Shown here in pieces: positions 1 to 45,287 of a stretch of 45,287 bases of DNA (positions are counted from its first letter, which is position 1; every line of letters begins with the position of its first letter). Position numbers and translations under genes: made by a program. Location: contig NZ_JPMX01000139.1 of NCBI RefSeq assembly GCF_000761485.1, forward strand, positions 28,498 to 73,784. Reading direction: 5' to 3'. The notes under the pieces are model-generated. The model had not been told where the DNA came from and did no database searches. It saw nothing but the letters and a program-made list of their open reading frames with translations. This stretch comes from Modestobacter caceresii. GTDB lineage: Bacteria; Actinomycetota; Actinomycetes; Mycobacteriales; Geodermatophilaceae.

Positions 1-148
1 GGACGTCGTGCGGGGCGTCGTCAGGGGTGTCGGGCAGGCACCAGCCGATCAGCTCGCCGGTCACGTCGTCGACGACGGCGGCCTGCTCGGTCAGCGCCAT
101 GCGCGTCGCCCACGGAGTCGAGGCCAACCCGGCCATCCGGCGGGTCAC
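1..148 (-). CDS. Partial hypothetical protein of an integrated element (cut by the window edge)
   Basis: Reading leftward from a GTG at 148, an open frame runs off the left edge of the window; 49 residues are visible and the C-terminus is missing. The GTG start overlaps the TGA of the neighbouring 70-residue gene by four bases (GTGA), the coupling seen throughout this window, and codon third positions are mostly G or C. Visible residues include WATRMALTEQAAVVDD and GWCLPDTPDD; no family is recognised. Its place in line with two other small genes and an integrase suggests cargo of the same mobile element. This is inference from context. Confidence 0.55.
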   Translation of the reverse strand, partial: MTRRMAGLASTPWATRMALTEQAAVVDDVTGELIGWCLPDTPDDAPHDV

Positions 149-357
149 GACACGCTCACGACGTAGTGGTGACCGCAACGGCCGCGCCGCACCGCGCGGT
201 CGGTGTAGTCGAGCCGGTGGTGGCTCAGGCTCGCGCACGTGGGGCAGCCGGCGAGCACCCCCTGGCCGTGGGGCGTCGACCAGGTGTTCAGGGTGTCGGC
301 GTCAGGGGACGGGGGCAACGACGGGGGCTGTGCCCGGCGGCGCTGGTGGGTCATCAT
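145..357 (-). CDS. Small Cys/His-rich protein of the integrated element
   Basis: A 70-residue protein with two adjacent ATG codons at the start (357 and 354). A Pro-rich N-terminal third is followed by a knuckle-like C-terminal half with CPTC near residue 38 and CGHH near residue 61, a spacing compatible with one zinc site (zinc-ribbon-like). Such short zinc-ribbon proteins are common in actinobacterial integrative elements, but the family is not identified. Its stop overlaps the GTG of the next gene by four bases, so the two are probably co-translated. DNA binding or a structural role cannot be told apart from sequence. Confidence 0.5.
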   Translation of the reverse strand: MMTHQRRRAQPPSLPPSPDADTLNTWSTPHGQGVLAGCPTCASLSHHRLDYTDRAVRRGRCGHHYVVSVS

Positions 358-440
358 GGCTCTGGCTCCAGTAGAGGCTGGGGTCTAGCGGTGGGCGACG
401 GCCGGGGCGGGCACCCCGGCCTCGTCAGTGGTTGAGACCG

Positions 441-758
441 TCAGGCCGCAGCCGGGTGCTGCTGGGCGGTGGCGGTCGCCAACTGCGCGCGCGCCGCGGC
501 GGTGCTGCGCTGGGCCTTGGCGCGCCGGACCTCGGCAGATTTGAGTGCCATGGCCAGGTAGTGCGCCTTGCGCGCCTGGTCGGCTCGCCAACGGCGTTCG
601 AGCTCGGGCAACGTGCGCTCGGGGTCGATCTGATCTTCGAACCGGCGGTCAGCGGCAGCTCGGGCCGGCGCTGTGCGGGCCGAGCGGTCAGACGTAGCCG
701 CCCACGAGCGGTGGGCGGCGATCCGAGACTGCAGTGCGCGGGATGCGGGGGTGGTCAT
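441..758 (-). CDS. Conserved hypothetical protein of actinobacterial integrative elements
   Basis: The ATG at 758 gives a 105-residue, Arg/Ala-rich protein. The frame stays open further upstream, but those codons lack the expected composition and no better start is seen. The pattern SRALQSRIAAHRSWA near the N-terminus, then a 'FEDQIDP' stretch and a C-terminal 'RRADQARKAHYLAMA'-like basic amphipathic region, resembles a short protein repeatedly found beside integrases and replication genes of actinobacterial integrative elements. That recognition is from memory, not a search. The composition suggests a mostly helical, basic, possibly nucleic-acid-binding protein. Its function is unknown. Confidence 0.6.
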   Translation of the reverse strand: MTTPASRALQSRIAAHRSWAATSDRSARTAPARAAADRRFEDQIDPERTLPELERRWRADQARKAHYLAMALKSAEVRRAKAQRSTAAARAQLATATAQQHPAAA

Positions 759-1053
759 GAGGCGCCTCGCAAGGTGCTGAGGCCGCCACCGGAGGTAAGC
801 CGGGGCGGAGCGTGGTCGGTACGGCGCCAAGGTAGGCACCCGCATTTGCCCTGGCCAGCGCCGTGCGACACCGGTTCCGACCCGCCCCCGGACACCCGAG
901 ACAGCCAGAGACACAACAGGACTGCCGGAGACACACAGCTCGACCTACGGACAGGTTGCAGTGGCCTAGGTCACACCGACAACGCTGAGCGCCGGACCCC
1001 AGCAGCCCCGACCGCCACACCGCCGGCGACGAGTGACCCGCCGCCGCCACGAC
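759..1053. other. Non-coding stretch between integrase and element cargo
   Basis: About 295 bases in which no frame has convincing codon use. It contains short imperfect direct repeats (AGAGACAC near 905-913 and GGAGACAC near 928-935) and must hold the promoter of the leftward cargo genes. No excisionase (xis) gene is recognisable here. The repeats could be binding sites for an excision or control protein, but nothing in the sequence proves it. Confidence 0.4.
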
Positions 1054-2334
1054 TCAGGCGACCTCAGCCTCGGCGGCCATGGCGGCCTCGATCGCCGCCA
1101 CCGCAGCGTCCGTCGAGCTGGGCAGCAGCCAGCCGTACGTGTCACTGGTCAGCTGGATCGACTCGTGACCGAGCCGCCGCTGAACCTCGGTGAGCGGCCG
1201 GCCCGCGTTGATCAGCCAGCTGGCGTGGGTGTGCCGTAGGTCGTGGAAGCGAACGCCCCGACCATGCGGGAACACACGGGCCACCGCCGGCGCCCACACC
1301 CGGTGGCGGTAGTTGGCCGAGCGAATCGGCGCTCCGCCCTGCCGACCGGCGTGGGTGCCGCTGGTGGCAGGCGTGGTGAACACGTAGGCGTCCTCTGGCC
1401 GGTCGGCGACCAGCCGGGCCAGGACCTGTGCGACACCGGCGCCGACCGTCACCTCGCGCACCGACCGGTCCGACTTGGGCCGCCCAATCTCGTAGCGGTC
1501 GGCCTTGCCGGCACGGGTGTCCTTCCACGCCTGGCGGACCTCGACCCGCGGGCGACCGTCATCGAGCACGACGTGCCGGCACTCCAGAGCGGTCAGCTCA
1601 CTCCATCGCAGCCCGGTCCCCACCGCCACGGTGGCCAGGTCGCGGTAGACCCCGGCCGGCAACTCGGCCTCCAGCCGGCGCCACTCGTCGTGGGTCAGCG
1701 CCCTGATCGTCTCCTGTCGGCTGGCGGTGTGCTCGGGCTTGCCGACCCGCACCCCGACGAACGGGTCACGAACGATCAGCTCGTCGGCCAGGGCAGCGCG
1801 CATGACGGCGCCGGCCTCGGTGGCCAGCCGCTTGCGTGTGCGGTAGGCCAAGGGCGGCCTGCCGACCAGCCACGGGTGGGTGCCGGCCTCCAGGCCGCGC
1901 AGCCAGCCGCGCACGAGGCTGCGGTTGACGGCCGTCAGCGGCAGGTCGCCGAACACCGGGGTCATGTGCCGTGCAACGTCCCGGCGGTACTGCGCCCGAT
2001 ACCCCTCCTCCACGCCGGTCAGGTTGGCGACGTGCTGCTCGGCGTAGTCGGCGAAGGTCGGTGCCTCTAGGGCTGCCGGAACGCTCTGCTCGACCTCGGC
2101 CGGCACGTTGACAGACTCCGACGTGTCAACGCGCCGGGCACCGCGCAGCAGGTGGCGGTGCTCCTCGGGCAGGTGACCCCCGGCGGCGACGATCGCGGCC
2201 TCGATGCGCTTGGCCTCGTCCAGCCGGGAGACCGTCACACCGCGCTGCTGGCCGTCCCGCGCGCCGCCCTCGCGCCACGTGACCGTGTATGTCGTGCGCT
2301 TCCCATCGGTGCTCTTGCGCCTGCGGATCGCCAT
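1054..2334 (-). CDS. int: Tyrosine-type site-specific integrase
   Basis: A 426-residue phage/ICE-type tyrosine recombinase starting at ATG 2334. The N-terminal arm-binding part (about 1-90) precedes a SAM-like core-binding domain ('FADYAEQHVANLTG', about 92-200) and a catalytic domain (about 215-420). Catalytic signatures are visible: Arg in TGLRWSEL (about 243), HDLRH (about 363-367), LGHES (about 388-392) and the nucleophile Tyr in DTYGW (about 400). All are intact, so the enzyme is probably active. The gene lies 127 bases from a tRNA gene and points away from it. Uncommonly, the tRNA's 5' end, not its 3' end, faces the integrase. No good Shine-Dalgarno precedes the ATG; a leaderless transcript is possible. 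Confidence 0.93.
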   Translation of the reverse strand: MAIRRRKSTDGKRTTYTVTWREGGARDGQQRGVTVSRLDEAKRIEAAIVAAGGHLPEEHRHLLRGARRVDTSESVNVPAEVEQSVPAALEAPTFADYAEQHVANLTGVEEGYRAQYRRDVARHMTPVFGDLPLTAVNRSLVRGWLRGLEAGTHPWLVGRPPLAYRTRKRLATEAGAVMRAALADELIVRDPFVGVRVGKPEHTASRQETIRALTHDEWRRLEAELPAGVYRDLATVAVGTGLRWSELTALECRHVVLDDGRPRVEVRQAWKDTRAGKADRYEIGRPKSDRSVREVTVGAGVAQVLARLVADRPEDAYVFTTPATSGTHAGRQGGAPIRSANYRHRVWAPAVARVFPHGRGVRFHDLRHTHASWLINAGRPLTEVQRRLGHESIQLTSDTYGWLLPSSTDAAVAAIEAAMAAEAEVA

Positions 2335-2375
2335 GAGGTGAACACCTATCCTGGGAGCCTCGGTCGGTTGGGTCG

Positions 2376-2397
2376 CGCGTTGACAACGCGTTGACAA
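2376..2397. repeat. Perfect tandem 11-bp direct repeat upstream of int
   Basis: CGCGTTGACAA occurs twice in immediate succession (2376-2386 and 2387-2397), 42 bases upstream of the integrase start and 65 bases before the tRNA. Adjacent 11-bp repeats put both copies on nearly the same helix face. They could be arm-type integrase sites, excisionase sites or operator half-sites. The role is inferred only from position. Confidence 0.55.
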
Positions 2398-2461
2398 GCG
2401 ACGCAAGCGTGCTGAGGCGATAGTAGGACTGAGCAGTGAAACCGCTGGTCAGCCTACCATC

Positions 2462-2538
2462 GGGGCGGTAGCTCAGCCGGTCAGAGCACGGGACTCATAA
2501 TCCCTGGGTCGTGGGTTCGAGCCCCACCCGCCCCACCA
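2462..2538 (+). tRNA. tRNA with CAT anticodon (elongator tRNA-Met most likely)
   Basis: A complete cloverleaf can be folded by hand: acceptor GGGGCGG (2462-2468) pairs with CCGCCCC (2528-2534), the D stem is GCTC/GAGC, the anticodon loop CTCATAA (2494-2500) has CAT at 2496-2498, the T stem is GTGGG/CCCAC with loop TTCGAGC, and CCA is encoded (2536-2538). A Met elongator is most likely. A tRNA-Ile read after lysidine modification also has CAT and cannot be excluded without comparison. The initiator type is unlikely because the acceptor's first pair is a perfect G-C match. One oddity is a C-U mismatch at positions 27-43 at the top of the anticodon stem. Confidence 0.95.
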
Positions 2539-2602
2539 CGTTGACCAGCACCTTTGCAGGGACCACCGCGCCCGCGCCGGTGGGCGCGCGCGGCAGGTTG
2601 CG

Positions 2603-2788
2603 GTGCACCTGCCGGATGGCCGTCGGCGACAACCCGCAGTCCCACGGCCGCGCCTCAACGACTGGGGCCACCCGCCGGAGGCCATTGGCCACGACGCCGT
2701 CCTCTTGGACGTCTCGCCGTCCTCCGGGCAGCACCTGTTCCTGTCGGCCTACCGCCGCACCGCCATCAGCGCGGGCCACCCCGGCTGA
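2603..2788 (+). CDS. Doubtful short ORF between tRNA and secreted protein
   Basis: The stretch 2539-2961 has no clear gene. The best candidate is a GTG-started frame of 61 codons whose second half has strongly GC-biased third positions (visible residues DWGHPPEAIGHDAVLLDV). No good ribosome binding site precedes it, and the frame is open back to the tRNA. It could be a chance ORF, a small unknown gene, or the tail of a gene whose front was lost when the neighbouring element inserted. No family is recognised. Confidence 0.25.
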   Translation: MHLPDGRRRQPAVPRPRLNDWGHPPEAIGHDAVLLDVSPSSGQHLFLSAYRRTAISAGHPG

Positions 2789-2961
2789 GCCCGACATGGC
2801 GCCCGGTCCTCGGCACACCGGTGTGGCCCGACACCGAATGGGCCCCCGCACCCGTCACCGTCTCACCCTGACGAGCGCTCCGCTTTCTCCCGGACCCAGC
2901 CGATACCTCTATCGCCACCCGTCCGGGCGTGGCTCACCCCCACGCCTGAACAGGACCCCCC

Positions 2962-4047
2962 ATGTCGCTCTCCCCCACCCGCCGAGCTGCCGCCGTCGGC
3001 GCGCTCGCACTGGCCACCCTCCTCACCGGCTCCACCGTCGCGAACGCCGCTCGCGAGGACCGTCCGACCGCCGTCACCAGCGCTGAGTCCGACGTCCAGG
3101 TCACCACCGAGGGTCCGCGGGGCCAAGCCAACAAGAAGCCCAAGGCCACCGAGTCGCCCGCGCCCACCACCAGCGCACCCGTGGAGGAGCGGCCTCCCGC
3201 CACGACGTCTCCGGCGCCCACCGCCGCACCCACCGCGGAACCGGAGCCGACACCGACACCGGCGCCTGAGCCGACACCCACGCCGACACCCGAGCCGACC
3301 GCGGAACCGACTGCGGAACCGCAGCCGGTCGCCGCCGGCCGCGGGCCCGCCGGGAACACCGTGCTGTGGTCCGACGACTTCGAGAGCGGACTGGACTGCG
3401 GCGTGTGGGTGCACGTCCAGAACCACGAGACCGCGGCGTCGTCCAGCCTGTGCCCCGGGTGGGCGTCGGAGGGCTCGCCCACCCGCACGACGTTCCCCGT
3501 CATCGACGGGAACCGGGTCGCCCGCTTCGAGCTGCGCCAGGGCGACCGGTCCGCCGGCGGAGAGCGCTCCGAGCTGTCCCCCTCCTCCGCCGACAGGTCG
3601 GCCACCGCCCTCACCGAGGGCTTCGAGGGCTGGTTCCAGCAGCGGCTCATGGTCGACCCGTCCATGGAGCAGGAGCAGAACGGCCGGTTCTACATCCTGA
3701 CCCAGTGGCACACCGGGATCTCCTCCCCCGCCATCACCCTGGGCCTGTCCGACGACAACGACCTGCTCCTCCGCGTCGGCATGGAGGGCAAGAGCCAGGT
3801 GCTGCTGCCCGCCGGTGAGTTCCGGCTCGGCGAGTGGTTCGACGTGAACGTGCACTTCGTGATGTCCAACGACCCGGCCACGGGCGGGGCCGAGGCCTGG
3901 GTCGACGGCGTGCAGCGCGCCGGCTGGCAGTACGGCCGCACGATGATGGACTCCGGGTCCTACCTGAAGATCGGCCAGTACCGCGACTCGCAGCCCACCA
4001 CCGGGATCACCTACGTCGACGACGTCGTGCTCTCCACCAACCGCTGA
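2962..4047 (+). CDS. Secreted protein with Pro/Thr linker and polysaccharide-lyase-like domain
   Basis: 361 residues. An N-terminal signal peptide (about 1-29, probable cleavage after ANA) is followed by a low-complexity Pro/Thr/Glu linker (about 30-135) with repeated EPTPTP units, then a compact domain (about 138-361) opening with LWSDDFESG. The domain has the GGERSEL pattern typical of heparin-lyase-I-like and related lyases with a beta-jelly-roll fold, plus aromatic patches such as FYILTQWHTG. AGGA lies six bases before the ATG. The likely role is degradation or binding of acidic polysaccharide outside the cell. The exact lyase family and substrate are uncertain, and a non-catalytic carbohydrate-binding role is possible. 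Confidence 0.75.
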   Translation: MSLSPTRRAAAVGALALATLLTGSTVANAAREDRPTAVTSAESDVQVTTEGPRGQANKKPKATESPAPTTSAPVEERPPATTSPAPTAAPTAEPEPTPTPAPEPTPTPTPEPTAEPTAEPQPVAAGRGPAGNTVLWSDDFESGLDCGVWVHVQNHETAASSSLCPGWASEGSPTRTTFPVIDGNRVARFELRQGDRSAGGERSELSPSSADRSATALTEGFEGWFQQRLMVDPSMEQEQNGRFYILTQWHTGISSPAITLGLSDDNDLLLRVGMEGKSQVLLPAGEFRLGEWFDVNVHFVMSNDPATGGAEAWVDGVQRAGWQYGRTMMDSGSYLKIGQYRDSQPTTGITYVDDVVLSTNR

Positions 4048-4083
4048 CCACCGCCGCCCCTGCCCACCGACGGGCTCGGCGGG

Positions 4084-4920
4084 TCAGCTCCCGGACGTGC
4101 CCTGCAGGACGTCGGCGCGCGGGGCGGTGTGGTGGCGGCCCATCGGCAGCATCAGCGGCTTGCCCGACGTCGGGTCCACGATCACCTGGCTGTCCAGGCC
4201 GAAGACGGCGCGCACGCACTCCTCGGTGAGCACGTCCTCCGGGGTGCCGGCGGCGTGGATCTGCCCACCGGACAACGCGACCAGGTGGTCGGCGTAGCGG
4301 GCGGCCAGGTTGAGGTCGTGCAGCACCATCACGATCGTCGTCCCGCGGGTCCGGTTGAGGTCGGTCAGCAGGTCGAGCACCTCGATCTGGTGGGCGACGT
4401 CCAGGAACGTGGTGGGCTCGTCGAGCAGCAGCAGGTCGGTCTGCTGGGCCAGCGCCATCGCGATCCACACCCGCTGGCGCTGACCGCCGGAGAGCTCGTC
4501 GACGGCCCGGTCGGCCAGTGGCGTCGTCTCCGTCGCGTCGAGGGCGGCCGCCACCGCGGCGTCGTCCTCCTTGCTCCACCGGGAGAACACCCGCTGGTGC
4601 GGGTGCCGCCCCCGGCCGACGAGGTCGGCGACCGTGATCCCCTCCGGCGCGATCGGCGACTGCGGCAGCAGGCCCAGCGTGCGGGCCAGCTCCTTGGCCG
4701 GCAGCCGGTGCACCGCCTTGCCGTCGAGCAGGACCCGACCGCTGCGCGGGGCCAGCAGCCGCGACATCGACCGCAGCAGCGTCGACTTCCCGCAGGCGTT
4801 GGCCCCGACGACCGCGGTGATCCGCCCCGGCGGCACCAGCAGGTCCAGGCCCTCGATGACGGTGCGCTCGCCGTAGGCGAGCGTGAGGTCCTCGGCTGCC
4901 AGCGAGTGGGTGGCGGTCAC
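4084..4920 (-). CDS. Iron-siderophore ABC transporter ATPase (FecE/FepC type)
   Basis: 278 residues from a GTG at 4920 that overlaps the upstream permease stop by four bases. It contains Walker A GANACGKS (about 39-46), a Q-loop, the ABC signature LSGGQRQR, Walker [13 protein letters not shown] and a switch histidine in 'VLHDLNLA', in the order and length of FecE/FepC ATPases. It hydrolyses ATP at the cytoplasmic face to drive ferri-siderophore import through the two FecCD permeases encoded just upstream. It is the last gene of the four-gene operon. Some members carry cobalamin or haem instead of siderophore. The IdeR-like box ahead of the operon favours iron. Confidence 0.93.
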
Positions 4921-5969
4921 AGGGAGCCTCCGGTGCGGTTGCTGCGGACGATCAGGTAGATGAGGTAGGGCGCCCCGAGCACGCCGGTGATCACGCCGAC
5001 CGGGTAACGGGTGCCGAACGCGTACTGGCCACACAGGTCGGCCACGAGCACGAGCAGCGCCCCGACCAGCGCGGCGGGCACCAGCAGCGAGCCGTTCGGC
5101 CCGACGAGCCGGGCCGCGATCGGGCCCGCCAGGAACGACACGAACGCGATCGGACCACACGCGGCGGTGGCGAAGGCCAGCAGGGCGACCGCGGCGACGA
5201 TCGCGATGATCCGGGTGCGCTCCACCCGGACGCCCAGCGCGGAGGCGGTGTCGTCGCCCAGCTGCAGCGCGGAGAGGTCCCGCGTCTGCCCGAGCAGGAC
5301 CGGCCCGAACACCAGCAGCGCCACCAGGGCCGGCACGGTGGCCTCCCAGGTGCTGCCGTTGAGGCTGCCGGTCAGCCAGCGCAGCGCCTCCGCGAAGTCC
5401 CACGCCCCGGCCTTCGACAGCACGTAGGAGGTGACGCTCTTGCCCATGGCGGCGACGCCGATGCCGATCAGGATCAGCCGGGTGCCGGCCACGCCGTCCT
5501 TGAACGCCAGCATGTAGATCAGCAGCGCCACCCCGAGCGCCGACACGATCGCGGTGACCGACACCGCCGTGCCGGACCAGCCCAGGATCACGATCGCGAA
5601 GGCCGCCGCGGCGCTGGCCCCCGAGGTGATGCCGATGACGTCGGGGCTGGCCAGCGGGTTGCGCAGCATCGTCTGGAACGTGACACCGGCCAGGCCGAAG
5701 CTGAGCCCGGCCACCACCGCGAGGACGGCGCGCGGCAGCCGCAGCGTCCCGACCGTGAAGGACGCCCCGGGGACGTCGGAGCCCAGGACGACGCGGAGCA
5801 CGTCCCCGGGCGGGTAGAAGGTGCGCCCCACCATCAACGTCACCGCGAAGGCGACCACGACGGCGAGCGCGAGCAGGGTGATCACCAGCCGCCGGCGCGC
5901 AGCACGGCGGACGCGCCCCCGGGCGACGGTGTCGACGGTCGAGGGCAGTGGGGTGACGACGGCGGTCAC
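4917..5969 (-). CDS. Iron-siderophore ABC transporter permease (FecCD family), second
   Basis: 350 residues from GTG 5969, which overlaps the preceding permease stop (GTGA). About ten hydrophobic segments and the hallmark FecCD stretches [20 protein letters not shown] and [13 protein letters not shown] are visible, followed by a C-terminal region ending before RSNRTGGSL. It pairs with the other permease to form a heterodimeric membrane channel like FepD/FepG. The frame is open upstream, but that part has the wrong composition, and the four-base overlap fixes the start well. It acts in the cytoplasmic membrane, receiving ferri-siderophore from the binding lipoprotein. Confidence 0.92.
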
Positions 5970-7009
5970 AGCTCGCGCACCTTCTGCCGGCGGACGATCG
6001 CGATGAAGAACGGGGCGCCGATGATCGCGGTGAGGATGCCGACGTCCAGTTCGGTCGGGCGGGCCACGATCCGGCCGAGCACGTCGGCGCCGGTCAGCAG
6101 GCACGCGCCGGCGATCGCGGAGAAGGGCAGCAGCCAGCGGTGATCGACGCCCACCAGCAGCCGGCACAGGTGCGGGACGACGAGCCCGACGAACCCGATC
6201 GGCCCGGCGACCGCGGTGGCGGCGCCGCACAGCAGGACCGACCCGAGCGCGGCCACGCCCCGGGCGAGGGCGACCCGTTCGCCGAGGCCGGCGGCGAGCT
6301 CGTCGCCCAGCGCGAGGGAGTTCAGGCTGCGCGCGGACAGCAGACTGATGACCAGCCCCACGAGGAGGAACGGAGCCACGGTGCCGATGCCGGCGAACGT
6401 GGCCCCACCGACACCGCCGATCTCCCAGGACACGACGTTCTCCACGATGTCACCGCGGGGCAGGGCCACCGCGGTGATGAACGACGTGAGCGCGGCCGAG
6501 GTGGCCGCGCCGGCCAGGGCGAGCTTGAGCGGGGTCGCCCCACCCCGGCCCAGGGAGCCGACGGCGTAGACGAAGACCGCCGCGACGGCGGCGCCGACGA
6601 TCGCCGTCCACACGATGCTCGTCGCCGAGAACAGGCCGAACCAGGCGATGCCGGCGACCACCGCGAGCGAGGCGCCCATGTTGATCCCGAGCACCCCCGG
6701 GTCGGCCAGCGGGTTGCGGGTGACGCCCTGCATGACCGCGCCGGAGAGGCCCAGCGCAGCGCCGACGACCACCGCCAGGACCGTGCGCGGGATCCGCTTG
6801 GTCACCGCCGCCTGTCCGATGTTCTCCGTGGACCCACCGAGCGCGGCGACGATGTCGGACCAGCCGACCCCGCGGGAACCCACGGCGACCGAGAGGGCCA
6901 TCAGGGCGACCAGCAGCCCGACCACGACCAGCAGCCAGAGGAACCGGACCGGCCCCGGGCGCCGCACGACGGCGGCGTCCGGGGCCGGGGTGGCCAGGAC
7001 CGAGGTCAT
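5966..7009 (-). CDS. Iron-siderophore ABC transporter permease (FecCD family), first
   Basis: 347 residues. The ATG at 7009 overlaps the binding-protein stop as ATGA. It shows the same family hallmarks as its partner: [19 protein letters not shown], a [13 protein letters not shown] motif and multiple membrane segments, ending with RRQKVREL. With the second permease it forms the transmembrane pore of the siderophore importer. Tight overlaps through the operon imply equal, coupled expression. Substrate specificity cannot be read from the permease. Confidence 0.93.
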
Positions 7010-8028
7010 GCTGCCTTGTCAGCAGCCTCGGCGAGCATGGCGACGTAGTCCTCGAGCACCCAGGAGATGGCCAGCGGCGTCGGGTTCGCCGCGGTGCCCA
7101 GCGGGGTGTCGGGGAGCAGCACGATCGACCCGTTGGCGACCGCCGGGATCTGCGACAGCAGCGGGTCGGCGTTCAGCGCGTCGACCAGCTCCTGGCCGCC
7201 GTAGGTCACGATGATGTCGACGTCGTCGAACACGTCGACCTGCTCGGCGCTGACCGTCCCGGAGAACTGCTCGCTGTCGGTGGAGGCCTCGGCCACGCTG
7301 GACGGGGTGGACAGCCCGAGGTCGGTGAAGAAGGCGCTGCGGGTGTCGTAGGGCGTGTAGTAGCTGACCTCGCTGAGGTCGGCGGTGTCCACGTGGGTGA
7401 GGAACATCGTCGACTTGCCCTCGAGCTCGGGGTGCTCGGCGACGGTGTCGGCGATGTCCTGCTCGATGTCGGCGATGAGCTCGTCACCCTCCCCGGCCAT
7501 GCCCATGCCGGCGGCGTTGACCTGGATCATCTCCCGCCACGGGGTCGCCCACGGCGCCTCCGGGTAGGCCACGACCGGCGCGATCTCGCTCAGCGTGTCG
7601 TAGTCCTCCTGGGTCAGCCCCGAGTAGGCGGCGAGGATGACGTCGGGGTCGGTGTCGGCGACCGCCTCGAAGTCGATGCCGTCGGTCTCGTCGAACAGCA
7701 CCGGGGTCTCGCCGCCGAGCTCCTCGAGCCGCTCGGAGACCCACGGCAGCATGCCGTCGCCGTCGTCGTCGCCGAAGTTGGCAGCGGCCATGCCGACCGG
7801 GACGACGCCCAGGGCCAGCGGCACCTCGTGGTTCGCCCAGTTCACCGTGGCCACCCGCTCGGGCTCGGACTCGATGGTCGTCGTCCCGAAGGCGTGCTCG
7901 ACGGTGATCGGGGTGAAGTCCGCGGCGGCTTCGGTCTCGACGGCCGACGAGTTCGACGAGCAGGCGGCGAGGCCGCCGGCGAGCAGTGCTGCTGTGGAGA
8001 CCGTGACCAGTCTCGGGGCGCGGCGCAT
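7006..8028 (-). CDS. Siderophore-binding lipoprotein of the ABC importer
   Basis: 340 residues from ATG 8028, with AAGGA five bases upstream. A short positively charged signal ends in a lipobox (GGLAACSS), giving a membrane-anchored lipoprotein with lipidated Cys near residue 21. The mature part has the FepB/FhuD-type bilobed pattern: 'PERVATVNWANHEVPLALG' early, FEAVADTDPDVILAAYSG (a typical FecB-family stretch) in the middle, and a long helix linking the lobes. It captures ferri-siderophore outside the membrane and docks on the two permeases. It is first in the operon, 65 bases from an IdeR-like box, so iron repression is expected. Confidence 0.92.
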   Translation of the reverse strand: MRRAPRLVTVSTAALLAGGLAACSSNSSAVETEAAADFTPITVEHAFGTTTIESEPERVATVNWANHEVPLALGVVPVGMAAANFGDDDGDGMLPWVSERLEELGGETPVLFDETDGIDFEAVADTDPDVILAAYSGLTQEDYDTLSEIAPVVAYPEAPWATPWREMIQVNAAGMGMAGEGDELIADIEQDIADTVAEHPELEGKSTMFLTHVDTADLSEVSYYTPYDTRSAFFTDLGLSTPSSVAEASTDSEQFSGTVSAEQVDVFDDVDIIVTYGGQELVDALNADPLLSQIPAVANGSIVLLPDTPLGTAANPTPLAISWVLEDYVAMLAEAADKAA

Positions 8029-8092
8029 GGGGTCCTTCCGGGTGGTGGTACAGCGCCCGTGCGGCACGGCGCGGGCCGGCGGGACGAGCAAC

Positions 8093-8111
8093 TGAGGTTT
8101 GCCTAACGCAA
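8093..8111 (-). promoter_or_regulatory. IdeR/DtxR-type iron box
   Basis: TGAGGTTTGCCTAACGCAA matches the 19-bp DtxR/IdeR consensus (TTAGGTTAGSCTAACCTAA) at 15 positions by eye and is an imperfect palindrome. It lies between the siderophore importer (65 bases to its ATG) and a divergent DUF2505 gene. Known IdeR proteins bind such boxes with Fe2+ and repress iron uptake. Regulation here is inferred from sequence and position. Confidence 0.75.
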
Positions 8112-8201
8112 CTCAGGGTGTGCTTGCCCCGTTGTCGATCACGAGCTGGTCACAGTGCGGTCGACCCGGCGCGGACGGCGCGCACCGCCGACGATGGGGT
8201 C

Positions 8202-8681
8202 GTGCCCATCGACTCCGCCAGCAGCTACCCCGCCACCCCGGACGCCGTCCTCGCGCTCCTGACCGACGAGCAGTTCCTGCGCGACCGCGCCGCGGCGCTG
8301 GGCGCGCAGGTCCAGGAGGTGACCGTGGCCGACACCAGCACCACCGCCCGGCTCGCCGCCCCCACCGCCGGCATCCCGCCGGTGTTCGCCCGCTTCGTCG
8401 GCTCATCCGTCTCGGTCGTGGAACGCAGCGCCTGGAGCCCGGACGGCGCCGGCGGCCACCGCAGCGAGCTCGACGTGCAGGCCGAGGTCTTCGGCCGGGT
8501 CGTCCAGGTCACCGGTGAGCGGCGGCTGCTCCCGGACCCCGCCGGCACCCGGTCCACGGTCACCGGCGACGCCACCGTCGACGCCCCGCTGATCGGCCGG
8601 CAGGCCGAGGGCGCGGTACGGGAGCTGGTCGCGGTGGTGCTGCGCAAGGAGGACGAGCTGCTCCGCCGCCGACTCGGCTGA
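8202..8681 (+). CDS. DUF2505 family protein
   Basis: 159 residues from a GTG at 8202. The pattern YPATPDAVLALLTDEQFLRD near the N-terminus and a C-terminal 'VRELVAVVLRKEDELLRRRL' fit DUF2505, an actinobacterial family with a START/SRPBCC-like helix-grip fold (the fold is known or suspected for the family, not seen directly). The frame remains open upstream to 8118, but composition favours the inner GTG. No signal peptide. It is divergent from the siderophore operon and may share the control region. Function unknown; a ligand-binding role is the usual guess. Confidence 0.75.
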   Translation: MPIDSASSYPATPDAVLALLTDEQFLRDRAAALGAQVQEVTVADTSTTARLAAPTAGIPPVFARFVGSSVSVVERSAWSPDGAGGHRSELDVQAEVFGRVVQVTGERRLLPDPAGTRSTVTGDATVDAPLIGRQAEGAVRELVAVVLRKEDELLRRRLG

Positions 8682-8730
8682 CCCCGACCAGCGGTCAGGA
8701 GTGTCGGTCGGCTCGGCGAGGATGGCGGCC

Positions 8731-9126
8731 ATGGTGGCCTTCTTCCTCCCGCGAGCCAGCGACGACGAGCAGGCCGAACGGCTCTACGAGGCCCTGGCCG
8801 AGTTCGCCGGCTGCGAGCCCGCACCGCCCGGGCAGCGGGTGCACTCGATCGCCTTCGGGCAGGACGGCGCCCAGTGGGTCGCCGAGGTGGGCGAGCAGCT
8901 GTCCGGCCGCCGTACGACGCAGCAGCTTCGCCGCGGCGAGCTGATCGAGCGCACCGAGGAGCTCTCCTCCCCCACCCGGGTGCTCGCCGTCTACCCGGGG
9001 ACGCCGTTCGTCGTCGTCACCGACGCCCAGCCGATCACCGGCGCCCCGTCGGAGTGGGCCAACCCGTTCACCGCCGCGCCCGACCAGGTCACCTGGTTCG
9101 ACGCCCCGGGGGCTCAGCGCCCCTGA
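8731..9126 (+). CDS. Conserved hypothetical protein
   Basis: 131 residues from ATG 8731 (start MVAFFLP); in-frame starts at 8701 (GTG) and 8722 (ATG) are alternatives, and GAGG at 8717-8720 favours 8731. An acidic alpha/beta-looking protein with EQAERLYEALAEFAG early and a central RTTQQLRRGELIERTEEL. No signal peptide, membrane segment or known catalytic motif is seen. Its 3' end overlaps the convergent DUF5313 gene by 13 bases. I do not recognise the family. Confidence 0.65.
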   Translation: MVAFFLPRASDDEQAERLYEALAEFAGCEPAPPGQRVHSIAFGQDGAQWVAEVGEQLSGRRTTQQLRRGELIERTEELSSPTRVLAVYPGTPFVVVTDAQPITGAPSEWANPFTAAPDQVTWFDAPGAQRP

Positions 9127-9572
9127 CGCTCCCGGTAGCGGGCGGCCCGCTTGTCCGCTGCCGCCCGCCGCCTGGCGGTCTGCTCGGCGTCCCGGCCCGC
9201 CTGCGCCCGGTCGCGGACCGTCTGGGCGGTGCCGACCGGGTAGCCGGCCTTCTTCACCCGGTTCTCGGTCGTCTCGGTCATGTAGGCGAAGGAGAAGATC
9301 AGCCCGAGCAGCAGCCCGCCGAGCGCGGTCATCCCACGGATCCAGAACGGGCCCGGGACGAACAGCAGGACCAGCGCGATCGGCACCGCCATCTGCACCC
9401 CCGCCCGGAGCACGTGCCGCCAGCCCCACGTGGCGGTCGTGGTGTCGTGCAGCACCCAGCTGGCGTGCCGCTCGGGCAGTCCGCCGCCCATCGCGTACCA
9501 GAGCCAGCGCAGGACGCCGGGCCGGACCGGCTCACCGGCGGGCTTGGGCCCGGCGGACCTGCTCGTGGTCAT
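9114..9572 (-). CDS. DUF5313 family membrane protein
   Basis: 152 residues from ATG 9572 (a GTG three codons earlier is possible). The opening LRWLWYAMGGGLPERHASWV, followed by two membrane segments (about 60-75 and 83-100) and a Y-x-E-x-E-x-R-x-x-K-x-GYP stretch, matches DUF5313, a family of short actinobacterial inner-membrane proteins of unknown function. The basic, Arg/Ala-rich tail is probably cytoplasmic. It is convergent with the preceding gene. Assignment is by recognition of the family pattern. Confidence 0.75.
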   Translation of the reverse strand: MTTSRSAGPKPAGEPVRPGVLRWLWYAMGGGLPERHASWVLHDTTTATWGWRHVLRAGVQMAVPIALVLLFVPGPFWIRGMTALGGLLLGLIFSFAYMTETTENRVKKAGYPVGTAQTVRDRAQAGRDAEQTARRRAAADKRAARYRERQGR

Positions 9573-9715
9573 GCCCTGCACGGTACCGACGGGCAGCCAC
9601 CCCAGCCGTCGCCGAGCGTCATCGGAAGACCACGCTACGGTGGGTTCGCACCGGTACCGGATCGACCCCGTCCGCGGACGTTGACGCCTGCCCGAGGAGG
9701 CGGATCATCGGGAGC

Positions 9716-10198
9716 ATGGTCCCGCTCGTCGTGGGCGACGTCGTCCCCTTCGAGGACTGGAGGGCGGCCGCCCGAGCCTCGCTCGCGTTCCTGCACCGCA
9801 CCGTCGGCCTGGACGTGTGGATGGTCACCCACCTCGAGGAGCCGGCTCAGGTGGTCCTGTACGCCCACCCCCAGGAGGTCATCCCGCAGGGCACGATCGT
9901 GCCCTGGCAGCAGAGCTTCTGCCACACGATGGTCAGCGGGATCGGGCCCCGGGTCGCCACGGTCGCCGCCGCGACCCCCGCCTACCGCGACCTGATGACC
10001 GGGCACGCCGAGCGGGTGGCCGCCTACATCGGCGTCCCGCTGGTCACCCGCGAGGGCACGGTGTACGGGACCCTCTGCGGCGTGTCCTCCCGGGCCCAGC
10101 CCCGCACGCTGACCCGGCACCTGCCCCTGGTCGAGATGACCGCCCGGATGCTCAGCAGCCTGCTGCCCGCCCCCCCGGCGGAGGACCCGACCGACTGA
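9716..10198 (+). CDS. GAF-domain protein
   Basis: 160 residues, nearly all one GAF domain: an early helix with 'ASLAFLHRTVGLDVWMVTHL', a central SFCHTMV motif and RVAAYIGVPLVTREGTVYGT, the classic GAF core that closes the ligand pocket. No output domain is attached, so it is a stand-alone sensor, perhaps binding a small molecule or acting as a redox sensor. GAGGAGG at 9694-9700 lies rather far (15 bases) from the ATG. No partner is apparent, as the flanking genes run on the other strand or are unrelated. Ligand unknown. Confidence 0.8.
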   Translation: MVPLVVGDVVPFEDWRAAARASLAFLHRTVGLDVWMVTHLEEPAQVVLYAHPQEVIPQGTIVPWQQSFCHTMVSGIGPRVATVAAATPAYRDLMTGHAERVAAYIGVPLVTREGTVYGTLCGVSSRAQPRTLTRHLPLVEMTARMLSSLLPAPPAEDPTD

Positions 10199-10210
10199 CC
10201 CCCGGGCCGC

Positions 10211-10993
10211 TCAGCGGTGGCCGGCGGCCCGCAGTGCCTGGACGCACCCACGTTCCAGCGCCCGTTGTCGCCGCACCCGCGCGCGCAGGCCCGGCACCGG
10301 TTCCAGGGCCCGGTCCTCGGCCGGCTGCACCCCGGTGAGCCGGCCGTCGGCGGCGTGGCCGCTGGTCACGTGCACGGTCCACCGCTCGACGTCGGGCACG
10401 GACAGCTCCTGACCGACCAGCACGGCCGGTCCGCGGGCGTCGGGCGGTGCCCCGGTCAACGACAGCGGGTCGGCGTCCCAGTCGGCGACCCGGACGGTGC
10501 GCACGTGCAGCCCGTCGTCGTCGACGGCGAGCACCGCGTCGGCCGGGCCGTCGCGGCGCCCCACGGGGACGACGTCCACGGCATCCAGCAGCAGGACCAG
10601 CCGCGGCAGGTACCACCAGTGCTCCCGGCGCAGCATCGGTGAATCGGCCAGCGCGCGGGACGGCGGGTGCTTGCGCAGCTCCTGGTCCAGCAGCTGCTCG
10701 GTGAACAGGCTGCCGTCGCCGTCCTCGACCAGGGTGAGCCGTCCGGTGGCCACCAGCGGCTCCCAGCCGGGGCCGGTCAGCCGCGGGTCGGAGAGGACCA
10801 GCGCCGCTCCGTCACCCGCGGCGGCCGCGCGCGCCGCCTCGACCTGGGCCCAGGGCAGGGCCACCGCCGCCCGGTCCCCCAGCCACAGCGGCACCACGCC
10901 CAGTGCGCCGGGTGGCTGGCCATTGCGCCGCCACACCAGCTCGGCGACGCCGGCGGACCGGACCGCCGCGCCCAGGGTCGTGGTGCCGGTCAC
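10211..10993 (-). CDS. Conserved hypothetical protein (possible flavin-type split-barrel fold)
   Basis: 260 residues from GTG 10993. The N-terminal half has a hydrophobic beta-rich pattern (LGVVPLWLGDRAAVALPW, then AALVLSDPRL) reminiscent of the pyridoxamine-phosphate-oxidase-like split barrel. The middle carries SPMLRREHWWYLPRLVLLL. No catalytic residue can be assigned, and the fold suggestion is weak. Soluble, no signal peptide. It is divergent from the cstA-like gene, with only 63 bases between the two starts, so the two may share a control region. Confidence 0.6.
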   Translation of the reverse strand: MTGTTTLGAAVRSAGVAELVWRRNGQPPGALGVVPLWLGDRAAVALPWAQVEAARAAAAGDGAALVLSDPRLTGPGWEPLVATGRLTLVEDGDGSLFTEQLLDQELRKHPPSRALADSPMLRREHWWYLPRLVLLLDAVDVVPVGRRDGPADAVLAVDDDGLHVRTVRVADWDADPLSLTGAPPDARGPAVLVGQELSVPDVERWTVHVTSGHAADGRLTGVQPAEDRALEPVPGLRARVRRQRALERGCVQALRAAGHR

Positions 10994-11056
10994 AGCAACT
11001 GTCTACTCTTCGCCCTGCGGTGGCCACTCGGCCACCCAGGACGTGGGGGGTTGTCC

Positions 11057-12853
11057 GTGCCCGCATTCGCCGTGGCCGCCGTGGTCGGGGTGCTGTTCTT
11101 CCTCGGCTACCGGTACTACTCGAGCTACCTGGCCCGCAAGGTCTACGTCCTGGACCCGGCGTTCCGCACGCCCGCGCACGAGTTCAACGACGGCGTCGAC
11201 TACGTGCCGACGAACAAGCACGTGCTCTTCGGCCACCACTTCACCTCCGTGGCCGGGGCCGCCCCGATCGTCGGCCCGGCCATCGCGGTGTTCTGGGGCT
11301 GGGGCCCGGCGCTGGCCTGGATCGTGCTCGGCACCATCTTCGCCGCCGGCGTGCACGACTTCGGGTCGCTGGTGGTGTCGGTGCGGCACAAGGCCAAGAG
11401 CATCGGGACGCTGGCCGGCGAGGTGGTCAACGGCCGGGCCCGGATGCTGTTCCTGGCGATCATCTTCTTCCTGCTGACCCTGGTGAACGCCGTCTTCGCG
11501 GTGGTCATCGGCAACCTGTTCGTCGCCAACCCGGGCGCGGTCATCCCGATCGTGGTCGAGATCCCGCTGGCCATGCTGATCGGCCAGTACATCTACCGGA
11601 CCCGCTCCTCGGCGCTGATCCCCTCGATCGCCGGCGTCATCGTGCTGTACGCGCTGATCCTGGTCGGCAACGCCTTCCCGATCGAGCTCGACGGCCTGGC
11701 CGAGGCCCTGGGCGTCGAGCAGACCCGCAACGTCTGGGTCGTGCTGCTGTTCGCCTACACCTGGATCGCCTCCCGCATCCCGGTGTGGGTGCTGCTGCAG
11801 CCCCGCGACTACATCAACAGCCACCAGCTGTTCATAGCGCTGGCCGTCATCGCGGTCGGCGTCATCGTCGGGATGAACACCATCCAGGCCCCGGTGGTCA
11901 ACGACGTCCCGGAGGGCTCGCCCAGCTTCTTCCCCTTCCTGTTCATCACCATCGCCTGCGGCGCGATCTCCGGCTTCCACTCCCTGGTCTCCTCGGGGAC
12001 GACGTCCAAGCAGCTGGACACCGAACCCGACGCCCGCTACGTGGGCTACATGGGCGCGGTCGGCGAGGGCTCGCTGGCCACCGGCGCCGTGCTCGCCGCC
12101 ACCGCGGGCGTGGCCGCCTCGCAGGCCGACTGGCAGGCGCTCTACCCCGACTTCGCCACCGCCTCCGGGGGCGCCACCGGAAACTTCGTCAACGGCGTCG
12201 CGGTGTTCGCCAACAACATCGGCGTCCCGCTGGACCTCGCCACCATCTTCGCCGCCGTGGTGGTCATCAGCTTCGCCGCGACCACGATGGACACCGGCGT
12301 GCGGCTGCAGCGCTACGTCGTGCAGGAGATCGGCGAGATCATCAAGGTCCGGGCGCTGGCCCGGAACCTCACCCTCGCCACCACGGTCGCGGTGCTCATC
12401 CCGCTGGCGATGGCACTGCTCCCCGGCGGCGGCGAGGCCGGCTACACCTTCGGCGTCCTCTGGCAGCTGTTCGGGACGACGAACCAGCTGACCGCGGGGC
12501 TGGCGCTGTCGGTCATCGCGGTGTGGGTGACCCGCCAGGGCCGCAACCCGCTGGCCGTGCTGATCCCGCTGGTGTTCCTGCTGGCGATGACCTCCTGGGC
12601 GCTCATCGCCAACCTGCGGAACTTCGTCGAGGCCGACAACTGGGTGCTCGCCCCGCTGGACGCGCTGATCTTCTTCCTGGCGATCTGGCTGATGGTGGAG
12701 GCCGCCCTGGCGCTGCGGACGGCGTTCCGCGAGCGTTCCCTGCCCGGCGCCGAGGCGCGGGGCACGTCCGACCCGGCGGTCGCCCGGGCCAACCCGACGT
12801 CCCCCACCGACGAGTCGGAGCTGGGCCAGACGTCCCGCGACGACCGGCAGTGA
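11057..12853 (+). CDS. cstA: CstA-family carbon-starvation / pyruvate transporter
   Basis: 598 residues from GTG 11057 with a G-rich ribosome-binding stretch six bases upstream. Around fifteen hydrophobic segments are visible. The family fingerprint is clear: HEFNDGVDYVPTNKHVLFGH followed by 'VAGAAPIVGPAIAVFWGW', and later VWVLLQPRDYIN and GFHSLVSSGTTSKQ. CstA/BtsT proteins import peptides or pyruvate, classically under carbon starvation. The length is shorter than E. coli CstA (about 700) but usual for actinobacterial forms. A small downstream gene overlaps its stop by four bases, replacing the usual DUF466-type partner. Substrate is not readable from sequence. Confidence 0.93.
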   Translation: MPAFAVAAVVGVLFFLGYRYYSSYLARKVYVLDPAFRTPAHEFNDGVDYVPTNKHVLFGHHFTSVAGAAPIVGPAIAVFWGWGPALAWIVLGTIFAAGVHDFGSLVVSVRHKAKSIGTLAGEVVNGRARMLFLAIIFFLLTLVNAVFAVVIGNLFVANPGAVIPIVVEIPLAMLIGQYIYRTRSSALIPSIAGVIVLYALILVGNAFPIELDGLAEALGVEQTRNVWVVLLFAYTWIASRIPVWVLLQPRDYINSHQLFIALAVIAVGVIVGMNTIQAPVVNDVPEGSPSFFPFLFITIACGAISGFHSLVSSGTTSKQLDTEPDARYVGYMGAVGEGSLATGAVLAATAGVAASQADWQALYPDFATASGGATGNFVNGVAVFANNIGVPLDLATIFAAVVVISFAATTMDTGVRLQRYVVQEIGEIIKVRALARNLTLATTVAVLIPLAMALLPGGGEAGYTFGVLWQLFGTTNQLTAGLALSVIAVWVTRQGRNPLAVLIPLVFLLAMTSWALIANLRNFVEADNWVLAPLDALIFFLAIWLMVEAALALRTAFRERSLPGAEARGTSDPAVARANPTSPTDESELGQTSRDDRQ

Positions 12854-13293
12854 GGCACCGCGTCGTCCTGGTGCGGGGGCCCCGCGCCGCCGCGGGGTCG
12901 GGCGGCTGCTGCAGCGGGGCCGCCCGCCCCTTCGACGAGGGCGGCGGCCACCGGCACGCCGTCCCGGCCGACGAGGTCGGCGCGGTCTACCGAGCGCTGC
13001 GCACAGCACTCCCCGACGACGTCGCCGTGGAGGTCGTCGCGCCGACGAACTGGCTCTGGCTGGTCCCGGCCCTGGTCACCGACGGGCGCCGCCGCGGCCT
13101 GCGCGGCGCGGCGCTGCGGCGCTCGGTGCGGGCCGGCATCGCCGTGGAGTCGCTGATCGTCGACGGGGCGGTGCTGGCCTCGGGCCGGCTGCCCTCCCCC
13201 GCTGCCGCGGTCGCCGCGGTGACGGCCGAGCTCACGACCGCTGCAGCAGCTCCCGGTAGAACGCCACCCCGCGGGCCAGCGCCGCCACGGTGA
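12850..13293 (+). CDS. Small Cys-Cys protein translationally coupled to cstA
   Basis: 147 residues from a GTG that overlaps the cstA stop (GTGA). It opens with RHRVVLVRGPRAAAGSGGCC, has a Gly-Cys-Cys-Ser-Gly turn near residues 18-22, then an alpha/beta stretch containing VGAVYRALRTALPDDVAVEV. The shape (beta strand, Cys-Cys loop, helix, strand) recalls a thioredoxin-like or metal-binding fold, but a second Cys motif is absent and the family is not recognised. The 3' end overlaps the convergent peptidase gene by 62 bases; the Pro/Ala-rich tail there may be dispensable. Coupling suggests it works with the transporter. Confidence 0.6.
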   Translation: MRHRVVLVRGPRAAAGSGGCCSGAARPFDEGGGHRHAVPADEVGAVYRALRTALPDDVAVEVVAPTNWLWLVPALVTDGRRRGLRGAALRRSVRAGIAVESLIVDGAVLASGRLPSPAAAVAAVTAELTTAAAAPGRTPPRGPAPPR

Positions 13294-14668
13294 GGTGCTC
13301 GTCGGCGGCGTGCAGGGACGCCAGCTGCGCCGAGCTGAGGTCGAAGGGCATGAACCGGTAGACGCTGTCGCTGATCTGGGCGAAGTGCCGCGCGTCGCTG
13401 GCCTGCACCATCAGGTACGGGGTCACCGTCGCCGCCGGGTGGGCCGCCCGGATCGCCGCGGTCAGCGTCGCCCAGGCCTCGTTGTCCGTCCGCGACACCG
13501 GCGACGGGTCGTCGGCGCGGGTCGCCTCCAGCCGCACGCTCGGGTCGTCGATCACCCCGCGGATGCGCTCGATCGCCGACTCGGCGGTCTCCCCGAGCAC
13601 CACCCGGACGTTGGCCATCGCCCGGGCCCGGGTCGCGAGCACGTTGGGTGCCCGGCTGCCCTCCAGCTGGGTGATCGCCACCGTCGTCCGCACCAGGGCA
13701 CTGGCCTCCCGGCCGGCACGGGACAGCAGGCCGGCGAGGGCCGGCCGCAGCAGCGCGGCGTGCGCGTACAGCGCCCGGTGCCCGGCCGGGGCGTGCCGGC
13801 CGACGGTGTCGACCAGCGCCAGCACCACGTCGCTGACCCGGGGCGGGAAGGGCTGCTCGTCCAGCCGGACCAGCGCGCGGGCCAGCCGTGCGGTCGCGCC
13901 GCCGCGGACCGGCGACGACGCGTGCCCGCCGGCGTCCTCGGTGGTCAGCTCCAGGTCCACGACCCCCTTCTCGGCGATGCCGACGACGGCGATCGGCCCG
14001 GGGACACCGGGGAAGACCCCGGTGACCACGGCGCCGCCCTCGTCGACCACCGCCCAAGGCGTGATGCCGCGCGCGGCGAGCGTCTGGGCCGCCGTCCGCG
14101 CCCCGGTGCCGGCCACCTCCTCGTCGTTGCCGAAGGAGAGGTAGACGTCCCGGGCCGGGCGGAAGCCCTCGTGCAGCAGCGACTCCACCGCCTCCAGGAC
14201 GGCGACCAGGGCGCCCTTGTCGTCGATCGCCCCCCGGCCGTGCACCACGCCGTCGACGACCTCGCCCGCGAACGGGTCGCGGGTCCACGCCTGTCCGTCG
14301 GCCGGCACGACGTCGTAGTGCGCCATCAGCACCAGGGGCTGCGCGCCGTTGCCGCTGCGCCAGTGGAACAGCATTGCGCCGGTGCCCAGCAGCTCCAGCT
14401 CGAGCTCCCGGTGCGTCCGCGGGTAGAGCTCGGCCAGCCGCTCCCGGAAGGCGCCGAAGACGGACTGGTCGACCTGCTCGGGGTCGCGCCGGGACACGGT
14501 CGGGATGCGGATCAGCTGTGCCAGGTGATCGGCGGCCCGGGTGGCGTCGATCGCCCCGACGTCCGCGTGCGGCACCTCCGGTCGGGCCGGCGGCCGGAAG
14601 CGGCGCACCCGGGTGAGGGCGGCGCCGGCCCCCACGGCGGCTCCGGTGGTCAGCAGCGTCCGGTTCAT
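13232..14668 (-). CDS. M20 family metallopeptidase / deacylase
   Basis: 478 residues from ATG 14668 with GGAGGA upstream. An N-terminal hydrophobic stretch (TLLTTGAAVGAGAALT) suggests a membrane anchor or signal. Metal ligands of the M20 di-zinc family are visible: His and Asp of LMAHYDVVPADGQ, Asp of GRGAIDDKG, Glu-Glu of FGNDEEVAGTG and a later 'VDEGGAVV', with a dimerisation lid domain between. Size and order match the long carboxypeptidase PM20D1/CPS1-like group. It probably hydrolyses dipeptides or N-acyl amino acids. The ATG overlaps the stop of the MFS transporter (ATGA), so the peptidase and transporter are co-translated and probably share a substrate. Confidence 0.88.
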   Translation of the reverse strand: MNRTLLTTGAAVGAGAALTRVRRFRPPARPEVPHADVGAIDATRAADHLAQLIRIPTVSRRDPEQVDQSVFGAFRERLAELYPRTHRELELELLGTGAMLFHWRSGNGAQPLVLMAHYDVVPADGQAWTRDPFAGEVVDGVVHGRGAIDDKGALVAVLEAVESLLHEGFRPARDVYLSFGNDEEVAGTGARTAAQTLAARGITPWAVVDEGGAVVTGVFPGVPGPIAVVGIAEKGVVDLELTTEDAGGHASSPVRGGATARLARALVRLDEQPFPPRVSDVVLALVDTVGRHAPAGHRALYAHAALLRPALAGLLSRAGREASALVRTTVAITQLEGSRAPNVLATRARAMANVRVVLGETAESAIERIRGVIDDPSVRLEATRADDPSPVSRTDNEAWATLTAAIRAAHPAATVTPYLMVQASDARHFAQISDSVYRFMPFDLSSAQLASLHAADEHLTVAALARGVAFYRELLQRS

Positions 14669-16179
14669 CCAGCTGTCTCCTCCCGGACCGCGGCGGCGCG
14701 GTCCTCGATCTGCTCGGGGTCGGCGAAGGCCAGTCGCGGGACGAACACCAGTGCGACGGCGGCGATCAGCGCCGTGGTGCCGCAGATGGTCCAGACCGTC
14801 ACGTACCCGGTGAGCGATCCGGCCGTGCCCTCCACCCCGCCGGCCAGCAGCGGGGCTCCGGCGGCGAGGGCGAGGGCGAACACCGACGACGCGAACATGC
14901 CGCCGATGACCTTGGTGGTGTTGGTGAGCCCGGTCGCGACGGCGGTGCGGCCGGCCGGAGCGGCGGCGGCCGCCGCAGCGGGCAGGGCCGCGACCAGCGC
15001 ACCGGAACCGACCCCGGCGATCGTCATGCCGGCCAGCACCTCGCTGAGCTGATCGTGGAAGGGCACCAGCAGCAGGTAGCCGGTGGCGACCAGGGCCGCC
15101 GCCCCGATCAGGGTCAGCCGCGGGGTGGTCAGCCGCGAGGCGCGGGCGAACTGGCTGGCCCCGACCAGCATCGAGATCACGTAGGCCCCGATGACCAGGG
15201 ACACCGAGCTGGTCGACAGCCCGAGGCCGTAGCCGTAGACGTCCGGGTCGGTGCGGGCGAACGTCGACAGCGGCCCCTGCGCGCCCAGCACGCTGACCCC
15301 GAACAGCCCCGCGGTCAGCTGGACCGGCCACATCGCCGAGCTGCGCAGCACCCGGAAGTCGACCAGCGGGTCCGGCTGCCGCAGCTCGTACCGCACGAAC
15401 GGCACCACCAGGAGGAGTCCGGCTGCGACCACCAGCCACGGCCAGGCCTGCTCCGCCCCGTTGAGCCGGACGAACGTCAGCCCCCCGGTCACCACCAGCA
15501 GGATCGCGGTCAACAGCGCGGCACCGCCGGAGTCGACCACCCCCTGCATCCGGTCGGTCCCCTCCGGCACCAGCCTCCAGACGACCACGACCACCCCGAC
15601 GACCAGCACGCCGGGGGCCAGCAGCACCAGCCAGAGCGCGTCGCCCAGGAGGTCGCCGATCACCCCGCCGCTGAGCGCGCCCACGATGGCGCCGAGCTGC
15701 AGCGCGGCGACGATGAGGCCGGTGGCGCGCCGGGTGCGGGCCGCGGTGTCCGGCAGCCCGCGGGACCGGCTGTAGATCAGCGCCACCTGCAGTGGCAGCC
15801 AGGCCGCGTAGACGCCCTGCACCGCCCAGGCGAGCAGGAAGACCGGGAAGGTCTGGGCGAACGCCAGCACGATGGTGGCCACCGCGACCACGACCGCCGA
15901 CCAGAGCAGCATCCGGCGGTGCCCGCGCAGGTCACCGAGCTTGGCCAGCACGGGGACGGCGATCGCCGACAGCATCAGCTGGCCGGCCTCGAGCCAGTTG
16001 ACGTCGGCGTCGTTGATGCCGAGGTGCCGGGCGATGTCGGTGAGCAGCGGGATGTAGTACCCCTGCAGGACCCCGCTGGTGAACTCGACGAACACCAGGT
16101 AGCCGACGACGCCGGCCGTCATCCGGGCCTGCCACCGCCCTGCCCGGCTGCCGCTGCGCTGCGTCGCCGACTGCTGCAT
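14665..16179 (-). CDS. MFS transporter, 14-TM drug-exporter type
   Basis: 504 residues from ATG 16179 (a second in-frame ATG lies at 16221). About fourteen hydrophobic segments; LGDLRGHRRMLLWSAVV after TM2 is the MFS motif A (G-D-x-x-G-x-R), and the DHA2/EmrB-like layout is apparent. A drug or small-molecule:proton antiporter is most likely. Its stop is coupled to the M20 peptidase start, which makes export or import of an acylated amino acid or peptide plausible. The K+ channel gene lies 74 bases upstream in the same direction, so a three-gene transcript is possible. Confidence 0.88.
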   Translation of the reverse strand: MQQSATQRSGSRAGRWQARMTAGVVGYLVFVEFTSGVLQGYYIPLLTDIARHLGINDADVNWLEAGQLMLSAIAVPVLAKLGDLRGHRRMLLWSAVVVAVATIVLAFAQTFPVFLLAWAVQGVYAAWLPLQVALIYSRSRGLPDTAARTRRATGLIVAALQLGAIVGALSGGVIGDLLGDALWLVLLAPGVLVVGVVVVVWRLVPEGTDRMQGVVDSGGAALLTAILLVVTGGLTFVRLNGAEQAWPWLVVAAGLLLVVPFVRYELRQPDPLVDFRVLRSSAMWPVQLTAGLFGVSVLGAQGPLSTFARTDPDVYGYGLGLSTSSVSLVIGAYVISMLVGASQFARASRLTTPRLTLIGAAALVATGYLLLVPFHDQLSEVLAGMTIAGVGSGALVAALPAAAAAAAPAGRTAVATGLTNTTKVIGGMFASSVFALALAAGAPLLAGGVEGTAGSLTGYVTVWTICGTTALIAAVALVFVPRLAFADPEQIEDRAAAVREETAG

Positions 16180-16253
16180 CGAGCCCGCTCCTCGCTGTGG
16201 TGGGTCCGCGGCGGTCAGCATCGACGAGGTGGTCGGCCGACGCAACGGTCGGT

Positions 16254-17285
16254 TCAGCGGGCGGAGAGCACCTCGCCGGCCTCGATTCGGCGGCGACCGA
16301 CGTAGTAGAGCGTCGTCCCCTCGGCCACCGGGGTGTCCCAGGCCGGGCTGACCGTCAGGCCGTCGGGCCCGCGCAGCGCCAGCACCGTCGCCCCGAAGGC
16401 CTGACCGAAGCGGACCTGGCAGTCGCCGAAGGTGCCCAGCCGGTGCCCGGAGGGCAGCTGGACGGAGTAGGTGTTGCCGTGGCCGTGGCTGCTCATCAGG
16501 TCGCCGTAGACCTCGGTGAGCCCGGGGTCCAGCGCCTCCTCGGTGATCAGGAAGGGCATGTGCCACTGCACGCAGGCGATCCGGGGGTCGACGTAGCGCA
16601 GGTTGTCCCGGCGGTCCAGGTCGCGCAGCGCGGCGACCTTGTGCACGTCCGGGCCGGCGTGGTGGACCGCCACCGCGATGGCCAGCGTCTCGTTGTCGTC
16701 CCGCCCGTCGATCACCACGGAGCGGGCCGCGGCCACGTTGGCCCGGGTCATGACGTCGGCGTGGCTGAGGTCGCCGCGGACGAAGGACACCTCGGTCCGC
16801 TCCGGCAACGGGTTCTCCGGCACGTCCTCCCAGGCGCACAGCGCGACCCGGGTGCGCCCCTCGGCCGCGAGCTCGGTGAGCATCCGCTCGGTGCGGCCCG
16901 GGAAGTACCCCAGCACGACGACGTGATCGATCAGATCCAGCTCTTCCACACCCTTCAGGCGCCGGCTGCGGACCGACTGCAGGTAGTCGGCCAGCCGCGT
17001 GAACAGCAACGTCAGCGTGACGATGCCACCGATGATCACGTAGGCCCCGACGACGTGGCCGCCGGCCGAGGCCGGGAAGAAGTCGCCGTAGCCCACGGTG
17101 GCGGCGGTGACGATGAAGTACCACCAGTAGTTGGCCGGCGCGGCGATGTCGCTGTCGGCGCCCTCCACCAGGGCCATCGCCGGCCAGCTGGTCACGAAGA
17201 CGAAGACCATGACGGCCAGCGGCAGCCGCCAGCCGCGCAGCCGCGCCTGGACCACCCGCGAGAAGCGCGAGAACAAGCCGAACAC
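16254..17285 (-). CDS. Two-TM potassium channel with RCK (TrkA-N/C) domains
   Basis: 343 residues. TM1 (about 22-40), a pore helix and the K+ selectivity filter TVGYGD (residues 63-68), TM2 (about 77-97), then a cytosolic TrkA-N Rossmann domain beginning 'HVVVLGYFPGRTERML' and a TrkA-C-like tail containing 'LYYVGRRRIEAGEV'. Length and order match MthK/Kch-like bacterial channels gated by nucleotide or Ca2+ on the RCK ring. In this protein the NAD-binding glycine pattern is G-x-F-x-G-R, slightly unlike the usual GxGxxG, so the ligand may differ. Likely roles are K+ homeostasis or membrane potential control. Confidence 0.93.
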   Translation of the reverse strand: MFGLFSRFSRVVQARLRGWRLPLAVMVFVFVTSWPAMALVEGADSDIAAPANYWWYFIVTAATVGYGDFFPASAGGHVVGAYVIIGGIVTLTLLFTRLADYLQSVRSRRLKGVEELDLIDHVVVLGYFPGRTERMLTELAAEGRTRVALCAWEDVPENPLPERTEVSFVRGDLSHADVMTRANVAAARSVVIDGRDDNETLAIAVAVHHAGPDVHKVAALRDLDRRDNLRYVDPRIACVQWHMPFLITEEALDPGLTEVYGDLMSSHGHGNTYSVQLPSGHRLGTFGDCQVRFGQAFGATVLALRGPDGLTVSPAWDTPVAEGTTLYYVGRRRIEAGEVLSAR

Positions 17286-17353
17286 GGGTCTCCTGCCAGG
17301 TCGAGGTCCCGAGCAACCTAGCGTGCGCGTCGGAGTGGGGTCAGGGTGTCGTC

Positions 17354-17488
17354 ATGACGACGCCGACCGACGACGACCTCCCCGAGCCCCGGGACATCGC
17401 CCTGGAGCAGGCCACCCCGGAGCAGGTCGAGCAGCTCGAAGAGGCCAGCCAGGACGGCGCGGACCCCGGTGGGGCCACGCCGTCCTGA
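17354..17488 (+). CDS. Small acidic protein (44 residues)
   Basis: ATG 17354 with AGGG seven bases before it opens a 44-codon frame ending at TGA 17488. The peptide begins MTTPTDDDLPEPRDIALEQA and is very acidic (about 12 Asp/Glu), with a predicted helix TPEQVEQLEEA and a disordered Gly/Pro tail. Codon third positions are strongly G/C. It sits alone between the start of the K+ channel gene (divergent) and the end of the TPR gene. Short acidic proteins of this form are seen across actinobacteria, but I cannot assign a function. Confidence 0.5.
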   Translation: MTTPTDDDLPEPRDIALEQATPEQVEQLEEASQDGADPGGATPS

Positions 17489-17497
17489 GCCGTTCGC

Positions 17498-20272
17498 TCA
17501 GCGCCGCCAGCGGGAGCGGCCGCGCTTGAGGGCACGGTCCCGGGCCGCGGTGAGCTCCGCCAGCTGCTCGGCCGGCGCGCCGGCCGCCTGGTACGCCTGC
17601 AGGGCGGTGTCGTAGCGAACGGCCTCCGGCGGGCTGAACGACGCGACGGCCCAGAGCGCGTCGGCGACGAGTGCGAGCACGTCCTCACGGTGTCCGACGG
17701 CGACGGCTTCCTCCGCCAGGGAGATCGCCTCTGCGGTGCGCCCCAGCGCATGCAGTGCGTCTGCCTCCCGCAGGCCGGTCGCCGCCACGCCCACGGGCTG
17801 CCCGGCGTCGGTGTAGGCGTCCCTGGCCGAGGCGTAGAGCGGCAGGGCCTCGCCCGCCCGGCCGGCGACCACCAACCTGTCAGCGTGCTCCTGGCGCACG
17901 TCCGCCACCAGGAGCGGGTCCTCGTCCTCCTCCGAGATCGCGGCCAGAGCTGCCTCCCCGGCGGCGAGGGCCTCGGCGACCTGCCCACCTGCGTCGTGCA
18001 CGTCCGCGAGCGTGCGCTGCACCCGCAGTCGCGCTCCCGCCTCGTCGGTCGGCAGAGCGGTGGCCGCTCGCTGCGCCGCCGCCAGTGCACCCGCCACGTC
18101 GCCGTGCTGGAGCAGCAGTCGGGCGAGGTCGAGCGACGCGGCGCCCTCGAGCTCCCGGTCGCCGTCCTCCGCTGCCCGTTCGACCAGCTCGGTGTACAGG
18201 TCGTGGGCGCTCAGGTCCTCCTCCAGGTCGCGGAACAGGCGAGCCGCGTCCAGCCGGGCCCAGCCGGCGGAGGACACGTCCCCGGCACCGGCGAACAGGT
18301 CGACGGCTGTCCAGGCCGCGGTCAACGCCTCGTCCAGGCGGTCGGCGTCGCGGAGCAGCCGCCCCCGCGCGGCCGCCGCCTCTCCAGCCGCACCAGGGTC
18401 GTCCAGCGCCTCCTCGCTGGACTGCACGGCGCTGAGCACGTCGATCGCCCGGTCCACCTCGCCCGCCTCGAGGAGGGCCGGGACGAGCACCTGCGCGACA
18501 TCGGTGACACCGGCGTCGTCGGTTCGCGCCCGCACCTGTTCCCATGCGGTCTCCGCCGCCTGCAGTGCACCCGCGACGTCCCCGACCACCGATCGGCTCC
18601 ACGCCTCGCTCGCCCACGCGTCGGTCACCAGGGGCGGGTCAGCCGCCAAGAGGTCGCGCGCGTCCGCGAAGGCCGCGCCGGCTGCCGCCAGTCCCGCAGG
18701 GGCCGGCTCCTCGCCCAGCTCCAGCACCGTCCACTCCGCCCGCAGCGCGGCGACCCGCCCCGCCATCAGTTCCGGAGTGCCGGCACGCGCCGCGGCGGTG
18801 TCCGCCACGGCACACCACCGCCGGGCCTCGTCGTCCACGGCGCCGGCCGTCCCGGCCGTCAGCCTGGCCAGCGTCAGCGCCGCTCGCACCTGTTCCACCG
18901 GGTCCGCCGTCAGCGCCGGCACAGCCCGAGCCAACGCGTCAGCCGCCTCCGGGAGCCGGTCCAGCCGCAGCAGCGCCTCCCCGACGGTGGCCAGGGCACG
19001 TGCGGCTCCCCCGGCGTCGCCGGCCGCCTCGTACCGGGCCAGTGCGCGCTCGGCCGCAGCCAGTCGCGGCGCCGCCGGGCCCCGGGGGGTGCGGGCCAGT
19101 TCCAGCAACGTGTCGGCGTCCTCGTCGCTGACGGCCGGCACCACGGCGACGGTGACGGTGGTGGGCAGCGTCGGGCTGGTCGTCCGTACGACCGGTGGTG
19201 CCACCACCGTCACAGGCCGCACGCCCAGCCACTCCTCTGCGTCTCGGGTCCGGAGGTCGGTGCCGTTGCGCCGGTCGAACGCCGCAGCGATCTCCCTGGC
19301 TCCGCCGGCGAACAGGCCGGCGAGCGCTGTGGTGTCGCGCGGGCGAGCCCCGAGCGGACGCGGGGTCTCGGTGACACCTGTCTCGGCCAGCGACGCAGCC
19401 ACCGCGGCACCGGCACTCAGCACGATGAGCCGGGCATCGACGTCGAACAGGCCGCGGTCGCACACGTCGACGAGTTCGGCCAGCAGGTCGACGGCGTCGT
19501 CGAGCCGGCCTGTGCGCACGAGGTGCAGGACATGGCGGGCCTGGGCACCGACCAGGGAGGGGTTGCCCCGAGCCAGCCGCAGCCCCCACTGGTGCAGCCG
19601 CTCGGCCTCCTCGTGCTCCCCGAGCTCGGCCAGCGGCGCCAGCAGGTCGGCCAGCACAGCGGCCGGCTGCTCGGCGCAGTCCAACCGACCGGCGACGAGC
19701 GGCCGGGCGAGGTCGACCGCTCGCGCCGGGTCACCGGCGGCGATGGCCAGGTCGACCTCGGCGGCGACGTCACATGCCCGGCAATCGCCCATCGGCGTGC
19801 GCGGCACCACGCGCCACCGTCGATGCGCCTCGACGGCCTCGGCCACCCGCCCCGTGCGGAGCGGCACCGTCCAGGCCAACTTGGCGACCGCGTCCTCGCC
19901 GATCCCCTCGGCGGCGTACCGGCGGCGTTGCTCGGCCAGCACCCGTTCGACGTCGGTCAGCGGCACCTGCGGCAGGTCGAGCAGCGTGCCCGGCAACCAC
20001 TTGAGCGCCCAGTAGGTGTCCTCGATGGCGAAGCGCCCCGGATGGGCATCGATCTGACCCAGGCACCAGGTGGTCGCCACCATCGCCTTCTGCGCCTCAC
20101 CACCGTGCTGCGCGGCCGAGGCCAGCGCCACGCGGGCCTCGAAGGACGCGTCGAGGTCGTTGGCCGCGTCGGCGAGCCGGACTGCCTCCTCAGCGGTCGC
20201 CGTCCGGGCGTAGCCCGGCGGCATCTCCGCGACCTCCCGCAACAGCGACCGCACCGACCTACTCCGTGCCAC
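17498..20272 (-). CDS. Large tetratricopeptide-like protein partnered with Hsp90
   Basis: 924 residues from GTG 20272, which overlaps the upstream Hsp90 gene by 14 bases. The whole protein is helical and Ala/Leu/Glu-rich, with many degenerate TPR-like helix pairs such as 'EAADALARAVPALTADPV', EALTAAWTAVDLFAGAGD and 'EAISLAEEAVAVGHREDV'. No enzymatic motif, signal peptide or membrane segment is seen. A middle segment (about 330-390) is less regular and Thr/Val-rich. It probably acts as a scaffold or adaptor, most simply as client-binding partner or co-chaperone of the neighbouring Hsp90. In eukaryotes TPR proteins bind Hsp90, but here the pairing rests on operon structure only. Confidence 0.85.
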   Translation of the reverse strand: MARSRSVRSLLREVAEMPPGYARTATAEEAVRLADAANDLDASFEARVALASAAQHGGEAQKAMVATTWCLGQIDAHPGRFAIEDTYWALKWLPGTLLDLPQVPLTDVERVLAEQRRRYAAEGIGEDAVAKLAWTVPLRTGRVAEAVEAHRRWRVVPRTPMGDCRACDVAAEVDLAIAAGDPARAVDLARPLVAGRLDCAEQPAAVLADLLAPLAELGEHEEAERLHQWGLRLARGNPSLVGAQARHVLHLVRTGRLDDAVDLLAELVDVCDRGLFDVDARLIVLSAGAAVAASLAETGVTETPRPLGARPRDTTALAGLFAGGAREIAAAFDRRNGTDLRTRDAEEWLGVRPVTVVAPPVVRTTSPTLPTTVTVAVVPAVSDEDADTLLELARTPRGPAAPRLAAAERALARYEAAGDAGGAARALATVGEALLRLDRLPEAADALARAVPALTADPVEQVRAALTLARLTAGTAGAVDDEARRWCAVADTAAARAGTPELMAGRVAALRAEWTVLELGEEPAPAGLAAAGAAFADARDLLAADPPLVTDAWASEAWSRSVVGDVAGALQAAETAWEQVRARTDDAGVTDVAQVLVPALLEAGEVDRAIDVLSAVQSSEEALDDPGAAGEAAAARGRLLRDADRLDEALTAAWTAVDLFAGAGDVSSAGWARLDAARLFRDLEEDLSAHDLYTELVERAAEDGDRELEGAASLDLARLLLQHGDVAGALAAAQRAATALPTDEAGARLRVQRTLADVHDAGGQVAEALAAGEAALAAISEEDEDPLLVADVRQEHADRLVVAGRAGEALPLYASARDAYTDAGQPVGVAATGLREADALHALGRTAEAISLAEEAVAVGHREDVLALVADALWAVASFSPPEAVRYDTALQAYQAAGAPAEQLAELTAARDRALKRGRSRWRR

Positions 20273-22043
20273 CGAGACTCCCTTCGACGAGGCGCCCGAG
20301 GGCGCCGGACAACAACGTGGTCTCCTGCCCGCGCAACGGGTGACGGCCCATGAGGAGCGCCTGGAGGTACAGCACCTCGACCGCGGTGCGCAGCGCACCG
20401 TCACCCACGGGACCCGCGAGCTGACGCACGACCGGGTGCCGCCAGTTGAGCACCAGCTGCGCCTCCCTCCGCCCAGGTCCGGGCGTCTGCAGGTGACTGA
20501 GCAGCGGACCCCAGAACGCCCCCGCCACCTGGGCGGTCTCGCCGACCTCGCGGGTGAACCGCGCTGCGTCGCCTGCGGTGTACAGGCAGGGCAGCGACTC
20601 AGGGCTGAAGGAACGCACGTCGACATCGCAGTCGAAGGACAGCAGCACCGGCCGGGCGCGCCCGGCCAGTGCTGCAGCTGCGACCTGGTCGCCCCCGGCC
20701 ACCGGAGCGAGCACCGCGGCCAGGTCCTCGGGCTCCACGTGCTCGACCTCGACGCCGGGCACCAGGTCCGGCAGCCGCAGCAGGAGGTCCTCGTCGTAGG
20801 TGTAGCCGGCGTTGACCAGGCAGATCCCCTCAGCCGTGGCGACCTGCGCCATCTGGCTGAAGTCCTCCTTCGTCGCCGCGTAGCGGACCCGCCCACGCCG
20901 GGTCAGCTCGGTCAGCGTCATCCGGCCCTGGTTCGTCTCGACCGGCAGCCACGGTGAGAAGAGCCGCAGCAGCTCGTCGTCGTGCACGGCCAGTGACTTC
21001 AACGCGAGCGCGTGCACGCGGACGAGGGCCTGCAGCCTCGTCGGCTCGTGCTCGGCCACGGTGGTCAGCCAGCTGCGCAGGGCCGCCCCCAGCCCGTCAC
21101 GGACGGCAGCGAGGGTCGCGTCCTCGTAGAGGCCCTCCCGGGAGGCGAGCGGCTGCAACGCGCTGGTGTCCACGACGGCGCGGACGAAGAACGCCCACTC
21201 GGGGAGCAACCCGTCCACCGCATCGGACAGCAGCATCCGTTTGAGGTGCACCCGGTGCCGCTGCCGTGACGCCGGGCTGGGGCTCTCCGGGTGCACGAAC
21301 GCGACCCCGGTCAGCCCCGCTGCCGGCAACTCGAGCGGGACGGCGTCCAGGAATCGCTCCCCGAACTCCTGGTGTCCCCACTCGAGCAGGCCGTCACGGT
21401 CCTGCCCGAGCCACGGCAGCACTCGCCCGGCCATCCGCTCCGAGCCCTCGGCGGTACGGAGCACGATGGGCTGAGCCAGCAGACCGGCATAGCGCTGGAC
21501 CAGCGCGCGGACGGTGTCCGGGCGGAGGTGGTCCTCCAGCCCCGGTCGGGCGGTCAGCCAGACCGTGGTCCCTGGGGTGCGCCGCCCCTCGCCGTCCGGC
21601 AGTTCGCGGAGCTCGTAGGTGCCGTCGCTGCGGCCCTGCCAGGAGACGCCCGCACCACCCCGCACCGACCGGGTCACCACCCGGATCTCGTCGCTCACGA
21701 GGAAGCAGGCCAGGAGGCCGATCCCGAAGCGGCCGAGGTAGTCGATCCCGGGGGCAAAGAGCGCGTCCCGCTTGGAGGAGGAACCGATGGTGGCGAGCAG
21801 CTCGTGCACCTCGGCCACCGTCAGACCCACGCCGTCGTCCTCGACGGACAGGACCGGGGCGGCGCCCGGCCGCTCGTGGCACTCGATGACGACGGCGGCC
21901 CCGACGCCGTCGGAGCCGCGGGCCGAGATGGCGTCGACGGAGTTCTGGACCAGTTCCCGCAGGTAGACGTCGGGTGAGCTGTAGAGGTGGGAGGAGAGGA
22001 GGTCGACGACGCCACGCAGGTCGACCTGGAAGGAGTGGCGCAC
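20259..22043 (-). CDS. Divergent Hsp90/HtpG-family ATPase
   Basis: 594 residues, ATG at 22043. The GHKL ATP-binding domain is clear: N-box RELVQNSVDAI (29-39), a D-D-G-V-G loop (69-73) and glycine-rich lid GRFGIG (104-109). A middle domain carries ALQPLASREGLYED, equivalent to the HtpG SRE motif holding the catalytic arginine. It is slightly shorter than classical HtpG (about 620-640), the C-terminal dimerisation region is poorly conserved, and it ends GSLGGTE. It is probably an ATP-driven chaperone for specific clients. It is encoded immediately before, and overlapping, the TPR protein. The pair looks like a module separate from housekeeping htpG. Confidence 0.9.
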   Translation of the reverse strand: MRHSFQVDLRGVVDLLSSHLYSSPDVYLRELVQNSVDAISARGSDGVGAAVVIECHERPGAAPVLSVEDDGVGLTVAEVHELLATIGSSSKRDALFAPGIDYLGRFGIGLLACFLVSDEIRVVTRSVRGGAGVSWQGRSDGTYELRELPDGEGRRTPGTTVWLTARPGLEDHLRPDTVRALVQRYAGLLAQPIVLRTAEGSERMAGRVLPWLGQDRDGLLEWGHQEFGERFLDAVPLELPAAGLTGVAFVHPESPSPASRQRHRVHLKRMLLSDAVDGLLPEWAFFVRAVVDTSALQPLASREGLYEDATLAAVRDGLGAALRSWLTTVAEHEPTRLQALVRVHALALKSLAVHDDELLRLFSPWLPVETNQGRMTLTELTRRGRVRYAATKEDFSQMAQVATAEGICLVNAGYTYDEDLLLRLPDLVPGVEVEHVEPEDLAAVLAPVAGGDQVAAAALAGRARPVLLSFDCDVDVRSFSPESLPCLYTAGDAARFTREVGETAQVAGAFWGPLLSHLQTPGPGRREAQLVLNWRHPVVRQLAGPVGDGALRTAVEVLYLQALLMGRHPLRGQETTLLSGALGRLVEGSLGGTE

Positions 22044-22177
22044 CGCGGCAGGCTAGGCGGCACGGACGAGGACGAACCACGAACGAGCCCGGGCACGCCG
22101 AACGTCGCCCGACAGCGGGACAGGTGTGACACGCGAGGTCGGTTGGCCGGCAGCTGCCCTGGGGTAGGGCGGCGATC

Positions 22178-22687
22178 ATGGAGAGCCGGGACCTGTTGCT
22201 GACCGCGTTCGACAACGTCGAGGAGGCCGTCCGCGGGGCGGTCGAGGGGATCGACCCGCAGCTGCTGAACGCCCGCGTCGACCCGGAGGCGAACACCATC
22301 GCCTGGCTGGTCTGGCACCTGACCCGGGTCCAGGACGACCACGTCTCCGAGGTCGCCGGGGTCGAGCAGGCCTACACGGCCAACGGCTGGGCCGACCGGT
22401 TCGAGCTGCCGTTCGACCCCAGTGCCATCGGCTACGGCTTCAGCAGCACCGACGTCGGACGGACGCAGGTCAGCGACCCGCAGCTGCTGATCGACCACCA
22501 CGCCGACGTGCACCGACGCACCGCGGAGTTCGTGGGCACGCTCAGCGCCGGGGACCTCGACCGGGTCGTCGACGAGCGCTGGGACCCGCCGGTGACCCTG
22601 GGTGTCCGGCTGCTCAGCGTCGTCGGTGACGACCTCCAGCACGCTGGGCAGGCAGCCCTCCTGCGCGGCTCCCTGGAGCGGCGCTGA
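22178..22687 (+). CDS. DinB superfamily (DUF664) protein, possible mycothiol-dependent enzyme
   Basis: 169 residues from ATG 22178. A four-helix DinB-like protein with NTIAWLVWHLTRVQDDH (about 40-56) and GDDLQHAGQAALLRG near the C-terminus, giving the three-His metal site expected for this family (His in WHLTR, His in the DDH position and His in QHAGQ). DUF664 members in actinobacteria include mycothiol S-transferases and related detoxifying enzymes. The protein lacks a signal. It is divergent from the Hsp90 gene and followed by the acyl-CoA dehydrogenase 41 bases on. Exact substrate unknown. Confidence 0.85.
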   Translation: MESRDLLLTAFDNVEEAVRGAVEGIDPQLLNARVDPEANTIAWLVWHLTRVQDDHVSEVAGVEQAYTANGWADRFELPFDPSAIGYGFSSTDVGRTQVSDPQLLIDHHADVHRRTAEFVGTLSAGDLDRVVDERWDPPVTLGVRLLSVVGDDLQHAGQAALLRGSLERR

Positions 22688-22728
22688 GCACACGGCACCC
22701 AGTGCCACCCGCGAGTAGCTTCGGACCG

Positions 22729-23952
22729 GTGAGCAACGACGCTTCCCCTGACTTCTACGCCCTCGACGACCTCCTGGAGCCGGAGGAGATCGAGCTGCGG
22801 GACCGGGTGCGCGACTTCTGCACGCGCGAGGTCACGCCGATCATCAACGACTACTGGGAGCGGGCGGAGTTCCCGTTCGAGCTGGTCCCGAAGATCGCTG
22901 AGCTGGGCGTGGCCGGCGGCACGGTCGCCGGGTACGGCTCGGCCGGGATGAGCGCGGTCGCCGCCGGGCTGGTCGCCGCCGAGTGGGCCCGCGCCGACGG
23001 CAGCCTGGGGACCTTCTACGGCGTCCACAGCTTCCTGGCCATGCAGTCGATCGCCCTGCTGGGCGATGAGGAGCAGCGCGAGCGCTGGCTGCCGGCGATG
23101 GCCCGGATGGAGCTGATCGGCGCGTTCGGCCTGACCGAGCCCGCGCACGGCTCGGACGCCGTCGCCCTGGAGACCAGCGCCCGCCGGGACGGCGACGAGT
23201 GGGTGCTCAACGGCGCCAAGAAGTGGATCGGCAACGGCACGATCGCCGACCTGGTGCTCATCTGGGCCCGCGACGAGGAGGGTGCGGTCGGCGGCTACGT
23301 CGTCCCCAAGGGGTCGATCGGCTGGACCGCGACCCGGATGACCGGCAAGACCGCGCTGCGGGCGGTGTGGCAGGCCGAGATCACCCTGGACGAGGTGCGG
23401 GTGCCGGCGGAGAACAAGCTGGCCAACTGCCGCTCGTTCAAGGACGTCTCGGTGGTGCTGGACCGCACCCGGTACACCGTGGCCTGGCGGGCCCTGGGCA
23501 TCGCCGAGGCCGCCTACGACCTGGCCTTGAAGCACACGATGCAGCGGGAGCAGTTCGGCCAGCCGATCGCCGGCTACCAGCTGGTGCAGGAGAAGCTGGC
23601 CCGGATGCTGGCCGAGATCACCAGCATGCGGCTGCTGAGCTGGCGGTTGAGCAAGCTGGCCGACGAGGGCCGGATGACCGCGGCGATGGCCTCCATGGCG
23701 AAGATGAACAACTGCAAGAAGGCCCGGCAGATCGTCGCCGACGCCCGCGACCTCTTCGGCGGTGACGGCATCCTGCTGGAGCACCACATCGCCCGCCACC
23801 ACGCTGACATCGAGGCGATCTACACGTTCGAGGGCACCGACCACGTGCAGGCGCTCATCGTGGGCCGGGACATCACCGGCATCTCGGCCATCACCGGCCG
23901 GCGGACGCCTCGGGCCGAGCAGAAGCCGGCCGAGCCGCCGCAGTCGATCTAG
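22729..23952 (+). CDS. Acyl-CoA dehydrogenase, glutaryl-CoA dehydrogenase-like
   Basis: 407 residues from GTG 22729 (a GTG nine codons earlier is possible). A classical three-domain ACAD: N-terminal helices, a middle beta domain with AFGLTEPAHGSDA and WVLNGAKKWIGNG contacting FAD, then the C-terminal helix bundle with 'HTMQREQFGQPIAGYQLVQ' and ARDLFGGDGIL. TFEGTDHVQALIVGRDITGI is characteristic of the glutaryl-CoA dehydrogenase subgroup, the Glu being the catalytic base. It probably oxidises glutaryl-CoA or a related acyl-CoA from lysine, tryptophan or aromatic breakdown. The terminal TAG shares a CTAG with the stop of the convergent gene. Confidence 0.9.
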   Translation: MSNDASPDFYALDDLLEPEEIELRDRVRDFCTREVTPIINDYWERAEFPFELVPKIAELGVAGGTVAGYGSAGMSAVAAGLVAAEWARADGSLGTFYGVHSFLAMQSIALLGDEEQRERWLPAMARMELIGAFGLTEPAHGSDAVALETSARRDGDEWVLNGAKKWIGNGTIADLVLIWARDEEGAVGGYVVPKGSIGWTATRMTGKTALRAVWQAEITLDEVRVPAENKLANCRSFKDVSVVLDRTRYTVAWRALGIAEAAYDLALKHTMQREQFGQPIAGYQLVQEKLARMLAEITSMRLLSWRLSKLADEGRMTAAMASMAKMNNCKKARQIVADARDLFGGDGILLEHHIARHHADIEAIYTFEGTDHVQALIVGRDITGISAITGRRTPRAEQKPAEPPQSI

Positions 23953-24203
23953 CCGACCTGTCGCAGTGCCGGCGCCGTGCGGCGCCGGCACTCGGCGCAG
24001 GTGTCGCGGCCACTGCTCATCCGCCCCCACCGTTGCGCACCCCAGATCTGCACGATCGCCCCGCACACGGCGAGCTCCACCTCCCCGTCGAGCTCGTCGG
24101 CTGGCCGGTGCGCCTCGACGGCGTGCCAGGACTTGGGCTGGTCGACCGGCTGGGCCCAGGATCGGCGATCCGGCCGGGCGAATCCGACGGCGTAGCTGTC
24201 CAC
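23949..24203 (-). CDS. Small Cys-rich (putative zinc-binding) protein
   Basis: 84 residues from GTG 24203 (a TTG at 24236 is an alternative). Pattern: SWHAVEAHRPADELDGEV, then AVCGAIVQIWGAQRW, then TCAECRRRTAP, i.e. one His and three Cys at spacings compatible with a zinc site. This layout (W-H-A, C-G-A, C-x-x-C) resembles a family of short actinobacterial proteins often placed next to regulators. It is divergent from the sigma-RsbT gene with 35 bases between starts, so both may share control. Function not known. Confidence 0.6.
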   Translation of the reverse strand: MDSYAVGFARPDRRSWAQPVDQPKSWHAVEAHRPADELDGEVELAVCGAIVQIWGAQRWGRMSSGRDTCAECRRRTAPALRQVG

Positions 24204-24238
24204 GTCATCTCTGTGCCCCACGCCACAAGAAGCCAATC

Positions 24239-25477
24239 ATGAGCCGTTCCACCGCCCCGACGTCCGGCGCTCCGTCGCTGAGCCGGCACGTCCTCGAGCA
24301 CGGCCCCCTGCCATTCCCGGGTCGTCGTCTGCTGCGCCTGCACCCGAACCCGGCACACCGGTCCGCTGCGGGCTCCACTGGCGTAGCGTCCCGGCCGTGG
24401 GGACTGCGCGGTCCGCCGAGGAACCGGACGAACCCCGCGCCGCACACTGACATCGCCGCGCTCATCCCGATGGTGCGCCGCGTGATCGCCGCCCGCGTCG
24501 CCGACGCCGCGACGGTCGACGACCTGGTCCAGGAGACCCTGGTGCGGGTGCTCGCCGCCGCCGGACGGGTCGAGCCGGGCATGCTGGAGCCGTACGCGAT
24601 CGTCACGGCCCGGAACGTGGTGACCTCTCAGTGGCGCGAGCGTGACCGGCACCAGCGGAACCAGCACCGGGTGGTCGACCTGCGCCCTTCCGCCGCGGTG
24701 GACGAGGACCTCCTCGCGCGCGAGGAGCGCGATGCGGTCGCCCAGGCGCTCACCCGGCTCTCGGCGCAGGAGCGCGACCTGCTGCTCGCCCACGAGGTGT
24801 CGGGGCGGGACACCCGGTCGCTGGCCGGGGAGCTCGGTTCGACCGCCGGGGCCGTCGCGGCCCAGCTGAACCGGACCCGAGCCCGGTTGCGAGTGGAGTA
24901 CCTGCTCTCCGTCGAGGGCGTCGAGCCGCCCACCGATCGCTGCCGCCCGGTCCTGCTCGCGCTCTCCGGCGGCGACCGCCGGCGGCAGCGGGAGGTGGAC
25001 GCCGGCCGCCACCTCCTGGAGTGCGGGTCGTGCGCACGCCTGAGCCAGCCCCTGATGGAGCGCGGTCAGCCCAGGGAGGACGAGGTCCGGGTCCGGGTCG
25101 AGTCCGACGCCGACATCGTGGCGGCGCGTCAGGCCGCCCGCGAACTGGCGTCCCGGCTCGGCTTCTCCCGGACCGACCTGACCTTGATCGCGACGGCCGT
25201 CTCGGAGATCGCACGCAACATCGTGCGCTTCGCCGGCTCCGGCGAGGTCCTCGTCGAACTGCTCGAGCACCCGCACCAGGGGGTGCGCGTCGTCGCGCGG
25301 GACACCGGACCGGGGATCGCCGACGTCGAACGGGCACTCACGGACGGCTACAGCACCTACGACGGGCTGGGACTGGGACTGCCCGGTGCCCGGCGACTGA
25401 TGGACGAGTTCGCGGTGGTGTCGGAGATGGGCCGCGGAACGACGGTGACGATGACGAAATGGCGGACTGGACGATGA
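24239..25477 (+). CDS. Fusion: ECF sigma factor, zinc anti-sigma motif and RsbT-like kinase
   Basis: 412 residues if read from ATG 24239. An uncertain low-complexity N-terminus (1-70) is followed by sigma-70 region 2 (about 75-135, with DDLVQET at 94 and 'ARNVVTSQWRERDR'), region 4 (about 168-222, LSAQERDLLL and 'STAGAVAAQLNRTRARL'), a ZAS-type Cys-His-Cys-Cys motif (C about 237; HLLECGSC at about 258-265), and an RsbT/SpoIIAB-like HATPase (about 284-412) with N-box EIARNIVRFAG, G1 DTGPGIAD, G2 'GLGLGLPGARRLMDEF' and a GTTVTMTKW end as in RsbT. The sigma and switch-kinase functions are thus in one chain. RsbR follows with an ATGA overlap. A one-base frame problem near the start is noted separately. 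Confidence 0.85.
   Translation: MSRSTAPTSGAPSLSRHVLEHGPLPFPGRRLLRLHPNPAHRSAAGSTGVASRPWGLRGPPRNRTNPAPHTDIAALIPMVRRVIAARVADAATVDDLVQETLVRVLAAAGRVEPGMLEPYAIVTARNVVTSQWRERDRHQRNQHRVVDLRPSAAVDEDLLAREERDAVAQALTRLSAQERDLLLAHEVSGRDTRSLAGELGSTAGAVAAQLNRTRARLRVEYLLSVEGVEPPTDRCRPVLLALSGGDRRRQREVDAGRHLLECGSCARLSQPLMERGQPREDEVRVRVESDADIVAARQAARELASRLGFSRTDLTLIATAVSEIARNIVRFAGSGEVLVELLEHPHQGVRVVARDTGPGIADVERALTDGYSTYDGLGLGLPGARRLMDEFAVVSEMGRGTTVTMTKWRTGR
24384..24399 (+). promoter_or_regulatory. Possible -10 box ahead of an out-of-frame GTG
   Basis: TAGCGT (24384-24389) fits the actinobacterial TANNNT -10 element and stands seven bases before GTG 24397, the geometry of a leaderless transcript. That GTG opens only 17 codons (ending TGA 24448-24450) and is one base out of frame with the sigma domain. 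No convincing -35 element is seen. Either a chance motif, a leader ORF, or a sign that the true start has been displaced. Confidence 0.35.
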
Positions 25478-26394
25478 CGGACCACGAGCACCACACCGCG
25501 CCGGCGGGGACGGCCCCGGTCTCACCTGAGTACCTGTACGAGCGGGACGACGAGCACCAACTGCTCCCTCAGCTGGTCGCCCACCTCCGCGAGCACCGGA
25601 CGAGGTTGCGCCAGGAGTGGGCGGGGCGCATCCAGCAGTCCGGTCTGCTGCGGGCGATGACCCCGCAGGAGATGACGGTCGAGACCACCTCGGTCTACGA
25701 CAACTACGTGGAGGTCCTGGAGACCGGCAGCGTGGAGGCGCTGCAGCGGTACGCCCGCGACCTGTCGGAGCGGATCATCCCCCGCGGGGTCGAGACGCAC
25801 GAGGTGGTCGGGATCGTGCTGCTGCTGCGTGACGTCCTGGCCCGCTCCCTCTTCGAGAAGTACCAGCTCGACTTCGCCCTGCTCAACCGGGTGCTCGACG
25901 CCTACGAACCCGCCGCCAACCGCATCGCGATCACCGTCGCGGGGAGCTTCGTCGACGAGCGGGAACGGGTCATCCGCCAACAGCAGGACTCGATACGTGA
26001 GCTGTCCACGCCGGTGCTTCCCGTGCGGGAACGGCTGCTGATCCTGCCGATCATCGGCGTGCTGCACAGCGAGCGGGCACGTCAGCTCACCGAGCAGCTG
26101 CTGGCCGGCATCCGCACCCACCGCGCCAAGGTCGTCGTCGTCGACATCACCGGCGTGCCGGACGTCGACGAGGCGGTGGCCAACCACCTCGTCCAGACCG
26201 TCGACGCCTCCCGGTTGATGGGCGCCAGCGTGATCATCACCGGGCTCTCCCCGGAGATCGCGCAGACCCTGGTCACCATCGGGGTGGACCTCAGCAAGAT
26301 GGACACCATCGGTGACCTGCAGGGCGGCCTGGAGGAGGCCGAGCGGCTGCTCGGCTACACCGTCACCCGGGACAGCGGCATGGCGAGCCCCTGA
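25474..26394 (+). CDS. rsbR: RsbR-like stressosome protein (sensor plus STAS domain)
   Basis: 306 residues; ATG 25474 overlaps the fusion gene's TGA. The N-terminal helical half (about 25-165) resembles the RsbRD-type sensory domain (HLREHRTRLRQEWAGRI; IIPRGVETHEVVGIVLLLRD), and the C-terminal half (about 185-300) is a STAS domain with VVVVDITGVPDVDEAVANHL and IITGLSPEIAQTLVTIGVDL. The Thr phosphorylated in B. subtilis RsbRA (T171) is replaced by Glu in GVPDVDEA, while the T205-equivalent in EIAQTLV is kept. It would form the stressosome with RsbS and hold the RsbT-like kinase domain. The sensed signal is unknown. Confidence 0.9.
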   Translation: MTDHEHHTAPAGTAPVSPEYLYERDDEHQLLPQLVAHLREHRTRLRQEWAGRIQQSGLLRAMTPQEMTVETTSVYDNYVEVLETGSVEALQRYARDLSERIIPRGVETHEVVGIVLLLRDVLARSLFEKYQLDFALLNRVLDAYEPAANRIAITVAGSFVDERERVIRQQQDSIRELSTPVLPVRERLLILPIIGVLHSERARQLTEQLLAGIRTHRAKVVVVDITGVPDVDEAVANHLVQTVDASRLMGASVIITGLSPEIAQTLVTIGVDLSKMDTIGDLQGGLEEAERLLGYTVTRDSGMASP

Positions 26395-26813
26395 TGTCCG
26401 GGCCGAAGCTGGTCTCCATCCTGCGCCAGGGCCCTCACCTCATCGCGTCCATCCACACGGCCCTCGACGACACGGAGATGGAGCGGTTCCGGGAGGACCT
26501 GGTCGAGCAGATCGGGCGGCACCGGTCCCGCGGGGTGGTGATCGACGTCGCCGCGCTCGACGTGCTCGACTCCTTCGGCGCACGCACGCTGCGCACCATC
26601 GGGGAGATGGCCCGGCTGCGCGGGGCGGTGACCGTGATCGTCGGCATCCAGCCCGACGTGGCGTTCGCGATGGTGTCGCTCGGCATGGACACCGGGACCG
26701 TGGCGACCGCGCTCGACCTGGAAGAGGGGCTGGCCTTCCTCGAGGGCAGCGGCGCCCGCCGGTCAGGGGCCGGGCGGATCGGTGCACCCGCCGCCCGGGC
26801 GGTGCCCCGGTGA
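26394..26813 (+). CDS. rsbS: RsbS-like stressosome STAS protein
   Basis: 139 residues; ATG 26394 shares one base with the rsbR stop. A single STAS domain with GVVIDVAALDVLDSFGART, where Ser in VLDSF is the equivalent of RsbS Ser59, the target of RsbT, and AFAMVSLGMD in the position of the C-terminal STAS helix. A Gly/Ala/Arg-rich tail of about 25 residues follows. It co-assembles with RsbR into the stressosome core. Its phosphorylation by the kinase domain of the sigma fusion would be expected to release that kinase. This chain is inferred from the B. subtilis model. Confidence 0.9.
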   Translation: MSGPKLVSILRQGPHLIASIHTALDDTEMERFREDLVEQIGRHRSRGVVIDVAALDVLDSFGARTLRTIGEMARLRGAVTVIVGIQPDVAFAMVSLGMDTGTVATALDLEEGLAFLEGSGARRSGAGRIGAPAARAVPR

Positions 26814-27190
26814 GCCCGCTCGAGCGCCTCGCGCGCGACTACCGGATGGCCCTCCTCAGCTACCTGCCGCGCCGCGAGGAGGCAGCACTGAACCGGGGGT
26901 ACGAGCTGGGACGCTCGGCCGTCATCGAGCAGGTGGGGCTGCTGGAACTGGCCCGGGTCCACCACGACGTCTTCCTGGCCGTGTTGGAGGAGACCCAGGC
27001 CGACGACGTCCTGCCGGTGGCGGCCGCTGCCTCGGAGTTCCTGATGGAGGTGCTCGCCACGTTCGACATGACGCAGCGCAGCCTGCACGAGAGCCGGCCG
27101 GCCGCGCGGGGCCCTCGACCGGGAGGCGGGGTCACGGCCTCCCGGTCGAGGGCGGAGCACGCGGGACGGACCCGCGCGCGACGGGACTAG
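26810..27190 (+). CDS. Stand-alone RsbU N-terminal-type domain (no phosphatase domain)
   Basis: 126 residues from GTG 26810, overlapping the rsbS stop by four bases. It begins SPLERLARDYRMALLSYL and continues with EEAALNRGYELGRSAV, 'LLELARVHHDVFLAVL' and 'ASEFLMEVLATFDMT', the helical pattern of the RsbU N-terminal domain (PF08673 type), which in B. subtilis binds RsbT. No PP2C catalytic domain follows: the C-terminal 35 residues are Arg/Gly-rich and end at a TAG. It probably binds the RsbT-like domain as a partner or decoy instead of acting as a phosphatase. Downstream DNA carries no PP2C gene. Its TAG shares CTAG with the convergent gene. Confidence 0.75.
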   Translation: MSPLERLARDYRMALLSYLPRREEAALNRGYELGRSAVIEQVGLLELARVHHDVFLAVLEETQADDVLPVAAAASEFLMEVLATFDMTQRSLHESRPAARGPRPGGGVTASRSRAEHAGRTRARRD

Positions 27191-27489
27191 TTCTGCACGA
27201 GGCGGACTGGTCCCTGGTCGGTCTCGCAGACCGTCTGGGTGTCACCGCTGCGGTCCACGGCCTGACCGAGGACGGCGACCGGGCCGACCTTCACACCGCA
27301 GATGGTGGCGGCGACCTGGGCGGCGACGCCGATGTTGACGTCCTGGAGGACGGTGACGTCGCCGATCGCGACGTTGACCAGACCGTCCTGGTCGTTCACG
27401 GGCTGCGCGCTCGCCGGTGTGGCGACGCCCGCTGCGATGGCGGTCCCGACGAAGACCGTGGCGACGGTCCTGCGTGTCCAGCTGGCCAT
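27187..27489 (-). CDS. Small secreted protein
   Basis: 100 residues from ATG 27489 with GAGAGGGG about six bases before it. A Sec signal peptide (TVATVFVGTAIAAGVATPAS, probable cleavage after SAQ) leaves a mature chain of about 70 residues rich in Val, with GLVNVAIGDVTVLQDVNIGV and two Cys (ATICGV and TVCETD) likely to form a disulfide. This repeat-like 'GLVNV.. GDVTVLQDV' pattern is common in actinobacterial small secreted, rodlin/chaplin-reminiscent proteins, although none is an exact match from memory. A surface or extracellular role is likely. Its stop overlaps that of the RsbU_N gene in CTAG. Confidence 0.8.
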   Translation of the reverse strand: MASWTRRTVATVFVGTAIAAGVATPASAQPVNDQDGLVNVAIGDVTVLQDVNIGVAAQVAATICGVKVGPVAVLGQAVDRSGDTQTVCETDQGPVRLVQN

Positions 27490-27844
27490 GAGATGCCCCT
27501 CTCGTGCACGTGCTCGACGCCTGGGACGACGGAGGTCCTCCCCGGCCTGCACGGATGAAGACCCCTTCGCACGGCGGCGATGACGACCCGGCTGCACGGG
27601 CTCTCCGCCGCTCGAGCGCCCTGGAGCCCGGTCGAGCAGCACCGACGTCCGCCTTCGGCCGCCGAGGTCGGCACCGTCGTCGCGTCATGCGCGGGCATCG
27701 AGAGCGTCCACCGCCACGCAGAGACGGGAACCGGGACCAGGGGCGCGAAAGGCCGCTGCCGTTGGCGAGATCCGCCAGAGACCACGCCGGCCGTTCGTGA
27801 CGCGCACCACACAGTTCGCCGGCTCGACTGCCGATGTTGTCCAC
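27490..27844. other. Intergenic region before the GH13 gene, no gene seen
   Basis: About 355 bases between the divergent secreted-protein and glucosidase genes. Six-frame inspection shows only low-quality frames, on both strands, without matching codon bias. It must contain both promoters. No clear -35/-10 pairs, riboswitch or long inverted repeat is visible. Confidence 0.5.
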
Positions 27845-29476
27845 ATGTCACGTCGGCTCGCAACGATGCGGACCTCGACCGAGCAGCAGGTCGCGGCCCA
27901 GCGGTCCCCGTCGCCCTGGTGGCGGTCAGCCGTGGTCTACCAGGTCTACCTGCGCTCCTTCGCCGACAGCAACGGGGACGGGATCGGTGACCTGGCCGGG
28001 CTGCGCTCGCGGTTGCCCTACCTGTCCTGGCTGGGCGTCGACGCCCTCTGGATCAACCCGCACTACCCCTCCGGCGGGGCCGACGGCGGCTACGACATCT
28101 GTGACTACCGGGCGGTCGACCCGGACTACGGCGACGTCGCCGACCTGGAGGCCCTGGTCGCCGACGCCCGCCAGCTCGGACTGCGCGTCGTCCTGGACGT
28201 CGTCCCGAACCACACCTCCGACCAGCACCCCTGGTTCCAGGCCGCGCTGGCCGACCCGGACTCCCCCGAGGCCGCCCGCTACCACTTCGCCCCGCCGTCG
28301 GAGGAGCCGCCGAACAACTGGCGCTCGCTGTTCGGCGGCCCGGCCTGGTCGCGCACGCCGGACGGCCGGTGGTACCTGCACCTGTTCGCCCCCGAGCAGC
28401 CCGACCTGAACTGGCGGGACCCGGCGGTCGCCGCCGACTTCGAGAAGACGCTGCGGTTCTGGCTGGACCGCGGGGTCAGCGGGTTCCGGGTCGACGTCGC
28501 CTACGGCCTGTTCAAGGACGCCGACCTGCGGGACAACCCGGGCGCCTACTCCCCCACCCTGTTCGGCCACGGGCCGGAGCAGGCGATGACCTGGAACCAG
28601 CCCGAGGTGCACGACGTGTGGCGCCAGTGGCGGTCGGTCTGCGACGAGTACCCCGACACCATGCTGGTCGGCGAGGTCTGCCTGGCCGACCTGGACGAGG
28701 TCGCGCTCTACTCGCGGCCCGACGAGATGCACCAGTCGTTCTCCTTCCGGCTGCTCAAGTCGCCGTGGGAGACCGCGGCGTTCGCCGACGGCGTGCAGAC
28801 GGCGCTCGACGCCTTCGGTCGGGTGGGCGCCCCGGTGTCCTGGGTGCTGGGCAACCACGACAAGGACCGGCAGGTCACCCGCTTCGGCGGGGGCGCCCTC
28901 GGCACCGCCCGCGCGCGGGCCGCCGCCCTGCTGATGCTGGCGCTGCCCGGGTCTGCGTACCTGTACGCCGGGGACGAGCTGGGGCTGCCCCAGGCCGTGG
29001 TGCCGGACGAGGCGAAGACCGACCCGATCTTCTTCCGCAGCGGCGGCGAGCGCGCCGGCCGGGACGGCTGCCGGGTCCCGATGCCGTGGAACGACTCCGC
29101 CGGTGTCGGCTTCTCCCCGGACGGCGCGGCCGAGCCGTGGCTGCCGATCCCGGCCGAGTGGAGCGGCTACGCCGTCTCCAGTCAGACCCGGGACGGCGGC
29201 TCGATGCTGACCCTCTACCGGCGGGCACTCGCCCTCCGCGCGGCGCACCCGGCCCTGGGCTCCGGGGACGCCACGGTCCGCACGGACGGCGACGTCCTCA
29301 CCGTCCGCTGCGTCGGGGACGAGGAGACCGTGCGCTGCGTGGTGAACATGGGCTCGGCCACGGTGCTGGCCCGCGCCCGCGGTGAGGTGCTGCTCGCCTC
29401 GACGTCGCGGGTGCATGCCTCGGCCGGCAGCATCGCGCTGCCACCGAACACCGCCGTCTGGCTCACCGAGGACTGA
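27845..29476 (+). CDS. GH13 alpha-glucosidase (oligo-1,6-/alpha-glucosidase)
   Basis: 543 residues from ATG 27845; ATG 27866 and GTG 27797 are alternatives. Glycoside hydrolase family 13 TIM barrel: region I DVVPNHTS, region II GFRVDVAYG with nucleophile Asp217, region III LVGEV with acid/base Glu277, region IV VLGNHDKDR with Asp339. The active-site group (GFRVDVAYGLFK) fits alpha-glucosidase / oligo-1,6-glucosidase rather than alpha-amylase. A C-terminal beta domain ends PPNTAVWLTED. No signal peptide, so it is intracellular. It probably releases glucose from maltose, isomaltose or trehalose-related oligosaccharides taken up from outside; the exact linkage preference is not readable. Confidence 0.92.
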   Translation: MSRRLATMRTSTEQQVAAQRSPSPWWRSAVVYQVYLRSFADSNGDGIGDLAGLRSRLPYLSWLGVDALWINPHYPSGGADGGYDICDYRAVDPDYGDVADLEALVADARQLGLRVVLDVVPNHTSDQHPWFQAALADPDSPEAARYHFAPPSEEPPNNWRSLFGGPAWSRTPDGRWYLHLFAPEQPDLNWRDPAVAADFEKTLRFWLDRGVSGFRVDVAYGLFKDADLRDNPGAYSPTLFGHGPEQAMTWNQPEVHDVWRQWRSVCDEYPDTMLVGEVCLADLDEVALYSRPDEMHQSFSFRLLKSPWETAAFADGVQTALDAFGRVGAPVSWVLGNHDKDRQVTRFGGGALGTARARAAALLMLALPGSAYLYAGDELGLPQAVVPDEAKTDPIFFRSGGERAGRDGCRVPMPWNDSAGVGFSPDGAAEPWLPIPAEWSGYAVSSQTRDGGSMLTLYRRALALRAAHPALGSGDATVRTDGDVLTVRCVGDEETVRCVVNMGSATVLARARGEVLLASTSRVHASAGSIALPPNTAVWLTED

Positions 29477-29533
29477 TCCACCGGCCCCGTCGCAGCCGGC
29501 TGCTGGCTCCGGTGGCGTCGGGCCGGCCGCGGG

Positions 29534-29965
29534 TCAGCGCAGCACGGAGGACAGCAGCAAGCTGGTCTCGCTGTTCACGACGCCGTCGATCGAGCGGATG
29601 CGGCCGAGCAGCCGGTCGAACTCCATCAGGTCACGGGTGCGGACCTCCGCCACGAGGTCCCAGCCCCCGTTGGTGGAGTGCAGCGCATCGATCTCGGTGA
29701 AGCCCCGCAGCCGGCGGATCACCGCATCCGTCGAGCGACCCTCCACCTCGATCAGCGTCACCGCCCGCACCTCACCGGCGACCGCGTCCTCCCGGGCCCG
29801 CACGGTGAAGCCGACGATGACGCCCTGCGCGACCAGGCGGTCCATCCGGCTGGTGACCGTGGCCCGGGAGATCCCGAGCCGGCGGGCGATCTCAGCGACG
29901 GGTGCACGGCCGTCCTCGCGGAGGACGGCGAGCAGTCGACGATCGAGCTCGGTCAACGCGGTCAT
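29534..29965 (-). CDS. Lrp/AsnC-family transcriptional regulator
   Basis: 143 residues from ATG 29965. An N-terminal winged helix-turn-helix (ELDRRLLAVLREDGRAPVAE; GISRATVTSRMDRL) precedes an AsnC/RAM ligand-binding domain, with the typical 'AVTLIEVEGRS' strand and a 'NGGWDLVAEV' stretch. Likely effector: an amino acid. It is divergent from the citrulline/arginine-related hydrolase operon, so control of that operon is the simplest prediction. A TAGGCT -10 box lies six bases before the ATG, pointing to a leaderless message. Confidence 0.92.
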   Translation of the reverse strand: MTALTELDRRLLAVLREDGRAPVAEIARRLGISRATVTSRMDRLVAQGVIVGFTVRAREDAVAGEVRAVTLIEVEGRSTDAVIRRLRGFTEIDALHSTNGGWDLVAEVRTRDLMEFDRLLGRIRSIDGVVNSETSLLLSSVLR

Positions 29966-29971
29966 GCAGAA

Positions 29972-29977
29972 AGCCTA
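29972..29977 (-). promoter_or_regulatory. -10 box for the Lrp gene (leaderless)
   Basis: Reverse-strand TAGGCT (TANNNT consensus) ends six bases before the ATG at 29965, so transcription should begin at or next to the start codon. No clear -35 is seen. Confidence 0.5.
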
Positions 29978-30030
29978 ATCACGACGCGAAATCTGCTCAG
30001 CTGGCCGCCGGAGATCGAGCTGGATGTTCG

Positions 30031-30060
30031 TTGCGCTTGCACATCGCCCGTTCCTAGCCT
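30031..30060 (+). promoter_or_regulatory. Promoter of the leader ORF and ctlX operon
   Basis: TTGCGC (30031-30036), 18-base spacer, TAGCCT (30055-30060) makes a reasonable sigma-A promoter, 29 bases before the ATG of the 26-codon ORF. The intergenic region (29966-30088) lies between it and the Lrp gene and probably holds Lrp sites. Confidence 0.5.
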
Positions 30061-30088
30061 TGAGATCAACCCTGACAGGAAGGCTCGG

Positions 30089-30169
30089 ATGACCTCGCTC
30101 GTCGACGTCCGCACCACGACCAGCTGGGTCGCCGCCCGCCGGATCACCGTCGACCGGGTCGGAGCCTGA
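30089..30169 (+). CDS. 26-residue upstream ORF (possible leader peptide)
   Basis: ATG 30089 has an excellent Shine-Dalgarno (AGGAAGG about six bases upstream) and 26 sense codons ending in TGA at 30167-30169, whose A is the first base of the next gene's ATG (TGATG). The peptide begins TSLVDVRTTTSWVAARRITV and contains four Arg. It is too short to be an enzyme. Its tight overlap suggests translational coupling, or an arginine-sensitive leader. The downstream ATG has no separate Shine-Dalgarno, in keeping with reinitiation. Confidence 0.55.
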   Translation: MTSLVDVRTTTSWVAARRITVDRVGA

Positions 30170-31161
30170 TGGCCGTACCCGTGCAGGCGCCGGGAGCCGT
30201 CGTGCTCATCCGCCCGCACCGGTTCCGCCCCAACGAGCTGACCCGGGTCGACAACGCCTTCCAGTCGCTGCCCGCCGGGCCGGACCCCGCCGCCGTCGCC
30301 GCGCAGGCCCGCGACGAGGTGACCCGGCTGGCCGAGGCGCTGGAGTCGGCGGGGGTGGTCGTGCACCTCTTCGAGGACCACGCGCACGATCGCCCGGACG
30401 CCGTCTTCCCGAACAACTGGCTGTCGACGCACCCCGACGGCCGGGTGGCGCTCTACCCGATGTTCGCGGTCAACCGGCGCAGCGAGCGGCGAGCCGACGT
30501 CGTCCAGCTGCTCCAGGAGCGGTACCGCGTGGACCAGGTCGTGGACTTCTCCGGCATGGAGCGGGACGGACTGTTCCTCGAGTCGACCGGGGCGATGGTG
30601 CTCGACCACCAGGAGCGGGTCGCCTACGTCTCCCGCTCCCACCGGGCACACCCCGAGGCGCTGGCGCGGTTCTGCGCGACGTTCGGCTACGAGGCGGTGC
30701 TGTTCGACACGGCCGACGCCGAGGGCCGGGCGGTCTACCACACGAACGTGCTGATGACGGTGGGCAGCGCGGTGGCGCTGGTCGGGCTCAGGCTGATCAG
30801 CGCGGCCGCTGATCGAGCCCGGGTGACCGACCGGCTGGCTGCGACCGGCCGGGACGTCGTCGATCTCTCCGAGCACCAGGTCCGCCAGTTCGCCGGCAAC
30901 GCCATCGAGCTGACCGGCCGCGACGGACCGGTGCTGGCGCTCTCCGCGCGGGCCGCCGCCAGCCTCACCGCAGACCAGCGCCGGCGGATCGAGGCGACGA
31001 CCCAGCTGCTGGCGGTAGCCGTGCCGACCGTCGAGCTGGCGGGCGGATCGGTGCGGTGCATGATCGCCGGGGTGCACCTCACGCCACGACCGGCGGCCCT
31101 CCCGCGCGGGCCGCTGTTCGGAGCGCAGCCAGGAGCGGTGCGGGTGCCCGTCGCCCCCTGA
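30169..31161 (+). CDS. ctlX: CtlX-like amidinohydrolase (citrulline / dimethylarginine type)
   Basis: 330 residues from ATG 30169. An arginine-deiminase/amidinotransferase-fold protein: FPNNWLSTHPDG (about 83-94), FSGMERDGLFLESTGAMVLD, and VYHTNVLM with the catalytic His; nucleophile Cys297 in GGSVRCMIAGVHL. Pattern and length match the citrulline-utilisation hydrolase CtlX group and related dimethylarginine dimethylaminohydrolases. It probably hydrolyses the guanidino/ureido group of arginine-derived compounds. Coupled to the short leader ORF and divergent from an Lrp-family gene, which suggests amino-acid control. No rocD or arginase neighbour is visible. Confidence 0.88.
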   Translation: MAVPVQAPGAVVLIRPHRFRPNELTRVDNAFQSLPAGPDPAAVAAQARDEVTRLAEALESAGVVVHLFEDHAHDRPDAVFPNNWLSTHPDGRVALYPMFAVNRRSERRADVVQLLQERYRVDQVVDFSGMERDGLFLESTGAMVLDHQERVAYVSRSHRAHPEALARFCATFGYEAVLFDTADAEGRAVYHTNVLMTVGSAVALVGLRLISAAADRARVTDRLAATGRDVVDLSEHQVRQFAGNAIELTGRDGPVLALSARAAASLTADQRRRIEATTQLLAVAVPTVELAGGSVRCMIAGVHLTPRPAALPRGPLFGAQPGAVRVPVAP

Positions 31162-31263
31162 CCCAGCACGCCACCTCCGCCGACCTGCTGTCGCACCGCC
31201 GTTCGCCACCGCCACGCCGACCACGGGGCCGAGCCCGACCGGGCGCTCGTCCGCGTGCCGGCG

Positions 31264-32196
31264 TCAGCGCGCCAGCAGCGTCTCGAAGGTCCGTCCGCCG
31301 TCCGATGACTCCAGCACGGCGGCGGTGGTGACCACGACGACGCGCACCTCCTCGCCGTCCGACGTCGCCGTCACGGCCTCGGGCGCCGAACCCAGCTCCG
31401 CCACCTCGTCCCAGGTCAGGCCCCGGTCAGCGGTGACCCAGACGACGCCGTCCGGTGTGGCGCCGACGGCCTGGCGCTCGTCGGCCCAGGTGGCCACCTG
31501 CAGCAGGGGCGCCCCCTCGACGAACGACCAGGAGGACGCCGCGTCGGTGGAGCGGAGCAGGCCCTGCTCCGTGGTCGCCAGCACCTGGGTCCCGTCCGGG
31601 GACGCCGCGAGCGTGTGCGGCTCCGCGGGGATGGGAAGCGGCTCCCAGGCGCGGCCGTCCTCGCTGAACAGCAACGAGCCGTCGAAGCCGAGGACCCCGG
31701 CGTCGCTGACCGTCAGGCCGTGGAAGTCGGACTCCTCCTGCCGGGACAGCGGCGACCAGGTACGGCCGGCGTCGGTGGTCTCGATCAGACCGACCGGGTT
31801 CGGCAGTTCGGAGTGCAGGCCCGGATGACCGGAGGCCAGGTAGTGGTCCGGGCCGACGACGGTGAAGCCCATCAGGTCGATCGTCGGCCCGACCGGGGTC
31901 ACGGCCCCGTCGGCGACCTCGACCAGGCCCTCGTGGGTCGCCACCAGCACCGAGCCGCTGCCCGGGTCGATGCCGACGCCGTGCACGTGGCTGGTCGGCA
32001 GCTGCCCGGTCGCGGTGGCGACCGCGGCGTCCGCTGCTCGGTCGGAACCGGACGACGAACACCCGGTCAGGACGGCGACGAGGAGCACCGGAACGGAGGC
32101 GGCGGGCGACCACCACTGGGCAGGGCGGCGGCGGGCAGGGCAGGGCGGCGGCGGGCAGGGCAGGGCGGAACGGACATCAGGTCTCCTGGGGATCAC
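31264..32196 (-). CDS. BNR-repeat / F510_1955-type lipoprotein, start region disturbed by a repeat
   Basis: 310 residues when read from GTG 32196. After a hydrophobic stretch a lipobox VLTGCSS indicates a lipoprotein; the mature chain is a beta-propeller with BNR-type blades (TTDAGRTWSPL; TADRGLTWDEV; SSDGGRTFETLL), typical of F510_1955-type proteins in metal-related clusters. No Shine-Dalgarno precedes this GTG, whereas a well-spaced AGGAG stands before an ATG at 32177 that is out of frame. A 20-bp tandem repeat (32121-32168) lies between: with one copy removed, that ATG would enter the lipoprotein frame. The gene may be phase-variable or recently damaged. Neighbour DUF305 gene is 69 bases upstream. 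Confidence 0.75.
   Translation of the reverse strand: MIPRRPDVRSALPCPPPPCPARRRPAQWWSPAASVPVLLVAVLTGCSSSGSDRAADAAVATATGQLPTSHVHGVGIDPGSGSVLVATHEGLVEVADGAVTPVGPTIDLMGFTVVGPDHYLASGHPGLHSELPNPVGLIETTDAGRTWSPLSRQEESDFHGLTVSDAGVLGFDGSLLFSEDGRAWEPLPIPAEPHTLAASPDGTQVLATTEQGLLRSTDAASSWSFVEGAPLLQVATWADERQAVGATPDGVVWVTADRGLTWDEVAELGSAPEAVTATSDGEEVRVVVVTTAAVLESSDGGRTFETLLAR
32121..32168. repeat. 20-bp tandem repeat, 2.4 copies, in the lipoprotein signal region
   Basis: The 20-base unit starting cagggcggcg occurs perfectly at 32121-32140 and 32141-32160, with an 8-base partial third copy to 32168. Twenty is not a multiple of three, so gain or loss of a unit shifts the reading frame of the BNR lipoprotein. 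Confidence 0.95.
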
Positions 32197-32265
32197 GGGA
32201 ACAGCGGGCCGGGCGCGGACGAAGGGCGGGGACGGCGGACCCAGCCGCCGCCCCCGCCCCGGCGC

Positions 32266-32862
32266 TCAGCCGCCGAGCTCGTCGAGCAGGCGCTGCATCT
32301 CGTCGATCTCCTGGGTCTGGGTCTCGGCGATCGACCGGGCCAGGTCGACCGCCTCGTCGTCCTGCCCCTCGTCGATCTCCGTCCCGGCCATGACGACGGC
32401 ACCGTCGTGGTGCTCGATCATCGACTGCAGCCACATCCGGTCGAAGTCGGCGCCGGCCGGGGGCATGTCCGCCATGTCCATGCCGTCCATCTCCATGTCC
32501 ATGCCGCCGTGGTCCATGCCGTCCATGGAGTCCGGCTCGACCGGCTGGCCCCACTCCTCCAGCCACCCGGTCATGAGGTCGATCTCCGGTTCCTGCCCGG
32601 CTTCGACGCGCTCGGCCAGGTCGCGGACGCGCGGGTCCTCGGCACGCTCGACGGCCATCTCGGCCATCGTGAGCGCGCCCTCGTGGTGCGGGATCATGCC
32701 CTGCGCGAACGCGATGTCCGCGTCGTTGAACTCTTCGGCCTGGGCAGTGGCGCTGCCTGCGTCGGCGGCGGAGCCGTCCTCGCCGGCGCAGCCGGTGAGG
32801 ACGACGGCGCCGGCGATGAGCCCACCGGTCAGGCGGGCGAGTCGTGCGGTGGTGCGGGTCAT
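32266..32862 (-). CDS. DUF305 lipoprotein (copper-associated)
   Basis: 198 residues from ATG 32862. Signal with lipobox GAVVLTGCAG, then two ferritin-like DUF305 segments: FAQGMIPHHEGALTMAEMAV (about 52-71) and MWLQSMIEHHDGAVVMAG (about 143-160), each with the HH motif. The linker is extraordinarily rich in Met and His/Asp (DSMDGMDHGGMDMEMDGMDM), a likely copper- or silver-binding stretch. It probably binds metal at the outer face of the membrane. It sits in one group with the BNR lipoprotein, the small membrane protein and the CopZ-like gene. Confidence 0.9.
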   Translation of the reverse strand: MTRTTARLARLTGGLIAGAVVLTGCAGEDGSAADAGSATAQAEEFNDADIAFAQGMIPHHEGALTMAEMAVERAEDPRVRDLAERVEAGQEPEIDLMTGWLEEWGQPVEPDSMDGMDHGGMDMEMDGMDMADMPPAGADFDRMWLQSMIEHHDGAVVMAGTEIDEGQDDEAVDLARSIAETQTQEIDEMQRLLDELGG

Positions 32863-32948
32863 CGAGAGATCTCCTGTCTACCTGCGGATGAGGGCATGCC
32901 GGTGCTCCCCGTGCCAGCAGAGGTGCTGACGGGGTGGGGGCACTCGGC

Positions 32949-33365
32949 CTAGATCCGCAGGAGGCAGAGCAACGCGAGATCCGGCGCGGGGGCGGGCCGG
33001 TGGAGGTGCCGGAGCACGCGCAGCGACGGCGGCGGGCCTCGCAGCTGGAGGGTGAGCCGCCCGCGCCGGAGCGCCGCGACGCCCACGCAGGTCAGTACTG
33101 CGAACAGCACCGCCAGGCAGAGCGTCCAGATGTCCGCCCCATGAGCCGGCATGCCATCGGGGGCCGGGTCGAGGGGCATGGCTGCGGGCGCGGCAACGGG
33201 GTGCATCCCGTCGGCCGACCCCACGACGGCGCCATGGTGGGAGTCGAGCGAGGCTGACGCGGCCAGCGGGGTGTGGGGCGAGTCGACCCCGCCCATGCAC
33301 TGCACGCCGTGCATGGCCAGGACGGCGGCCACTGCGAACAGCGCCCAGATCAGCCGCCCTCGCAT
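32949..33365 (-). CDS. Small membrane protein, DUF6153-like
   Basis: 138 residues from ATG 33365. An N-terminal hydrophobic segment (RLIWALFAVAAVLAMHGV) and a second near residues 78-98 flank an extracytoplasmic stretch rich in His, Met and Pro (SHHGAVVGSADGMHPVAAP). This resembles DUF6153, an actinobacterial family found with DUF305 and copper genes, though the family match is from memory. A role in metal binding is suggested by the His/Met content and neighbours. The first TM could instead be a cleaved signal. Confidence 0.65.
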   Translation of the reverse strand: MRGRLIWALFAVAAVLAMHGVQCMGGVDSPHTPLAASASLDSHHGAVVGSADGMHPVAAPAAMPLDPAPDGMPAHGADIWTLCLAVLFAVLTCVGVAALRRGRLTLQLRGPPPSLRVLRHLHRPAPAPDLALLCLLRI

Positions 33366-33479
33366 GACACCCCCCGATCGTCCCCGCCTGCGTGGACCTG
33401 CCCAACGGTCCGCCGACTCCTCGACGCTACCTGCGTGGAACCGAGATGGTCCGCACAACCGTTGAGGCCGTCTGGCAGA

Positions 33480-33498
33480 TACCCCCCAGGGGTACTAT
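33480..33498 (+). promoter_or_regulatory. CsoR-like operator overlapping a -10 box
   Basis: TACCCC-CCA-GGGGTA (33480-33494) is a perfect inverted repeat of the type bound by copper-sensing CsoR repressors, and its right end runs into TACTAT (33493-33498), a good -10 element. Repressor binding here would block the promoter of the CopZ-like gene. Operator identity is inferred from pattern and the gene behind it. Confidence 0.65.
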
Positions 33499-33558
33499 CG
33501 TCGGGGCGTGGGCACGAGCTCGACAGGAGCAGTGACACTCAGCAGAGAGGGCCCGGAA

Positions 33559-33888
33559 GTGGCTGTTGAGAGCATCGAGATCACGCGTCGCGGAACGCCT
33601 CCCGTGACATCGGGCGGCTGTGGCTGCTGCAGCCCGGCTGCTCCGCAGCAGGCGACCACGCCCCCGGCCGGGATGCAGGCGACAGCGGCGTACGGGGTGG
33701 ATGGCATGACCTGCGGACACTGCGCCGGCGTCGTGACCTCCGCGCTCCAGGGGCTCCCCGGCGTCACCGACGTCCTGGTGGACCTGACCCCGGGCGGCGT
33801 GTCCACCGTGACCGTCACCTCGACCGCACCCGTGTCCGCCGAGGACGTCGACGCCGCTGTGCGCCAGGCCGGCTACCGCCTGGCCTGA
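33559..33888 (+). CDS. CopZ-like heavy-metal-associated (HMA) protein
   Basis: 109 residues from GTG 33559 with GAGAGGG about eight bases upstream; an earlier in-frame GTG at 33508, close to the probable transcription start, is an alternative. An N-terminal extension with a GGCGCCS cluster (Cys at about 21, 23 and 24) precedes one HMA ferredoxin-like domain with the metal site MTCGHC (50-55) and VTSALQGLPGVTDVLVDL. HMA domains carry Cu(I) and related soft metals to exporters or bind them directly. The additional Cys cluster could be a second metal site. Preceded by a CsoR-like operator. No copper P-type ATPase is seen in the window. Confidence 0.85.
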   Translation: MAVESIEITRRGTPPVTSGGCGCCSPAAPQQATTPPAGMQATAAYGVDGMTCGHCAGVVTSALQGLPGVTDVLVDLTPGGVSTVTVTSTAPVSAEDVDAAVRQAGYRLA

Positions 33889-34024
33889 GCAACGCCGTCA
33901 TCGGGCACCCACCCCGACGGGCAGGTACCCGACCGCCGTCGGAGCCGCTGTTCCGGAGCCGTCCGGACGACCGCGGGGACCCTGGCCACCGTGCTGGCCG
34001 ACGGCCCAGGCGACTGGCTCGTCC

Positions 34025-34059
34025 GAGCCTGCGGTGCGGCCGAGCCGCACCGCAGGCTC
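34025..34059. terminator. Strong inverted repeat (bidirectional terminator)
   Basis: A 16-base perfect stem (34025-34040 with 34044-34059) and a three-base loop lie between the rightward CopZ-like gene and the leftward hydroxylase gene. It probably ends both transcripts, although no U-run is present, as is usual in actinobacteria. Confidence 0.75.
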
Positions 34060-34065
34060 CTGCTC

Positions 34066-35868
34066 CTAGACCTGACTGAGATCGCGCCCGAGGACGGCGC
34101 CGAGCGCCGCGGCGAGCCAGTCGGCGGCCTGCTGCTCCGACGGCGGTGCGGACGGGTACCGGGCGGCGACGTACCCGTCCGGCCGGACGAGCAGGACGCC
34201 GCCGTCCTCGATCTCCCGCAGGTCGGCCCAGGTGCCGTACGGGTCCTCGACGGGCTGGCCCGGCCCGATCGAGACGGTGGTGATCGACAGCCCGGCCTGC
34301 TCGCCGAGGGTGCGGGAGGCTGCGAGCCACGCCTCCCCGCCGATGCCGGTCAGCACGCTGAACCGGCCACGGCCGACCAGGTCGAGGGTGGAGGTCTGTA
34401 CCCCGCCCCGGGTGACCCAGGTGTGCGGCAGCTTGGCGCCGGGCCAGGTGGTGGGCTGGGCGTACAGCTCGGGGTCCCGCCGGTACTCCGGCATCGGCGT
34501 CCCGTCGGGGACCACCGCGGAGCTGGCGTACCGCTGGTTGTGCTCGACGCCGTGGGCGTCGAACTCGTAGGCCTTGTAGGCGATGGCCTCCCGGACGGCG
34601 GCCCGGATCTTCTCCCCCTCCGCGCCCGGCGCCTTCCACAGCGCGAGCTGGCGTTCGAGCGCGTCGGCCTCGGTGTGCTCGAGGTCGAGGGCGCTGAGGA
34701 TCTTCCCGGTGTCGGCGATGCTCTGGTTGGCCCGCTCGACGACCTGCCGGGCGATCGGTGCGCGCTCGGCGTCGTAGGAGTCCAGCAGCGACGGGTCCGC
34801 CGTCCCGGCCACCACGTGCGCGAGCTTCCAGGCCAGGTTGTAGGAGTCCTGGATCGAGGTGTTGGAGCCCAGCCCGTTGGTCGGGGGGTGCCGGTGGATG
34901 GCGTCGCCGGCGCAGAAGACCCGCCCCCGGGCGATCGTGGTGGCGAAGTGGTGGTTCACCGTCCACGGGGAACGGGACTTCACCCGCATCTCGAAGTCGT
35001 CACTGCCGACGAGTGCGACCGCGAGCTCCCGGACCACCTCGTCGCTGAGGTCCGGCGGGCCGCCGGCCACCTCGTAGCCCCACATGAGCATCCACTCGGT
35101 CCACGGCTTGATCATCCGGAGCACGCCGAGGCCGACACCCTCCTTCTCCGCGCCGGGCTGCAGCATCCAGTAGAGGACCGACGGGCGGTGCGCGACGAAG
35201 CGCGAGAGGTCGGCCTCGAAGACGATGCTCAGCGCACCACCGACTGCGCCGGGGCCCTCGTAGGGCAGGTCGAGGTCGGCGGCCACCTGGCTGCGTGCGC
35301 CGTCGGCCCCGATCAGGTACTTGGAGCGGACGGTGTACGTCGTGCCGGTCAGCCGGTCCTGCAGCGTGGTGGTGACGCCGTCGTCGTCCTGGACGTGGGA
35401 GACGTAGCTGGTGTCGAACCGGACCCGCGCCCCGCGATCCTGCGCGGCCTGCACCATGATCGGCTCGGTGATGGTCTGGGGCGCGTCGAGCATCGCGCAC
35501 GGGCTCTGCAGCTCGTAGTCGGCGTGCCGCACCGTGTCGGTGCCCCAGGACGGGACCCGGCCGAGCTCCTCGCCGGCGAGGCTGGTACAGAAGGTCGTGT
35601 TGCCCATGAACTCCCAGGGCGTCGCCTCCCGCATGAGCCGCTCCTCCAGACCCACGTCGCGCAGCACCTCCATCGTGCGCTGGTTCGTGATGTGCGCACG
35701 CGGGGTGTCGGACAGCCGGCCGTACTTGGTGACCAGCAGCGTCGAGGTCCCGTAGCTGGCGAGGAGCAGGGCTGCCGACGCCCCGGCCGGGCCGGAGCCC
35801 ACCACCAGGACGTCGGTGGTCACGGCGGACTGAGCGGGGATCGAACCATCCGGCGTGGACTGGGTCAT
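34066..35868 (-). CDS. FAD-dependent aromatic hydroxylase (PheA/TfdB type)
   Basis: 600 residues from ATG 35868. FAD/NAD(P)H class A monooxygenase: dinucleotide fold VVGSGPAGASAALLLA (about 22-37), RAHITNQRTMEVLRDVGLEE, FAD motif 'GRVFCAGDAIHRHPPTNGLG' (about 307-326) and a C-terminal thioredoxin-like third. The length (about 600) and layout fit phenol or 2,4-dichlorophenol 6-monooxygenases. It would hydroxylate an aromatic ring with NAD(P)H and O2. It is the terminal gene of the minus-strand cluster, after RibBA and a flavin reductase. Substrate is unknown, and other aromatics or polyketide-type rings are possible. Confidence 0.88.
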   Translation of the reverse strand: MTQSTPDGSIPAQSAVTTDVLVVGSGPAGASAALLLASYGTSTLLVTKYGRLSDTPRAHITNQRTMEVLRDVGLEERLMREATPWEFMGNTTFCTSLAGEELGRVPSWGTDTVRHADYELQSPCAMLDAPQTITEPIMVQAAQDRGARVRFDTSYVSHVQDDDGVTTTLQDRLTGTTYTVRSKYLIGADGARSQVAADLDLPYEGPGAVGGALSIVFEADLSRFVAHRPSVLYWMLQPGAEKEGVGLGVLRMIKPWTEWMLMWGYEVAGGPPDLSDEVVRELAVALVGSDDFEMRVKSRSPWTVNHHFATTIARGRVFCAGDAIHRHPPTNGLGSNTSIQDSYNLAWKLAHVVAGTADPSLLDSYDAERAPIARQVVERANQSIADTGKILSALDLEHTEADALERQLALWKAPGAEGEKIRAAVREAIAYKAYEFDAHGVEHNQRYASSAVVPDGTPMPEYRRDPELYAQPTTWPGAKLPHTWVTRGGVQTSTLDLVGRGRFSVLTGIGGEAWLAASRTLGEQAGLSITTVSIGPGQPVEDPYGTWADLREIEDGGVLLVRPDGYVAARYPSAPPSEQQAADWLAAALGAVLGRDLSQV

Positions 35869-35955
35869 CGAGTACCTCTCTCGGATGCGAGCGGACGACG
35901 GTCCGCACGTGGTCGGGTCATCTCAGGGTCCAACGGTGCGCCGACCGGCCAGCTG

Positions 35956-37194
35956 TCAGCCCTCGACGGCCGGCGGGGCCAGGTGGCCCATCCGGTCACG
36001 CTTGGTCCGTAGGTACCGGACGTTGTGCGGGGTCACCACCGCAGGGAGCGCCACCCGCCCCACGATCGTCAGACCGTAACCGTCGAGGCCCCCGTACTTG
36101 GCCGGGTTGTTCGTGATCAACCTCAGCCGGCTGACCCCGAGATCACCCAGGATCTGCGCACCGACGCCGTAGCTTCGGGCGTCTGCGGGGAGGCCCTGGG
36201 CGGTGTTGGCGTCCACCGTGTCCAGCCCCTCCTCCTGGAGGGCGTAGGCACGGATCTTGTGGCCCAGGCCGATCCCCCGCCCTTCGTGACCGCGCAGGTA
36301 GACCACGGCTCCGACGCCCTCCTCTGCGACCGCGCGCAGCGCCTGCTCCAGCTGCCCTCCGCAGTCGCAGCGCAGCGAACCGAGGATGTCGCCGGTCAGG
36401 CACTCCGAGTGCACCCGGACGAGTGCGCCGGCCTCCGCGGCCCCGGCGGCGGCCACGTCGCCCATCACCAGGGCCAGGTGCTCGGTGCCGTCGACCGTGC
36501 TGCGGTAGGCCATCGCCCGGAAGTCGCCGAACTCGGTCGGCATCGTGGAGCTGGCGACCAGTTCGACGAGCTGCTCGGTGGCCCGCCGGTACCGGACGAG
36601 GTCGGCGATGGCCAGGACGGGCAGCCCGTGCTCTGCCGCGAACCGGGTCAGCGACTCGCCCCGGCGCATCGAGCCGTCGTCGTCGACGATCTCCCCGATC
36701 ACCCCGACCCCGGACAACCCGGACATCGTGGTGAGGTCCACGGCCGCCTCGGTGTGCCCGGCGCGCACCAGGACGCCCCCAGCGCGTGCGCGCAGCGGGA
36801 AGACGTGCCCGGGCCGCCGGAGCTCTGCCGGCCCGGTGGCCCCGTCGGCGAGGGCTCGGACGGTGCGGGCGCGATCGGCGGCCGACACCCCCGTCCCGGT
36901 GCTGACGTGGTCGACGCTCACCGTGAAGGCCGTCCCGTGGGAGTCGCCGTTCTCGGCCACCATCTGCGGCAGCCGCAGCTCCTCCGTGCGGGCGGCCGGC
37001 ATCGGGGCGCAGATGATCCCGGTCGTGTGCCGCACCAGGAAGGCCATCTGCTCCTCGGTGACGAGCTCGGCGGCGGCGACGAGGTCGCCTTCGTCCTCCC
37101 GGTCCTCGTCGTCCACGACGACGACCAGCTGGCCCGCGGCGAGGGCGGCCAGCGCCCGCTGGACCGACTCCGCGGGCGTGCGGCGGGGACTCAC
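35956..37194 (-). CDS. ribBA: RibBA: DHBP synthase / GTP cyclohydrolase II fusion
   Basis: 412 residues from GTG 37194 overlapping the reductase stop. The RibB half shows DDEDREDEGD and RAGHTEAAVDL, the RibA half VHSECLTGDILGSLRCDCGG (three zinc Cys), GHEGRGIGLGHKI and LRLITNNPAKYGGLDGYGL, all active-site signatures intact. It makes the two precursors of riboflavin, the start of FMN/FAD synthesis. It is placed inside a catabolic operon next to a flavin reductase and a flavin hydroxylase, away from any ribDEH genes in this window. It probably boosts flavin supply for the pathway or is an auxiliary copy. Confidence 0.95.
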   Translation of the reverse strand: MSPRRTPAESVQRALAALAAGQLVVVVDDEDREDEGDLVAAAELVTEEQMAFLVRHTTGIICAPMPAARTEELRLPQMVAENGDSHGTAFTVSVDHVSTGTGVSAADRARTVRALADGATGPAELRRPGHVFPLRARAGGVLVRAGHTEAAVDLTTMSGLSGVGVIGEIVDDDGSMRRGESLTRFAAEHGLPVLAIADLVRYRRATEQLVELVASSTMPTEFGDFRAMAYRSTVDGTEHLALVMGDVAAAGAAEAGALVRVHSECLTGDILGSLRCDCGGQLEQALRAVAEEGVGAVVYLRGHEGRGIGLGHKIRAYALQEEGLDTVDANTAQGLPADARSYGVGAQILGDLGVSRLRLITNNPAKYGGLDGYGLTIVGRVALPAVVTPHNVRYLRTKRDRMGHLAPPAVEG

Positions 37195-37691
37195 TCGGTC
37201 TCCAGCGCGGCGTGGGTCCCGAAGACGCGGCCGTGGTAGGTCAACGGCCGCCCCTCGGTCGTGTCGGCCGCGGTCACCAGGCCCAGGGCGACGACGTGGT
37301 CCCCGCCGTCGACCAGCGCCTCGACCTCGCACGCCAGCCAGCCGGGAGCCCCCGGGAGCCGCGGCAGGTCGTTGTCGACCTCCCAGCGGACCCCGTTGAA
37401 CTTCCCGGTGCCGCCCTTGCGCGCGAAGGCCAGGGCCGTTGCGGCCTGGTGGGAGCCGAGCACGTTGACGCCGAAGCGCCGGGTCTCGCGCACCATGACC
37501 AGCAGGTCCGAGCCGCGGTCGAGGGAGACCAGCACCATCGGCGGGGTCATCGACAGGGAGGCGAAGGCGCTCACGGTCGTGCCGTGCGGCAGCCCGTCGC
37601 CCAGGCAGGTGATCACCGAGACCGGCGTGGGCACGCCTGCCATCACCTCGCGGAACCGGGTCTGCAGGTTAGGGTCGACGGAAGCGGTCAT
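37191..37691 (-). CDS. Flavin reductase family protein
   Basis: 166 residues from ATG 37691. Split-barrel flavin reductase (HpaC/ActVB type): MAGVPTPVSVITCLGDG early, TTVSAFASLSMTPPMVLVSL, then GVNVLGSHQAATALAFARKG and YHGRVFGTHAAL. It uses NAD(P)H to make free reduced flavin for a two-component monooxygenase. The hydroxylase in this operon appears single-component, so the partner oxygenase may be elsewhere. Coupled by four-base overlaps to VOC protein (upstream) and RibBA (downstream). Confidence 0.88.
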   Translation of the reverse strand: MTASVDPNLQTRFREVMAGVPTPVSVITCLGDGLPHGTTVSAFASLSMTPPMVLVSLDRGSDLLVMVRETRRFGVNVLGSHQAATALAFARKGGTGKFNGVRWEVDNDLPRLPGAPGWLACEVEALVDGGDHVVALGLVTAADTTEGRPLTYHGRVFGTHAALETE

Positions 37692-38290
37692 CGGGGTGTC
37701 TCCTCCTGGAGGGCCGGCCCGGAGCCGGGGACGCTGGTGGGTGGAAGTGGAGCCGCGAACGGCCGGATCGGGTCGGCGCCGTCCCAGTCGAGGGAGGCGC
37801 GCCAGAAGGCGGTGAACGCGGCGTCCATGCCCGGCCCGTACTCGATCAGCTCGACCATGCCGGGGCGGGCGTGACCACCGTCCAGGTAGGCGACCTCGCC
37901 GCCCGTGGGCACACCGGCCCGGTACGCGAGCACGTGTCCACGGGCCTCGAGTTCGGCGATCCCGGCGGCGATGTCGTCGGTGACGACGCCGAAGTGGTGG
38001 AAGCCGTGGCCCCGCTGCTCGATCACCTCGCGGTAGACCGACGGGTGCTCGTCCTTCGGCTGGATGAGCTCGATCTGCATGTGCCCGGCGAAGGCCATGG
38101 CGATCGCGACGTCGGCGCGGCTGGGCTGCCCCCGGTAGACCGGGTCGACCCCGGTGAAGGAGTCCAGCAGGAACCACGGGCCGACCCGGAGCTCGCTGGT
38201 CCACTGCTCGATGGCCGCCTGGACGTCCGCCACGACGTAGGCCATCTGGATGATGCCGTCACGCGGCTGGCCGAAGCCGAGCTCTCTCAC
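37688..38290 (-). CDS. VOC superfamily protein (Glyoxalase_4-like)
   Basis: 200 residues from GTG 38290 with AAGGAGAG about six bases upstream. Two betaalphabetabetabeta modules are evident: 'IIQMAYVVADVQAAIEQW' with GPWFLLDSF, and HGFHHFGVVTDDIAAGIAEL followed by 'GMVELIEYGP'. Candidate metal ligands: His in GFHHFG and Glu in VELIEY, as in lactoylglutathione-lyase and epimerase relatives. It may be an isomerase, lyase or dioxygenase of the aromatic pathway. It is the first gene after the ABC importer, 41 bases downstream of its permease. Confidence 0.82.
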   Translation of the reverse strand: MRELGFGQPRDGIIQMAYVVADVQAAIEQWTSELRVGPWFLLDSFTGVDPVYRGQPSRADVAIAMAFAGHMQIELIQPKDEHPSVYREVIEQRGHGFHHFGVVTDDIAAGIAELEARGHVLAYRAGVPTGGEVAYLDGGHARPGMVELIEYGPGMDAAFTAFWRASLDWDGADPIRPFAAPLPPTSVPGSGPALQEETPR

Positions 38291-38331
38291 GTTCTCTCCT
38301 TCCACAGCACGGGGAGCGGTGGCACCCGCGG

Positions 38332-39339
38332 TCAGTTCCGCCGCAGGTAGCGGGAGATGGCGACGGCCAGGACGAGCGCCCCGCCGTAGAAGAGCTGCTG
38401 GGCGTAGTCCTGTGCGCCGAGCAGCTGCAGCCCGGCGGTGCCGGTGGCCAGGAACAGCACGGCCACCCCGGTGCCCAGGGCGTTGAACCGGCCGGGCTGG
38501 ATCGTCGTGGCGCCGAGGAAGACGGCCGCGTAGGCCGGGAGCAGGAAGGTCTCCACCGAGGTGGGGCCGGCCGAGCCCGTGGTGCCGACGTAGAGGACGC
38601 CGGCCAGCGCGGCGATGACCCCGGCGAGCGTGAAGGCGCCGAAGCGGATCCGGTCTGCGTTGATGCCGCTGAGCACGGCCACCTCGCGCGACTGCCCGAC
38701 GAAGAGGTTCCGCACACCGAGAGGCGTGTGGTTCATGACGTACCAGATCACGAGCATGACCAGCAGGCAGTAGAAGAACTGCACCGGCACGCCGCCGATC
38801 TGGCGCAGGTAGGTCCACATCGACAGGCTGCGATCGACCCCCACGATGGTGGTGGAGTTGGCGATCCAGAAGACCAGACCACCGAACAGCGTGCCCGTCC
38901 CCAGGGTCATGATGAAGGGCTCGGTCTTGAACTTGACGACGAACAGCCCGTTGAAGGCACCGCAGAGCCCGCCGACGCCGACGGCGACCAGGCAGGCCAC
39001 CGGGACGGACACCCCGTGGTTGACGTTGAGGACCGCGACGATGATCGCCGACAGGCCCCCGATGCTGCCCAGCGACAGGTCCAGGTCCCCCGAGCGCGTC
39101 GGCAGCAGCGCAGCCAGCGCGAGCATGAACAGGATCGACTGGGACCCGAGGATGTTGGACAGGTTCCCCATGGAGAGGAACGTCTCCGGTGCCAGGGCGG
39201 CGAAGACGATGAACAGCACCAGCCAGGCGACCGGGAGGGCTGCCTTCTCCCCCCACCGGCCGCGGACCGATCCGCTCCCCTGGGCCACGCTCGGGGCGGG
39301 CTGCGGGTCCGTGGTCTCGACGGTCTCCGTCGCGCTCAT
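38332..39339 (-). CDS. Sugar-type ABC permease (RbsC-like)
   Basis: 335 residues from ATG 39339, overlapping the ATPase stop (ATGA). About nine membrane segments and the CUT2 fingerprint 'GDLDLSLGSIGGLSAIIVA' then GLCGAFNGLFVVKFKTEPFI. It forms the membrane channel with the twin ATPase and binding lipoprotein. In this context the cargo is probably a sugar-linked or aromatic compound rather than plain ribose. The short VOC gene follows 41 bases later. Confidence 0.92.
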   Translation of the reverse strand: MSATETVETTDPQPAPSVAQGSGSVRGRWGEKAALPVAWLVLFIVFAALAPETFLSMGNLSNILGSQSILFMLALAALLPTRSGDLDLSLGSIGGLSAIIVAVLNVNHGVSVPVACLVAVGVGGLCGAFNGLFVVKFKTEPFIMTLGTGTLFGGLVFWIANSTTIVGVDRSLSMWTYLRQIGGVPVQFFYCLLVMLVIWYVMNHTPLGVRNLFVGQSREVAVLSGINADRIRFGAFTLAGVIAALAGVLYVGTTGSAGPTSVETFLLPAYAAVFLGATTIQPGRFNALGTGVAVLFLATGTAGLQLLGAQDYAQQLFYGGALVLAVAISRYLRRN

Positions 39340-40964
39340 GGTGCCACCTGTTCGACGATGCGGGTGTTCGGAGTCGCGCCCGGGTCAGCCCCGTAGACGC
39401 TTGCGGTGATCGCGGCGGGCGAGATGCCCTGCCCGACGATCTCGGTGACGGCGACCCCGCCGCTCACCACGACGACGCGGTCGCAGACGGTGGCCAGCTC
39501 GTCGAAGTCGCTGGAGACCCAGACGACGGCCATGCCGGTCTCCGTGGCCCGCTTGATGACCCGGTAGATCTCGGCACGGGCCGCGATGTCCACGCCCTGG
39601 GTGGGCTCGTGCAGCAGGAGGACCTCCGGACCGATCTCCAGCCACTTGCCGACGACGACCTTCTGCGCGTTCCCGCCGCTGAGGGTGCCCAGCGGCAGGT
39701 CGGTGCGCCGCGGGCGGACGTCGAGTGCACCAGCCCGCTCGTCGGCGGTGCTGCGCAGCAGCGCGTTGCGCAGCCGCCCACCCCGGGAGAACCGGCGCAC
39801 CACCAGCAGCATCATGTTCTCGGCCACCGAGACCGCCGGGGCGATGGCGTCCCGACGGCGGTCGGCCGGGATCAGCGCGAGGCCCATGCCGACCGCCTGG
39901 CCGGGGTGCTGCTTGGTCAACGGCACGCTCCGGCCGCGCAGGGTGAGCTCACCGCCGGAGGCCTGCTTCGCACCGAAGAGGAGGTAGGGGACCTCCTCGG
40001 CACCGGATCCCAGCAGTCCGGCGAGGCCGACGATCTCCCCCGGGGCCACGTGCAGCTCAAGCCCGCTGGTCTGCCCACCGCGGAGGCCGGTGACGTGCAG
40101 CCCCGCCTCGGGTGCGCGGTCGAAGGACCGCGGCTCCTCCGCGTCCGGCCGGTGCCCGCCGTGGGCCTGGCCGTGCTTCGGGCTGCTGAGGCCGGCGGCC
40201 GCAGGGCCGACGATCATCTCCACGACCTCCGCGTCCGTGACGTCGCTCATCCGCGCGGTCGCGGCGAGCTTCCCGTCCCGCAGCACGGTGACCCGGTCGG
40301 CGATGGCGCGGATGGCCGGCAGGTCGTGGGAGATGAACACCACGCTGGCACCGGAGGCGACGATGGTCCGGATCAGGTCGAAGAGGAACCGCACCTCCTC
40401 CTCGGGCAGGAAGACCGTCGGTTCGTCCAGGACGAGCACCGAGGACGAGGCACCGGTGCGTTCCCGGTGCTGCTTGAGCTCCTCCGCCGCCCGGGCGATG
40501 GCGACCAGCGCCTGCTCCACCGGCGGCAGCTGGTTGACCACCGCCAGGGGGTCGACGTCGACCCCGTAGGAACGCAGCATCTCCCCGGCCTTGCGGGCCT
40601 CGGCCCGCCAGTGGATGCGGGTGCGGGACCCAGACCGCTCGGCGACACCGCCGAGCAGGTTCTCCAGGACGGTGAGCGGGCGGGCCAGCCCCAGGTCCTG
40701 GTGGACGAAGCTGAGGCCCAGGTGCCGGGCGGCGTCCCCGTGCAGCGGCAGCGGGACGTCCTCGCCGTCGACGACCATCCGGCCGCCGGACTCGGGGTCG
40801 TAGACGCCGGCCATGACCTTGACCAGGGTCGACTTCCCGCAGCCGTTCTCGCCGAGGAGCGCGAGCACCTCCCCGCGCTGGACGGTCAGGGAGACGTCCT
40901 GCAGGGCCTTGGTGGCGCCGAAGGTCTTCGAGATGTGGTGGAGCTCCAGAGCGGTGGTCGCCAT
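39336..40964 (-). CDS. Twin-domain ABC ATPase of the sugar-type importer (RbsA-like)
   Basis: 542 residues, ATG 40964. Domain 1 (about 1-245) has Walker A GENGCGKS and Walker B 'VLVLDEPTVFLP', but a signature LPPVEQ in place of LSxGQ. Domain 2 (about 275-530) has a degenerate Walker A (GLLGSGAEE), as is usual for RbsA C-halves, and an intact LSGGNAQKVVVGKWL signature with 'VLLLHEPTQGVDIAARAEI'. This asymmetry is common in CUT2 ATPases. It powers import through the RbsC-like permease. A hairpin (41042-41069) separates it from the more abundant binding-protein gene. Confidence 0.92.
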   Translation of the reverse strand: MATTALELHHISKTFGATKALQDVSLTVQRGEVLALLGENGCGKSTLVKVMAGVYDPESGGRMVVDGEDVPLPLHGDAARHLGLSFVHQDLGLARPLTVLENLLGGVAERSGSRTRIHWRAEARKAGEMLRSYGVDVDPLAVVNQLPPVEQALVAIARAAEELKQHRERTGASSSVLVLDEPTVFLPEEEVRFLFDLIRTIVASGASVVFISHDLPAIRAIADRVTVLRDGKLAATARMSDVTDAEVVEMIVGPAAAGLSSPKHGQAHGGHRPDAEEPRSFDRAPEAGLHVTGLRGGQTSGLELHVAPGEIVGLAGLLGSGAEEVPYLLFGAKQASGGELTLRGRSVPLTKQHPGQAVGMGLALIPADRRRDAIAPAVSVAENMMLLVVRRFSRGGRLRNALLRSTADERAGALDVRPRRTDLPLGTLSGGNAQKVVVGKWLEIGPEVLLLHEPTQGVDIAARAEIYRVIKRATETGMAVVWVSSDFDELATVCDRVVVVSGGVAVTEIVGQGISPAAITASVYGADPGATPNTRIVEQVAP

Positions 40965-41041
40965 CCGACGGTTCCCCTAGCTGGGCCGGAGCGGGGTGGC
41001 CGGACGCCGTACCCCTGCTGGTCTGGGTGGAACGAGGCTGC

Positions 41042-41069
41042 GGGGGCCTCCGGAGATCCGGAGGCCCCC
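41042..41069. terminator. Intercistronic hairpin after the binding-protein gene
   Basis: Stem GGGGGCCTCCGG (41042-41053) with CCGGAGGCCCCC (41058-41069), loop of four bases, eight bases after the binding-protein stop (41077). It lies between SBP and ATPase genes and could be a partial terminator or RNA-stabilising element that keeps binding protein in excess. Confidence 0.7.
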
Positions 41070-41076
41070 CGGCCCA

Positions 41077-42270
41077 TCAGGCGGCGGGCGCGTCCTGCCA
41101 GAGACCGCGGTAGCCCTCCACGTAGGCGTCACCGAAGCCGTAGTCCGGCGGCTGCAGCTCCTCGGCGTTCTCCGGGGCCCACAACCGGTAGGGCGAGAAG
41201 GCCTCTTCCGACGGGATCGGCTCCTGGTTGCTGAGCACCCGGAACAGCTGGTCAGCGCCGGTGTAGGCCATCCAGTCGAAGTTCGGGCCCATGTCGGTCC
41301 CCATCGGGTTCGCCGGGTCCTTCATCAGCTCGATGAAGGTCCGGTCGGCGCCGAAGGCGTAGGTCTTCGCGTCGACGCCGGAGGACTGGATGGCCGGCAG
41401 CACGAACGGCGTCTGCGCGTCGAAGACGGTGAAGACGGCGCGGATGTCGGGGTTGGCCACCAGCGCCGAGGAGACCGCGCTGGTCAGCTCGGTGGCGTAG
41501 TCGGTGATCGGGATGTTGATCGCCTGCACCTCGCACTCGTCCCCGCAGAGCTCCTCGAACTCGTCCCGGACGGCCTGTTCCATCCCGATCGACGGCGGGT
41601 TCTCGTTCGACGTGATAACGAGGGCGTCGATGGGCCGGCCCTCGGACTCGAGGAGCGCCGCGTCCACCCCCAGCTCCATCGACCGGTTGAACTGGCCGTT
41701 CGTCTGGGCGGCGATGAGGTCGCTCGCCGGGTCCTCCACGTCGGCCAGGTGCATGTCCACCACCTCGATGCCCGCCTCGCGGGCGGCTTCCATCTGCGGG
41801 GCCAGCGCTGCCGGGTCGATGCCGCAGACGAGCGCGACGCCGTCGTACCCCTGGTTGATCGCCAGGTTCATGCCCTGGACCCAGGCCTGCGGGCCACCGT
41901 CGTTCTGGAAGTAGGTGCTGTCGGTCATGCCGACGCTCTTGGCGATGTCGACGACGGTGCGCGCCATCCGGTCGCAGCCCTCGAGCTGGCTGCTCACCGG
42001 CATCGACAGGATCTTTTTGCCCGCCAGCCCCGCGACGGAGAAGGCCGGTCCGGGCGACTCCCACTCGGGAACGGCCATGGCCTCCTGGACGTCGGTCTCC
42101 AGATCGGCGAGCACGTCCTCCGACACGACTGCTTCGGCTTCTGCACCAGCCGGCGATCCCGTGTCGGTCTCGCTGGGTGCGCACCCGGCGATCGCCAGCC
42201 CGGCGACCGCGAGCGCTGCCAGGGGTGCGAAGCGCGGGGCTCGTCCGGCGCGGGGAAGTCGATGAGACAT
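41077..42270 (-). CDS. Substrate-binding lipoprotein of the sugar-type ABC importer
   Basis: 397 residues from ATG 42270 with AGAGGA about seven bases upstream. Signal and lipobox 'LAIAGCAPS' precede a periplasmic type I binding protein: VAGLAGKKILSMPVSSQLEG, NLAINQGYDGVALVCGID, 'VDMHLADVEDP' and 'PDIRAVFTVFDAQTPFVLPA'. The fold and position match RbsB/XylF-like proteins; the ligand is not predictable. It is first in the minus-strand importer and catabolic operon. It is longer than classical RbsB (about 300), in line with lipoproteins that bind larger or aromatic glycosides. Confidence 0.9.
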   Translation of the reverse strand: MSHRLPRAGRAPRFAPLAALAVAGLAIAGCAPSETDTGSPAGAEAEAVVSEDVLADLETDVQEAMAVPEWESPGPAFSVAGLAGKKILSMPVSSQLEGCDRMARTVVDIAKSVGMTDSTYFQNDGGPQAWVQGMNLAINQGYDGVALVCGIDPAALAPQMEAAREAGIEVVDMHLADVEDPASDLIAAQTNGQFNRSMELGVDAALLESEGRPIDALVITSNENPPSIGMEQAVRDEFEELCGDECEVQAINIPITDYATELTSAVSSALVANPDIRAVFTVFDAQTPFVLPAIQSSGVDAKTYAFGADRTFIELMKDPANPMGTDMGPNFDWMAYTGADQLFRVLSNQEPIPSEEAFSPYRLWAPENAEELQPPDYGFGDAYVEGYRGLWQDAPAA

Positions 42271-42572
42271 CTGTCGTCCTCTTCGTCATTGGATGGGACG
42301 GCACGTGTCGGCAGAGCGGCCATGTGTGACCTGCGCAACGTGACGCAGGGAACACTGGCAGCGCCGTGCAACCGTTGTCAACCGTCAGGCGTACGGATGT
42401 CCGCTGCCGTGGGTCCGACGTCCCACGCCTCCCCAGGACCCGCCCGCGGATGGCGCCAGAGGGACGGCGGCGCCCCTGCCGGCCGGAAGTCCGTTGACAG
42501 CCACCGTGGCATGGGTCACGGTGAGCCGAGATGGCGGACAAGTGTCCGAAGGCCTCGAGTCAGGAGTTCAGC
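42271..42572. promoter_or_regulatory. Divergent control region of the catabolic cluster
   Basis: 302 bases between the importer (left) and hydrolase (right). It holds an 18-bp dyad CTGCG-ca-ACGT-ga-CGCAG (42331-42348), 61 bases upstream of the importer start, and TTGACA (42494-42499) with CACGGT 17 bases on as a possible rightward promoter. The regulator gene is not in the window. Confidence 0.5.
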
Positions 42573-43379
42573 GTGAGTGATCCAGGTGCCGGCCCGACCC
42601 CGACCCGAGTGCCCATGGGGTCCGGTGAGGTCAACTTCTTCCGACAGGGGTCCGGGCGTCCGGTCCTGGTCCTGCACGCCGCCGGCGGGGCGGGGGCCTG
42701 GAACCCCTACCTGGAGCAGCTGTCCCAGCACTTCGACGTGATCGCGCCGAACCACCCCGGGTTCGGGCTCAGCGACGAGCTCCCCGAGGTCGCCACCGTC
42801 CAGGACATCGCCGCCCACTACGTGCGACTGCTGGACCAGCTCGGCATCGACCGGCTCGACGTCGTCGGCGCCTCGTTCGGCGGCTGGATCGCCGCGGAGC
42901 TCGCCACGACCATCCCCGACCGGGTCGAGCACCTCGTCCTGATGGCCCCCGCCGGGCTGCACGTCCCCGACGCCCCGCCGGCGAACCTGTTCGAGATGGG
43001 CCCGGAACAGCTGGTCCGGGCACTGTTCTACGACGACGCCGTCGTGACGGCCGCGCTCTCGGCACCGCCGACGCCCGAGGCCATCGCGCAGAACGAACGG
43101 GACATGACCGCGTTCGGCCGGTTCGCCCGCGACCCCTTCCTGCACGACCCGGAGCTGCCCGACCGGCTGCCGAAGATCACGGCACCGACGCTGGTGCTGA
43201 CCGCCGAGGTGGACGAGATCATCCCCCGACCGCACAGTGAGGCCTACGCGGAGGCGATCAGCGGTTCCACGCTGCGCGAGGTGCCCCGTACGGCACACGG
43301 GCTCTACCACGAGCGTCCCGATGCAGTCGCCGACGAGGTCATCGGCTTCCTGACCGCCTCGGGGCCCAGCACCCGATGA
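42573..43379 (+). CDS. Alpha/beta hydrolase (meta-cleavage-type or esterase)
   Basis: 268 residues from GTG 42573 with AGGAG six bases before it (an ATG at 42531 is in frame but lacks a ribosome site). Catalytic triad visible: nucleophile Ser101 in GASFGGW, Asp214 in LTAEVDEII, His242 in RTAHGLYHERPD; oxyanion loop HAAGGAGAW. Family members of this length include C-C hydrolases such as HsaD/BphD and esterases. In the cluster it may cleave a ring-fission product or hydrolyse an ester. Next gene overlaps as ATGA. Confidence 0.9.
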   Translation: MSDPGAGPTPTRVPMGSGEVNFFRQGSGRPVLVLHAAGGAGAWNPYLEQLSQHFDVIAPNHPGFGLSDELPEVATVQDIAAHYVRLLDQLGIDRLDVVGASFGGWIAAELATTIPDRVEHLVLMAPAGLHVPDAPPANLFEMGPEQLVRALFYDDAVVTAALSAPPTPEAIAQNERDMTAFGRFARDPFLHDPELPDRLPKITAPTLVLTAEVDEIIPRPHSEAYAEAISGSTLREVPRTAHGLYHERPDAVADEVIGFLTASGPSTR

Positions 43380-44437
43380 GGGCAGCGGTCACGGAGGGTC
43401 CCGGCACCATCCGGTTGCACGACCGGCCGGAACCGGGCCCTCCGGGGCCGGGCCGCACGTTGCTGCGGGTGGAGACGGTCGGGATCTGCGGCTCCGACCT
43501 CCACCTCTTCCGGGCCGACCTGGGACCCTCGCACGACGGGCTGCTCCCCCGCGTGCAGGGCCACGAGTTCTCCGCGGTCGTGGCCGCCGCCGACCCCACC
43601 GGCGACGGCCCGGCCGCCGGCACCCGGGTCGCCGTCTGGCCGGTCCGTCCCTGTGGCGCCTGCCGGCCCTGCCGGGCCGGCCGGGAGAACGTGTGCCGCC
43701 ACCTCCAGCTGCTCGGGGTCCACCGGGACGGAGCACTACAGGAGCACCTGGAGACCGAGACCTCCGCGCTGGTGCCGACGCCCGGCCTCACTGCGACCCA
43801 GACCACCCTGGTCGAGCCGGTGTCCATCGCCGTCCACTCGGTGAACCGCGGGCGGGTGGCGCCCGGGGAGTCGGTCGTCGTCCTCGGTGGCGGCCCCATC
43901 GGCGTGTCCACCGCACTGGCCGCCCGGGACCGAGGCGCCACGGTGCTGGCGCTGGACCCCGTCCCCTCCCGCCGGGACCTGCTGACCGCACTCGGCTTCA
44001 GCACCGCCGCGCCGGACGCAGCCGACCTCCCTGCGCTGCTGGCCGTGCACACCGGGCCGGACGGCGCCGACGTGGTCGTCGACACGACCGGCCGGGCCGC
44101 CGTCCTCGCGACCGCACTGGAGATGGCCGGTCACGGCGGCCGCGTGGTCGTGGTCGGGATGACCTCGCAGTCGGCGCCGACCAGCCCGGGCCCGCTGCCC
44201 GTCAAGGAGCTCGACGTCCTGGGGGTCAGCTGCTGCACGTCGGCGGAGTTCGCCGCGGCCGCGGACCTCGTGGCCCGCAACACCGCTGCAGCCGACGCCA
44301 TGGTCAGCCACCTGCTCCCACTGGCCGAGGCCGCTGCCGCGGTCCAGCTGCTCGAGGAACGTCCCGACGAGGCCTTCAAGGTGCTCATCGACCTCCGCCC
44401 CTCCCCCGCACCCGACGATCCAGGAGACCCCGCATGA
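43376..44437 (+). CDS. Zinc-dependent alcohol dehydrogenase (MDR family)
   Basis: 353 residues. Catalytic zinc ligands in VGICGSDLHLF and the GHE of 'PRVQGHEFSAVVA'; structural zinc in 'PCGACRPCRAGRENVC' (four Cys); Rossmann loop VVVLGGGPIGVSTALAARDR. Complete medium-chain dehydrogenase, sorbitol/threonine-dehydrogenase-like. It oxidises an alcohol to ketone or aldehyde with NAD(P)+. ATG 43376 overlaps the hydrolase stop, and its own stop overlaps the SDR start; the three form one operon. Confidence 0.92.
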   Translation: MRAAVTEGPGTIRLHDRPEPGPPGPGRTLLRVETVGICGSDLHLFRADLGPSHDGLLPRVQGHEFSAVVAAADPTGDGPAAGTRVAVWPVRPCGACRPCRAGRENVCRHLQLLGVHRDGALQEHLETETSALVPTPGLTATQTTLVEPVSIAVHSVNRGRVAPGESVVVLGGGPIGVSTALAARDRGATVLALDPVPSRRDLLTALGFSTAAPDAADLPALLAVHTGPDGADVVVDTTGRAAVLATALEMAGHGGRVVVVGMTSQSAPTSPGPLPVKELDVLGVSCCTSAEFAAAADLVARNTAAADAMVSHLLPLAEAAAAVQLLEERPDEAFKVLIDLRPSPAPDDPGDPA

Positions 44438-45252
44438 CCGGATCCACCGGCGACACCCGGTCCCTGCCCGAACGACTGCGGATGGACGACCGGCACGTCC
44501 TCGTCACCGGCGCCGCGAGCGGGCTGGGCCTCGGGATCGTGGAGGGCCTCCTGCAGTGCGGGGCCTCGGTCACGATGCTCGACGTCGACGCCGACCAGCT
44601 GGCGCGGAGCGCAGCCACCGTGGACCCCGCGGGCGGAACGGTGACGACGCGGGTGTGCGACGTCTCCCGGGCCGACGAGGTGCACGCCGTCGTCACGGCC
44701 GCCGCCGCGGAGCGCCCGCTGGACGCGGTGTTCGCCAACGCCGGCATCGCCGGCGGCCCGGGTGTCAACACCCCCGAGGGCCGGGTCTACGACCTGGACT
44801 GGGCAGCGTTCGACGCAGCCCTGGCTGTCAACCTGGTGGGCACCCTGGCCACCGTCCGCGCGGCCGCGTCGGCCATGCGCCCGGTCGGCCGGGGCAGCAT
44901 CGTGGTCACGGTGTCGACCGCGGGGCTGCGTGCGGACTCGATGGTCGGCTACGGCTACAGCGCCTCCAAGGGCGCGCTGGCCAACCTGGTCCGCCAGGCC
45001 GCCGTCGACCTCGCTCCGGACGGGATCCGCGTCAACGGCATCGCCCCGGGTCCCTTCCACACCAACATCGGCGGCCGTGGCCCGATCGACCCGGCCGTCG
45101 AGCAGGCCTGGGCTGACACGGTGCTGCTCGGGCGGATGGCCGTCCGGCAGGAGCTGCAGGGGATGGCCCTCCTGCTGGCATCGGACGCGTCGTCCTTCAT
45201 GACCGGCACCGTCTACCCGGTCGACGGGGGTGCGCTCGCCGGGGCGTTCTGA
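44434..45252 (+). CDS. Short-chain dehydrogenase/reductase
   Basis: 272 residues from ATG 44434 overlapping the upstream stop (ATGA), CAGGAG shortly before it. Cofactor loop TGAASGLGLG (about 26-35), 'NAGIAG' and catalytic YGYSASK (Tyr175, Lys179). SDR C-terminal region ends GTVYPVDGGALAGAF, a typical FabG-like tail. It would oxidise or reduce a carbonyl of the same pathway. The last 35 bases of the window hold no gene; a G-run (45273-45287) lies at the very edge. Confidence 0.92.
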   Translation: MTGSTGDTRSLPERLRMDDRHVLVTGAASGLGLGIVEGLLQCGASVTMLDVDADQLARSAATVDPAGGTVTTRVCDVSRADEVHAVVTAAAAERPLDAVFANAGIAGGPGVNTPEGRVYDLDWAAFDAALAVNLVGTLATVRAAASAMRPVGRGSIVVTVSTAGLRADSMVGYGYSASKGALANLVRQAAVDLAPDGIRVNGIAPGPFHTNIGGRGPIDPAVEQAWADTVLLGRMAVRQELQGMALLLASDASSFMTGTVYPVDGGALAGAF

Positions 45253-45287
45253 CCCGTCGGTCACGCCGAAGAGGCGGGGGGGGGCGG

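Follow-up and report, generated by a model that had tools for sequence, protein, structure and literature searches.

A single gene of Modestobacter caceresii encodes an ECF sigma factor, a Cys-x22-His-x3-Cys-x2-Cys segment and an RsbT-type ATPase on one chain, and is followed by overlapping genes for RsbR, RsbS and an RsbU N-domain. The best overall explanation, which we hold with moderate confidence, is a stressosome with a built-in sigma output. The features below lie within the window, the whole 45,287-nucleotide stretch of DNA that was analysed.

24384..24389, plus strand: TAGCGT, a −10-like TANNNT box 7 nt 5′ of GTG 24397
24397..24399, plus strand: GTG, where comparison with relatives puts the probable native start; in this copy its frame is offset by one base from that of the sigma region
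24449..25477, plus strand: conserved body of the fusion gene (sigma, Cys/His, RsbT); one open frame, among 29 uninterrupted family frames including the window's
24458..24649, plus strand: sigma-70 region 2, containing DLVQE; Pfam PF04542 (Sigma70_r2), 41.6 bits, cut-off 24, residues 74–137
24731..24889, plus strand: sigma-70 region 4 (type 2); Pfam PF08281 (Sigma70_r4_2), 28.3 bits, cut-off 25.7, residues 165–217
24941..25033, plus strand: Cys-x22-His-x3-Cys-x2-Cys segment, resembling zinc anti-sigma domains only in its motif
25109..25459, plus strand: RsbT-type HATPase; Pfam PF13581 (HATPase_c_2), 51.2 bits, cut-off 27.4, residues 291–407
25474..26394, plus strand: RsbR-like co-antagonist, N-domain plus STAS; best matches are PDB stressosome RsbR chains, 1.6e-34
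26394..26813, plus strand: RsbS-like STAS protein with the phospho-Ser (DSF) kept; PDB RsbS, 1e-21
26810..27190, plus strand: RsbU N-domain-only protein of 126 aa, without a phosphatase domain; Pfam PF08673 (RsbU_N), 50.1 bits, cut-off 25.5

Anatomy of the fusion gene and its operon

The original prediction placed ECF-like sigma regions 2 and 4 on this chain and staked itself on a sigma-region profile match. That match was sought and is present: both regions exceed their Pfam cut-offs, and the sigma half scores 67.9 bits against NCBIfam sigma70-ECF (cut-off 42.9). The predicted RsbT-like HATPase was recovered in the same chain, above its cut-off, with the kinase motifs SExxRN, DxGPGI and GLGLGLPGARRLMDEF intact, and it groups with RsbT proteins (see next section). 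All 29 fusions of the family have Pfam matches (E ≤ 1) to both sigma regions and to the ATPase. Invariant across these 29 are DLVQE in sigma region 2 and the residues E323, N327, D355, G357, G359, G376, G378 and G380 of the GHKL N, G1 and G2 boxes. The dN/dS ratio of the fusion body is 0.11–0.22 in seven comparisons with the window and 0.15–0.22 in five pairs of relatives; the window's copy is under purifying selection, as are its relatives. The full-length predicted fold has a pTM of 0.51, leaving the domain arrangement unsure, and its sigma end weakly resembles ECF sigma chains.

The Cys/His segment lies between sigma region 4 and the ATPase. C235, H258, C262 and C265 are invariant in 29/29 family fusions, and the ligands are kept in all 20 rows aligned, which include five membrane-type relatives. 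The segment fits Cys...HxxxCxxC, the ligand pattern of zinc anti-sigma (ZAS/zf-HC2) domains. The zf-HC2 family was absent among the Pfam families matched by the 29 fusions (E ≤ 1). A search of PDB sequences, Pfam and NCBIfam with the isolated segment gave no relevant match, such a short segment being a weak test, and its predicted fold had no match in the PDB. The predicted zinc anti-sigma motif stands as to its invariant ligands, but not as to an anti-sigma profile or fold; because both of the latter are lacking, ‘zinc anti-sigma’ is a label taken from the motif only.

The three genes that follow are as predicted, by profile and PDB matches and by direct reading of their overlapping stops and starts. 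The RsbR ATG (25474) overlaps the TGA of the fusion (25475–25477), the RsbS ATG (26394) shares a base with the RsbR TGA (26392–26394), and the RsbU_N GTG (26810) overlaps the RsbS TGA (26811–26813). The N-domain of RsbR scores 22.4 bits against the RsbRD_N profile, slightly under the cut-off of 24.3. By homology, the operon encodes both an RsbR with a sensory N-domain and a STAS domain and an RsbS, the pair by which we recognise a stressosome.

The 5′ end of the window's copy needed correction. The open reading frame had been drawn from ATG 24239, which is probably wrong, as relatives start elsewhere, at a codon ∼41 codons upstream of DLVQE. The GTG at 24397 opens a frame that is closed by TGA 24448–24450. 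Since the fusion body is under purifying selection like that of its relatives, the one-base offset is either a recent event or a sequence error. In 21 of 22 loci a TANNNT box ends 6–7 nt 5′ of the relatives-type start (the window's start was set by hand, and two Humibacillus loci with no nearby start codon were dropped). Across 500 shuffles the mean was 0.35 and the maximum 3 of 22, in a count made after the box had been spotted by eye on the same sequences. We take this conserved box to be of the housekeeping type. In the window it lies 7 nt ahead of GTG 24397, which points to a message without a leader. An ECF-type promoter pair was also sought in 23 sequences, and nothing stood out.

Distribution and kinship of the fusion

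The fusion recurs in other genomes. The family Geodermatophilaceae holds 29 uninterrupted fusions, the window's included, and five more lie in four other families, two of the five in another class. These loci are related, so that the counts are not independent events, and the distribution is patchy, with the fusion in 7 of 23 genomes of the genus. One genome (G093) has a partial match with a stop. We rejected a candidate for a natural split of the sigma and RsbT genes, L050 (G039), as its frames are those of a frameshifted copy, and excluded it from alignment A1. The expected conservation of gene order was found in 25/25 further loci beyond the window: fusion, RsbR, RsbS and RsbU_N follow one another in 18/18 loci by tblastn, in 5/5 loci checked in named genomes, among the matches listed, and in 2/2 loci of another class.

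By its sequence kinship, the ATPase of the fusion belongs with the RsbT of RsbRS operons, apart from the other ATPases of the genome. A branch with 100/100 support has 13 rows (five fusions and eight separate RsbT) on one side and ten further ATPase domains encoded in the genome on the other. Left out of this tree were fusion row L266, which was read in a wrong frame and contained stops, and own-genome row L129; the RsbW row, also read out of frame, stayed in but was disregarded. The RsbT end of the window's protein scores 89–146 bits with separate RsbT proteins but at most 19.2 bits with other ATPase domains. Two results count against RsbT identity: the best NCBIfam ATPase model for the fusion is SpoIIAB (52.6 bits), and the best fold matches of the RsbT end in the full-length prediction are SpoIIAB and RsbW. 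Taken from 36 distinct fusions, the RsbT halves form one group with support of 91/88, in a tree with flagged long branches from which 9 of 16 separate RsbT loci were left out because they failed the pattern. The fusion may thus have a single origin, but one other-class fusion, when added to the RsbT tree, had no settled place.

The sigma and Cys/His half is common to another set of proteins, in which a hydrophobic segment followed by one more domain, as judged by eye, stands where RsbT sits in the fusion (L055, L057, L172, L269 and L270). In a tree of this half, which omits 3 of the 35 rows chosen and 6 of the 8 outgroups because they failed the pattern, the two other-class fusions group with seven membrane-type rows at 89/100, a placement with unsettled bootstrap and long branches. 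Constraining all 25 fusions to one group was not rejected (p-AU 0.145).

The missing relay and a proposed route to transcription

The fusion operons lack both RsbX and any RsbU phosphatase domain. An RsbU_N-only protein is present in 24/24 fusion loci; RsbX was found in 0/24 of them and in 0/2 loci on short contigs of another class. An RsbX-like match occurs in all seven separate-RsbT loci tested (one of which, L165, is the query itself). Searching the window's own genome with RsbX gave a best score of 24.1 bits and no clear RsbX. The genome has a single RsbU_N match, that of the operon. An RsbR query returned only itself and the operon's RsbS, and the fusion as query found no second RsbT (E ≤ 0.001). 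The original prediction that release of RsbT would skip the phosphatase cascade is supported in part, in that the operon has neither an RsbU phosphatase nor RsbX and the genome's sole RsbU_N has no phosphatase domain.

The phosphorylation sites differ from those beside separate RsbT genes. At the first phospho-Thr position of RsbR the window has Glu; among 26 fusion loci this position is Ser or Thr in none and Glu in 21, whereas beside separate RsbT it is Ser or Thr in 8/8 readable loci. The second RsbR phosphosite keeps its Thr, and the phospho-Ser of RsbS is kept in 26/26 fusion loci.

The sigma regions, the intact kinase motifs, the RsbT kinship of the ATPase, the RsbR, RsbS and RsbU_N partners and the lack of the intervening cascade in the operon are together in keeping with a sigma factor that is released directly. 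With RsbT fused to a sigma factor and the relay genes missing, the stressosome shell may switch genes on directly. Going by their families, RsbR and RsbS would form the sensing shell, and the RsbT end of the fusion would dock on it, keeping the ECF sigma factor off RNA polymerase. Under stress, the RsbT domain would phosphorylate the Ser of RsbS and the second Thr of RsbR, and the whole fusion would leave. Because the first RsbR site has another residue in place of Ser/Thr, in most loci Glu, this step would no longer need phosphate there. Acting in cis, the Cys/His segment that links sigma to kinase probably keeps the sigma half closed. In Bacillus, free RsbT docks on RsbU_N; here the RsbU_N protein, probably dimeric, would bind the kinase end once it is released, and open or cap the fusion. 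The operon contains neither an RsbU phosphatase nor RsbX, and no RsbV/RsbW step.

A second gate following release is likely, because the simple picture accounts for neither the Cys/His segment nor the RsbU_N protein, two parts that are kept in the loci checked. Two rival readings concern these parts, and we consider each of them somewhat unlikely. The Cys/His segment may be a redox or zinc sensor acting on the sigma factor itself, with the stressosome as a second, independent input. Its ligands are invariant in the 29 fusions and in the five membrane-type relatives, and soluble oxidation-sensing zinc anti-sigma domains are described (PMC8999054); yet zinc in those relatives may be structural only, and the segment has no profile support. 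The other reading, doubtful to the same degree, makes the small RsbU_N protein an off-switch: taking the role of RsbX, it would catch fusion molecules after their release and so terminate the response. Its presence in every one of the 24 loci from which RsbX is missing speaks for this, but RsbU_N could equally be an activator.

An indirect output is improbable. Here the RsbT end would activate a phosphatase without RsbU_N, leading to SigF, and the sigma half would regulate its own operon only. The genome does offer such parts, with 20 SpoIIE (PP2C-type phosphatase) matches over cut-off, 32 HATPase_c_2 matches and one SigB/F/G sigma factor over cut-off. Against this, RsbU_N, the docking domain known to us for RsbT, occurs once in the genome and is joined to no phosphatase, and there is no sign of autoregulation, because the upstream box is a housekeeping-type TANNNT and no ECF-type pair stood out. 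That the sigma half is transcriptionally dead, a mere anchor or scaffold for RsbT, is very unlikely: no promoter or regulon is known for it, but regions 2 and 4 exceed their Pfam cut-offs, DLVQE is invariant in 29/29 and dN/dS is ∼0.2. Joining of adjacent genes by sequence error has a negligible chance despite the one-base offset upstream in the window's copy and the frameshifted L050, being ruled out by the 29 uninterrupted frames in the family, to which five in four other families add.

Returning to the stressosome with a built-in sigma output, we conjecture a fuller version, which we hold tentatively and rate a little below an even chance. The shell would be a reversible anti-sigma factor on which many sigma factors ride by way of their own kinases until phosphorylation launches them. 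The lone RsbU N-domain would dimerise and serve as the key by which a launched sigma factor is opened or capped. The sigma half of the unit is shared with the chains that carry membrane-type modules.

Significance and comparison with known systems

If this is correct, we know of no shorter path between a stressosome and a gene; it would involve no phosphatase, anti-anti-sigma or separate anti-sigma factor. The number and timing of RsbT molecules released per stressosome would become testable, because every freed kinase would bring its own transcription factor. As the operon naturally lacks RsbX and the first RsbR phosphosite, it would reveal which Bacillus parts can be spared once the output is fused. 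The sequences also show one sigma module followed, in the same position, either by a stressosome kinase or by a membrane-type module. We found no description of a sigma–RsbT fusion in the open-access literature, where an earlier mention is possible.

The operon resembles the B. subtilis RsbRST and RsbU–RsbV–RsbW–SigB system in its STAS proteins RsbR and RsbS, RsbT-type kinase, RsbU N-domain and tight gene packing. Unlike in B. subtilis, RsbT is here fused to an ECF sigma factor and the output is of the ECF rather than the SigB type; the operon lacks RsbX as well as an RsbU phosphatase domain, and the first RsbR phosphosite is replaced. Another relative is the mycobacterial RsbR–RsbS–RsbT–RsbX–RsbUW cluster, whose output in M. 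marinum is SigF (PMC8115616). This arrangement occurs in two genomes of the same taxonomic order as the window's (L165 and L166), with an RsbR ∼81% and an RsbS ∼55% identical to those of the window. That cluster differs from the fusion operon in having a separate RsbT, an RsbX, and RsbU_N within a long chain that also holds the PP2C and RsbW parts (Pfam was run for L165 only).

On the sigma side, ECF52/53/48 sigma factors have a fused zinc-finger and membrane part (PMC8999054), and SCO4117 (PMC5826349) is counted with them here. Compared by description, they share an ECF sigma factor with a C-terminal Cys/His segment in a single chain; here, however, RsbT follows the Cys/His part directly, with no membrane segment. 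Vibrio-type RSTX stressosome modules likewise have outputs other than the SigB cascade, but these are separate downstream proteins, none of which is said, in the portion of the source consulted, to be fused to RsbT (PMC9237108). Finally, M. tuberculosis Rv1364c also carries partner-switching domains on one chain; these are phosphatase, anti-sigma and anti-anti-sigma domains, and no sigma factor is named in the chain (PMC12143880).

Domain make-up of the fusion and its operon

The original prediction placed ECF sigma regions, a Cys/His motif and an RsbT-type ATPase in one protein, followed by overlapping RsbR, RsbS and RsbU_N genes. The sigma regions and the ATPase indeed share one chain, each of the three matching Pfam above its curated cut-off, and a general NCBIfam ECF sigma model scores 67.9 bits against the window fusion (cut-off 42.9). 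Successive genes overlap by 1–4 bases, and both RsbR and RsbS match stressosome proteins of known structure.

Features of the fusion operon (window positions unless stated)
24239-25477, +, fusion frame, one open chain
residues 74-137 of the fusion frame, sigma-70 region 2 (Pfam)
residues 165-217, sigma-70 region 4 (Pfam)
Cys235/His258/Cys262/Cys265, Cys/His motif
residues 291-407, HATPase_c_2 (Pfam)
24384-24399, +, leaderless-type -10 box (TANNNT) and start, also in 20 further loci
24397-24450, +, one-base offset between probable start and sigma frame, window copy
25474-26394, +, RsbR (solved stressosome protein match, 1.6e-34)
26394-26813, +, RsbS (solved stressosome protein match, 1e-21)
26810-27190, +, RsbU N-domain-only protein (Pfam)

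The frame predicted from the ATG at 24239 holds as a single open chain, but the relatives' start, ∼41 codons upstream of the DLVQE of sigma region 2 (invariant in 29/29 fusions), corresponds to GTG 24397, which is shifted by one base from the frame of the remainder. A TANNNT box ends 6–7 nt before the start in 21 of 22 loci (24 minus two from Humibacillus without a start codon at the expected place; in 500 shuffles the mean was 0.35 and the maximum 3), as expected where a housekeeping-type promoter yields a leaderless message. Because the body of the window fusion shows normal constraint, the offset is either an assembly error or a very recent hit to this copy. The family-level conclusions are independent of it.

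The window also encodes a 594 aa Hsp90-like protein (20259-22043, −; HATPase_c_3, with an Hsp90 family match exactly at the cut-off) and a product (30169-31161, +) that strongly matches the eukaryotic-type dimethylarginine dimethylhydrolase family, at 290 bits. A small ORF divergent from the fusion (23949-24236, −) matches no Pfam family over cut-off; by a crude gene caller, 4 of the 20 loci fetched carry a similar one.

Distribution and gene order

The fusion is not a one-off of the window's genome. Counted as lower bounds (few candidates were scored per genome in each search), 31 of 112 Geodermatophilaceae genomes match it at E ≤ 1e-25. Twenty-nine of these matches, the window included, are uninterrupted, near full-length frames; of the other two, one is a frameshifted copy (genome G039, locus L050) and one (G093) matches in part and contains a stop. 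Within the genus, a match at E ≤ 0.001 occurs in at least 18 of 23 genomes, but only seven of them have the fusion itself; the others match weakly, to the sigma or ATPase part. A profile of aligned fusions (A1) matches at least 16 of 394 genomes of the class at E ≤ 1e-40: the window's own, three full-length fusions from three other families (G119, G159 and G322), two sigma-part and ten RsbT-only matches. Across the phylum, at least 10 of 396 genomes match at E ≤ 1e-60, namely its own, G159, full-length fusions from one family of another class (G691 and G749), and six sigma-part matches. Among the matches listed, the named records with the fusion are a Nocardioidaceae MAG, Geodermatophilus aquaeductus, an uncultured Tetrasphaera, and two Humibacillus xanthopallidus strains; the Geodermatophilus fusion is identical, between DLVQE and the C-terminal end, to that of G064 from the window's family, in keeping with that family being Geodermatophilaceae.

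Gene order, proposed earlier as a check, is conserved: fusion, RsbR, RsbS and RsbU_N lie on one strand in every locus covered to RsbU_N (18/18 fetched, 5/5 named and 2/2 of the other class; the 4 kb piece of G119 stops inside RsbR). Two loci from the window's order with RsbT as its own gene (L165 and L166) read RsbR, RsbS, RsbT, RsbX, and then RsbU_N heading a long chain, which in L165 is RsbU_N-PAS-PP2C-HATPase by Pfam. In four Streptomyces loci (L175, L176, L177 and L178), a single frame behind RsbR-RsbS-RsbT encodes both a second RsbT-like ATPase and an RsbX-like phosphatase.

The RsbT end, its phosphosites and the Cys/His segment

The RsbT end of the window fusion scores 89–146 bits against eight separate RsbT proteins and at most 19.2 bits against ten other ATPase domains of its own genome, and a 100/100 branch places fusions and separate RsbT on one side of the tree. 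The best named match of the ATPase in profile and fold libraries is SpoIIAB or RsbW.

The first RsbR phosphosite, which we take to be T171 in B. subtilis and located by the pattern DITGxPxVDT, is replaced. No Ser or Thr occupies it in 26 fusion loci (Glu 21, Val 3, Gln 1, His 1), versus Ser in three and Thr in five of the eight separate-RsbT loci with a readable RsbR, counts that span related genomes and hence non-independent events; a ninth such locus, L174, was left out because the pattern found no RsbR. Two deposited RsbR chains carry Glu (9o4h) and Ala (9o3z) here, presumably made as phosphomimic and phospho-null, respectively. The second RsbR site, the Thr of an IAQT or IART motif, is retained in 24 fusion loci and two of the other class, and the RsbS Ser (DSF) in 26/26 fusion loci.

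The four Cys/His ligands are invariant in 29/29 fusions and in 20/20 rows including five membrane-type relatives (sigma plus Cys/His proteins with a hydrophobic segment, read by eye as a membrane part, in RsbT's place). The predicted ligand pattern is conserved, yet searches for a match to a zinc anti-sigma family came back empty. zf-HC2 is absent from the Pfam families matched in scans of the 29 fusions, isolated segments gave no zf-HC2 match in Pfam (four segments) or NCBIfam (20 rows), a segment profile found no anti-sigma factor among PDB sequences, and the predicted helical fold (pLDDT 87.7) had no match in the PDB. Lacking a profile, sequence or fold match, the segment resembles a zinc anti-sigma domain in its motif alone.

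The sigma plus Cys/His half is 57–62% identical over ∼205 residues to membrane-type L172, L269 and L270, in which a hydrophobic segment and one more domain stand where the fusion has RsbT; L055 and L057 are more distant proteins of the same layout. PMC8999054 describes ECF52, ECF53 and ECF48 as sigma factors whose chain also includes a zinc finger and a membrane part. In all five membrane-type proteins the tail carries the motif A-(D/N)-E-G-F-W. The two tails scanned (L172 and L055) match no Pfam family over cut-off, and the tail is possibly an undescribed sensor domain.

Missing relay parts and the proposed output

The RsbU_N frame stops 85–130 residues past the match start in 24/24 fusion loci. 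A mycobacterial-type RsbX query found no match in these 24 loci; L155 has a PP2C-like match ∼2 kb off on the opposite strand, and L156 a short one ∼4 kb downstream. An RsbX-like match is present in all seven separate-RsbT loci tested, one of which supplied the query. Genome-wide in the window's strain, the single RsbU_N is that of the fusion operon, the RsbX query gives two matches, neither above 24.1 bits and both within larger frames, the RsbR query returns only itself and the operon's RsbS, and the fusion as query finds no second RsbT.

Because this genome also holds 20 SpoIIE matches and one SigB/F/G sigma over cut-off, an indirect output path is possible. The domain make-up, the gene order, the absent parts and the replaced phosphosite are observed, whereas all interactions in the scheme we favour are inferred. 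It extends the original proposal that RsbT release frees the sigma factor. The fusion would be sequestered on an RsbR/RsbS shell via its RsbT end; RsbS and the remaining RsbR site would be phosphorylated, and the entire fusion would then be released. The Cys/His segment may act as a second lock, and RsbU_N may be the partner of the released kinase.

In B. subtilis, as PMC12143880 describes, RsbT binds the RsbU N-domain and dimerises RsbU, whereas the fusion loci retain the N-domain only. Several separate downstream outputs are described for the Vibrio stressosome in PMC9237108, whose section 10 names none as fused to RsbT, and a full-text literature search found nothing closer to a sigma-RsbT fusion. 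What marks this stressosome operon is a putative sigma output fused into it, together with the missing relay genes.
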